Source of the DNA: a virus
Length of the DNA stretch: 38,366 nt
Reading direction: 5' to 3' (one strand)
Virus record (IMG/VR): IMGVR_UViG_3300036766_000322
Span: 1 to 38,366 of that record
Of this stretch, positions 1-38,366 are shown piece by piece; position 1 is the first letter of the stretch; the number at the start of each line of letters is the position of its first letter. The translations under genes and the position numbers were made by a program. The notes under the pieces were generated by a model. It did not search any database. It worked only from the letters and a program-made list of their open reading frames with translations, and was not told where the DNA came from.

Positions 1-336
1 AACGGCATGACTGGAGTTACAAGCGTTACATTCGCAGAGGGCATGACGATTAGCGGCTCTCTCTACATGAACGGCATGACTGGAGTTACAAGCGTTACAT
101 TCACAGAGGGCATGACGATTAGCGGCTATCTCGACATGAACGGCATGACTGGAGTTACAAGCGTTACATTCACAGAGGGCTTTAAGTGCGGCTCTCTCTA
201 CATGAACGGCATGACTGGAGTTACAAGCGTTACATTCACAGAGGGCATGACGATTAGCGGCTCTCTCTACATGAACGGCATGACTGGAGTTACAAGCGTT
301 ACATTCGCAGAGGGCTTTAAGTGCGGCTCTCTCTAC
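1..336 (+). repeat. 66/69-bp tandem LRR-coding repeats, 3' block
   Basis: Five in-frame units run to base 336. The long units are 69 bp and the short ones 66 bp. They are nearly identical in DNA and differ only at three or four cassette positions: gcagag or acagag (Ala/Thr), a segment encoding MTIS or FKC, and a segment encoding SLY or YLD. Continues from 37861-38366. Confidence 0.97.
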
Positions 337-771
337 ATGAGTGATAAATGTTCTGAATATTTGCTTGCACTTAACCGTGCCAAAGTCGTATTTACCATTG
401 AGAATGTTCGTTTTGACAAATCCCTCTTTGATAAAGTCCGCAAAGACATACTCACAGCACAAGAAGTTTTTGCAATAGTTAATATGGAACAGAGACGCAT
501 CGCATATCAGCGCATGGATAAAAACAAGATGAAGGACTTGCCGAATCTGAAAGTGCTTAATAAAGTCAAGAATGACGGCTATGGTTATCCCATGAAGGTT
601 ATCAGCTTTACAGTTGAGGGTTACGATAAGCCGTTTAAATTTCTCAACTGTTTTGACCCAAGCACGGGCAGAGAATATTTCCTTGAAACACAGAGCGATA
701 CCTGTTGGATTGCCAAAAATAAATCCTTTGGCATAGAGGATAAAAACTTTAGGTTCAAAAAGGAGTGGTAG
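1..771 (+). CDS. LRR repeat protein, 3' part (gene continues from the right end of the window)
   Basis: The frame is open from base 1, so this is the C-terminal part of a gene that begins at 37762 if the ends are joined (193 codons there plus this part, 449 aa in all). It carries the last five 22-23 residue repeats (core MTGVTSVTF), resembling the short LPEGL-type leucine-rich repeats found in phage proteins and, more distantly, BspA-type LRRs. A unique domain of about 143 aa follows from residue M at 337. Its stretch with EQRRIAYQRM and DPSTGREYFLET resembles DUF6745-type C-terminal domains; that match is from memory. LRRs usually bind proteins, but no partner is visible. No signal peptide or membrane segment is seen. 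It is followed directly by the recombination genes, so it is expressed from the non-structural rightward operon rather than with the virion genes. Confidence 0.75.
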   Translation, partial: NGMTGVTSVTFAEGMTISGSLYMNGMTGVTSVTFTEGMTISGYLDMNGMTGVTSVTFTEGFKCGSLYMNGMTGVTSVTFTEGMTISGSLYMNGMTGVTSVTFAEGFKCGSLYMSDKCSEYLLALNRAKVVFTIENVRFDKSLFDKVRKDILTAQEVFAIVNMEQRRIAYQRMDKNKMKDLPNLKVLNKVKNDGYGYPMKVISFTVEGYDKPFKFLNCFDPSTGREYFLETQSDTCWIAKNKSFGIEDKNFRFKKEW

Positions 772-774
772 CCA

Positions 775-831
775 ATGAGCATAAACATCAGGCTTAAAAT
801 TCTCAGTTTCGCAGCAGAGGAGGTGAGATAA
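775..831 (+). CDS. Possible 18-aa peptide ORF
   Basis: A tiny ORF (MSINIRLKILSFAAEEVR) sits between the LRR gene and the next gene. It has AAGGAG about 9 nt upstream, and its TAA overlaps the next ATG (TAATG). It may be a real micro-gene or only a spacer that couples translation. No family is recognised. Confidence 0.3.
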   Translation: MSINIRLKILSFAAEEVR

Positions 832-1001
832 TGGCAGCACTAAAAAACATAATAACTTTTATGGCAGGAGAGATTGAGGACTTACAGGGAGAGGTAAAAT
901 TGATTGGTGAACAGAATCAGAAACTCCGCACAGCCCTTGATGTGAAGCAAGAAAGGGTAAACGCACTGGAAAGAATAATAGCAAATAAAAAGGAGGAGTA
1001 A
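831..1001 (+). CDS. Small coiled-coil-like protein (56 aa)
   Basis: The start ATG overlaps the upstream TAA and is preceded by GCAGAGGAGGTGAG, a strong Shine-Dalgarno site. The product is short, charged and probably mostly helical, with leucine/isoleucine spaced as in a coiled coil (IEDLQGEVKLIGEQNQKLR). It stands directly before the ssDNA-binding protein gene and shares its operon. Function unknown. Confidence 0.6.
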   Translation: MAALKNIITFMAGEIEDLQGEVKLIGEQNQKLRTALDVKQERVNALERIIANKKEE

Positions 1002-1002
1002 A

Positions 1003-1548
1003 ATGTCAGACGACAAAAAAAGGGAGAGAAAGATAACACCTCTCGGCGAAGCTCGCTGGGCGCATCTTATAACCCCTAAGCCACCGTTTGTTGACCCAAA
1101 AACAGGTAAAGCAAAGGGCGAAGCAAAATTTATGATTGACCTTGTTTTTGACCCTAAAGACCCATTATGGAACACATGGGCTAAGACGCTATCTGAAGCA
1201 GTTAAAAAGGTCGGAACACAATCGCCACTCAAGAAAGAATTTGACGCAAATGACGAACCTACGGGCAGATATTATGTAACTTTTAAAACATCTGATAAGT
1301 TTAAGCCTAATGTCTTTGACAAACACGGCAGACCTATGACTGATGTGAAGATAGGCAACGGCTCAAAGGTGAAGGTCAGCTATCTGGAAAACGAATACGA
1401 GGCTTTTGGAGGCGGGATAAATCTATACCTCAATGCTGTTCAGGTCTTGGAGCTGGTAGAGTTCGGCACATACACGGCAGACAGTTATGGATTTGAGGTT
1501 GTGCCGGAGGACAATGAATTTAACACCGAGTTGGGGGAGGCGTTCTAA
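1003..1548 (+). CDS. T7 gp2.5/DUF2815-like ssDNA-binding protein
   Basis: 181 aa. A short N-terminal tail leads to GEARWAHLITPKPP and a KGEAKFMIDLVFDP segment, typical of the OB-fold ssDNA-binding proteins of phages (gp2.5/DUF2815 group). The C-terminal part (EDNEFNTELGEAF) is acidic and ends in phenylalanine, the arrangement used by gp2.5 and SSB to contact replication partners. It would coat single strands during replication and recombination. It starts after AAGGAGGAG, and the exonuclease ATG follows its TAA immediately, so the two form a plausible recombination pair. The assignment rests on remembered family features, not a search. Confidence 0.75.
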   Translation: MSDDKKRERKITPLGEARWAHLITPKPPFVDPKTGKAKGEAKFMIDLVFDPKDPLWNTWAKTLSEAVKKVGTQSPLKKEFDANDEPTGRYYVTFKTSDKFKPNVFDKHGRPMTDVKIGNGSKVKVSYLENEYEAFGGGINLYLNAVQVLELVEFGTYTADSYGFEVVPEDNEFNTELGEAF

Positions 1549-2385
1549 ATGAAACGAACTATAAGAATGCAGGGGGGTATTGCTGGGGTTCTATCAACAG
1601 GCAGCTATGAGAATTTGCGCCCTAGTTTTCTAATTGAAGAAACCATTGAAGATTGTCTCCTGACTGACGAACAAGTTTTTGCCCGCACTCAGGTTTTATA
1701 TGATGAGTCTTTCCGCATGATGAAAGAAGCTGAGACAAAGGCAGTAATAGAGCGCATTGAAAGAGAAAAGGCAGGAATACGTTTCTATGTTCATCCTGAA
1801 AGCGGGGTTACTATACCGTCTGTTACCTCTGTTATTAACTGGGATGCAGATTTTTTTGTTCCGCCGCATGAATTACAGCAATATGCCTCACAATCTCAAA
1901 TAGTCCATGCTCAAGTAGAACATTTTATTGAAACTGGGAAATGGGAAGAACCTAAAACACTTACCGATATATGGGCTGATATAGTAATTGTATCTAAGGG
2001 CAGCTTGCACTTACCTGTTGAATCGGGTTTCTTCCCTGCGTTTTTAAAAAAATATCCGGTTAATAATATGACAAACGGGCATAAGGTATTTTTGCCCGAT
2101 GTTGCCGGAACATTTGATTTTGAAGGCATACCTGACTTCCCGGATGCCCTTAAAATACCAACTGTATTTGATGTCAAACGCACTCCAGACCGCATCAAAG
2201 ACGGCAAGCAACTATCAGCCTACTGTAAAGCCAAAAACTTAACACAGGGGATTATAGTGCCTCTAAATGCCAAGACAGAACAAAAGTTCAGCAAGCCTGT
2301 AATTTATAGCGAAGCCGCATTGGATGGATTTTTCAAAATGTTTCAAAAAGACCGTGAAAACTTTAAAAAGCGATACGGAATTTAG
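1549..2385 (+). CDS. PD-(D/E)XK (RecB/Cas4-type) exonuclease
   Basis: 278 aa. The second half carries the nuclease core: H120 in IVHAQVEHF, D190 in AGTFDFEGI, D208-V-K210 in PTVFDVKRT and Q221 in KQLSAYCKA, which is the H...D...DxK...QxxxY order of RecB-like phage exonucleases. It probably degrades dsDNA ends for single-strand annealing recombination or host DNA breakdown, working with the preceding ssDNA-binding protein. The first 80 residues are helical and not recognised. The start directly abuts the previous stop. Confidence 0.8.
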   Translation: MKRTIRMQGGIAGVLSTGSYENLRPSFLIEETIEDCLLTDEQVFARTQVLYDESFRMMKEAETKAVIERIEREKAGIRFYVHPESGVTIPSVTSVINWDADFFVPPHELQQYASQSQIVHAQVEHFIETGKWEEPKTLTDIWADIVIVSKGSLHLPVESGFFPAFLKKYPVNNMTNGHKVFLPDVAGTFDFEGIPDFPDALKIPTVFDVKRTPDRIKDGKQLSAYCKAKNLTQGIIVPLNAKTEQKFSKPVIYSEAALDGFFKMFQKDRENFKKRYGI

Positions 2386-2397
2386 GGAGAAACTATA

Positions 2398-2682
2398 ATG
2401 CACAAAATAAAAGTAAGAAACCTCAAGCGAAATGAGGTTGGAAAATTTGACCCCGATGTCAGCGATTGGCGGAATCCATATAAGGCAGTCATAAAGTTTG
2501 AGGATTTACTGAGGTTGCCCGAGCTGGCGCATTATGACGGATTAGATGATGCCGTTATTATGACGCTTGCCGAATACGAAGCGTTGACCTCTGGTAAAAA
2601 CTGGCTTATGCCAGAGAAGTCAAGACAGAGCATATTGTTAGCCATTGACGCTTTAAAGGATTCGCTGACAGAGGAGAAATAG
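2398..2682 (+). CDS. Hypothetical protein (94 aa)
   Basis: Soluble, charged small protein with no signal peptide, membrane segment or Cys motif. The start is preceded by GGGAGAAACTATA, an acceptable ribosome site 12 nt after the exonuclease stop. No family recognised; its place in the recombination operon is the only clue. Confidence 0.7.
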   Translation: MHKIKVRNLKRNEVGKFDPDVSDWRNPYKAVIKFEDLLRLPELAHYDGLDDAVIMTLAEYEALTSGKNWLMPEKSRQSILLAIDALKDSLTEEK

Positions 2683-2690
2683 GAGGGAAG

Positions 2691-2912
2691 ATGACAATAA
2701 ACGAGGCAAAAACAAAATGGTGTCCGATGGCAAGAGTGCGGGGGGTTGGTTCAAATACAACCCAGAATAGAAAATTTGACGGAGGAGGCGAGCCTGACAC
2801 AGATTGTTATTGTATAGCTGCTGATTGTATGATGTGGAGAGAATATATCAATCCTATACATGAAGGTTTTTGCGGATTGGCTGGCAAAGACACATGGCAG
2901 GAGAAAAGATGA
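2691..2912 (+). CDS. Cys-rich small phage protein (73 aa)
   Basis: Contains WCPMAR near the N-terminus and DCYCIAADCMMWRE followed by GFCGLAG. This is the order seen in a common family of small phage proteins with CP, C-x(4)-C-MxW and CG motifs. The cysteines suggest metal binding. Preceded by AGGAGGGAAG. The stop overlaps the next start (ATGA). Molecular role unknown. Confidence 0.75.
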   Translation: MTINEAKTKWCPMARVRGVGSNTTQNRKFDGGGEPDTDCYCIAADCMMWREYINPIHEGFCGLAGKDTWQEKR

Positions 2913-3409
2913 ATAATTTAAGTTTAAGAGAGAAGATAGCTGAATTAGAACATGAACAATGGATAGAGTGGAGCATGCATTTAGCCGATGCGGAAGATAT
3001 ATCACAAGACAGACTCAACAGATGGAGTGAATATTGTACAGATTATAAATTCCTATCCGAACAGCAAAAAGACTTTGATAGAGAATGGGCTGACAAAATC
3101 CTTGCCCTGCCTGAACTTCAGGAAGCCATCAAAGGTAAGGCAAAGTATGACAAGTTGTTTGAAAAGTTGCTGGTGGTGGAGGAATGTAAACATAAAGTAG
3201 CAGTAATAGATAATAAAGCATTGCGTAGTGAAGATAATAGATTTTTAGATTGCATAAGTTGCAACGGCACAGGCAAAATCTCCAGACCATTGACAGGGGA
3301 GGAGAAAGAGGAACTGTTTGAACATGCAGCCACATTTATAATGAAAATGGCAAAATGCTTAGATGCTGTGTATCTCAAATCAGGCATGAGGGTGGAGGTA
3401 GAGAAATGA
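2909..3409 (+). CDS. RyR-like-domain phage protein with CxxC motif (166 aa)
   Basis: The start at 2909 overlaps the upstream stop as ATGA and follows CAGGAG; a longer in-frame reading from 2870 would run deep into the previous gene. The N-terminal half (IAELEHEQWIEWSMHLADAE...RWSEYCTDYKFLSEQQKDFDREWADKIL) matches a widespread phage motif related to the RyR repeat. The C-terminal half has a DCISCNGTGKI zinc-knuckle-like segment. Function unknown. Confidence 0.75.
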   Translation: MNNLSLREKIAELEHEQWIEWSMHLADAEDISQDRLNRWSEYCTDYKFLSEQQKDFDREWADKILALPELQEAIKGKAKYDKLFEKLLVVEECKHKVAVIDNKALRSEDNRFLDCISCNGTGKISRPLTGEEKEELFEHAATFIMKMAKCLDAVYLKSGMRVEVEK

Positions 3410-3798
3410 ACAAAATTTGGCAAACAAGGGTTTTTCCGGAAAAAGGAAATTGTTTCTCGGCTTGTGTTGCTTCAATATTAGAACTTCCTATAGAATCTGT
3501 GCCTGATTTTGATAATGATATAAAGGATGATGATAGTTGGCTGGAGAAATGGCAGATATGGCTACGAGAAAGGGGGTTACAATTTCTTTGCCTTAAACAT
3601 AATGTTGAGTATGAACCATACACAATGGGCTATGCCATAGTTAGTAAGTCAAATGCAGGATATAGTGATAACGGTCATGCTTTCATTGTTTACGAAGGAA
3701 AACCTTTTTTTGACCCCAAAACTGGCAAAAGCAATTTATTAGATACATGGGATTATTGGTATATTCTGATACCTTTAAACCCCGCATGGTGGAGGTAG
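3406..3798 (+). CDS. C39/papain-like cysteine peptidase-fold protein
   Basis: 130 aa from the ATG that overlaps the upstream stop (AATGA). GNCFSACVASILELPIESVPDF near the N-terminus, then GHAFIVY (H91) and FFDPKTG (D103), give a Cys-His-Asp order like C39-type peptidase folds found in small phage proteins; C16 or C20 would be the nucleophile. There is no signal peptide, so it would act in the cytoplasm. Substrate unknown, and enzyme activity is inferred only from residue order. Confidence 0.6.
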   Translation: MNKIWQTRVFPEKGNCFSACVASILELPIESVPDFDNDIKDDDSWLEKWQIWLRERGLQFLCLKHNVEYEPYTMGYAIVSKSNAGYSDNGHAFIVYEGKPFFDPKTGKSNLLDTWDYWYILIPLNPAWWR

Positions 3799-3802
3799 AG
3801 AA

Positions 3803-3994
3803 ATGAATATATCTTTTGAGGTTACTATTAGTATAACTGTTGTAAGTTTCTTTTTATCCATATATTATTTTTGGAAGGAGATTTCATGGGAAGGTAGTAG
3901 TAATGGTAAAATGGAAGCTTCATTAGGTATATTTTTAGGAACGTTTATTTTGTTGTTAATGAGTTTTATAATTAATCATGTTACGTGGAGGTAG
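3803..3994 (+). CDS. Small membrane protein, two predicted TM helices (63 aa)
   Basis: Two hydrophobic stretches, roughly residues 5-25 (VTISITVVSFFLSIYYFW) and 42-60 (LGIFLGTFILLLMSFII), flank a short polar loop. It starts with the repeated linker ribosome site. It is away from the lysis genes and on the opposite strand, so a holin role is not supported. Confidence 0.65.
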   Translation: MNISFEVTISITVVSFFLSIYYFWKEISWEGSSNGKMEASLGIFLGTFILLLMSFIINHVTWR

Positions 3995-3998
3995 AGAA

Positions 3999-4142
3999 AT
4001 GATTATTCAATATTCAACCACAGGCGGCACGGTAGTTTTCTGTTATTGGTGCGGTGTGTCTTTATATGGAGCTACCCAGATTACATATCTGAATGGCAGT
4101 TTGCCATGTTGTGATTTGTGTTTAAAGAAAGCAGATGGATAG
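3999..4142 (+). CDS. Zinc-ribbon-like microprotein (47 aa)
   Basis: Short ORF starting from the third copy of the repeated linker ribosome site. Two cysteine pairs, CYWC and CCDLC, about 20 residues apart would form a single zinc ribbon. Function unknown. Confidence 0.6.
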   Translation: MIIQYSTTGGTVVFCYWCGVSLYGATQITYLNGSLPCCDLCLKKADG

Positions 4143-4161
4143 TAACAAAAAGGAGGGTAGC

Positions 4162-4554
4162 ATGAATTTTTACCTTGTAGTCGCATGTGTTTTGTCATTG
4201 ATTGCGGTATTGACAGGTATGGCGTTGATTTATCGGAAGGGGTGGAGAGCAGCGCAGGAGCAAAGTCAAGAATCACCACCAGTGGTATATTGCACTACCT
4301 GCGGGGTAGCTGTTTTGAAAGATAGGGCTAAACTGGTTATGATGCAGGAATATTTCTGCCAAGCAAAAAAATACTATTGCCAGTCTCATACCCCAAAATA
4401 TGACATTATGGGGTTAAACAACACCTATTACAAGGAAATGGATGTTGACGCCAATGGCGAGCCGATAGGATATGTGAAGGAAAAGGGGGGTGATAAAGTG
4501 AAAGGTAAAGACAAGGGCATGGAGAAGGGAAAGAAGGGCGGAAAGTGTAAGTAG
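4162..4554 (+). CDS. Membrane-anchored CxxC protein with Lys/Gly tail
   Basis: The start at 4162 follows AAAGGAGGGTAGC. One N-terminal membrane helix (YLVVACVLSLIAVLTGMALIY) is followed by a soluble part with CTTC and further cysteines (FCQAKKYYCQSH). The tail is very basic (KGKDKGMEKGKKGGKCK) and ends in Cys-Lys. A similar Gly/Lys tail ending in Cys forms the 23-aa ORF at 21778-21849. Last gene of this rightward operon; function unknown. Confidence 0.65.
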   Translation: MNFYLVVACVLSLIAVLTGMALIYRKGWRAAQEQSQESPPVVYCTTCGVAVLKDRAKLVMMQEYFCQAKKYYCQSHTPKYDIMGLNNTYYKEMDVDANGEPIGYVKEKGGDKVKGKDKGMEKGKKGGKCK

Positions 4555-4583
4555 CTTTACACTACAGACAACTAACAGAGAGA

Positions 4584-4613
4584 GCTATGTGCAGTGTAAA
4601 AACTGCACATAGC
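4584..4613. terminator. Hairpin between convergent operons
   Basis: A perfect 12-bp stem (GCTATGTGCAGT / ACTGCACATAGC) with a 6-nt loop lies between the converging rightward and leftward operons. It has no long T tract on either side, so it could be a bidirectional terminator that is not classically intrinsic, or an mRNA end protector. Confidence 0.7.
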
Positions 4614-4625
4614 CTAAGAAACTGC

Positions 4626-5228
4626 TTAACTTACATCTATTTTCACCAATCCCGCCATTTCAAATTGAGATACCAGTTCAGGTGATGTATTTCTGGAGGT
4701 ATGCTTTATGTCAAAGTCTATGCCAAGTTCAGCATAAACCTCTGATACCGCAGCCGAGCAATAGAGGCTCTTCTTTGTCTGCAATGGGTTAGACTTCCAT
4801 CCCCTGAATATCCAGTAACTTAAAAGAGAACCTACTAACCCCATTATCGGATAGGTAAATCCCTTCTTAATCATGTCCTCCATCTTTTGCATCAGCACTT
4901 GCCGCTGTAAATCTGTGAATGGAAAATGCAGAAGCATTGCCGGGCTTGAATCCTTATAATTATCAAGCCACGAGTATTGAATGCCATTGTCAAGACGGCT
5001 TGCATCCTGTCCATCATCTTCAGTTGCAGGCCACGGCTTAAAGTCCATTGTAGATTCCCATATAGTCCCTGAATCCACATAGATAAACACATGGCTCCAT
5101 TTTGAAGGCTTGCCGTCTTTGGTTTGTGTTTTCTGTCCGTAGCCGATTAAACGAGACAGAAAGCTTGTTCCACCCGTTAGGATGATGTCGCCCATCTTGG
5201 CTTTTTCTCTGACTTTTGTAATATCCAC
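4626..5228 (-). CDS. YiiX/NlpC-P60-type permuted papain-fold hydrolase
   Basis: 200 aa with a GTG start that overlaps the preceding TAG and follows AAAGGAGGTATA. MGDIILTGG, H46 in KWSHVFIYV, E58 in IWES and C157 in SLYCSAAVSEVY give the permuted His...Cys order of YiiX/YebB-like NlpC/P60 enzymes, which cleave peptide or amide bonds in cell wall or lipids. It is the last gene of the late operon, after the holin-like and M15 genes, so it is probably a lysis or cell-wall enzyme. A hydrophobic stretch near residues 127-142 could touch the membrane. Confidence 0.7.
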   Translation of the reverse strand: MDITKVREKAKMGDIILTGGTSFLSRLIGYGQKTQTKDGKPSKWSHVFIYVDSGTIWESTMDFKPWPATEDDGQDASRLDNGIQYSWLDNYKDSSPAMLLHFPFTDLQRQVLMQKMEDMIKKGFTYPIMGLVGSLLSYWIFRGWKSNPLQTKKSLYCSAAVSEVYAELGIDFDIKHTSRNTSPELVSQFEMAGLVKIDVS

Positions 5229-5378
5229 TATACCTCCTTTAAAACTTTATCAATACATCCCTTTACTGATTTTTTTATATCTTTGCCCCAAAACCGAAAA
5301 ACCTTATAACCATGAAATGTGAGCATGAAGTTTTGATTAATATCTCTCCGTCTTTTCTCTTACCATCTTAATGTTCAT
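5228..5378 (-). pseudogene. Frameshifted C-terminal remnant of a Vsr/DUF559-like endonuclease
   Basis: After the holin-like stop, an ATG (TAATG overlap, ribosome site GGAGGG) opens MNIKMVREKTERY and hits TAA. In the next frame the reading continues RRDINQNFMLTF, then HGYKVFRFWGKDIKKS and CIDKVLKEV, ending at the TAG that overlaps the next gene's GTG. The join reproduces the typical end of Vsr/DUF559 nucleases (RD...N..L...GY.V.RFW..DIK). Loss of one GA from a GAGAGA run would explain the frameshift. Only about 50 residues remain and the catalytic part is absent. Confidence 0.5.
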
Positions 5379-5548
5379 TACTTCTGCCCTCCTGTTACTC
5401 CTGCGTCCTTGCTGAGATAGCCTATTGCCGCAAACGCCATACTGATAATTATTGTCGCTACGCCCACCTTGCCCTCCATATACATCGGATATGCAAAGTT
5501 CGCCGCTGCTGCTAAACATCCTATCAAAGTCGTTCTCCAATTCTTCAT
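5378..5548 (-). CDS. Holin-like small membrane protein (56 aa)
   Basis: The start at 5548 follows AAAGGAGGATAGT. The sequence MKNWRTTLIGCLAAAANF, a second hydrophobic stretch (VATIIISMAFAAIGYL) and the end SKDAGVTGGQK follow a pattern common in small phage membrane proteins next to endolysins. Probably forms or assists the membrane lesion in lysis. It lies between the M15 peptidase and the papain-fold hydrolase. Confidence 0.65.
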   Translation of the reverse strand: MKNWRTTLIGCLAAAANFAYPMYMEGKVGVATIIISMAFAAIGYLSKDAGVTGGQK

Positions 5549-5549
5549 A

Positions 5550-5897
5550 CTATCCTCCTTTGTATCTCCGCTCAAAATGCGGAATGTCTAAAAAACTGCT
5601 CCAATTACCTCCCCATGAGTTAATTGGATTCAGCGATTCCCAATAATCACCTAATGCTTGTAATAACGCCTTATCCTGAATCAATGCGCCAGCTTTAAAA
5701 AAATGCAGGTCTATTGCAAGCCTGTTTAAGTGATAGCTGTTGGAAGTCTTGCTCAGACCTTGTGCAATGTAAATGTCCTGCTGTTCTTTCGTGCGATAGA
5801 GTTCTCCCCCCGTTGCATCAAAGCCTGTTGCCGATGCAAAGGTCAAGAGCTTTACAACATCCTTTAGGAATAGCGATTGTTCTTTGCTTAAACTCAT
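5550..5897 (-). CDS. M15-family peptidase, endolysin
   Basis: 115 aa. H56 and D63 in SYHLNRLAIDLHFF form the HxxxxxxD zinc motif and H107 in IPHFE completes the M15 (VanY / L-Ala-D-Glu peptidase) ligand set. It would cut peptide cross-links of peptidoglycan to release progeny. There is no signal peptide, so it needs the neighbouring membrane protein to reach the wall. The start follows GGAGTTGAGAAA and overlaps the preceding stop. Confidence 0.85.
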   Translation of the reverse strand: MSLSKEQSLFLKDVVKLLTFASATGFDATGGELYRTKEQQDIYIAQGLSKTSNSYHLNRLAIDLHFFKAGALIQDKALLQALGDYWESLNPINSWGGNWSSFLDIPHFERRYKGG

Positions 5898-6223
5898 TTT
5901 CTCAACTCCCTAATCGCCTCTAACAGTTCCTTTCTTGATTCTCTTGCTTCCTGTTTCATCTCCGATATAAGCGATTTTGTCTCACTTGATACGTTACCGA
6001 CTGACATTGTTGAATAGCCATAGGCTCCAGCAGACAATAGAATCATAAAGCCAAGCATCCATAAAACTATTTTCCATGATGCCTTATTCTTTTCAATATC
6101 TGTAATCCGGTCATGAACAATAGCCAATGCGCCATTATTCGGATTCATCACCTTGTCTAAATCTAAATCAATTCCGCTAAATTTATCCTTACATTCAGGC
6201 TTAATCTTGTATTCACATTCCAT
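5894..6223 (-). CDS. Single-TM lysis-cassette protein (109 aa)
   Basis: An acidic N-terminal half with two cysteines leads into one membrane helix (about residues 50-70, WKIVLWMLGFMILLSAGAYGY), followed by a charged, probably coiled-coil tail (ISEMKQEARESRKELLEAIRELRK). The architecture is like XhlA-type or other lysis-associated membrane proteins. It starts by TAATG overlap with the previous small gene and overlaps the M15 start. Holin or accessory role is inferred from position. Confidence 0.6.
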   Translation of the reverse strand: MECEYKIKPECKDKFSGIDLDLDKVMNPNNGALAIVHDRITDIEKNKASWKIVLWMLGFMILLSAGAYGYSTMSVGNVSSETKSLISEMKQEARESRKELLEAIRELRK

Positions 6224-6381
6224 TATTTCACCGCCCTCGCAAGTTTTATTTTCTCAGCAATACAGATTCTACATTCAGCGTCAGACTCAATAGGCAAACA
6301 TTTACGGACTGGCTTAAACCTGCAATCCTTACGTTGCCTTAGTATTTGAGCTGCGATTATATAAAAGGTTTCATGCCTCAT
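6223..6381 (-). CDS. Small Cys-containing protein (52 aa)
   Basis: ORF MRHETFYIIAAQILRQRK, then four cysteines in DCRF, RKCL and ECRICIAEK, ending with the TAA that overlaps the next ATG. Ribosome site AAGGGGAAAATA. The cysteine spacing suggests a small metal-binding fold. Not recognised. Confidence 0.55.
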   Translation of the reverse strand: MRHETFYIIAAQILRQRKDCRFKPVRKCLPIESDAECRICIAEKIKLARAVK

Positions 6382-6391
6382 TATTTTCCCC

Positions 6392-7993
6392 TTAGTCATT
6401 CTGAGGTTTTTCCTTTTTAGGCAATCCGCCCTTAAATGCCTCTGTAAACCCCTTGTCTTGTTTGCTTACAGCCTTATCTACAACATTAAACATATTTGAA
6501 ACATATCTATTGGGATTAAGCGTATATTTACGATAAGCAACCAAGGCTTTAGCCCCCAACGTTGAAAAAAAAGCGGGAGCGTTCATTGATAAAACCCCAT
6601 GCAGTAAACCCCAGTCTGTCCCTATTTCCCAATAGGAAGCATTATTAGCTCCCAGTTCTTTCTTGAATTGCTTATTCCTTAATGTATTCATAGATTCTTC
6701 AATAGACAGGAGATTACCATATTTATTTTTTGAACCTTGTATACCTTCTCCTGTAGCCTTTAGTGCCGCATTATCAAGCCCGGCCCTTAAATCATTGGCT
6801 ATATTCAATCGCATAAATAATTCAGTATCCAATTCGGGATTAACCTTATTGAAAAATGATTTTGATTCTTTATTTGTTTCGCTGATAAACTTCTGTGCTT
6901 CTTTTGCTGTAAAACCGCCGTCTTGTGATATTTCTTCAAGTTGAGTTTTAAGCGTAGTCGCCTCTGCTTTGATTTTTTTGCCCCTTGAACCCAAAAGCGT
7001 TTTATCATTGAGAATATCATCTAATGCGCTAAATGTTTTTTCAGGAATTATCTTAAACCCCGCCTCATCTGTTGCAAGAATTGCAGGCGCAATCTCTTTA
7101 TTCCATATATTATTTTTGGTTTGTTCAATGGCTTCCGTTAAGCCATAAACTGTTTTGGGAAGTGGCGTTCCATCTGATAATTTCAAATCGCCTTTGTTTT
7201 CTATGATACTCTTAACCGCATCGGTTTTATTAGAAATTTCTTTTGTAAAATCGCCCGCAGTTTTAGCCTTAAATCCAGTTGTTCCTGAAAACCCCTTTTT
7301 CACAACATCATTGATTAATTTATCATAGATGCCGGATGGCTTAGATGTGCTGAATCCTTCTGGCGTGGTATATCCCGATAGATTTGTATTTTGGCTGATT
7401 ATCCCTCTCTTTTCCAATGCGCCCATAGCACCCTTTAGCCCTAATGCTTGTAATGGAGCTTCTGCTACATTGCCAAGACCCTCTTCCCAATCCTTTGTCT
7501 TATTCCCTGTTGCTGTATCAATCTTGCCTCCAACATATTCCCCTGCCTTACGGGGTAAGCCTAATGGGGCAGTTAAGAGATTAACGGCTTCCATTGCCTT
7601 TTTGCCAGATTGTGTTTGAGGCTTATATGTATATGTATCGGCAAGGTATTCTCTGAATTTCTTACCTTCTTCTCCCCCTTTTAATGCTCCCATAACTGCG
7701 CCACCAAGATATGAGACAGGTTGCGCTACTGCTCCGGTTACCACGCCCGCTACTGTTTCTGGTATGCCTACAAGTTCATCAAGAGCGGCTTTGCTTTGTT
7801 TCCCGATAAAACCCTTAAAACTTCCCTTATCTTCTATCTCCCCTGTCTCGGCTTTTGCGGCTTTAATACCGCCTGATATGCGAACCTGATTGAACATCTG
7901 GTCAAGTTCTACTTCAGATGGTGTTGAACCATCGGGACTATTTACAGATATTGTCTGTCCTGTTGTCGGATGTGTAAATTTTAGTGTTGGCAT
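6392..7993 (-). CDS. Large internal/ejection protein (533 aa)
   Basis: The N-terminus (TGQTISVNSPDGSTPSEVELDQMFNQV) resembles the short N-terminal segment of phage internal or injected virion proteins. Next come glycine/alanine-rich amphipathic stretches around residues 75-110 (IPETVAGVVTGAVAQPVSYLGGAVMGAL) that could insert in membranes, then long helical regions. It is adjacent to a second large protein and to the gp10-like module, as in P22 and T7, where such proteins form the DNA conduit. No lytic transglycosylase motif is seen. Function is inferred from position and composition. Confidence 0.6.
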   Translation of the reverse strand: MPTLKFTHPTTGQTISVNSPDGSTPSEVELDQMFNQVRISGGIKAAKAETGEIEDKGSFKGFIGKQSKAALDELVGIPETVAGVVTGAVAQPVSYLGGAVMGALKGGEEGKKFREYLADTYTYKPQTQSGKKAMEAVNLLTAPLGLPRKAGEYVGGKIDTATGNKTKDWEEGLGNVAEAPLQALGLKGAMGALEKRGIISQNTNLSGYTTPEGFSTSKPSGIYDKLINDVVKKGFSGTTGFKAKTAGDFTKEISNKTDAVKSIIENKGDLKLSDGTPLPKTVYGLTEAIEQTKNNIWNKEIAPAILATDEAGFKIIPEKTFSALDDILNDKTLLGSRGKKIKAEATTLKTQLEEISQDGGFTAKEAQKFISETNKESKSFFNKVNPELDTELFMRLNIANDLRAGLDNAALKATGEGIQGSKNKYGNLLSIEESMNTLRNKQFKKELGANNASYWEIGTDWGLLHGVLSMNAPAFFSTLGAKALVAYRKYTLNPNRYVSNMFNVVDKAVSKQDKGFTEAFKGGLPKKEKPQND

Positions 7994-7995
7994 AA

Positions 7996-9555
7996 TTATT
8001 CCACCGTAAATGTATATTTACCTACTTGTCCCTGTTTATTTTCTTGAACAGGCTTTGTTTTTTGCGGCGTTTCACCTTTCATCCTCCCCTTTGTGATTTG
8101 TATCTCTTCCTTACTACTATCAAGTCTCATATTTGCTTGTTCTTGAGTAGCTTGCAATATTAACTTTAACTGTTTCAATGATAGATTGGGGTCATGAATA
8201 GAATCCCATTTCTTTTGTGCTTCCACTGATAACTCAGCAATAGAGGCAGAAGAGCCAGCTGAGAGCTTGCCGATTTCACGAGAGATTTCCATAAGATACG
8301 ATTGCAAGACTTTTTCCTGTCCACTACCAATAATGCGGGTGTTTAGTTCTCTTAATGGCATATCTAATGCTCTAACATCAAGTCTGTTTAGTTTTTCCAT
8401 AATCGTATCAACTTGATTTATTTGTTTGTTTATATTAAGAACAAATCCTCCCATCATGCCGTAAATTTTTTCTTGGTTTTTTAACGAACCTACCAATGGG
8501 TCGCTTGTATCAATAAATCTATCTGGTTCGGCATTTATAAGTTTGCCCTTTACCTTAACGGATTTGTCCGACTTGGTATCATACACAGGATAAAACCTTT
8601 CATCGTTCCACGCTGTAGCCCTTGCTACACCACTTGTTACGGCAACATTGAGCTTAGTTGCCTCGCTTGAAGGCACATTACCGTGTTTCTGTGGATTATA
8701 ATATTCAGGGGGAGAACCCTCTTTAGAAGCATACTGTGAATTGGTCTTGGGGTCAAAATATACAGTCCACCCGGTGTTGGTTATGGATGGAGTCATTGCT
8801 TTGTTTGGATTCTCTTTCGGTGCAATCTTATTTAAAAGATGTGTTTTAACTACGCTTTCCTTGTCTATTAACGGCAAGGTTGATGATACGGTCTGATTAA
8901 TTTCCTCTGTTGTAGGCTTAACATAAATTGGTTTGTTGTAAGTCGGGATTATCTCCCCCGCTGTCTTTTCATATCCCCCTATAACGTCATTGCCCGATAG
9001 AGCAGACAAGGCTTGCGACTCGGCATTTTGCGACCTTATCGTTTGCCCTTCTTTTAGGATTTGCGCTATTTGCGCCTGTCCTTGCTTCAATTCCTCTCCT
9101 GAAACTTCCTGCCCCAAGTTTATATGTGTGGTATCAAGAGCAGTTTTAAACATATCCCAATTCCCAGTTTTTTTAAAAGTATCTAACGCCCCCGCTGTCT
9201 CTTTAACTAACTTTCCATAGTGATTGTCCCCCATCTTAGAAAGACTCTCGGTTGCGCTTTTCGTGTCGTTTTCATCCCAACCTGAAAGGGGGTTTTTCTG
9301 TGCTTTAAGATATGCCTGCGCTCCCATTTTTCTAATTGTTGAATTGCCGGAGGACAACATTGTAACGGCTTGATTGATGTCATGTATGTATTGTTCCCTA
9401 TTTTTCTGTTCATCAAACTTCTGCTTCTGAAAAGCCGCTGTATCTTCATCCATTCTCTGCTTCCGCATCTGTAAGCCCAACTGAAACCCAGACTGCAACC
9501 CTTCTGAAAGCGAGCCTGCCGCTGACGGATATGCGCCCTGCATTAAATTTGCCAT
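7996..9555 (-). CDS. Large internal/ejection protein (519 aa)
   Basis: The N-terminus is alanine/glycine-rich (AYPSAAGSLSEGLQSGFQLGLQMRKQR) followed by long charged helices (MRKQRMDEDTAAFQKQKFDE). Composition and place after the adaptor/propeller genes fit a podovirus ejection protein. The ATG lies next to the preceding gene's stop. No enzymatic motif seen. Confidence 0.6.
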   Translation of the reverse strand: MANLMQGAYPSAAGSLSEGLQSGFQLGLQMRKQRMDEDTAAFQKQKFDEQKNREQYIHDINQAVTMLSSGNSTIRKMGAQAYLKAQKNPLSGWDENDTKSATESLSKMGDNHYGKLVKETAGALDTFKKTGNWDMFKTALDTTHINLGQEVSGEELKQGQAQIAQILKEGQTIRSQNAESQALSALSGNDVIGGYEKTAGEIIPTYNKPIYVKPTTEEINQTVSSTLPLIDKESVVKTHLLNKIAPKENPNKAMTPSITNTGWTVYFDPKTNSQYASKEGSPPEYYNPQKHGNVPSSEATKLNVAVTSGVARATAWNDERFYPVYDTKSDKSVKVKGKLINAEPDRFIDTSDPLVGSLKNQEKIYGMMGGFVLNINKQINQVDTIMEKLNRLDVRALDMPLRELNTRIIGSGQEKVLQSYLMEISREIGKLSAGSSASIAELSVEAQKKWDSIHDPNLSLKQLKLILQATQEQANMRLDSSKEEIQITKGRMKGETPQKTKPVQENKQGQVGKYTFTVE

Positions 9556-10356
9556 TTAAACCACCTCCGCTAAGTATTTCGTCTTTCCTAATAATGTTTC
9601 AATCTTCTTATTCATGTCCGCCTTACTTATGCCCTGATACTTAATAAGCTCCTGCCTCTGAGGGCATATAATCTCTTTACCCTCGTTCTTCAGGTCAAGA
9701 CATTCATGACAGGTCGGAATATGGTCGTTATTAACATCTGTTCGCTTATCGTCATACCTTGCTGTCTGATAGGGGATATTGTTAGTTTTGATGTATTCCC
9801 ATACATCCGCCTCTGTCCAGTCATGCAAGGGCAAGGCCATAATCCCATGCCCGAATTTAGAAATAGGCTCTTTAATTGTAGTTTTCCCGATGTGTATAGT
9901 CTCATCACTTCGCTGTCCCTGAAATATACAGTCCCAGCGGAAGTCGTATTTATCGCAGGTCGGCATAGTCAGCAGGTCTATTAAGGCACAGAGGTATGGT
10001 TCACCCTCTTTATATGGTTTACAGCCGTTATAGAGCGTCAAATAGTCCTTGCCGTTCACATAGAAGTAATGAATGGCATCCCAGAAGCCATCCTTTTGAA
10101 CGTAATCGCTTAGAAAGGGCGGATAGGTATAAAGGGGTGTCCCCAGCTTATTAGCGACCCTGAAAGCTCTGTAGTGCTTCTGAAGCATCTTTCCACCTGT
10201 ATCCATGAGGTAAAGCACGTCTATATCGGGTATAAACTTCCTCACCATATCAAGAAGCACAATAGAATCCTTACCGAAAGACGACATAACAACTGGCATT
10301 GCCGCCTTTGACAGTGATATTTCTAAAATCTTTATTGCGTTATCTGTCTTTGTCAT
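9556..10356 (-). CDS. PAPS reductase-family (PP-loop, DndC-like) protein
   Basis: 266 aa. SSFGKDS (residues 25-31) is the PP-loop that binds adenine nucleotides in PAPS reductases and ATP sulfurylase-like enzymes. YLMDTGG and the IMALPLHDWTEADVWEYI block (typical W-T-xxDVW) follow. Cysteines at CHECLD could bind a metal or cluster. Such genes are frequent in phages, with roles proposed in sulfur metabolism or DNA/RNA modification. Unusually it sits inside the virion operon, between genes for candidate ejection proteins, with 0-1 nt spacing to both. Confidence 0.8.
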   Translation of the reverse strand: MTKTDNAIKILEISLSKAAMPVVMSSFGKDSIVLLDMVRKFIPDIDVLYLMDTGGKMLQKHYRAFRVANKLGTPLYTYPPFLSDYVQKDGFWDAIHYFYVNGKDYLTLYNGCKPYKEGEPYLCALIDLLTMPTCDKYDFRWDCIFQGQRSDETIHIGKTTIKEPISKFGHGIMALPLHDWTEADVWEYIKTNNIPYQTARYDDKRTDVNNDHIPTCHECLDLKNEGKEIICPQRQELIKYQGISKADMNKKIETLLGKTKYLAEVV

Positions 10357-11039
10357 TATATTAGGACTGCTGCTACCCCTACACCTGTTCCTATCAGACT
10401 CATCATACCAGATTTGTTAGCCGCCTTATTCTGTGCTGTCGCCATTTTAGCTTGCTGTTGTAACTGCCTGTAATTCTGATAGGGGACAAGAGCAGAGCTG
10501 TAACCTGCGCTTAAATTAGCGTATGCCCCTTCCTCATCTTTACGCCTGTTTAAATAAGAATTTACCTGATTAGACTTGTATTCTCTCTCTGCTCTCATTC
10601 TATCCATCTGATTTAGGTAGTTTCCCGTTCCCCCTGAAAGCTGGAGATTATTAGCTTCATCCTTAAGAGCTGTGATATGGTCGTTTAAAAACCCTCTCGC
10701 CTGCTCATAACTCATGCCTTTTAATCCCATTACAACGCCAGTCATTTTGTCTATATCCGCCTGCTGCTGAGGGCTTTCAAATTTACCATTCAATGCGGCA
10801 TGAAGATTATTGAATTTTATCTTTGCCAGTTCGTTTTCGCTCAATTCCAGCGGATTCATTCCCCCAAGCCGCTCTGCCTCTGAAAGAGGCTTGCCCGCTG
10901 TATCTAAGCCCATTAAACTAAAGCGATACGGTTTAAGTAAATTCCTTTCGGTTAACCCTGTCTCGGTAGATTTAGTATTCTCCTTTATCAGGGATTCTTG
11001 CCCTTTCATTAAATTAATTTCTTCCGGGTCGTAACTCAT
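10356..11039 (-). CDS. Internal virion protein candidate (227 aa)
   Basis: Mostly charged helices with a glutamine/alanine-rich stretch (YRQLQQQAKMATAQNKAA) and a hydrophobic C-terminal end (MMSLIGTGVGVAAVLI) that could contact a membrane. It lies among the ejection-type genes and shares the stop/start junction with the PP-loop gene. Not recognised; role inferred from position. Confidence 0.55.
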   Translation of the reverse strand: MSYDPEEINLMKGQESLIKENTKSTETGLTERNLLKPYRFSLMGLDTAGKPLSEAERLGGMNPLELSENELAKIKFNNLHAALNGKFESPQQQADIDKMTGVVMGLKGMSYEQARGFLNDHITALKDEANNLQLSGGTGNYLNQMDRMRAEREYKSNQVNSYLNRRKDEEGAYANLSAGYSSALVPYQNYRQLQQQAKMATAQNKAANKSGMMSLIGTGVGVAAVLI

Positions 11040-11042
11040 ATT

Positions 11043-11885
11043 CTAATACCTCCCTGCTGATACTGCTGTTCTTGGTGTAGAAGTTCTACTACCACTACTT
11101 CCCATATAAGCCGCAGCTGTCATGCCGCCCGCTGTCCCGAGCATGTTATACCATCCAGCCTTATTTGCGGCACTTGTATAACCGCTCATATAATTGTCCT
11201 GATAGCCGCTTGCTGCGTTTTGGGAATAGGGCGTTAGAGCGTTACTAATAGAGCCTACAAGCCCCATATTCGGATTGTATAGCTCATAGCCATATCCTTG
11301 CGGTCTCAAATAATTAGATACAAGCCCCTTCGTAATATCAGATGCTTCAGTAGCCTTGCCCGTTCTAATCTTCTCTCTAAGGTCTGCGGCATTCGCCTCA
11401 AAGCCAAGCAATCCCTTTGAGCCGCCTGTTGATTCAAGGTATCTTTTCCCATAGCGCTCATTAAGATTCTGCAAGAGGTTTGTTTTCTGTTCGCCAAGAT
11501 TCTGCTCAACGGATGCTGGGATTGGCAATGTCCCCGCCGCTGCTTTTTTCTCTCTATCCATAGATTCGGCGGATAGGATAAAAGCATCCTTTTCATTATC
11601 GTCTGCAAAATATGCAGGATTAAGGTTCTCTCTTGTAACAGGCGCATTTTTATCAAGTAATGCCTGTATATTTTCGTAAGCTATTGGATTGCCGCTTGCA
11701 TCTACAATTTTATTGAGCTTCATGCTCTTTAATACCATTGGCTCAAGGAGTTCACGGTCTTTTTTATCAGCCGCAAGCTGTAAAGCCTGTGCATCCAACT
11801 GTTTTTTTTGTGCTGCCATTAAGTCAAGTTCTTCTTGACTCTTTGCAGGGACAGAAACATCACCACCACCGCCGCACATTCCCAT
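11043..11885 (-). CDS. Internal virion protein candidate, MGMCGGGG start (280 aa)
   Basis: Begins MGMCGGGGD, like the Gly-rich N-termini of several podovirus internal proteins. A helical region follows, and the C-terminus is rich in Gly/Ala/Tyr/Ser (LGTAGGMTAAAYMGSSGSR). The cysteine at position 4 is not behind a proper signal peptide, so a lipobox is unlikely. Position in the ejection cluster suggests an internal core or DNA-transfer role. Confidence 0.55.
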   Translation of the reverse strand: MGMCGGGGDVSVPAKSQEELDLMAAQKKQLDAQALQLAADKKDRELLEPMVLKSMKLNKIVDASGNPIAYENIQALLDKNAPVTRENLNPAYFADDNEKDAFILSAESMDREKKAAAGTLPIPASVEQNLGEQKTNLLQNLNERYGKRYLESTGGSKGLLGFEANAADLREKIRTGKATEASDITKGLVSNYLRPQGYGYELYNPNMGLVGSISNALTPYSQNAASGYQDNYMSGYTSAANKAGWYNMLGTAGGMTAAAYMGSSGSRTSTPRTAVSAGRY

Positions 11886-12337
11886 TATTGCGCCTCCTCT
11901 ATAAATGTCTCTTTAACCAAAATTGAACATTGCCTCATGTGGCTGTAGCCTCCGCATAAAAAAGCTGTTACACCCATTAATTCATTTATATAGTCTTTCA
12001 TTACATGGCTGTAAAGCCGTTTCAAGCTATCTCCGTTTTCAGCCCATTCATTAGAATCCATAAACGCATTGTAAGAGGCGATATGCAGAGGAATAAGCGT
12101 CTGTGCATTTTTAATAAAGAACGGATTAAGCCATAATCCACCCAAGAGTTCAAAGAACGCCCTGCATATCTGTTTATCTTCTACTTGATAATCTTTGTCA
12201 ATCAAATCATCAAGAACCCTACTGACCATGCCGATTGATGTAAGATAGCTCTCCGCATCAGCATTGCCGTTAGCACAGAGCTTGATTATCTCATCACAGG
12301 CTAAATCATTTGTCTTTCTTTCTTCTATTGTTGCCAT
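11885..12337 (-). CDS. Conserved-type virion-module protein (150 aa)
   Basis: Helical soluble protein with a central segment FFELLGGLWLNPFFIKNAQTLIPLHIASYNAFMDS; no signal peptide. It lies between the fibre-like protein and the internal proteins with overlapping stop/start, so it is co-expressed with them. Similar small proteins occur beside podovirus tail genes, but the function is unknown. Confidence 0.55.
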   Translation of the reverse strand: MATIEERKTNDLACDEIIKLCANGNADAESYLTSIGMVSRVLDDLIDKDYQVEDKQICRAFFELLGGLWLNPFFIKNAQTLIPLHIASYNAFMDSNEWAENGDSLKRLYSHVMKDYINELMGVTAFLCGGYSHMRQCSILVKETFIEEAQ

Positions 12338-12338
12338 A

Positions 12339-13664
12339 TTACCATGTCTCTCCCGTAATTATTAGTAATTCAGAATTCGGTTTCGTGGCTGGTTTAATGG
12401 AGGTCGTCCCGGCGCTAACCAACCATTCAACCAAAAAAGTATGGTTGCCTGCTGACAAGCCCGAAAAAACCCGCCTGCCTGTGAGATTTGCGGGTTGATT
12501 AACGCTGCCCGAAAAAGAACCTCCATACGTCTTATATTCCGTTCCTGCGTCCCGATTAATTCGGAAATCAGTCCAGTTACCGTCATTTTCAGCAACTGCG
12601 AATATAGAAATCATAGCGATACCTGATGGGCCTACAGCAAGAGTCAGGCTATGACCCGTAGTCGTAAACGATGTTGACGTAGTGGTAATATCCGATGCAA
12701 GAACAGCCTCGGCAATCGTTATAGTGCTTCCAGCTGCCTTCGGATTTAACAACACCACCTTATTCGCTGTAGAGTTATAAATCCACTCTACCTCATGCCC
12801 TGCCCCTGCAATGTCTCCAGCAACGAGAGCCGCAAGGTTCTCCTTAACAAAAGTTTTAGCTGCTAATCCGTCAGGCGCAAAGGTCGGAGTTGTGATTGTA
12901 TTTGCCCCTGTAGCACGGAAAACCCCATGCATTTTGTCCACCCAATTGGTAAATACAGGCACATGGATTGCTGTTATGGCATCTACCGTGCCAGCGACAG
13001 AAGTTGCAACCCGGAGGCTATTTACCGCTACACCTGCCTGTGGGAAAACTGTTGCAAATGTGGTTGTGCCGTCATAGTGGAATAATATCCTATCTCCGGC
13101 TGTGCAGGTATAATTTACACCGCCGTTTATATTTAAGTTCGTTGCATGATATGTAAGCGGCCATGCGCCATCGGCAATAACCCATTGCCATTGCCCTGAT
13201 TTCATAGTAACTGCTGAGGTTGTAGCTGCGCCGGATATATGCAGAAGATTACCTGTTGCAGTGGAAACATCTGTCGTTGTAGCAGAGGCGATAGTTGCGC
13301 CTGTAGCAAAATTAATTAAAGTCGGGTCTTGATACCAATATGTCCTGCCTGTTATTTGAGCTATAACGTATCGTAAGCGTTCAAGTTCGCCTTGTAATGA
13401 TGTTGCAAGGGATTCAGAATTCGCAGGGTATGGGTCAACCGTAACCCGCATTGCCGTTACATCCGATGATTGGTCGTCCATGCCCGCAGGCGTGAAATTA
13501 TTGAGTATATTCGTCTCAATAGCATTAAGGTCAGTTGCCGTTAATGTATCACCAGCCACAAAGGTTTTACTCCTTGAAAATGTTGCGCCCCCATAGGCAA
13601 GTGCTGCCATTAAAAACAGACATACTAATATTGCTATGGTTGGAAAAAATCTTTTAATCTTCAT
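12339..13664 (-). CDS. Fibre-like virion protein with N-terminal signal peptide (441 aa)
   Basis: The N-terminus MKIKRFFPTIAILVCLFLM then AALAYGGA has a basic start, hydrophobic core and AxA-like end, so it looks like a Sec signal peptide (or membrane anchor). It is followed by FVAGDTLTATDLNAIETNIL, a motif common at the start of phage fibre/appendage proteins. The rest is Thr/Ala/Ser-rich beta-type sequence (repeated TTTST, GAATTSAVTM), as in receptor-binding or decoration proteins. It directly follows the gp10-like gene, where fibre genes are expected. A signal peptide on a virion protein is unusual. Confidence 0.6.
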   Translation of the reverse strand: MKIKRFFPTIAILVCLFLMAALAYGGATFSRSKTFVAGDTLTATDLNAIETNILNNFTPAGMDDQSSDVTAMRVTVDPYPANSESLATSLQGELERLRYVIAQITGRTYWYQDPTLINFATGATIASATTTDVSTATGNLLHISGAATTSAVTMKSGQWQWVIADGAWPLTYHATNLNINGGVNYTCTAGDRILFHYDGTTTFATVFPQAGVAVNSLRVATSVAGTVDAITAIHVPVFTNWVDKMHGVFRATGANTITTPTFAPDGLAAKTFVKENLAALVAGDIAGAGHEVEWIYNSTANKVVLLNPKAAGSTITIAEAVLASDITTTSTSFTTTGHSLTLAVGPSGIAMISIFAVAENDGNWTDFRINRDAGTEYKTYGGSFSGSVNQPANLTGRRVFSGLSAGNHTFLVEWLVSAGTTSIKPATKPNSELLIITGETW

Positions 13665-15208
13665 GTCTTAACCCCCCTCAATCTAAAATGTTCCATTAAC
13701 TGAGATATGAAAAAACTCTCATTGACTTGGTTATTATAAATTTCATGTTGTATGCGTTTGCCATAAACCCCGATTTGAAAAGAGGTATCTATTAATTCCT
13801 CTGCCGCTAATACATCAGTATCAAGGATAAAACTGTCCAGTTCTCCGCCAATGCCGCCTAAACTAATCGTCTGCTCTGTTATCTCAACTCCATCTATCCA
13901 TGTTCTTGCCTTTAGGAAAAAATTGCCTTCAACTTTAGTTACAACCCTGCCTCGCCAGAAGTGCTTATTTGCAAATGGAGCTTCAAGCCCCCAGTATGGA
14001 GTGCGAATCCTGCCATTGTATGCCACCCCATTGTCATTTGCATTCGCCGTTTCAAGTTTCCAGTAAAAACCATTGGCATCGCCCGTATAGATTTTATAAA
14101 CTCCAGCCGATTCCTTTACCTCCGTAGCGCATAAGGCATGGTAGCCGCATGTGCCTGAGTTAGTCATAGGCGCACCCCAAGCCATAGCAGCAGGGCGGTC
14201 AAAAAAATAAGGCAGTGCAATGTCGGCAGTGTCGCTTCCGTTTTGCGTCATAAAAAATAAAACGCAGCGTCTTACCGAATCAAGAACGGCATGAAAGTTA
14301 GCGACATCAGAAACCTTGATAAATTCTCTTATCCACCTATCTATAAAAGCAGGTCTTGAAATAGATGCGGCTTTATAATCTCCTGTTTCAATTATGGCAT
14401 TTATAGAGTATATATTTCCGTTTTCTTCCATGATTAAAACGTCATTAGGGGTCTTAATAATACACCTAAAGTTTGTCGCTCCGCCTTCCCATGCTGCTTT
14501 GTAGTAGCTCCAGTTTGCAGGAGTTGCGTCTGAATCATCTATAAAATAAGCCTGTCTTTTTCCAAAAAGCAGAAGTTTATTCTGAAACTCTACACCGCCG
14601 ACAATACCATATCCATCGCCTGTATCTATAACTATTTTTAGCGCACCAGTTACAAATTCCTTACCATTGCCTGATGCCGAGGCATAAACGCTGCCGTCTG
14701 CAAAGCCCAAAGCCCAAAGCCTCTCTGAATTGCCCTTTGTATGTTTTATAAACTGTTTAGGTTGATTTGTTCCTGTCCAGTCCGCCGATGGATTTGTTAT
14801 TGCGGAAGTTCCAGCCGCAACACCATTCCACGTCTGAGGCGTATCTATGCCATTGCAATAATAAAGCTCGTTCTCATAACTCATCATGTGTGCAATGGCA
14901 TTAACTGTAAGCCCTGTCTTTATAGTGGTAGTAGAGTTTTTATAGAGTTTGCCGTCATTCGTTGCAAGCATTATAAAATGAGTTCCGTTTTGAAGTGTAA
15001 AGTCGTATATGCCGAGAATCTTAGGCGCACCAGATATAACAGTTCCGTTTACTTTGGATGTTCCGCCTCTCTTACCCCATCCGTTTTCGTGGATATTGAT
15101 ATTACGGGAAGGTTCAACCATCATAAAAGGCGGAATTGCGTCAATATTCGGGTCATGCGTAAACCCGCCCTTGCTGCAATCAATTCCCTTTGTCTCGCCT
15201 TGATACAT
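13661..15208 (-). CDS. P22 gp10-like beta-propeller tail hub / stabilisation protein
   Basis: 515 aa. Repeated beta segments (ILGIYDFTLQNGTHFIMLATNDGKLY, GGVEFQNKLLLFGKRQAYFI, DVLIMEENGNIYSI) and the N-terminal RNINIHENGWGKRGGTSKVNG are typical of phage packaged-DNA stabilisation or hub proteins. These close the portal and carry tail appendages. It follows the gp4-like adaptor, the same order as in P22. There is a stop/start overlap with the fibre-like gene. Confidence 0.75.
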   Translation of the reverse strand: MYQGETKGIDCSKGGFTHDPNIDAIPPFMMVEPSRNINIHENGWGKRGGTSKVNGTVISGAPKILGIYDFTLQNGTHFIMLATNDGKLYKNSTTTIKTGLTVNAIAHMMSYENELYYCNGIDTPQTWNGVAAGTSAITNPSADWTGTNQPKQFIKHTKGNSERLWALGFADGSVYASASGNGKEFVTGALKIVIDTGDGYGIVGGVEFQNKLLLFGKRQAYFIDDSDATPANWSYYKAAWEGGATNFRCIIKTPNDVLIMEENGNIYSINAIIETGDYKAASISRPAFIDRWIREFIKVSDVANFHAVLDSVRRCVLFFMTQNGSDTADIALPYFFDRPAAMAWGAPMTNSGTCGYHALCATEVKESAGVYKIYTGDANGFYWKLETANANDNGVAYNGRIRTPYWGLEAPFANKHFWRGRVVTKVEGNFFLKARTWIDGVEITEQTISLGGIGGELDSFILDTDVLAAEELIDTSFQIGVYGKRIQHEIYNNQVNESFFISQLMEHFRLRGVKT

Positions 15209-15211
15209 CAG

Positions 15212-15919
15212 TTACGCTCCATCCGTGTATATATCTATTCCACCGCCTGAGTTATACATCAGGGCAGCGTCAAAATGAACTTTCTGCATCGGTTTCCAAA
15301 TCTGTTTTTTAATGTTGGCAAGGCTGGTTTCAGCAATAGATACAACCGCAGGACTTATAACCGCATCTTCTTCTGGAGCTAATCTTATTGAAAGGTTATA
15401 AATCATAGCTTCTTCATATTCAGGTGAAAAGCTGTAAGTAGTGCTTGTTAAAGCAAATGCCGTCAGGGGCTTTATAGAATCAATGTAAATCGTCTCTGCT
15501 GATGCAGGCAGATAATTAAATAGTATTTTGCCAAGCGCAAACTCTTTGAGATAGCATAGCCTTGTAGGGCGTGTGCTTATCGTCTTATCAATAAGTGAGT
15601 TCCATTCTGCAAGGGTCATATCCACGTCAAGTGAATAGTCGTTGTTATTTGAATCTCTGATATATGCGCTTGTAATCTCTAAGGGGCGGACTGTATTAAA
15701 ATTACCTCCGCTGCCTATTGTTCTTACTCCGCCTAACGAACCAGTAGCCAAAGTAAAACTTTCCCTTGTCTTATAAGGAACGATTAAGCCCTGCACGCTC
15801 CATGAGCCAATCATGGCATTAAGTGCGGCAAGCGCATCACTCTGTTGTGCTGGAGATACGGATTTAACCCCTATCTTCCTATACGCCGGATTGATTATAG
15901 CTGCCAGAACAGTAGCCAT
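15212..15919 (-). CDS. P22 gp4-like head-tail adaptor
   Basis: 235 aa. INPAYRKIGVKSVSPAQQSDALAALNAMIGSW is the characteristic N-terminus of gp4-type tail accessory factors, which bind the portal ring after packaging. The rest is mixed alpha/beta with the SPEYEEAMIYNLSIRLAPEE segment common in that family. The ribosome site GAAGGAGAAAA lies inside the end of the O-antigen ligase-like gene, which it overlaps by 41 nt. Confidence 0.8.
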   Translation of the reverse strand: MATVLAAIINPAYRKIGVKSVSPAQQSDALAALNAMIGSWSVQGLIVPYKTRESFTLATGSLGGVRTIGSGGNFNTVRPLEITSAYIRDSNNNDYSLDVDMTLAEWNSLIDKTISTRPTRLCYLKEFALGKILFNYLPASAETIYIDSIKPLTAFALTSTTYSFSPEYEEAMIYNLSIRLAPEEDAVISPAVVSIAETSLANIKKQIWKPMQKVHFDAALMYNSGGGIDIYTDGA

Positions 15920-17123
15920 CTGTATTTTCTCCTTCTTCTATCGCTTTGTTTTTCTTCTTCCATGCCTCTCTCTCAATCAGGGCAATATATAAAACCGTGA
16001 TTAAAGCCAGAGGCATCAAGTGCCAACTAAAACCGAACAAACAAACTATTGAGGCTGAGAGCAACCCGTAGAAAGGGATAGAATCGTATTGTTTAAAAGC
16101 CTCCCACAACAGCCTTCCTAAAAAAGCAAGGGCTAACAGCAAACCTACAAACCCACCTACAAACAACCATTCAACATATTCATTATGGGCCTGCATAAAT
16201 AATTCACCCTGTTGCTTATTACCTGGAAAAAAATCACTGTCTTTATTTTCTACCCGTTGAACCGCTTGTTCAAATGCTTTTTTGTCTTTAATCACAGAGT
16301 ATATCTTCTTCTGGTCTGTTGGATTTAGATATTTCCAAGATGTGATTAGCGGAATGACAACTCTATATTGATTAAAGCCCCATCCAAAAACGGGCTTAAC
16401 AGAAGCGACTTTAAGACTTTGCTCCCATACATAAATGCGGGATGATTCATAATTTTTGTATGAAAAAGGCTTAATAAATATTACAAAACAGGAGATTGAA
16501 ACTATAGAAATAACGAGTGCCGTCATAGATTTTTTAAGCGGCAGTTTATAAAACGCCCAGAGAACAGACACTATCGCAAAAGCTACAACTCCCTGAAAGG
16601 AACCGCTCAATATAAGCCCCGCAACAATCACAGGCAGCAGCCAATATCTTTTCTTCCTGAAAAAAGCAGGTGCGGTTATTGCGTATAAAGCAGAGGTTTC
16701 ATTGATATTGCTCATGAGTCCCGGAATCTGATAATGTGATTTAATGACAATGTGAATATTGAAAATCTGTAATACCTGCCAAATAAGATTCAGACATGCA
16801 ACGGCTATCAGCAAGTCATATAGTATTTCTTTATTGATATTTTCAGCCTTTACAGCCCATACCAGAAAAACTATCAAGGCAAACAGCATGTAATAAAAAT
16901 GAGGGTCGTAATACGCCATAAGCACCGATTTTAGACAAACATATAGGATTAACGCCCCCAATGCCATATCAACCCGAAATGCAATATACACTCCGGCTGC
17001 TATTAACATTGAGAGCGTAAACCCAGTTATGCGCTGAATACGAGGCTCTATACCATTAGGCATGAGAAATATAATCCCTGCCAACAGCACAAAGGCTATA
17101 AGGTATGATGCCCCGTTCTTCAT
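15879..17123 (-). CDS. O-antigen ligase/polymerase (WaaL/Wzy_C)-like membrane protein
   Basis: 414 aa with about ten hydrophobic helices. A large loop carries SSRIYVWEQSLKVASVKPVFGWGFNQY (R229, GWG at 247-249) and then AHNEYVEWLFVGGFVG (H313), the hallmark arrangement of the Wzy_C/O-antigen ligase superfamily. Members transfer or polymerise undecaprenyl-linked glycans in the cytoplasmic membrane. In a phage it could alter lipopolysaccharide to block superinfection. It stands inside the late head operon between the secreted-type protein and the adaptor, overlapping the adaptor by 41 nt. Its ribosome site is weak. Confidence 0.8.
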   Translation of the reverse strand: MKNGASYLIAFVLLAGIIFLMPNGIEPRIQRITGFTLSMLIAAGVYIAFRVDMALGALILYVCLKSVLMAYYDPHFYYMLFALIVFLVWAVKAENINKEILYDLLIAVACLNLIWQVLQIFNIHIVIKSHYQIPGLMSNINETSALYAITAPAFFRKKRYWLLPVIVAGLILSGSFQGVVAFAIVSVLWAFYKLPLKKSMTALVISIVSISCFVIFIKPFSYKNYESSRIYVWEQSLKVASVKPVFGWGFNQYRVVIPLITSWKYLNPTDQKKIYSVIKDKKAFEQAVQRVENKDSDFFPGNKQQGELFMQAHNEYVEWLFVGGFVGLLLALAFLGRLLWEAFKQYDSIPFYGLLSASIVCLFGFSWHLMPLALITVLYIALIEREAWKKKNKAIEEGENTDGYCSGSYNQSGV

Positions 17124-17129
17124 CTTCCG

Positions 17130-17879
17130 CTAATTCCCTACACAGATATAATCAACAATAGATACATCCGCTGTCGTTGCCGATGTAAGGGTTATGGATG
17201 ATGTAGAAGTGTGTCCTACGCCAACATGGTTTGTAGCCCCACGGCTTCCCACTGTGCAAACATAGCTTGTTGTAGCTGTAAACGCAGGGTCTATACTCAC
17301 TACTGACGCAGAGCCGCCAACTAATGTTACATAGCCATACACTGTCTTGATGCTTGATGCTGTTGCACCGCAAGTCGTGGTAGAACCACATTTGATACCA
17401 CCCATGCCAGCCTTAGAGGTAATTGGAGCGGCTATTGTGATAGTCCCTAACTCATAATCCTCTTTCATGTAAGGCGATTCAAAAGCAACATCCCAGTCAT
17501 TATCGCTACCCGGACTTATGATTATATAATCATTCTGTCCCATGATGTAGCGTGTGGATTCGCCACCAATCGTATCACCCGAAGCAGGAGTTACGATTAT
17601 GGCAAATACTGTTGCGTCTGTCTTTAGAATCTTATACGCCTTTGTTCCAGCAGCCCGTGTGCTTGCAACTGACGGCAATGTCGCTACAATGGTAGCCGAT
17701 GTAGCCGTAAACTTTACAAGGCTGTCTGAGCTTGTAAGCGTATAAGCTGTGGTCTTGGTAACGATGTTAGAGGAATTAAAACTATATCTATCCCCCCCCT
17801 GCCTTATGGTTTCCGTGTATCCGGCAATAGAAGCCATAAGGAACATAACAACAAGAACTATACTCAAAATCTTCTTCAT
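17130..17879 (-). CDS. Secreted-type surface/decoration protein with signal peptide (249 aa)
   Basis: The start at 17879 follows AAAAGGAGATAAAGGA; an upstream in-frame ATG at 17915 lacks a better site. MKKILSIVLVVMFLMASIAG is a clear signal-peptide-like N-terminus. The mature part is beta-rich (LTSSDSLVKFTATSATIVATL, ATVFAIIVTPASGDTI), like phage surface domains built on repeated Thr/Ser strands, and has paired cysteines (KCGSTTTC). It lies directly after the coat gene, where head decoration proteins often sit. Confidence 0.6.
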   Translation of the reverse strand: MKKILSIVLVVMFLMASIAGYTETIRQGGDRYSFNSSNIVTKTTAYTLTSSDSLVKFTATSATIVATLPSVASTRAAGTKAYKILKTDATVFAIIVTPASGDTIGGESTRYIMGQNDYIIISPGSDNDWDVAFESPYMKEDYELGTITIAAPITSKAGMGGIKCGSTTTCGATASSIKTVYGYVTLVGGSASVVSIDPAFTATTSYVCTVGSRGATNHVGVGHTSTSSITLTSATTADVSIVDYICVGN

Positions 17880-17921
17880 TCCTTTATCTCCTTTTTTTGA
17901 ATTGTTTTTATCCACTACGTT

Positions 17922-19094
17922 TTAGCCCCATACCACGCATGCTTCTTCGGGTCTGATACACTCAAAACCATAAAGAGCATCTATCCTTGTGATAAGCACA
18001 TCGTTTGTGACGTCTGATGCACTCCATAACCTGAGACTTAAGCCTTCAAAACTCTCCTGAACGCAAATCTGAGCATCTTTGTATGTCTTCATCTTTGCAC
18101 CGACAAATGCAAATGCGTTTTTGGTAAATGCAATATTCATCGGATAGTTTGTAGAGGCTGTGCCTGCAACTGTTATGACTGCTGTATCCGCCGGAACTGC
18201 GCTTACGTTCTGTTTTGCACCGCTTGTAATTATTGACGGGCTGATAACGTAGGTCAGGTTATCTGCTGTTGACAGAACTGTAAACTGTTGTAAATAGTCG
18301 TAAGCGGTCTTGGTTTCAGGGTGAACAGCATAGACGTCAGCTATTGTAAAACTATCCCCCACTGCCATTACGCCACCTGCGGTTATGAGTGAACTACCCG
18401 CCTGAGCTGCGCCATTGACTGTTACTGTGGTATGGTCTGAACCTGTGGTAAGCACTGGGATTAACGCATCAGAATACCAGTCAAAGCCGAGGCAATTCTT
18501 CATCTGCCCTGTCATATACTGCTTGCTTACAGCAGGAGCGGCGTTATACAGTCCTGATAGAGCATTGACCATTGCTACCTGCGCAGCAGGATTGACTATC
18601 AAGGTTCTATCAATAGGTGAAGCAAGGTTCTCATCCAGCTTTCTGCCTGCGTTGAGAACTGTAAGCATACTTGCAGGGGTTGTCCCGGGTGTCCCTACTC
18701 TGTTGTAAACCTTCTTAACTTTTGTGTAGCAATCAGCAGCTATGGCTGAGGCAAGCTGCGCCATTGCAGGTCTGATAACCCTCTCTTTCACCCCGCTTTC
18801 ATCTATGTGCTGAGTTAATTCCTCTGAGGTAAACTCTACTGCAACGTTTTTCTGGGTTGCACGTGTAATCGTTACTGTATCTTCTTCTGTGGTCTGAGGC
18901 GTTACGACCCTGCTTGTCCCGACTGTATATTTATTCGGGAGCCTGATTTTTAACTGAGAACCTATTTGTGCGCCCGCAGAGTCATAATCCTTGTCATAGT
19001 TCTGGTTACAGTTTCCGATAAACGGAGACTGATTGTGCAGAACCCGCAACATCTCCTTTGCAATCTGCTGAACAACTTGAATCGTATTTGCCAT
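17922..19094 (-). CDS. Major capsid (coat) protein, P22 gp5-like
   Basis: 390 aa, slightly shorter than P22 coat (430). The N-terminal half has the helical HK97-fold pattern (VEFTSEELTQHIDESGVKERVIRPAMAQLA) and DRTLIVNPAAQVAMVNAL. An inserted-domain-like region contains AVHPETKTAYDYLQQFTV, characteristic of P22-type coats. It lies between scaffold and surface-protein genes with tight spacing. Expected to form the icosahedral shell on the scaffold. Confidence 0.85.
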   Translation of the reverse strand: MANTIQVVQQIAKEMLRVLHNQSPFIGNCNQNYDKDYDSAGAQIGSQLKIRLPNKYTVGTSRVVTPQTTEEDTVTITRATQKNVAVEFTSEELTQHIDESGVKERVIRPAMAQLASAIAADCYTKVKKVYNRVGTPGTTPASMLTVLNAGRKLDENLASPIDRTLIVNPAAQVAMVNALSGLYNAAPAVSKQYMTGQMKNCLGFDWYSDALIPVLTTGSDHTTVTVNGAAQAGSSLITAGGVMAVGDSFTIADVYAVHPETKTAYDYLQQFTVLSTADNLTYVISPSIITSGAKQNVSAVPADTAVITVAGTASTNYPMNIAFTKNAFAFVGAKMKTYKDAQICVQESFEGLSLRLWSASDVTNDVLITRIDALYGFECIRPEEACVVWG

Positions 19095-19100
19095 TTTAAG

Positions 19101-19919
19101 TTATCTCCTTCTTGCCGCTACCTCTTCCTCGTTTACCCGCTTAACGTATTGCGCTGTAGTTTCATTGCTGTAATCCACTGCGCCACCGCCTTTACCTCCA
19201 ACGGGCGTAATCGGGGTAGGTGCGTTTGTGTTAAGTTTTCTTGTCTTATCAGCAGCTATTTGGATTTCTAACTTTCCAAGTTCACGGGCGATTCCTAATG
19301 GGTTGAGGATTGCAATATCCCTTGCGGTCTTTTCGTTTTTCGCAAGATAATAGGCAATTTCTGCGCCTAAAGGACTTTCGTGAATAACCTGAAGCATAAC
19401 GTTATCTGTATCCAGATAGACGTTTTCCAAGGCTTTTTTGATGTCAGGGATGGCTTTTGAAGCTTCCTCTACTTTTTCAAGAAAACGTGCCTGATTTGAT
19501 TCATAGACTGCCTTATCTTCGGCTGCCTTTGCCTCATTCATGCTCTTTATGGATTCGCTTCTCTGCGCCCTTTCCCTTGCCTCAATAGTCCAATTCGTTA
19601 AAGCCTCAATATACTTGTCTTCATCGTCAAATTCAAATCTATCAGGCTTCTTGATTGGATTTTCAAGCTCCTTTACCCTTGCTTCAAGTTCACTTGCCCG
19701 TTTTGTAGCTGCATGTTCTCTTTCTGTAGCCGCCTTCCTATCGGTAAGCAGTTTTTCAAAGCGTTTGGCAGTTTCAGCCTTAATCTGGTCTGGTGTAAAT
19801 TCAACTACCGCTGCGTCTGTTGCTACAGAAACTTCTCCCTCGGCTGGTGAGGCCGCCTGTTCACCTTCTACTACTGGCGGGTTGATGACTTCCACCACTG
19901 CATTTTCATCTGTAATCAT
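19101..19919 (-). CDS. Scaffolding protein (272 aa)
   Basis: Acidic, low-complexity N-terminus, then a long coiled-coil-like region (QIKAETAKRFEKLLTDRKAAT and ATKRASELEARVKELEN). The C-terminus is basic (YVKRVNEEEVAARRR), matching P22-type scaffolds whose basic C-terminal helix-turn-helix binds coat. It lies between portal and coat genes, and its ATG overlaps the portal stop after AAGGAGAAC. Confidence 0.8.
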   Translation of the reverse strand: MITDENAVVEVINPPVVEGEQAASPAEGEVSVATDAAVVEFTPDQIKAETAKRFEKLLTDRKAATEREHAATKRASELEARVKELENPIKKPDRFEFDDEDKYIEALTNWTIEARERAQRSESIKSMNEAKAAEDKAVYESNQARFLEKVEEASKAIPDIKKALENVYLDTDNVMLQVIHESPLGAEIAYYLAKNEKTARDIAILNPLGIARELGKLEIQIAADKTRKLNTNAPTPITPVGGKGGGAVDYSNETTAQYVKRVNEEEVAARRR

Positions 19920-21682
19920 GTTTGTTCTCCTTCTGCACCCGTTACGGGTTGGTTTATAATTCCCTCCGGCGGAATTTGCTCCTGCGGAGGAGGGGTCTTA
20001 GGTTGCAGGACTGTTGCCTTAAATTCTTCCATTGCCGCTTTCACCTTATCTGCAAATGGGAAATCGTTTGCTTCGGCGATTATTGGCAGTAAGAAGGGCG
20101 AGGCTTGTGGGGCTGTTTGCATAACGTATGTCATTTGTTCAACGGCTTCCTGCCGCCTATTACTGTAATTCTTAATATCGCCTTCAACGTCATATCTGCC
20201 AACTGAGAGGTCATTTAAAATTACAGGCTTGCCATTAAGTAAAACAGTTTTATTAATCTCCGCTAATGTGTTTTTCCCGTCTTCTCCTCTCATGCGAACA
20301 ACTCTCTCTGTATCGTAAATAGATGGAATCCACTCAATACAAATCCTAACCGTCTTTAAAATCGCTCTTCTGAGATTGTCTGGGAAATGATAAGTCGTGA
20401 GGTCGCTGCGCTGTGCCCTATTTCTAATTGCTACGCCAGTGCGTTCATTGCTAACTTGTCCGAAAGAAGCCTCGTAAAGCCCAATCGTATCAGGGATGTC
20501 TTTATCTGCGATATTAAGCATTGCCAACACGCCCGGCGCAACCTGCGGAGGCTGTTCTCTGCGTGGTCTGGTATTGCCAGCCGTGCGATTAACAGGCAGA
20601 TAGAATCTATCGCCAGCTTCGCCGTTGTCCCATATATCCGTATAGCCTTCAATCTCATCAGCAAAGACCAGATACGGAGCTTTCGGCTGCAATGCCACTG
20701 TTTCGGCAAAGGTTGATAATGAATAATTATAAAGTCTCTGTGAGTCCTTGCCGTCCCGAATAAAACTCCTTCTATGAATTTTGCCGTCTATATTTACAAA
20801 ATCACCTTCCACCTGAACAACTGGGATAACAGTCCCCGGCAATGTGATTTCTTCTAAAACCTCATTGCCTGTAACCTTATACCACTTAATGCGATAGGAT
20901 TTAAAAGTGCGGGTAGTTATTATCTTCAATCCTGCGGCAGTAAGAGATTCAGCGGTTCTTTCCTTTGTGAGTTCTATGATTTTTGTGCTGTTGTCAGGGA
21001 AAAGCACTTTAGCAATGGTTTTATCGTAAAGTTCCCTCTTGTAGTATTCGCTGACAAAGATTTTATCCTTCTCATACCAGAGCGCATACGCATCACCGTA
21101 GGAACTGCTATCTGTGTCCACGTATTCGGCATCGGGGTATTGTGCTTTAAACTCATCTTTAGTAAGCCCTTCCCTGATAAAACAGTAATTGCCTCTTGGG
21201 TCAAGCCAAACTGAAAGCGGATTATCAATTTTCTCAATTAGAATTTCCTGAACAACATCATCGGGGACAAAATCAGAGCGGACACGCCAGTAACCCCATC
21301 CTCCGGCAAGCGCATACATGCCGCCATGCGAATAAACCTCATCGGCTGTGCTTTGATATTCAATATGCCTTAAAATTCCGTCATATATATCAGCGGTTTT
21401 GGGGTCGCCGTAATCGTCAACAGGTCTGACCTTCATTGCCATTCGCATATCACGCTCTCTATTTGCAACCTGAGCAACGAACTTCCTAAGTTTAGGAGAT
21501 GTCAGACATGGCTTGTTTTTTCTTTTTCTTCTTATTTCCTCCGGCCATTGACCATCGCCAATGTTGTAGGTAAAGCAGAGGTCTTCAAGAAATAACTTTC
21601 TATCAGAAGCCTCATTGGTGTTAAGCTGTTCAAACCTTGTTCGGATTTCTTTCAGCAAATCATCGTTTATTTTTTTTGCCAA
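19916..21682 (-). CDS. Portal protein, P22 gp1-like (588 aa)
   Basis: Typical P22-type portal segments: GDGQWPEEIRRKRKNKPCLT, QVANRERDMRMAMKVRPVDD, HGGMYALAGGWGYWRVRSDF, and DNPLSVWLDPRG. It forms the dodecameric DNA channel. The chosen start is TTG at 21682, behind TTGGAGAAAAGA; the longer reading from TTG at 21724 would run through a hairpin and T-tract. Length is somewhat below P22 gp1 (725 aa). Confidence 0.85.
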   Translation of the reverse strand: MAKKINDDLLKEIRTRFEQLNTNEASDRKLFLEDLCFTYNIGDGQWPEEIRRKRKNKPCLTSPKLRKFVAQVANRERDMRMAMKVRPVDDYGDPKTADIYDGILRHIEYQSTADEVYSHGGMYALAGGWGYWRVRSDFVPDDVVQEILIEKIDNPLSVWLDPRGNYCFIREGLTKDEFKAQYPDAEYVDTDSSSYGDAYALWYEKDKIFVSEYYKRELYDKTIAKVLFPDNSTKIIELTKERTAESLTAAGLKIITTRTFKSYRIKWYKVTGNEVLEEITLPGTVIPVVQVEGDFVNIDGKIHRRSFIRDGKDSQRLYNYSLSTFAETVALQPKAPYLVFADEIEGYTDIWDNGEAGDRFYLPVNRTAGNTRPRREQPPQVAPGVLAMLNIADKDIPDTIGLYEASFGQVSNERTGVAIRNRAQRSDLTTYHFPDNLRRAILKTVRICIEWIPSIYDTERVVRMRGEDGKNTLAEINKTVLLNGKPVILNDLSVGRYDVEGDIKNYSNRRQEAVEQMTYVMQTAPQASPFLLPIIAEANDFPFADKVKAAMEEFKATVLQPKTPPPQEQIPPEGIINQPVTGAEGEQT

Positions 21683-21692
21683 TCTTTTCTCC

Positions 21693-21751
21693 AAAAAAAA
21701 TCCCAACCAAGGATTGCTCCTCAATCGGGATTAGTTGACTCCTTGCGGAGT
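21693..21751 (-). terminator. Intrinsic terminator/attenuator upstream of portal
   Basis: On the minus strand a small ACTCC-GCAA-GGAGT hairpin (21738-21751) is followed by a branched stem. Its outer arms are AATCCC/GGGATT (21727-21732 and 21699-21704) and its inner arms GATTG/CAATC, and it ends in eight Ts running from the stem. This is a good intrinsic terminator within the late operon, just before the portal start. Confidence 0.65.
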
Positions 21752-21777
21752 GCTAAATTTACCGGATGATTAAGTTA

Positions 21778-21849
21778 CTAACATTTGCCTTTAGGCATTT
21801 TACCCTTACCTCCAGACATCTTGCCGCCTTTACCTTTAGCCACCTTCAT
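21778..21849 (-). CDS. 23-aa Gly/Lys-rich cationic microprotein
   Basis: ORF MKVAKGKGGKMSGGKGKMPK plus GKC, preceded by a near-consensus ribosome site AAAGGAGGTGATG. The composition is Lys, Gly and Met with a single terminal Cys. It is like the basic tail of the membrane protein at 4162-4554, which also ends in a Gly/Lys run and Cys. Possibly DNA- or RNA-binding; not recognised. The terminator lies immediately downstream. Confidence 0.5.
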   Translation of the reverse strand: MKVAKGKGGKMSGGKGKMPKGKC

Positions 21850-22012
21850 CACCTCCTTTAAACCGCATGGTCGGTTTAATATCTCCTACACATCCCCCAT
21901 GACAATTAATCTCTATCCTCTCCGTAAACTTATTTAAGAGCGGAATTTCCATACCCTCAATGTTCACCATACACCTTTTTAACGTTTCTGTCAAGACTTT
22001 TTTAGAATCCAC
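21836..22012 (-). CDS. Small protein after TerL (58 aa)
   Basis: Begins at GTG 22012 behind GGGGGTGTAAAA, or at ATG 22030 overlapping the TerL end. Contains VNIEGMEIPLLNKFTERIEI and INCHGGCVGDIKPTMRF with two cysteines. It overlaps the start of the 23-aa Gly/Lys ORF by 14 nt. No family recognised. Confidence 0.55.
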   Translation of the reverse strand: MDSKKVLTETLKRCMVNIEGMEIPLLNKFTERIEINCHGGCVGDIKPTMRFKGGDEGG

Positions 22013-22014
22013 TT

Positions 22015-23625
22015 TTACACCCCCATCCATGCTGTCGGGTTATTATTGCCAAAATAAAAATCACGGGCTTTGGGTTTTTTAATTTGAGCATCCTTAGCTT
22101 TCCTAAAAACATTATCGTCAAAGGCGTAACTCATAGCCAGAGCATCAGCCTCATCCGGTGAACTGCCTGATTCAGTCATAAGTTTTTTAATTTCTGACTT
22201 CTTAATAATTTTTATACGCCCCTTTGAATCTTCTTTCTGGTCAAACTTAATAACCGAGAGCTGGTCAATAAGGGCCGCATCGGGGGGGATTGATATAGCG
22301 CAATTTTCAAAAGCTTTTCTAAGATTCCAATAGGCTTCTGCCCTTCTATTGACAAACCTATCAGATTTAAAGGCAGTCGCCCTGCTGTCAAAGGAACGAA
22401 TCTTAAAACTGCCGAGTTCCCTTCTAACCTCGCCGAGAATATGCCAGCCAATGCCAATGGAATCACCTATAAGAGCATCGGCTTCTGAATCTATCATCTC
22501 TGATTTTATCCAGCCAACAAGCATATTGCTGTCCTTTGTGCTGTTGCGCTTGAACAGATACACCTTACCGCCTTTACGGGTGCAAATAACTGATTTATCG
22601 CCGCCTGCGCCGCAATCAAGGGACTTTACAAGCGGGTCTTGAGGCAAAGGGTCTATAGGTCTGTTGACCGCATCAGCAAGCCAGTCAGGGGGTATAAGCG
22701 CATCGGATTCAGCCATAGGCGGCAGTCCGAGAACCCTAATCCTGTAGGGGTTAGAGTCCTTGCCGTAAGCCTCTGCCAGTCCTTTAATATGCTCCTTATT
22801 CACCAACTCTGATTCCTCAGCGTTCCAGCGAATAGGAATCCAACGCTTACAATCACCTCCAAAATGACTTCTAATCGCAAATCCCTTAGTCCGTGTAGGG
22901 TTATAAATCAGAATTGCAATATTGACTAATCCCGTTAATGAACCCTCTAAGGGCTTAAATACAGGGTCGTCAACTCCAGTTGCCTCGTCCACTATAAATA
23001 ACATAAACTTTTCATGTCTGCCAGCCAGTGTTTCAGCCTGAGATTCGGGATTAGCATTAGCAGATATAGTTCTGGCAACAGCAAACCACTCTTTGCCTTT
23101 ATCTCCATGAAATTTATTAAAGACCTTTTCGCTTTGAAGTTCAAACATATATTCAAGATAGCCCTTGCTTGCAGGGTCTTTGGGATTAATTTTATGAGCA
23201 AGCCTTCTCCATTTCGACATCTCCGCCCAGATAACATCTGACAGTGTATTGCCCGATGGCGCTGTAAGCATTACTTTTGGAAAAGGAAATACATCCAAAA
23301 AAAACCAAGCCGTTACAGCCGCAGCCGCATCCTTCCCTACCCCTTGCCCGCTGCTTACGCTCAACCCTATCTTCCCAGCATATTCCCTATCCCCATCCGT
23401 CATCTTTCTGCCTATGACAGATATTACTTCTGGGTCGTCAATCAGCCCGCCCTCAACCGACAGCCTCATCTTAGCCCCTATCAGCTTCCCTAACTCCTCA
23501 AAATACTGACTATGCTGAACAGTCATTATAAACTTACCCTCAAACATATCCTGCACCCATGCCATAGGATTTACGGCATACATGGCATACAACCGCTTAT
23601 GTTTCTGTTCAGCCGTTAACGACAC
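22015..23625 (-). CDS. Terminase large subunit (TerL)
   Basis: 536 aa with a GTG start directly after the preceding TAA. ATPase: Walker A SSGQGVGKD (91-99) and Walker B FMLFIVDEATG (D213, E214). Nuclease (RNase H fold): D337 in SLDCGAGGDKS, D388 in ALIGDSIG, and D491/D494 in SPDEADALAMSY. It translocates and cuts concatemeric DNA into the P22-like head. The first third of the gene is strikingly purine-rich in the mRNA sense. Confidence 0.93.
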   Translation of the reverse strand: MSLTAEQKHKRLYAMYAVNPMAWVQDMFEGKFIMTVQHSQYFEELGKLIGAKMRLSVEGGLIDDPEVISVIGRKMTDGDREYAGKIGLSVSSGQGVGKDAAAAVTAWFFLDVFPFPKVMLTAPSGNTLSDVIWAEMSKWRRLAHKINPKDPASKGYLEYMFELQSEKVFNKFHGDKGKEWFAVARTISANANPESQAETLAGRHEKFMLFIVDEATGVDDPVFKPLEGSLTGLVNIAILIYNPTRTKGFAIRSHFGGDCKRWIPIRWNAEESELVNKEHIKGLAEAYGKDSNPYRIRVLGLPPMAESDALIPPDWLADAVNRPIDPLPQDPLVKSLDCGAGGDKSVICTRKGGKVYLFKRNSTKDSNMLVGWIKSEMIDSEADALIGDSIGIGWHILGEVRRELGSFKIRSFDSRATAFKSDRFVNRRAEAYWNLRKAFENCAISIPPDAALIDQLSVIKFDQKEDSKGRIKIIKKSEIKKLMTESGSSPDEADALAMSYAFDDNVFRKAKDAQIKKPKARDFYFGNNNPTAWMGV

Positions 23626-23790
23626 TTATTTCTTCCCCTTCTTCCACACCTTCTTCTTCCCTATCGCTTCCCCTATTATCCTGCTTATCTCACCCTCTAT
23701 CTCCACATCAGCACTTAACATCTCAAACAGCTTATCCGTTATCGGAAAGTTCCTGCCACCCACCACCAATACCTTAATCTGTCCTATCAT
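23626..23790 (-). CDS. Small Lys-rich protein (54 aa)
   Basis: ORF MIGQIKVLVVGGRNFPITDK ending in KKKVWKKGKK, with ATGA overlap to the gene upstream and a stop abutting the TerL GTG. The codons favour AAG, GGG and GTG far more than in neighbouring genes, and the strand is nearly pure purine in places. Function unknown. Confidence 0.55.
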   Translation of the reverse strand: MIGQIKVLVVGGRNFPITDKLFEMLSADVEIEGEISRIIGEAIGKKKVWKKGKK

Positions 23791-23990
23791 TTCTTTACCT
23801 CCATTATTGCAGTTGCTAAGTTCTTGATACTATTAAACCCGTATTCAAGCCCCTTTGCATAAGTGAAGAGTGTTGCAAAATCATTAAAAGGAACATTCTC
23901 TATAACCCCGTTGCGTAACACTGACCTCCTAATCTTATCTGCCACAGATTCCTCCTTAACATCCACATTCATGCCATTCTCTTTACACAT
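23787..23990 (-). CDS. Small protein (67 aa)
   Basis: ATG preceded by AAAGGAGGACTT. Soluble, mainly helical (VADKIRRSVLRNGVIENV, LEYGFNSIKNLATAIMEVKK). It lies between TerS and TerL and is coupled by ATGA overlap to the next gene. Not recognised. Confidence 0.6.
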   Translation of the reverse strand: MCKENGMNVDVKEESVADKIRRSVLRNGVIENVPFNDFATLFTYAKGLEYGFNSIKNLATAIMEVKK

Positions 23991-24190
23991 AAGTCCTCCT
24001 TTATGGTTTTACAACTATTTATAAGACCTTTTGTTCTACATGTGCCGAGAGAGGACATAACGATATTCCACTCGCTCTGTCTCGGGCACATCCCCCCCAC
24101 CTCATATCCAAGCCTATCAGCATGTATATTGCCATTGTGCGTAACACTCGTTACTGCCTGATAATCCATATTATGTAAAATATCACCCAT
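23969..24190 (-). CDS. Doubtful ORF (73 aa) in the TerS-TerL gap
   Basis: An open frame begins at ATG 24190 without a visible ribosome site and runs across a hairpin and a seven-base G run. It overlaps the next, better-supported gene by 22 nt. It may be chance coding in a structured non-coding stretch. No family recognised. Confidence 0.25.
   Translation of the reverse strand: MGDILHNMDYQAVTSVTHNGNIHADRLGYEVGGMCPRQSEWNIVMSSLGTCRTKGLINSCKTIKEDLCVKRMA
24040..24091. other. Inverted repeat in the TerS-TerL gap
   Basis: ATGTGCCGAGA at 24040-24050 pairs with TCTCGGGCACAT (24080-24091) with one bulged base and a loop of about 30 nt, followed on the plus strand by seven Cs. Packaging initiation sites lie in or near terS in many headful phages, so this is a candidate pac/cos or other structured site. 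Inference only. Confidence 0.4.
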
Positions 24191-24227
24191 TGATTTTTAA
24201 CGATAATATGAACTGCATACAATACAG

Positions 24228-24767
24228 CTACGCATCTATTACCTTATTACCTGTATCTTGCGGTATTTCGGTGGAGGGCTGCTCCTGAACTGCTATGACT
24301 GGCTCGGATACATCTACTGGCTGCTGATGCCTCTCATACATATTTATAATGATTGCGTGAACATCCGAGGATATGCCCTGCCCCGATTCAAGCCTTGACT
24401 TATCCCAGGCCACCCCTGCACACCATGAGGCAGAGTGCATTATCCGAGCTTTTTGGTCTATGGAGACGAATGCGTTATTAGTTTCCAGCTCTTTCTGTAG
24501 GCTGTCTCTTGCTGTAGCTGCCAGCTGTTGGTTCTTGATTGATTCCCTTTCCCAGAGCTTGATTTTTTGTTCCGGCTTTAGGAGTTCAAGTCTTTGATTT
24601 TCCTCATTAATCCATTGATAGAGAGTTTTTGGGGTTACACCTATTGAAGCTGCTATTTCGGTTTTGCTTTTGAACCCTTGCTTGATTTTTCGTAAGACTA
24701 TTTGTTTATTTTTCGGACTGGTATGCCTGTAACCTTTCTTATACACTTTTGGGGTATTTTGCCTCAT
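24228..24767 (-). CDS. Terminase small subunit-like HTH protein
   Basis: 179 aa from ATG 24767. A helix-turn-helix (KTEIAASIGVTPKTLYQWI) lies in the first 50 residues and is followed by helices, fitting TerS or HTH DNA-recognition proteins near terminase. The longer reading from 24836 would run through a promoter whose predicted transcription start falls at 24767-24768, so the ATG at 24767 is preferred, on a leaderless mRNA. It is the first gene of the leftward late operon. Confidence 0.65.
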   Translation of the reverse strand: MRQNTPKVYKKGYRHTSPKNKQIVLRKIKQGFKSKTEIAASIGVTPKTLYQWINEENQRLELLKPEQKIKLWERESIKNQQLAATARDSLQKELETNNAFVSIDQKARIMHSASWCAGVAWDKSRLESGQGISSDVHAIIINMYERHQQPVDVSEPVIAVQEQPSTEIPQDTGNKVIDA

Positions 24768-24774
24768 GTGGGTA

Positions 24775-24803
24775 TTAATACCACACTTTAATGTGTTTGT
24801 CAA
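24775..24803 (-). promoter_or_regulatory. Putative late-operon promoter with palindromic operator
   Basis: TTGACA (24798-24803), 17-nt spacer, TATTAA (24775-24780), then 7 nt to the TerS ATG. The 12-bp palindrome GGTATTAATACC (24771-24782) covers the -10 box, and ACAC/GTGT arms lie in the spacer. The motif tgaggcattttacccc upstream and tgaggcaaaatacccc at the start codon form a near-direct repeat around it. Confidence 0.6.
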
Positions 24804-24965
24804 GTAGTTTATGGGGTATGGGGTAAAATGCCTCACATAACGGGTTACGAGGATTGCTTGAGATTGATTAATGAGACTAGGTTGATAGTAGAGTATGGGT
24901 TGTTAAGGGCTGTATCTACCACCCCCAAACCCCCTAAAGGGGATTCAAGGCATATTTCTATCATT

Positions 24966-24983
24966 AGAGAATTCTAATTCTCT
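24966..24983. terminator. AT-rich inverted repeat downstream of the DUF559 gene
   Basis: AGAGAATT (24966-24973) and AATTCTCT (24976-24983) are perfect inverted arms just past the stop of the leftward DUF559 gene. A second weak CCCC/GGGG hairpin lies beside it (about 24929-24940). This could be a weak terminator or a protein-binding site. Confidence 0.4.
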
Positions 24984-25012
24984 TTAAAATCAACAATAAA
25001 TTGGTCGTAGTG

Positions 25013-25621
25013 CTATGAGATGCTTGGTTTGCTTATCTCGGTGCTTTGAGCGTCTTTGTTTGTTCGACTCTCAACGCCAAGTCTTACACGCACAGCGGAG
25101 GCGATTTTATTACATACGGTTCTTATGTCTTCATTGACTTCATGGTTGGTAAATCTTCTGGTTGCAATGCCCATGCTTTCTAATAGCTCATCTCTTTTAC
25201 CGTCATAAAATCTTTGTTTGTAATTGTATTTGTGATGCAATCCATCTATCTCAATGCAGAGCTTGGCTTTTGTTATATAAATATCTAAGATAAAAAATGA
25301 TTTTTGATGATGAATAACATGCTGAAAAATACAATCCACGCCATAATGCTTTTTAATCCCCGGCTTAAGCATTTTTATTAACGCTTGCTCTGCCACTGTA
25401 GCTTTAACTCTTAATTCATGCCTGTAAATACGGGCTTGCTTGTTTCTTTGAGTTTGAGTTTCTAATAGTGTATTTTTATATCGGGGGTTTTCAAATTGTT
25501 TTTCCTGAGGGCGTGTAGTGGACATAACGGGAATTATTCCGATGATATTACCATGTGCATCCTTCCTGATTATATCACTGCACTGCTTCCTTGACCAGTA
25601 TTGTAATTTCTTTTTTCTCAC
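25013..25621 (-). CDS. DUF559/Vsr-fold endonuclease
   Basis: 202 aa, GTG start. The second half has ATVAEQALIKML, FFILDIYITKAKLCIEIDGLHH and SMGIATRRFTNHEV, the E...FxxDFx...EIDG..H...RF pattern of DUF559 nucleases related to Vsr. Probably cuts DNA, as a homing-like nuclease or a packaging-associated one given its place beside TerS. It has its own promoter with the start codon at the predicted +1, and AAAGGATAT before the GTG. Confidence 0.75.
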   Translation of the reverse strand: MRKKKLQYWSRKQCSDIIRKDAHGNIIGIIPVMSTTRPQEKQFENPRYKNTLLETQTQRNKQARIYRHELRVKATVAEQALIKMLKPGIKKHYGVDCIFQHVIHHQKSFFILDIYITKAKLCIEIDGLHHKYNYKQRFYDGKRDELLESMGIATRRFTNHEVNEDIRTVCNKIASAVRVRLGVESRTNKDAQSTEISKPSIS

Positions 25622-25627
25622 ATATCC

Positions 25628-25656
25628 TTTATACCATTTTTAAAAATCCATTGCAA
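25628..25656 (-). promoter_or_regulatory. Putative promoter for the DUF559 gene
   Basis: TTGCAA (25651-25656), 17-nt spacer, TATAAA (25628-25633), 6 nt, then GTG at 25621. Confidence 0.55.
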
Positions 25657-25680
25657 ATGCTATAAACAGAGCTAATAGGC

Positions 25681-25881
25681 GATATTAATAGATTTAATGA
25701 GTTAGATGTCTGTGGATACCTGATTTCCGGGTTTTGGGGGTTAGTGATATTTTACATAATCTTATCTCCTCATTAATCCCGCTTATGCGCTTATCCATCT
25801 ATTAATATTATTTATAGGCTGCTGGCATGGATGTTGACAACCAAATCCCTATTAATAAAATAAATCAATCTATTAATATTA
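25681..25881. repeat. Repeated CTATTAATATTA-type sites in the divergent intergenic region
   Basis: The 340-bp region 25622-25960 holds no convincing gene. The 14-mer atctattaatatta occurs at 25797-25810 and 25868-25881, the core is inverted at 25682-25691, and partial copies lie at 25849-25857 and 25911-25920. These overlap the rightward promoters and may be operators or part of an AT-rich origin. Confidence 0.65.
25834..25861 (+). promoter_or_regulatory. Putative rightward promoter (upstream)
   Basis: TTGACA (25834-25839), 16-nt spacer, TAAAAT (25856-25861). Its transcript would read into the small-gene operon. Confidence 0.45.
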
Positions 25882-25886
25882 TAAAT

Positions 25887-25915
25887 TGGACAATGATATA
25901 TAGCTATGATATATT
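25887..25915 (+). promoter_or_regulatory. Putative rightward promoter with +1 at an ATG
   Basis: TGGACA (25887-25892), 17-nt spacer, TATATT (25910-25915), then 6 nt to ATG 25922. The palindrome ATATTAATAT overlaps the -10 box. Confidence 0.6.
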
Positions 25916-25921
25916 AATATC

Positions 25922-26161
25922 ATGGTAAGGGAAAAACGAAATAAAAAGGAGGTGAGAACGATGAAAGAATTACTCCGGATAATCAAAATGAAAAAAGGCA
26001 TGTATCACGTATATACAGCCAATTTTTATCTGATTTTAGTGAATGAGGTGAGAGGTATCGGTATATACTTTGACGGCTCAACGCTCTGCAAAACATACAG
26101 GCATACAGACATTGCAAAAGCAATTAATTACATCTGCAAAAAGGAGTTGCTATTTGCTTAA
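25922..26161 (+). CDS. Small protein, first gene of the accessory operon (79 or 66 aa)
   Basis: Two starts are possible: ATG 25922, exactly at the predicted transcription start, or ATG 25961 behind the very strong AAAAGGAGGTGAGAACG. The core (MKKGMYHVYTANFYLILVNEVRGIGIYFDGS) is a short beta-type domain. No family recognised. Having both a leaderless and a Shine-Dalgarno start in the same frame is notable. Confidence 0.65.
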   Translation: MVREKRNKKEVRTMKELLRIIKMKKGMYHVYTANFYLILVNEVRGIGIYFDGSTLCKTYRHTDIAKAINYICKKELLFA

Positions 26162-26215
26162 CCCGATAAGTCCTGACGCTCAGGCAGAGGCAGGCAAGGC
26201 AAAAGGAGAGGGAAA

Positions 26216-26524
26216 ATGATAGACAAAAACAACTATACACGGTCAGAGATGCCGCAATATTATAGAGATTTAGCTCTCGATTGCGCCTCGGAACTCAATG
26301 AACTTGACGACAATGAACTACTTGAAAAGTTGGGTCGCAGTGTCCCGTTCTGCGTATGCGGTCAGGAACATGGCGGATACGGTGGTGTTCCGATTATTTC
26401 TGAAAAAGAACGTGAGGGCAGACCGCCGATAATTACGGCATACATCGCACAGGAGGAATGCGCCGAGAAGGCAACTTCGATAGGAAAATATAAATATATA
26501 ATAGAAAGGGACGGGAGCAAATAA
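26216..26524 (+). CDS. Hypothetical protein (102 aa)
   Basis: Preceded by AAAGGAGAGGGAAA. The N-terminal half is acidic and helical (ALDCASELNELDDNELLEKLG). It then has VCGQEHGGYGGVP and a short C-terminal beta part with isolated cysteines. Not recognised. Confidence 0.65.
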   Translation: MIDKNNYTRSEMPQYYRDLALDCASELNELDDNELLEKLGRSVPFCVCGQEHGGYGGVPIISEKEREGRPPIITAYIAQEECAEKATSIGKYKYIIERDGSK

Positions 26525-26653
26525 ATTGATAACAGAAGCTGGACTCAAGAAATAAACATCATTGAGTTTGTATCTCATATTACAGGGCATGATGCCGATT
26601 TTATACAAGGATATATCAAGACAAGCAAGGCAAAAGGAGAGGAGGGAAAATGA
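26525..26653 (+). CDS. Possible 43-codon ORF with ATT start, or gene remnant
   Basis: Directly after the previous TAA an open frame reads IDNRSWTQEINIIEFVSHIT and continues GHDADFIQGYIKTSKAKG. It has GGGAG 7 nt before a possible ATT start. The composition looks like protein, but there is no ATG, GTG or TTG in frame, so this may be a decayed gene. Confidence 0.25.
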   Translation: MDNRSWTQEINIIEFVSHITGHDADFIQGYIKTSKAKGEEGK

Positions 26654-26868
26654 AAACTCAATCATGGATTATCAAACAAGGAGGGAAGATGAAAACGATA
26701 GAGAAAGAAACAGCAATTGGGGCATTGGAAAAGGCAAAAGCAGACTGGCATAAGGCTGACGTAGACTTGTGGAAGGCTAATGAAACTAAATTTAAAGCTA
26801 ATGCAGACTGGCTAAAGGCTGAAGAAACCCTGTGTAGAATAATAGAAGAGGAGGAGCAATGCAATTAA
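26650..26868 (+). CDS. Small Ala/Lys/Trp heptad-like protein (72 aa)
   Basis: Starts at ATG 26650 (after GGAGGGAAA) or ATG 26689 (after AAGGAGGGAAG). KAKADWHKADVDLWKANETKFKANADWLKAE repeats a K-A-x-A-D-W spacing, giving a long amphipathic helix. Similar KAxADxxKA repeats occur in other small phage proteins. Function unknown. Confidence 0.6.
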   Translation: MKTQSWIIKQGGKMKTIEKETAIGALEKAKADWHKADVDLWKANETKFKANADWLKAEETLCRIIEEEEQCN

Positions 26869-27065
26869 AGACATGGGATAAAAAATATATGTATGACATG
26901 GACTCTATCGTGAAAAGCGGGATAGACTTAAAAAATATATTGTCAACTCCCATAACAGAAACGCCGTGCCGGAATAGCAGATGTCCACATTATACTACTG
27001 AATGCCGTTATAATCTACAAAACCAATGCCTGAAAAACTACATAGACAGAGGAGGCAACAAATGA
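26859..27065 (+). CDS. Cys-cluster small protein (68 aa)
   Basis: The ATG follows GAGGAGGAGCA and overlaps the previous gene by 10 nt. The C-terminal CRNSRCPHYTTECRYNLQNQC has four cysteines and a histidine, likely zinc-binding. Function unknown. Confidence 0.6.
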   Translation: MQLKTWDKKYMYDMDSIVKSGIDLKNILSTPITETPCRNSRCPHYTTECRYNLQNQCLKNYIDRGGNK

Positions 27066-27202
27066 AACAACTGCTAATTAGATTATCAAAAGCAGACCAC
27101 AAAGCCTTAAAACAACTGGCATTGGATAGAGATACCAGCATGAACACGCTGATATTACAAATGATTGAGATTTTAGTGAAAAAGGAGGAGGTGGAGAAAT
27201 GA
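27062..27202 (+). CDS. Ribbon-helix-helix (Arc-like) DNA-binding microprotein (46 aa)
   Basis: MKQLLIRLSKADHKALKQLA followed by LDRDTSMNTLILQMIEILV has the beta strand, helix, turn, helix pattern of RHH repressors. It is the only clear candidate regulator in this operon and may act on the repeated AT-rich sites at 25.7-25.9 kb. Overlaps its neighbours by ATGA junctions. Confidence 0.7.
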   Translation: MKQLLIRLSKADHKALKQLALDRDTSMNTLILQMIEILVKKEEVEK

Positions 27203-27744
27203 AAATAACTAAAAAATGGTTAGAAGAAAAAAGTGCTTGCCACGAGGGGATTGAGGCTTTTGGCTGCCAGAAGGAAACAGACAGCGTAAAAATTTTAAAG
27301 AAGTTAATCATGGGAAAAAAATTACAATGGGCTAACTGGCTCATTGTCAGGGTAATGACATATAAGCAGTATGTATCCTATGCGGTTTATGCGGCTGAGC
27401 AGGTGATTGATATTTATGAGCACAAATACCCCGATGATAATAGACCACGGCAAGCAATAGACGCAACAAAAAAATGTATAAAAAGTCCTACAAAAGAAAA
27501 TAAAGCGGCGGCTGATGCGGCTTATGCGGCTTATGCGGCTTATGCGGCTTCTTATGCGGCTTATGCGGCTTATGCGGCTGATGCGGCTGATGCGGCTTAT
27601 GCGGCTTATGCGGCTTATGCGGCTTATGCGGCTTATGCGGCTTATGCGGCTTATGCGGCTTATGCGGCTTATGCGGCTTATGCTATGAGATTGAAAATCC
27701 TTAAATACGGAATACGGCTATTGTGCAAGAAGGAGGAGAAATGA
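27199..27744 (+). CDS. Imm5-like protein with (Tyr-Ala-Ala)n tandem repeat (181 aa)
   Basis: The first half (KLQWANWLIVRVMTYKQYVSYAVYAAEQVI then HKYPDDNRPRQAIDATKKCI) resembles the putative immunity Imm5 domain found in toxin-immunity loci and phages. The second half is a 55-residue run of YAA/DAA triplets, expected to be an alanine-rich helix, and a basic tail. Ribosome site AAAAAGGAGGAGGTGGAGAA. No toxin gene is recognised beside it, so the immunity role is uncertain. Confidence 0.6.
   Translation: MKITKKWLEEKSACHEGIEAFGCQKETDSVKILKKLIMGKKLQWANWLIVRVMTYKQYVSYAVYAAEQVIDIYEHKYPDDNRPRQAIDATKKCIKSPTKENKAAADAAYAAYAAYAASYAAYAAYAADAADAAYAAYAAYAAYAAYAAYAAYAAYAAYAAYAMRLKILKYGIRLLCKKEEK
27514..27678 (+). 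repeat. 9-bp (tatgcggct)n microsatellite within the Imm5-like gene
   Basis: Eighteen 9-bp units (15 tatgcggct, 3 gatgcggct) with one extra Ser codon interrupting after the fourth unit. The last nine units are perfect copies. Length changes would keep the frame. Confidence 0.97.
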
Positions 27745-27917
27745 ATAAAATAATAACAATTTTTGATGCGCCGATTGCAGAATTCAAAACTCAAAAAGCG
27801 GCGATTAAATTTGCAAAGCGAGTGATGCGGCCTGTAAGAATTGTTAAGGCTGAACGCTCCCTATATGATTGGTGTTGCAAAAAACCTGTATATCATGTTG
27901 TTTTGGAGGGAAATTAA
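27741..27917 (+). CDS. Small basic protein (58 aa)
   Basis: The start overlaps the previous stop (ATGA) after AAGGAGGAGAA. IITIFDAPIAEFKTQKAAIKFAKRVMRPVRIV is compact alpha/beta and basic, suggesting nucleic-acid or protein binding. Not recognised. Confidence 0.6.
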   Translation: MNKIITIFDAPIAEFKTQKAAIKFAKRVMRPVRIVKAERSLYDWCCKKPVYHVVLEGN

Positions 27918-27918
27918 T

Positions 27919-28122
27919 ATGGGAAACATGAGACATTGCAGATTTGAAAACACGTATCACGATTTAGTCGATTGTTATGAAGCTTTGGGGGAGGAAGGTG
28001 TTGACAGCCTCGTGAAAAATGCGAATCAATACGAGAAAAAATACATCACAAAACTCATTAAACTTTGCAGCGATATTGCAGCAGATTTTATGGAGGAGGC
28101 AGAAGAGGAGGTAGAGAAATGA
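27919..28122 (+). CDS. Small acidic protein (67 aa)
   Basis: ATG 27919 follows TTTTGGAGGGAAATTAAT. Helical, ends in a run of Glu (MEEAEEEVEK) encoded by the repeated ribosome-site linker of the next gene. Not recognised. Confidence 0.6.
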   Translation: MGNMRHCRFENTYHDLVDCYEALGEEGVDSLVKNANQYEKKYITKLIKLCSDIAADFMEEAEEEVEK

Positions 28123-28286
28123 CAGAAAAAGAGATGACACCCGAACAGGTTGAGAACTGGCGCAAAGTGCTTTGTGAAATATTGGGGCCGTATGCCCTAA
28201 TAATGCCAGTAGAGGATGTCCATAAATTCAGAGACAAGCTTCAAAAAAAAGTAAATACTCTATCGGTAAAGGAGGGAAAAAAATGA
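28119..28286 (+). CDS. Conserved small phage protein (EQVENWRKVL..GPYALIMP, 55 aa)
   Basis: MTPEQVENWRKVLCEILGPYALIMP followed by a short helix matches a frequent small phage protein type of unknown function. Starts by ATGA overlap behind GAGGAGGTAGAGAA. Confidence 0.65.
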   Translation: MTEKEMTPEQVENWRKVLCEILGPYALIMPVEDVHKFRDKLQKKVNTLSVKEGKK

Positions 28287-28420
28287 CAGGAAATCTAATA
28301 AAGGACATGGTATTAATGAGCAGGGGTATTATGATTATGGAAGATGAGCCGACAGAACAATCAGAGCAGGTATGCAACGGTGATTGCCAGACCTGTAAAA
28401 AATGCGGGGAGGATGTATGA
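28283..28420 (+). CDS. Cys-cluster microprotein (45 aa)
   Basis: ATG after AAAGGAGGGAAAAA, overlapping the previous stop. The C-terminal CNGDCQTCKKCGEDV has four closely spaced cysteines, likely metal-binding. The end overlaps the next start (ATGA). Confidence 0.6.
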   Translation: MTGNLIKDMVLMSRGIMIMEDEPTEQSEQVCNGDCQTCKKCGEDV

Positions 28421-28815
28421 GTTATCGTAGCGACAAATGCACAAAGGAGGAACTGTTAGCATTTAAAGCGGAGGTTATAAAATGGCTCAACGAATATGGC
28501 ATAGATACAGCAAAACTTGATTTGAGGGCCTATAATAGCTACGGAGGGGACATAAGAATTTACACAGGCGATTATATGGAATTGACAAACAGAAAAAGCA
28601 GTTTCAGGCGGATACCGGAAGACACAGTCAAGGATGGAAGTAGAACCACATATCACGGCACAAGAGGACATCACACAACACGATATGTTACCCCTATAAT
28701 AATCAACAGAGACGAATGGGATTTTTTCAAGGAAAGCATGAGGGGGGAGCATCAGGACTGTTACGATGATTATCATAAATTAGAAAAATTAAAAAACAAA
28801 GTGGAGGAGGCATGA
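28417..28815 (+). CDS. Hypothetical protein (132 aa)
   Basis: ATG 28417 overlaps the previous stop. Contains YNSYGGDIRIYTGDYMELTN and a His-rich segment (YHGTRGHHTTRYV). Soluble, no recognised domain. The stop overlaps the next start. Confidence 0.6.
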   Translation: MSYRSDKCTKEELLAFKAEVIKWLNEYGIDTAKLDLRAYNSYGGDIRIYTGDYMELTNRKSSFRRIPEDTVKDGSRTTYHGTRGHHTTRYVTPIIINRDEWDFFKESMRGEHQDCYDDYHKLEKLKNKVEEA

Positions 28816-28991
28816 TGCAAGAATACCTAATCTACCGGAACGGAAGATTGCGCTGCATAGTCAATGAGGATAAGGCGGAGGCAACGCTAAAACTGTTGCA
28901 GGGCAGCTATCCGATGGATGAATTTGAAATGATTGAGAAGCCGGAGGGCAAGATTAAAAAAATACTGGAGGTGAAAAATGAAGACTTTTAA
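28812..28991 (+). CDS. Small protein (59 aa)
   Basis: Starts at ATGATG (28812 or 28815) behind GTGGAGGAGGC. MQEYLIYRNGRLRCIVNEDK suggests a beta hairpin, followed by a helical end. It overlaps the next gene by 14 nt. Not recognised. Confidence 0.6.
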   Translation: MMQEYLIYRNGRLRCIVNEDKAEATLKLLQGSYPMDEFEMIEKPEGKIKKILEVKNEDF

Positions 28992-29208
28992 GTCTGTTGG
29001 CAAGAAAACAGGACTAACGGGCAGGACGCTGGAAAGGTATATTTACTACATGAAAACCAGATGGGGAGAGAAAGAGGACTTACAATGCAAAACAGGATAT
29101 GCAGAAGAATGGGCTATGCGCTTCAAAATGCAGAGAGAATTTTCCTCCAGCGATAGTGAGGGACAAAGTATTTTGAAGGAAATGGCAAGGTCTGGAGGTG
29201 AGAAATGA
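28978..29208 (+). CDS. Small protein (76 aa)
   Basis: ATG 28978 after ACTGGAGGTGAAAA. The N-terminal VGKKTGLTGRTLERYIYYM could be a helix-turn-helix-like recognition segment, but it is too short to assign. Charged C-terminus. Confidence 0.55.
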   Translation: MKTFKSVGKKTGLTGRTLERYIYYMKTRWGEKEDLQCKTGYAEEWAMRFKMQREFSSSDSEGQSILKEMARSGGEK

Positions 29209-29429
29209 CGCTTGAATCCATAATACACGATATACAAAAATGGCAGGGACTCCATGACAAGAAGCAGGCACAGCTTGATAAGGCAAATGACCGATACGAC
29301 AGGGAGAAAGAAAATTGGAATAAAATCGTAAACAGGCTCACGCCTCAAATGTATAAACTTAGCCTAAAAATTGAGAAGGCTAAAATTTACGAGGGATATT
29401 ACAAAAGAGAGAAAGGAGAGGAAAAATGA
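29205..29429 (+). CDS. Small coiled-coil-like protein (74 aa)
   Basis: Starts by ATGA overlap after TCTGGAGGTGAGAA. Highly charged and helical (KKQAQLDKANDRYDREKENW). No family recognised. Confidence 0.6.
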   Translation: MTLESIIHDIQKWQGLHDKKQAQLDKANDRYDREKENWNKIVNRLTPQMYKLSLKIEKAKIYEGYYKREKGEEK

Positions 29430-29608
29430 ACAAAATAATCAAGAAGATTAAAAACTTGGAAGGGATTGATAAGTTTACTTTGGGGGTTCTGGTTTTTGGG
29501 ACTCTGTATATCGGCGGGCATCTGCTCTGGTTTTTTTTCAGGCATGAGATAATCAGTTGTGCGCTGGCTGGGCTTTGGGCGGCTGTCAAAATTTGTCATC
29601 TATTCTAA
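29426..29608 (+). CDS. Small membrane protein (60 aa)
   Basis: ATG after AAAGGAGAGGAAAA. One or two hydrophobic helices (FTLGVLVFGTLYIGGHLLWFFF, ISCALAGLWAAVKICHLF) with a basic N-terminus. Last gene of this operon; role unknown. Confidence 0.6.
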   Translation: MNKIIKKIKNLEGIDKFTLGVLVFGTLYIGGHLLWFFFRHEIISCALAGLWAAVKICHLF

Positions 29609-29670
29609 AGCGTGTTGCAAAACTGTTACGTTTTAAAGGAAAGGGGGATTTAAAGCGGTAAAAGTGATGG

Positions 29671-29688
29671 AGGTATGGGGCAATACCT
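29671..29688. terminator. Weak hairpin between convergent operons
   Basis: AGGTAT (29671-29676) pairs with ATACCT (29683-29688) around a 6-nt loop in the 150-bp gap between converging genes. There is no T tract. It may help terminate; otherwise nothing is seen in the gap. Confidence 0.3.
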
Positions 29689-29758
29689 TCTAATGCCTTT
29701 AAATTGAACTGGGGCGAGCCTGAGAAGCCTGCAAGCCTATTCAGTGCTTGCCCTGCCT

Positions 29759-30037
29759 TTAGAGTTGCAATAATCCATATTTCCGGCTTATTGCAATCCA
29801 TTTTTCCATTGTTTTTGGGCATTGTCTGAAATCCATACCAACGCCTTCCTCGCCCCTGAACCCCCACATTGAGCATAGCATGTCTTTTACTTCGTTGTGG
29901 ACTTTCCCTATTGATTCAGAAATTTCTTCCCCACACTCATTGCAATATAGTCCAGTATCACATAAATCATTAAAAAAACCACAGCAGTCAGACATCAAAT
30001 CTACATGAACTGGCATCTGAGTTCCTAACTCTACCAT
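29759..30037 (-). CDS. Small Cys-rich protein (92 aa)
   Basis: The ATG at 30037 is preceded by GGAAGGAGGTGAGAAAA; a longer GTG start at 30046 would leave no room for the ribosome site. Contains MSDCCGFFNDL and YCNECGEEI, likely a zinc-binding knuckle. Not recognised. Confidence 0.55.
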   Translation of the reverse strand: MVELGTQMPVHVDLMSDCCGFFNDLCDTGLYCNECGEEISESIGKVHNEVKDMLCSMWGFRGEEGVGMDFRQCPKTMEKWIAISRKYGLLQL

Positions 30038-30042
30038 TTTTC

Positions 30043-30246
30043 TCACCTCCTTCCTATTTCAAATTTCTGCTCACATTCAGCCTCAATTACAGCCTTCATC
30101 CTCATATCGCTTTTCATTTCCACTTGCCGGGCTTGGACACATCCGGCTATAAACGCCGCCCTCATGCGCTTGGACTCAATGCTGTGGATAATGGCGGTTG
30201 CAATGAGGATTAAGCCGAGCAGAATTAATGCCGTGCTGAGTTTCAT
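30043..30246 (-). CDS. Small N-terminally anchored membrane protein (67 aa)
   Basis: N-terminal hydrophobic helix (STALILLGLILIATAIIHSI) followed by a charged helical tail with two Cys. It overlaps the upstream VRR-NUC gene (ATGA). It is not near the lysis genes; function unknown. Confidence 0.6.
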   Translation of the reverse strand: MKLSTALILLGLILIATAIIHSIESKRMRAAFIAGCVQARQVEMKSDMRMKAVIEAECEQKFEIGRR

Positions 30247-30551
30247 TTATCCCCCTTTACGCCAATGAATATTAAAAAACTCTCAATATCCGCCCATGAC
30301 CTCGCTAATATATAATTACCTCCGGCATCCTCTATCAACTGCTGGAAGCCCTGCTGTTCTATACTAAGTTTACCCCGCTCTGATTTAATTTCCAAAAATA
30401 AAACTACGCCATTTTTTATGGCGATTAAATCACACCAGCCTTTCGCCGAGTAGATTGAGGGCGGGACACGCAAAACCCTAAAGCCGGAGTAGCCGAGCCT
30501 TGCTTGTATTTCAAGCATTATGGATTTTTCGTTTTGCGGCTTAGGCTTCAT
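30243..30551 (-). CDS. VRR-NUC domain nuclease
   Basis: 102 aa, the usual size of stand-alone VRR-NUC phage proteins. D41 in GWCDLIAI, E54-x-K56 in LFLEIKSERG and Q66/Q67 form the PD-(D/E)XK active site. Likely a structure-specific nuclease in phage replication or recombination; it is in the operon with the replication initiator. Confidence 0.85.
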   Translation of the reverse strand: MKPKPQNEKSIMLEIQARLGYSGFRVLRVPPSIYSAKGWCDLIAIKNGVVLFLEIKSERGKLSIEQQGFQQLIEDAGGNYILARSWADIESFLIFIGVKGDK

Positions 30552-30564
30552 TTTAACGCCTCCA

Positions 30565-31146
30565 TTATAATAATTTTGTTTCTGATTGTTTGTGCGTTAA
30601 TACCGCCATTGCTTTATGCTCATCGCCGATTAATATGGGTGTTGTGATATTGTCATGTAATCCGTTTATCGTGCTTTTGTGGTCATGGTAGCCGATTAGT
30701 TTTTCGGGATATTCTCTCGGATTCGCAGAGAAAACCCTATAGAGGCTCATAAATTCCTTCCGCTTCCACTTCCATTCATCCTCTGACATTACACAGATAG
30801 CCTGCCAATCGCCCAAAGCCCGAACAACCATGTGGATTATAGGGTCATCAAATACCACGCTCTTATCGTAGCCGATTCGTTTACAGGCATCTTCAAGTTT
30901 AATAAGGGCTTGCATTGCTTTGTCATCAATGCTTGTTGTTATTGATTCTCTAAAATCTACGGGCTTAGGGAAAAACCTTGATGTTTTGGCAACTCTATTA
31001 GCTGATTCTCTAAACTGTTCCAGCGTCATGTCTTTTAGAGCTTCAAAATAAAGCGATAACCGCTCCTCTGATAATGTCTGGTCGTAAATCTCAGCCATTG
31101 CTATCAAGATGCTGTCAAATATCTCTTTGTCATTTTTCGTTGTCAT
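30565..31146 (-). CDS. Replication accessory protein, DUF6475-like (193 aa)
   Basis: An N-terminal helical region with TLEQFRESANRVAKTSRFFPKPVDFRE, the FFPKP-type motif of phage replisome organiser or loader proteins (DUF6475-like). It overlaps the upstream initiator gene by 17 nt, as initiator/loader pairs often do. No helicase (Walker) motif here, so it probably recruits a host helicase. The ribosome site is AGGGAGGG. Confidence 0.6.
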   Translation of the reverse strand: MTTKNDKEIFDSILIAMAEIYDQTLSEERLSLYFEALKDMTLEQFRESANRVAKTSRFFPKPVDFRESITTSIDDKAMQALIKLEDACKRIGYDKSVVFDDPIIHMVVRALGDWQAICVMSEDEWKWKRKEFMSLYRVFSANPREYPEKLIGYHDHKSTINGLHDNITTPILIGDEHKAMAVLTHKQSETKLL

Positions 31147-31879
31147 AAAAACCCTCCCTCTTGCGCTTTTCTAAAATAGCCCAGTTCCCTGCTGTCTTAG
31201 CCGTGCCGTGTTTGGGCGTGGTGTTTATATTTAGCTCATCTTCCCATCGTCTTTTGTTCAGCCATGAAGCGGGAAGCGGGATGTATTGCCCATCGTCCTT
31301 CAGCCATTGCGGATTCTTCTTCCATGCCTCTAAGCCTGTCATAATAGCTTCTACCACGCCATTAGACGGTGATAGTTTCTCCCATGCCTTATAAGCGTCT
31401 GGCTTTGCTTCTTTACGAGGATATTCTTTGTAAAACAATAAAAAAGCAGACGAGTATTCCTTATCCTTATCCTTATCCTTATCCTTATCCTTATCCTTAT
31501 CCTTATCCTTATCCTTATCCTTACGTCCGTCTAAGGACTGTTTAAGCCCCTTTAACACTCCTTCTTTTTCAAGTATTCGTATAATACTTGCATGAACCCT
31601 ATTGGTTGGTTCTAACTCACCATATTGGAACTCAATAAATTTAGGAATAAACCATTTTTCTTTACTTATAACCGTTACTCTATCATTTAGGACTTTACGC
31701 ACCTCATCCCAAGAAAAGTCGTATCTCAATGCGAAATTTGAGTTTTTGGGGTTTACCTTATAAATCCCCGCATGGTCACACTTGTCTAAAATATAAATCC
31801 ATAATAATTTATACTCATTACTTAACTCACAAAAAAAGGGGTCATCCCATTTATTTGTGCAAGTGAACCTTTTACTCAT
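31130..31879 (-). CDS. Phage replication initiator-like protein with (Lys-Asp)n linker (249 aa)
   Basis: The N-terminal winged-helix-like domain (DPFFCELSNEYKLLWIYILD, CDHAGIYKVNPK) is typical of phage replication proteins that bind the origin. Then a linker of about ten Lys-Asp repeats, then a C-terminal segment (FYKEYPRKEAKPDAYKAWEKL, LPASWLNKRRWEDE) found at the end of many such initiators. It heads the replication pair. The hexanucleotide-encoded linker is likely length-variable. Confidence 0.75.
   Translation of the reverse strand: MSKRFTCTNKWDDPFFCELSNEYKLLWIYILDKCDHAGIYKVNPKNSNFALRYDFSWDEVRKVLNDRVTVISKEKWFIPKFIEFQYGELEPTNRVHASIIRILEKEGVLKGLKQSLDGRKDKDKDKDKDKDKDKDKDKDKEYSSAFLLFYKEYPRKEAKPDAYKAWEKLSPSNGVVEAIMTGLEAWKKNPQWLKDDGQYIPLPASWLNKRRWEDELNINTTPKHGTAKTAGNWAILEKRKREGFYDNEK
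31459..31518. repeat. 6-bp (ccttat)10 microsatellite encoding (Lys-Asp)n
   Basis: Ten perfect ccttat units followed by one ccttac; read on the minus strand as aag-gat. Copy-number change would alter linker length without frameshift. Confidence 0.97.
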
Positions 31880-32414
31880 ATTTTCTCACTGTTCCTTTAA
31901 TTTTATTCCAACAAATTCCACAAAAGTATGGAATAACTCGGTCAGCATTAAAGGGATGTTTTGCAATTGCAATATGTAGTGCTTCTATGATTTCATGTTT
32001 AGGCAATCTTTTTAAAAAAGTTTTAAGAGTAGCCTCTTTAAATGTATCTGAAAATCTCCATTTTGGATATTGTTCTATATATAGCTTACTTATATCATTT
32101 ATGTCTTTTTGGATTCTTTGTGTAATTTTAACAACAAATTTACGATATTCCTTTAATTGTTCTTCTTTTTCCCTTAAAACTTCAAGGTTTTCCTGTAACT
32201 GCGTAGTAATTACAGAAAGAGGGATATTCTTTTTCCCTCTATTACAAGAAAAACAGGAAGTAATAAGGTTATTAATGTCATTAGTTCCACCTCTGGAAGA
32301 AGGCTCAATATGGTCAACTTCTAAAATAATTGATGGGGGTTCACTGCCGCAATAAGAACATCTAAATCCGTCCCTTTTAAAAACCTCGAACCTAATCTTT
32401 TTTGATATTGCCAT
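31872..32414 (-). CDS. HNH endonuclease (180 aa)
   Basis: FKRDGFRCSYCGSEPP, EVDHIEPSSRGGTNDINNLITSC and CFSCNRGKKN give a complete zinc-HNH site with two CxxC pairs and the DHI core. A helical region and a C-terminal part with CGICWNKIKG follow. It may be a homing endonuclease or a packaging/replication-linked nuclease. It lies 3 nt after a 42-aa ORF that contains a strong hairpin, and its ribosome site AAGGGG lies in that ORF's last codons. Confidence 0.85.
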   Translation of the reverse strand: MAISKKIRFEVFKRDGFRCSYCGSEPPSIILEVDHIEPSSRGGTNDINNLITSCFSCNRGKKNIPLSVITTQLQENLEVLREKEEQLKEYRKFVVKITQRIQKDINDISKLYIEQYPKWRFSDTFKEATLKTFLKRLPKHEIIEALHIAIAKHPFNADRVIPYFCGICWNKIKGTVRKYE

Positions 32415-32417
32415 CCC

Positions 32418-32546
32418 TTACCCCTTAAACGCACAAAGGGCAACAGGATTGCGTGTACTGGCACTTCCCTCACGTTGCGCAAGGGTATTCCTGCTGCCCT
32501 TTCTATGCTCAAAGTTATTTTTGATTCCATCCAGTAATGGTTTCAT
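32418..32546 (-). CDS. 42-aa ORF heading the HNH/replication operon
   Basis: The ATG at 32546 coincides with the predicted transcription start of the promoter at 32553-32581. The product (MKPLLDGIKNNFEHRKGSRN, then a Ser/Arg-rich stretch ending CAFKG) is unrecognised. The body of the ORF is a stem-loop (32435-32502). It may be a leader peptide that couples translation to the HNH gene, or it may not be coding. Confidence 0.4.
   Translation of the reverse strand: MKPLLDGIKNNFEHRKGSRNTLAQREGSASTRNPVALCAFKG
32435..32502 (-). other. Strong stem-loop upstream of the HNH gene
   Basis: On the minus strand AAAGGGCAGCAGGA pairs with TCCTGTTGCCCTTT (14 bp, one G-U as RNA). A 6-nt bulge and a 5-bp TTGCG/CGCAA helix close a loop of about 24 nt. 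There is no following T run, so it is not an intrinsic terminator. Candidate regulatory leader RNA or a palindromic insertion. Confidence 0.55.
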
Positions 32547-32552
32547 GCTTCC

Positions 32553-32581
32553 AATATACTCCTACTTAGAATTATTGTCAA
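32553..32581 (-). promoter_or_regulatory. Putative leftward early promoter
   Basis: TTGACA (32576-32581), 17-nt spacer, TATATT (32553-32558), 6 nt, then ATG 32546. A strong consensus match, driving HNH, initiator, loader-like and VRR-NUC genes. Confidence 0.7.
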
Positions 32582-32689
32582 CCTTTATTTTTAGGGCTGG
32601 CAAGGCATTCTTGGCCTCGGCTTCTCATGGCTTTCGTGTCTTACATTACTCGCATCCAAGAACTCTCAAAAATTCCTGCCAAGATGTTT

Positions 32690-32807
32690 CACCCTACCAG
32701 CCCCTTTGGCGTAAGGGTTGGCAAGGCAGATGAGATATGTTCAGCAGCAATCTCTTTAATCACCCCGATTTCTCCCATATCCACCCTACCAGCCCCTTTG
32801 GCGCAAG
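32690..32807. repeat. Direct repeats between the methyltransferase and the replication promoter
   Basis: caccctaccagcccctttgg plus cg occurs at 32690-32711 and 32782-32803, each followed by yaag. The adjacent motif ggttggcaaggca (32715-32727) recurs as ggctggcaaggca (32595-32607). The 290-bp stretch 32547-32837 has no convincing gene; it holds these repeats and the promoter. Confidence 0.7.
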
Positions 32808-32837
32808 TGAGGCTAATGCCAATAATTCAATGTGTCC

Positions 32838-33488
32838 TCAGTGCGCTTTCCTTAATTGAAACACGATAAAATAACAATGGTTCTTCCTTGCGTGCTGCTG
32901 ATTTTTCATATTCGGTGAAAACATTACATTAGTTCTTCCCAGAACGAAAAAATCTTTGCAATAATATCCGAGTTCTTCTGCATATTTCATAATTTCAAAA
33001 TGGCTCATATATTGTTTGCATGAATCAATCGTGTCCTGACATTTGAAAACCAAAATTCCATTAGGCTTTAAAAGGCGTTTAAATTCCTGCATGGCTTCTT
33101 TATAAAATTTCCACAGTTCGGGTATGTTCCTGAAATAACCGAATCTATCCCGTATTATTCCCTTTGCCCCCTCTCCTGTTGGCATTGCAACCACAAACGG
33201 AGGGTCAAACATAATGCTTGTTACACTTTTATCAGGCAGGGGGATTGTTCTTGCATCAGCTTCAAGCACACCTTCAACTTGTGGTTTAATATCAAACTTC
33301 AATCCGGGCCCGGGGATGTCATCCCAAAATCTGCCTGTGCTGTATGTCGGGTCTAAATCAAAGGGTTTGCCGTCATTGTGTAGCAACATAATCCAGCGGA
33401 TGATGTCTTTCTCATTGTATGTCAGGGAAACAGCCAGTTCATCCCATGCAAAGGGTTTAGCTATTTCTTCAATAGCAAATAAATTCAC
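32838..33488 (-). CDS. DNA methyltransferase (DPPF type)
   Basis: 216 aa, GTG start behind GGAGGATTGAACC, overlapping the upstream stop (GTGA). The catalytic motif DPPF is at residues 95-98 (SIMFDPPFVV), preceded by an acidic AdoMet-region ADARTIPLPDKSV and followed by FKRLLKPNGILVFKCQD. This is the fold of amino (N4-cytosine or N6-adenine) methyltransferases. No cognate restriction enzyme is adjacent; it probably protects phage DNA or marks it for regulation. Confidence 0.8.
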   Translation of the reverse strand: MNLFAIEEIAKPFAWDELAVSLTYNEKDIIRWIMLLHNDGKPFDLDPTYSTGRFWDDIPGPGLKFDIKPQVEGVLEADARTIPLPDKSVTSIMFDPPFVVAMPTGEGAKGIIRDRFGYFRNIPELWKFYKEAMQEFKRLLKPNGILVFKCQDTIDSCKQYMSHFEIMKYAEELGYYCKDFFVLGRTNVMFSPNMKNQQHARKNHCYFIVFQLRKAH

Positions 33489-33679
33489 GGTTCAATCCTC
33501 CCCTGTAATTTATCCACCTTCTCTTTAAAGCTTGACCAGCTTGTAATCCCGTATGTCCTGAGGCTCAGAGAATAAGGTGTCCCGTATTTTTCCTTCTTCT
33601 CAACCACCTTTCTGTAAATCTCTATAACATCTAAGTCATTTAACTTGCATCGCTGCGATTTAATGTTGTATTTTGACAT
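33485..33679 (-). CDS. Small protein (64 aa), first gene of the leftward early operon
   Basis: ATG 33679 lies 6 nt after the -10 box of its promoter with no Shine-Dalgarno site, so it is probably leaderless. MSKYNIKSQRCKLNDLDVIE and the YGITSWSSFKEKV segment are unrecognised. The stop overlaps the methyltransferase GTG. Confidence 0.6.
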   Translation of the reverse strand: MSKYNIKSQRCKLNDLDVIEIYRKVVEKKEKYGTPYSLSLRTYGITSWSSFKEKVDKLQGRIEP

Positions 33680-33685
33680 GCACAC

Positions 33686-33714
33686 ATACTACATTATTCA
33701 TATCCATATTGCAA
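33686..33714 (-). promoter_or_regulatory. Putative leftward promoter of a divergent pair
   Basis: TTGCAA (33709-33714), 17-nt spacer, TAGTAT (33686-33691), 6 nt, ATG 33679. Paired with the rightward promoter at 33751-33779, which has the same TAGTAT box. Confidence 0.55.
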
Positions 33715-33750
33715 ATAAGTAATTCTTATACTTACATTAATATTACTGTC

Positions 33751-33779
33751 TTGCATTATCCGATTGCCTATTGTAGTAT
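33751..33779 (+). promoter_or_regulatory. Putative rightward promoter of a divergent pair
   Basis: TTGCAT (33751-33756), 17-nt spacer, TAGTAT (33774-33779), 7 nt, ATG 33787. A TTAATATTA site like those at 25.8 kb lies between the two promoters (33737-33745). Confidence 0.5.
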
Positions 33780-33786
33780 GAGGAAT

Positions 33787-33993
33787 ATGAAAGTTGATTT
33801 AGTTTTCCGAAATGAAAACACGACTGAAGGCAACGTAAGCGTGTTGCGGTGTCAAACCAAAGAAATTGCAAAAAAAGCCTTTATCAAACTGGATGCTGAA
33901 ACAAAGATAGAATATGCCTATTGCCGTAAATTTTCTGGCTGGCATTACAATATTAAGGAGTGGTATAAACGCAAAGATGGGCATGAGGCGTGA
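33787..33993 (+). CDS. Small protein (68 aa)
   Basis: The start at 33787 is set by the promoter position; a longer open frame upstream would cover the promoter. LRCQTKEIAKKAFIKLDAET and YCRKFSGWHYNIKEWYKR suggest a compact basic alpha/beta protein. GAGG just before the ATG could also serve as a ribosome site. Not recognised. Confidence 0.6.
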   Translation: MKVDLVFRNENTTEGNVSVLRCQTKEIAKKAFIKLDAETKIEYAYCRKFSGWHYNIKEWYKRKDGHEA

Positions 33994-33997
33994 AAAC

Positions 33998-34330
33998 ATG
34001 ACACCGGCATTACAGCCTACACATAATGTTGAAACTCCGCTCTTTGACTATGCAGAGAAAATGCGGTTTAATGGCGCAACATATAAGCCAGCGTTAGACG
34101 ACATGCGCCTCACAGGGCAGATTCAGAGGGTGTTTAATCTTATGAGAGACGGGCAATGGCGGACGCTAATGGAGATTGCAGACGCAACAAGCGACCCTCA
34201 ATCCTCAATCTCAGCGCAGTTGAGACATCTGAGGAAGGTGAGATTTGGCAGTCATACAGTAAACAAGAGGTCAAGAGGACAGCGTGAGCATGGACTGTTT
34301 GAATATCAATTAATCGTGAAGGAGAAATAA
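33998..34330 (+). CDS. Winged-helix DNA-binding phage protein (110 aa)
   Basis: TGQIQRVFNLMRDGQWRTLMEIADAT then DPQSSISAQLRHLRKVRFGSHTV is a well-known phage winged-helix pattern: helix, HTH with DPQSSISAQLR recognition helix, then wing. Start ATG 33998; 33983 or 33977 are alternatives overlapping the previous gene. Likely a transcriptional or replication regulator. Confidence 0.7.
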   Translation: MTPALQPTHNVETPLFDYAEKMRFNGATYKPALDDMRLTGQIQRVFNLMRDGQWRTLMEIADATSDPQSSISAQLRHLRKVRFGSHTVNKRSRGQREHGLFEYQLIVKEK

Positions 34331-34332
34331 CA

Positions 34333-34398
34333 ATGGCAGACATTGACGACATTAGGGCAGTTAAAAAAGGTATTGACTTTAATATCATATTATGGTAA
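34333..34398 (+). CDS. Possible 21-aa ORF over a promoter
   Basis: MADIDDIRAVKKGIDFNIIL plus Trp; GGAG lies 8 nt before the ATG. Its second half coincides with the promoter at 34373-34401, so it could be a fragment whose end was replaced by regulatory DNA. Confidence 0.3.
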   Translation: MADIDDIRAVKKGIDFNIILW

Positions 34399-34401
34399 TA
34401 T
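34373..34401 (+). promoter_or_regulatory. Putative rightward promoter with +1 at an ATG
   Basis: TTGACT (34373-34378), 17-nt spacer, TAATAT (34396-34401), 6 nt, ATG 34408; no Shine-Dalgarno site between. Confidence 0.6.
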
Positions 34402-34407
34402 AAGAAT

Positions 34408-34533
34408 ATGAAAAAGGAAAAGTGTTTAAGGTGTGGTCATCAATTTGTGAAAAGAATAGACAACCCAAAGGTCTGTCCTAAATGCCATAGCCCTTATTGG
34501 AACAAAGCAAGGAAAGTAAAACATGCCATATAA
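34408..34533 (+). CDS. Zinc-ribbon microprotein (41 aa)
   Basis: CLRCGHQFVKRIDNPKVCPK and CHSPYWNK form a C4 zinc ribbon of a type common in phages and mobile elements (C..CG..W/F...P..CP.C.SPYW). The ATG sits at the predicted transcription start. It overlaps the next gene by 11 nt. Likely nucleic-acid binding. Confidence 0.7.
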   Translation: MKKEKCLRCGHQFVKRIDNPKVCPKCHSPYWNKARKVKHAI

Positions 34534-35125
34534 AGACCCTGAAAAAGCAAAGACTTATCAAAGGGTTTATTACCTTAATCATCAGAAAGAGAGAAAGGCT
34601 TATAAGAAGGCTTATTACCTCACTTATCAGGATGAGGCAAAGGCTAAAGCAAGGCCTTATTACCTTGCTCACAGGGAGGAGATGAAGACTCGTAACAAGG
34701 CTTACCGCCTTGCTCATAAGGAAGAGATAAGGGCTTACCGCCTTGCTCATAAGGAAGAGATAAGGGCTAAAAGCAAGGCTTACTATATGGCTCATAAGGA
34801 AGAGATAAGGGCTAAAATGAAGGTCTATGGTTTGGTTCATCGTAAGGAGGCAAGGGCTTATGTCAGGGCTTATTTTCAAACTCCGAAAGGAAAGGTTGTA
34901 ATGTGTAAACGCAACGCTAAACGCAAGCAGTTCGGCTTTATCCCCTTAAATAAACCATTTAAGGGTTCAGACGGACATCATGTTGATAAGCACCACGTTA
35001 TCTATATTCCAAAAGAATTGCATGAAAATATTAAACACAGTGTTTTACAAAACAGAAATATGGGAACTATAAACGCTAAGGCTTTAGAGTTTATAGAACA
35101 AAATAAACCGTTGCCATTATTTTAA
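34523..35125 (+). CDS. HNH-like protein with Lys-rich repeat region (200 aa)
   Basis: Residues 1-125 are tandem basic helical repeats of 11 or 14 residues (AYRLAHKEEIR, AKSKAYYMAHKEEIR). The C-terminal domain GSDGHHVDKHHVIYIPKELH with QNRNMGTINAKALEFI matches the end of HNH-type phage proteins that carry an N-terminal basic repeat. Probably a DNA-binding nuclease, homing-like. Starts without a clear ribosome site inside the zinc-ribbon gene, so coupling is likely. Confidence 0.65.
   Translation: MPYKDPEKAKTYQRVYYLNHQKERKAYKKAYYLTYQDEAKAKARPYYLAHREEMKTRNKAYRLAHKEEIRAYRLAHKEEIRAKSKAYYMAHKEEIRAKMKVYGLVHRKEARAYVRAYFQTPKGKVVMCKRNAKRKQFGFIPLNKPFKGSDGHHVDKHHVIYIPKELHENIKHSVLQNRNMGTINAKALEFIEQNKPLPLF
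34700..34765 (+). repeat. 33-bp direct repeat within the HNH-like gene
   Basis: Two perfect consecutive 33-bp units encode AYRLAHKEEIR; diverged 42-bp units follow. In-frame duplication. Confidence 0.9.
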
Positions 35126-35154
35126 GAAAAGATAGTTATGTTTAAAAGGAAAAA

Positions 35155-35328
35155 ATGAGAAATTTAGACGACATTAAAAACGAATATTATACCCCTAAGA
35201 CTAATCCTCAATCTGCACAATGCCCGTCCTGCGGTTTATACGAGGTAGTCTTAGAAAAGGTAACTTTTCCAGATTCTTTTGTAGGACATCAATATAAATG
35301 TCTTGAGTGCAAGACTGTATTCCTATAG
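35155..35328 (+). CDS. Zinc-ribbon protein (57 aa)
   Basis: ATG after AAAAGGAAAA. CPSCG at residue 23 and CLECK at 49 form a C4 ribbon. The start MRNLDDIKNEYY is like the 21-aa ORF at 34333 (MADIDDIRAVKK). Likely nucleic-acid binding. Confidence 0.6.
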   Translation: MRNLDDIKNEYYTPKTNPQSAQCPSCGLYEVVLEKVTFPDSFVGHQYKCLECKTVFL

Positions 35329-35341
35329 GATGGAATAAACA

Positions 35342-35737
35342 ATGAGAAAAAACAAGAGCATAAACTTTGTAATAGATTATGCGGTCTATCCTTTTGAATT
35401 AATGGTGTCTTTTGGAGAGGACATTGAGATATTTAAAAAACGGTTGAGGGCAAAATTACCAGAAGATATAAGACATGAGATAGATTCAGAGTTCGGTGTT
35501 GATTTATGTAGTGGCAGGACTGTAATGTTTTCCGGCGGCATGACGGCGATGTGGTTTAGGGAATATCCATTAAAAGCCAGTCAATATGCTCTTATTGCAC
35601 ATGAGGTTTTCCATGCAGTAGATTTCTTGTTTCAAAGAATTAACATTAAACTCTCAGACGATAGTAATGAGGCATACGCTTATTTAATTCAATATATCAC
35701 AGAGCAAATATATAGAAAGTTATGGGGCAAGAAGTGA
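35342..35737 (+). CDS. Zincin-like (HExxH) phage protein (131 aa)
   Basis: HEVFH at residues 87-91 with a downstream E110 in DDSNEAYAYLIQYITEQIY is the gluzincin-like pattern of a common phage protein family. MFSGGMTAMWFRE precedes it. A metallopeptidase fold is likely, but activity and substrate are unknown. Weak ribosome site (AGGATGGAATAAAC). Confidence 0.7.
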   Translation: MRKNKSINFVIDYAVYPFELMVSFGEDIEIFKKRLRAKLPEDIRHEIDSEFGVDLCSGRTVMFSGGMTAMWFREYPLKASQYALIAHEVFHAVDFLFQRINIKLSDDSNEAYAYLIQYITEQIYRKLWGKK

Positions 35738-35784
35738 AACAATCTAAGAGGCATAGCATTGGGGAAGCATGTTTAAACATATAA
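35734..35784 (+). pseudogene. Truncated duplicate of the DUF7220-like gene start (16 codons)
   Basis: GTG overlapping the previous TGA reads MKQSKRHSIGEACLNI then TAA. It matches the first 15 codons of the gene at 36051 in 38 of about 45 bases, so it is the leftover of a duplication. Confidence 0.6.
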
Positions 35785-35796
35785 GCGGAGGTATTG

Positions 35797-36054
35797 ATGA
35801 TTTATTGCCATAAATGTGGGGCGGATATAAATCCACATGAAATAAGGGATTACCACTATTTGTTAGGGGTTCAACATAAGCAATGCCCTATATTAAAAAC
35901 ACCAAAAGCAAGCATGTCTTCGGATAATTTGATTCCCTGCCCGTTTTGCAAAGAAGAGGGGTTTGATATTGAAGGGTTGAAGGGACATTTGGAGAATAGA
36001 GAATGTAATATTTATACTTTAAAAATAAAAGGATTTAAGAAGGAACGAGTGTGA
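35797..36054 (+). CDS. Two-zinc-motif protein (85 aa)
   Basis: ATG after GGAGGTATTG. N-terminal YCHKCGADI with a later C completes one site. The C-terminal CPFCKEEGFDIEGLKGHLENREC is a C2HC zinc finger. The stop overlaps the next GTG. It sits between the two copies of the DUF7220-like start. Confidence 0.6.
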   Translation: MIYCHKCGADINPHEIRDYHYLLGVQHKQCPILKTPKASMSSDNLIPCPFCKEEGFDIEGLKGHLENRECNIYTLKIKGFKKERV

Positions 36055-36275
36055 AACAATCTAAAAAACATAGCATTTTTGAAGCATGTTTCAACGTAGC
36101 TGTAGGCTAAGGCATAGCCGTCCTCAGTCAAATAATAATATTCCCTATGTTCAATGTTCACATACCGCTATCCGATAATCTTACAATCGGGCTATGGTTT
36201 ACGGCTATATCTATTGTGAGAAGTTATACCCTGCGAAGAATTTTTACTAATCATAAAAAGGAAAAGGGAAAATGA
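36051..36275 (+). pseudogene. DUF7220-like membrane protein interrupted by one TAA
   Basis: GTG 36051 reads MKQSKKHSIFEACFNVAVG, then an in-frame TAA (36108-36110), then GIAVLSQIIIFPMFNVHIP and LSDNLTIGLWFTAISIVRSY to a TGA at 36275. This is the full length and pattern of the small DUF7220 phage membrane protein (74 codons); the stop stands where Tyr or another residue is expected after G. Both junctions keep overlaps with the neighbouring genes. One substitution would restore it. Confidence 0.7.
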
Positions 36276-37009
36276 ACACGCAAGACAATTTGCAAGATAG
36301 ATTACAGTCCCTTTTCCCTGTCCATTACAGGAGCGGGAATATCCTGCTGATTAATGCGGACTGCCATGAGGTTATGAAACATATCAAGGATAGAGAGATA
36401 GAACTTTGCATCACAGACCCGCCGTATTTTAACGGCCCAGACAAATTAGGATATTATGGGAACGTTATATCAAGCACTAAAGTAAAAAGACAGTCATATC
36501 TTATTATCGAAAAATGGGAAGTTCCACAGCAGAATTATTTTAATGCAGTATCGAGAGTGTCAAAAGAACAAATAATATGGGGGGTTAATTATTTTTCAAT
36601 TCAAAATCCCGGAGTTGGACGCATTATTTGGGATAAAGTGAATGACTCCAGCACTTTTTCTGATGGGGAAATAGCATACTGTAGCCTTATTTCGACTGTT
36701 CGTTTTTTTCGCTTTATGTGGAACGGAATGCTACAAGAAAACATGAAAAATAAGGAATTTAGAATCCACCCTACACAGAAACCAGTCCGCCTCTATGAAT
36801 GGCTTTTAAAGAACTACGCTAAGACAGGCGACAAGATTCTTGACACGCATGGAGGGAGCTTTAGCCTTGCCATAGCCTGTTACAATCTTGACTTTGAATT
36901 TACAGGGATAGAACTTGATGTTGAGTATTTTAAGGCGGCTGTTGAAAGATTTGAAGAACATAAAAAACAACAGAGATTGTTTAATTCAATTGGAGGCAAC
37001 AATGCTTAA
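36272..37009 (+). CDS. DNA adenine/cytosine-N4 methyltransferase (DPPY type)
   Basis: 245 aa. Target-base motif DPPY at 49-52 (CITDPPYFNG), and the AdoMet motif after it (DTHGGSFSLAIACYNL, near 196-211), so the order is IV then I as in beta-class N6/N4 methyltransferases. RIHPTQKPVRLYEWLL is the usual motif X-like segment. Motif I has DTHGGS rather than the common DPFxGS/T, still compatible. No restriction partner. Ribosome site AAGGAAAAGGGAAA. Confidence 0.85.
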   Translation: MNTQDNLQDRLQSLFPVHYRSGNILLINADCHEVMKHIKDREIELCITDPPYFNGPDKLGYYGNVISSTKVKRQSYLIIEKWEVPQQNYFNAVSRVSKEQIIWGVNYFSIQNPGVGRIIWDKVNDSSTFSDGEIAYCSLISTVRFFRFMWNGMLQENMKNKEFRIHPTQKPVRLYEWLLKNYAKTGDKILDTHGGSFSLAIACYNLDFEFTGIELDVEYFKAAVERFEEHKKQQRLFNSIGGNNA

Positions 37010-37181
37010 AACTACCACCATAATTAGCAACGGAAAACTTTTAGGATATATCAGGCTACAAGAAGATGTCTTGATTAATCTAAAGCCCGATATGGCACTG
37101 CTCCTTGAACAAGAGATTAACAAGGGCGATTCTACGATTTTAACCTTTAGACTAACTTTCGTGAAAGCGACATTAACGTAA
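37002..37181 (+). CDS. Small protein (59 aa)
   Basis: ATG after TTGGAGGCAACA, overlapping the methyltransferase end by 8 nt. Short beta-type sequence (IISNGKLLGYIRLQEDVLIN). Not recognised. Confidence 0.6.
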   Translation: MLKTTTIISNGKLLGYIRLQEDVLINLKPDMALLLEQEINKGDSTILTFRLTFVKATLT

Positions 37182-37202
37182 CAAGAGGGGTTTCAGAAGG
37201 AA

Positions 37203-37240
37203 TTGACATTTTGACAGCCCTATAAGAATATCTAATAGAT
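37203..37240 (+). promoter_or_regulatory. Candidate promoter region (two TTGACA boxes)
   Basis: TTGACA at 37203-37208 and 37211-37216, with GAATAT (17 nt after the first) and TAATAG (16 nt after the second). A TTAATATTA site follows. The geometry to the next ATG (37293) differs from the leaderless promoters, leaving a leader of about 50 nt. Confidence 0.4.
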
Positions 37241-37292
37241 AAATTAATATTATTGAATTTACTTTGTCTATGTTTTTATGAAAGAATAAATT

Positions 37293-37415
37293 ATGAAGAT
37301 GACAATAGAGGAAAAGGAAGATAAATTGTATCTCGTAAAACTCTATGATGGGGATAAGGTCGTAGATGTTTGGGTTGTAGATGAGATAGAGGAAATTTTA
37401 AAGGAGGGTGTATGA
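37293..37415 (+). CDS. Small protein (40 aa)
   Basis: MKMTIEEKEDKLYLVKLYDG followed by DKVVDVWVVDEIEEILKEGV, an acidic beta hairpin plus helix. No clear ribosome site. The stop overlaps the next start (ATGA). Confidence 0.5.
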   Translation: MKMTIEEKEDKLYLVKLYDGDKVVDVWVVDEIEEILKEGV

Positions 37416-37762
37416 AAGTAGGAGAAGGCTACAGACACGGGGATTGCGGATTGTTTGTGATAGGGAAACTGCCAGAAGGATTGAAGGCATCAAAAGGTAG
37501 AGTGCTAATGACAGGTAGCGGAGGCAATGACCACGGCTTCATCGGAGAGGGGACATTTTACCCTCACTCCGGGCGCACAAGGGATTATATCGTTGTTGGT
37601 TATCTGGTAGCAAAAAAAGGTGTTAAACTCGCACATGTTGAACACGGCGAAGGGAAGCAAGACAAGAAGGGCTTGAAATATGCACCCATAGTAAATGGGA
37701 TATATCAAGTGAGGAATCAGACTGAAAAACGCCATGAAGCGATGGATAAGGTGGTGGACTAA
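37412..37762 (+). CDS. Conserved-type phage protein (GYRHGDCGLF..., 116 aa)
   Basis: GEGYRHGDCGLFVIGKLPEG, MTGSGGNDHGF and LAHVEHGEG with a final YQVRNQTEKRHE follow a pattern seen in many phage proteins of unknown function. ATG after AAGGAGGGTGT. The stop overlaps the LRR gene start (TAATG). Confidence 0.7.
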   Translation: MKVGEGYRHGDCGLFVIGKLPEGLKASKGRVLMTGSGGNDHGFIGEGTFYPHSGRTRDYIVVGYLVAKKGVKLAHVEHGEGKQDKKGLKYAPIVNGIYQVRNQTEKRHEAMDKVVD

Positions 37763-38366
37763 TGGAAAAGAAAATATATAGCGGAAATATATCCATCAAA
37801 AACGAAAAAGAATGGGTAAATTTTACAAAAAAATACAACGGTATTAGCGGCTCTCTCTACATGAACGGCATGACTGGAGTTACAAGCGTTACATTCGCAG
37901 AGGGCATGACGATTAGCGGCTCTCTCTACATGAACGGCATGACTGGAGTTACAAGCGTTACATTCGCAGAGGGCATGACGATTAGCGGCTCTCTCAACAT
38001 GAAGGGCATGACTGGAGTTACAAGCGTTACATTCACAGAGGGCATGACGATTAGCGGCTATCTCGACATGAACGGCATGACTGGAGTTACAAGCGTTACA
38101 TTCACAGAGGGCATGACGATTAGCGGCTATCTCGACATGAACGGCATGACTGGAGTTACAAGCGTTACATTCGCAGAGGGCTTTAAGTGCGGCTATCTCG
38201 ACATGAACGGCATGACTGGAGTTACAAGCGTTACATTCGCAGAGGGCATGACGATTAGCGGCTCTCTCTACATGAACGGCATGACTGGAGTTACAAGCGT
38301 TACATTCACAGAGGGCTTTAAGTGCGGCTATCTCGACATGAACGGCATGACTGGAGTTACAAGCGT
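37762..38366 (+). CDS. LRR repeat protein, 5' part (continues at base 1)
   Basis: ATG overlaps the previous TAA (TAATG) behind GGTGGTGG. A 33-residue N-terminal part (MEKKIYSGNISIKNEKEWVN...) leads into repeats of 22-23 residues. Seven full units lie here, and the window ends inside the eighth. The last 26 bases equal the first 26 of the window, and joining there keeps the frame, giving about 12 repeats and 449 aa. The true repeat number may differ because assemblies collapse such arrays. No signal peptide. Confidence 0.75.
   Translation, partial: MEKKIYSGNISIKNEKEWVNFTKKYNGISGSLYMNGMTGVTSVTFAEGMTISGSLYMNGMTGVTSVTFAEGMTISGSLNMKGMTGVTSVTFTEGMTISGYLDMNGMTGVTSVTFTEGMTISGYLDMNGMTGVTSVTFAEGFKCGYLDMNGMTGVTSVTFAEGMTISGSLYMNGMTGVTSVTFTEGFKCGYLDMNGMTGVTS
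37861..38366 (+). repeat. 66/69-bp tandem LRR-coding repeats, 5' block
   Basis: Seven complete units plus a partial one, in order A-MTIS-SLY, A-MTIS-SLN, T-MTIS-YLD, T-MTIS-YLD, A-FKC-YLD, A-MTIS-SLY, T-FKC-YLD. Outside these cassette positions the DNA is essentially identical (one N-to-K change at 38004). Confidence 0.97.

Follow-up and report, generated by a model that had tools for sequence, protein, structure and literature searches.

What does a phage gain from a gene of nearly identical short repeats in its early region, and are such repeats shuffled by recombination? The window analysed here is a whole virus record of 38,366 bp whose repeat gene is split over both contig ends (37762–38366 and 1–771), as follows:

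37762–38366, plus strand: repeat gene, 5' part, with the N-terminal cap, 7 complete units of 23/22 aa and partial ones, running off the contig end
37762–37842, plus strand: N-terminal cap, 27 aa
1–339, plus strand: repeat array, 3' part with 5 units, cut off by the other contig end
340–771, plus strand: C-terminal domain of 143 aa, unique, with no relative found

The seven complete units of the right part start at 37870 and measure 69, 69, 69, 69, 66, 69 and 66 nt, followed by a partial unit, and the left part holds five units, of 69, 69, 66 and 69 nt plus a last one that ends in SDK. The original prediction of about twelve units of 66/69 bp is borne out by this total of 12 complete units, which is a lower bound and whose order may be an assembly mosaic. 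The array had been placed at 37861–38366; the repeats there are real at the DNA level, and the remainder of the gene at 1–771 had been missed. The first 26 bp of the contig are the same as its last 26 bp, and because this stretch is invariant in nearly every unit the identity is no proof of closure. When the ends are joined at this overlap the frame is still open, over 450 codons, and the simplest reading is that the two halves make up a single gene in a genome that is circular or permuted. In antisense (840–1, minus strand) the array likewise stays open, over at least 280 aa, a by-product of the identity of its units.

Each unit reads G-[S/Y]-L-[Y/D/N]-M-N-G-M-T-G-V-T-S-V-T-F-[A/T]-E-G-(MTIS or FKC). 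The units differ only at GCA/ACA, ATGACGATTAGC/TTTAAGTGC and TCTCTCTAC/TATCTCGAC/TCTCTCAAC, plus one N-to-K change, and all of these differences are non-synonymous. The three main sites lie as follows in the first unit:

37897–37899, plus strand: variable site 1, Ala (GCA) or Thr (ACA), directly after the SVTF strand
37906–37917, plus strand: variable site 2, MTIS or FKC, with a length change of one codon
37921–37929, plus strand: variable site 3, which is x3-L-x5 on the strand

The claim that the units are identical save at three cassette sites thus holds for the three sites, and it had overlooked the fourth difference, AACGGC to AAGGGC, at x7. Coded by A/T, MTIS/FKC (M/F) and strand, the units of the right part are A-M-SLY, A-M-SLN, T-M-YLD, T-M-YLD, A-F-YLD, A-M-SLY and T-F-YLD, and those of the left part A-M-SLY, T-M-YLD, T-F-SLY, T-M-SLY and A-F-SLY. 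Almost all combinations had been said to occur, with the sites varying independently; with SLN set aside, seven of the eight are present, and no association was found between the three sites (Fisher p = 1.0, 0.24 and 1.0), a weak test with n = 12 units. Within the third site the S/Y and Y/D/N residues co-vary in the window and are separable in relatives. A one-residue-shorter Cys switch like FKC/MTIS is also present in two relatives, locus L011 and phage Edno5, and in L011, L098 and L003 a shorter Cys variant stands before the strand (KCG for EIGG; NFSCG for LSVGG), often in the last unit.

In an AlphaFold2 prediction without an alignment the N-terminal part is a solenoid, modelled confidently (mean pLDDT 93.3, pTM 0.87), with short strands at SVTF and around G-x3-L-x5-M; the model of the 3' part has pLDDT mostly of 79–93 across its first 90 residues, and the C-terminal domain is predicted poorly. 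By strand geometry, and not from coordinates, x3 and x5 should lie on the same side of the strand with Leu/Met opposite, and x3, x5 and x7 should be alternating residues that face outward on one face. The label of leucine-rich repeat (LRR) given to the gene by the original prediction is reasonable and weakly supported: the match to Pfam LRR_5 (BspA-type, PF13306) has E 0.0022 and 18.3 bits, below the cut-off of 27.7, and searches of solved structures (PDB) gave no matching fold at E <= 0.001. No recognisable export signal was found in the repeat protein. For the C-terminal domain no relatives were found in Pfam, PHROG, viral and genome collection searches, it matches no profile of the C-terminal classes A, B and D of related arrays, and with this domain and the repeat as queries the viral and genome collections gave nothing. 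Its presumed resemblance to DUF6745 was rejected, as there is no match to Pfam PF20530 at E <= 10.

The neighbours of the gene place it as follows:

37412–37762, plus strand: upstream ORF, 116 aa, no family, its stop overlapping the start of the repeat gene (TAATG)
36272–37009, plus strand: DNA methyltransferase, in the same early region
1003–1548, plus strand: Gp2.5-like single-strand binding/annealing protein, just downstream (phrog_112, E 1e-22)
1549–2385, plus strand: exonuclease-like protein, downstream (phrog_298, E 5e-5)

Because of the stop/start overlap the upstream ORF and the repeat gene belong to the same operon, and the capsid, portal and terminase genes are located elsewhere, on the other strand. 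The place of the repeat gene is an early, non-structural operon adjoined by recombination genes, in agreement with what had been proposed. The gene likewise lies shortly upstream of recombination genes in Edwardsiella phage Edno5, EBPR podovirus 1 and E. coli prophages, as in the window. Downstream neighbours in related loci (n = 101) belong most often to the PHROGs of DNA helicase, RecE-like exonuclease, RecT-like annealing protein, methyltransferases and ParB-like proteins, and the first 25 PHROGs include no structural family; PADLOC gave no match. A sister phage contig (L143) carries a single-strand binding (SSB) gene 82% identical to that of the window at the nucleotide level (SSB 89% identical). 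The small ORF directly upstream of it, at 5715–5999, is a different one, in which a 66-bp repeat (LKAVEQNGYALCFVKEQTEQIC) occurs 2.5 times. Since this slot is occupied by a different repeat ORF, unit order is not comparable for the window phage itself, and repeat proteins may have a hotspot at this place. Other repeats were also observed in these two genomes. Tandem-repeat ORFs of the type KAYYLAHKEEIRAK are found at 34523–35125 of the window and at 1332–1943 and 6636–7373 of L143, followed by an HNH-like end that was recognised by eye and has no Pfam match; L143 has two copies of such an ORF. The window also has a 181-aa ORF at 27199–27744 with about 19 copies of a 9-bp repeat (GCGGCTTAT, AAYAAY...), and at 31458–31523 eleven copies of the hexamer TCCTTA, which give an Asp-Lys run in a replication-initiation-like protein.

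Relatives of the array were reached by tblastn with the left part as query, which led to Edno5 (E 1e-6), where the protein is built of seven GGSLYLRGTGITALPDGLNV-type units with the alternatives S/Y/A, D/Y and R/E; its genus-mate GF-2 has one unit. In a scan biased to exact DNA words this strand recurred on a number of different backbones. A degenerate three-unit pattern, in which x3/x5 variation was allowed and not required and 46 of every 60 positions were free, picked out stretches of like kind, 108 of them viral and 21 genomic; the genomic ones come from Bacteroidota, Clostridia, Enterobacterales, Alphaproteobacteria, Chloroflexota and others. Against the family profile the window array scores 36 bits, a value equalled by 1 of 2000 within-unit permutations that preserve composition and period; a strictly weighted profile of single 20-aa units missed it. 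All window units have the strand G-[S/Y/W]-L-[D/Y/N]-[L/M] (as GSLYM, GYLDM or GSLNM), and the units are homogenised with non-synonymous alternatives at x3 (S/Y), x5 (Y/D/N) and x7 (N/K). The early location beside recombination and replication genes is also shared, with the Gp2.5-like protein and the exonuclease downstream. The window varies outside x3/x5/x7 as well, at A/T and MTIS/FKC, and it lacks a C-terminal domain of class A, B or D, which is common and not universal in the family. The nearest described proteins are those of Edno5 and GF-2 (AYP69195.1, BAP28925.1) and of E. coli lambdoid prophages (e.g., WP_370559860.1), which are annotated as leucine-rich repeat or not at all. Like the window gene they consist of G-[S/Y/W]-L-[D/Y]-L arrays encoded in an early operon near exonuclease/recombination genes, whereas their unit is of 20 aa with a TxITxLPxxLxV backbone (23/22 aa in the window) and their C-terminal domain is of class A, to which the window C-terminus is unrelated. 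The strings GGCTCTCTCTAC/GGCTATCTCGAC were considered as DNA elements conserved across phages and rejected, since arrays differ by synonymous variants (GGC TCC CTC, GGC TCG CTC, GGT TCT CTT), which puts the conservation at the protein level and the homogenisation within arrays. Diverged, unshuffled relatives are found on Citrobacter and Sodalis plasmids. One locus from Taibaiella (L128) has two arrays, mostly SLY and mostly SLD, and directly upstream of the repeat gene in locus L004 (2861–3907, GF-2 ORF55) lies an ORF for a second protein of this sort, with about 20 shuffled, near-identical modules SSG[DR/DS/ND/YY]A[R/Q]IG.

Turnover of units is best documented by the series of arrays in E. 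coli lambdoid prophages and their close relatives. In nine alleles with 88 scored units the variation falls almost only at three codons (TCG/TGG, GAC/TAC and CGC/GAA/AGC), with otherwise three rare differences in 60 bp. Prophages with 99–100% identical flanks have 14, 13 or 5 units in different order. The 14 units of locus L139 (strain ET846) read SYR SYR SDE SDE WDR SDE SYR SYR SDE SDE WDR SDE WDR SDR, with a 6-unit block present twice (p = 0.005), and the five of L100 read WDE WDE SYR SYR SDE, although the flanks of these two are identical at 99.4% (700 nt) and 100% (1200 nt). ET846 has two such prophages, and their arrays differ. Allele pairs in the series share nearly no order beyond chance, and GF-2 and locus L008 have 1 and 6 units with downstream DNA that is 99.6% identical. 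Among these relatives, units are thus gained, lost, duplicated in blocks and put in new order far more quickly than the flanking DNA changes. The original prediction had the repeats shuffled by recombination and proposed to compare unit order in related phages, and on both counts the E. coli prophages with near-identical flanks, differing in number and order of units, are as it expected; ongoing shuffling in the window phage itself would be a further step. In strains LHM10-1 and CP52E the array is the same and the flanks are 100% identical, so that turnover outpaces substitution and yet does not happen at every generation.

Such instability could be all that there is to the arrays: in a neutral minisatellite, repeats would slip and recombine while exposed positions tolerate variation, with no selection for variety and no role in recognition. 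Copy-number change is explained by repeat instability alone, x3/x5/x7 are solvent-exposed by strand geometry, and the two E. coli strains with identical arrays also suit this reading. The pattern of substitution argues against it. In 84 non-redundant arrays with a 20-aa unit, gathered with a pattern that limited x3 to S/Y and x5 to D/Y/N, so that the figures for x3 and x5 hold for such arrays, and that did not include x7, amino-acid changes per unit pair are 0.38 at x3, 0.44 at x5 and 0.49 at x7, and 0–0.13 at the other 17 positions. The ratio pN/pS is 2.9 at x3/x5/x7 (bootstrap 95% 2.0–5.4) and 0.40 (0.29–0.54) elsewhere in the unit, and pN at the three positions is 4.9 times the pS of the remaining unit, which is above neutral. 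The Ser/aromatic and Asp/Tyr alternations moreover recur on different backbones and codons. Arrays with TCT/TCC at x3 alternate with Tyr (TAT/TAC) by one base, keeping the third base in 44 of 46 cases. Tyr is found at x3 in 44 of 68 TCT/TCC arrays versus 2 of 13 TCG arrays (Fisher p = 0.0015), because in the latter the same base change gives a stop (TAG); the E. coli TCG series has Trp (TGG) in place of Tyr. As Ser/Tyr and Ser/Trp are reached by different codons, it seems to be the Ser/aromatic alternation itself that is kept. The neutral reading is therefore unlikely, and the selection part of the earlier idea of variable binding surfaces is supported by the excess at three alternating strand positions.

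The order of units in the window, and some of their combinations, could also come from collapsed or mixed reads of several variants and be partly artefact. Both ends of the window fall within the array, a pattern repeated in four other contigs, and of 105 viral arrays 59 are found no more than 120 nt from a contig end, where about one is expected. Since assemblies break in such arrays, the split gene of the window is an expected artefact, its unit number and order are unreliable, and the family is under-sampled and mostly unannotated. Against a mosaic as the source of the shuffling, complete E. coli genomes have similar shuffled arrays, and the variable sites of one unit fit within one short read, and we regard this explanation as quite improbable.

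Near-identical repeats with a few variable residues are also known from the TAL effectors of Xanthomonas, which differ at a residue pair and whose order changes by recombination. By analogy each unit could bind a single building block of a repeating polymer (nucleic acid, glycan or peptide), so that the order of x3/x5/x7 would spell the target. Such a reader would go with an alphabet that is small and fixed in each unit, with the near-identical scaffolds and with the freely varying unit number. TAL effectors are, however, secreted bacterial proteins of helical repeats with a DNA ligand, unlike the phage arrays. The PDB searches gave no matching fold with a known ligand, and LRR-type solenoids are mostly known as protein binders, which makes a polymer reader very doubtful. 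Variation on concave-face strand residues (xxLxLxx) is known from lamprey variable lymphocyte receptors and plant NLR LRRs; these are somatically assembled or families of diverged units, whereas the phage units are DNA-identical apart from the cassettes. A diversity-generating retroelement or other targeted mutator would account for the restriction of variation to a few codons, and is nevertheless highly improbable, as no reverse transcriptase (RVT_1) is present in the window record or in 19 of 21 other records, only specific alternatives occur (C/A/G in x3, T/G/A in x5) in place of random adenine replacement, and the changes include multi-base cassettes (CGC/GAA); classification as a target protein of such an element was rejected on the same grounds.

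The gene probably encodes an early phage binding protein with an LRR-like solenoid, subject to concerted evolution and diversifying selection, a reading drawn from sequence comparison. In the protein a short N-cap would be followed by an LRR-like beta-solenoid with 12 or more units and then by the C-terminal domain, which would serve as anchor or effector. Recombination between identical repeats would homogenise and reshuffle the units, perhaps aided by the adjoining annealing protein and exonuclease of the phage, and selection would retain the surface alternatives, leaving each phage with its own combination. In the early left operon of lambdoid phages, genes for host takeover and counter-defence are common. 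This position and the selection pattern favour, as we infer, a polymorphic protein partner inside the cell, and the likeliest role would be to bind it during early infection or lysogeny; candidates are defence proteins of the host and proteins of rival phages.

Among described systems, the HNWD genes (het-d/het-e) of Podospora anserina work in the most similar way. Their highly conserved tandem repeats evolve in concert and vary in number, a few codons beside a conserved strand residue on the interaction surface are under diversifying selection, and repeat reshuffling is a source of new specificities (PMC1805685). Concerted evolution and diversifying selection at surface codons are both found in the related arrays. 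HNWD proteins are, in contrast, WD40 propellers acting as fungal incompatibility receptors, while the phage proteins are LRR-like solenoids, small, early and encoded in mobile phage genomes; membership of the window gene in HNWD was rejected, as Pfam gave no WD40 match. In the open-access literature, a scope outside which most subscription papers and preprints lie, no description of such a phage family was found. By this analogy we tentatively suggest that the arrays may form a widespread phage-borne recognition repertoire, a viral counterpart of HNWD, in which recombination reshuffles a per-unit code (possibly Ser or aromatic / Asp, Tyr or Asn / Arg, Glu or Ser) to match a changing defence or rival-phage partner.

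Phage tail proteins are known to be varied by retroelements and inversion. If the reading of the arrays as binding proteins is true, an early-operon protein varied combinatorially by recombination would be a different route, and it would point to a hidden intracellular arms race. The E. coli prophage series offers natural allelic variants with near-identical flanks, in which selection on the code is directly testable.
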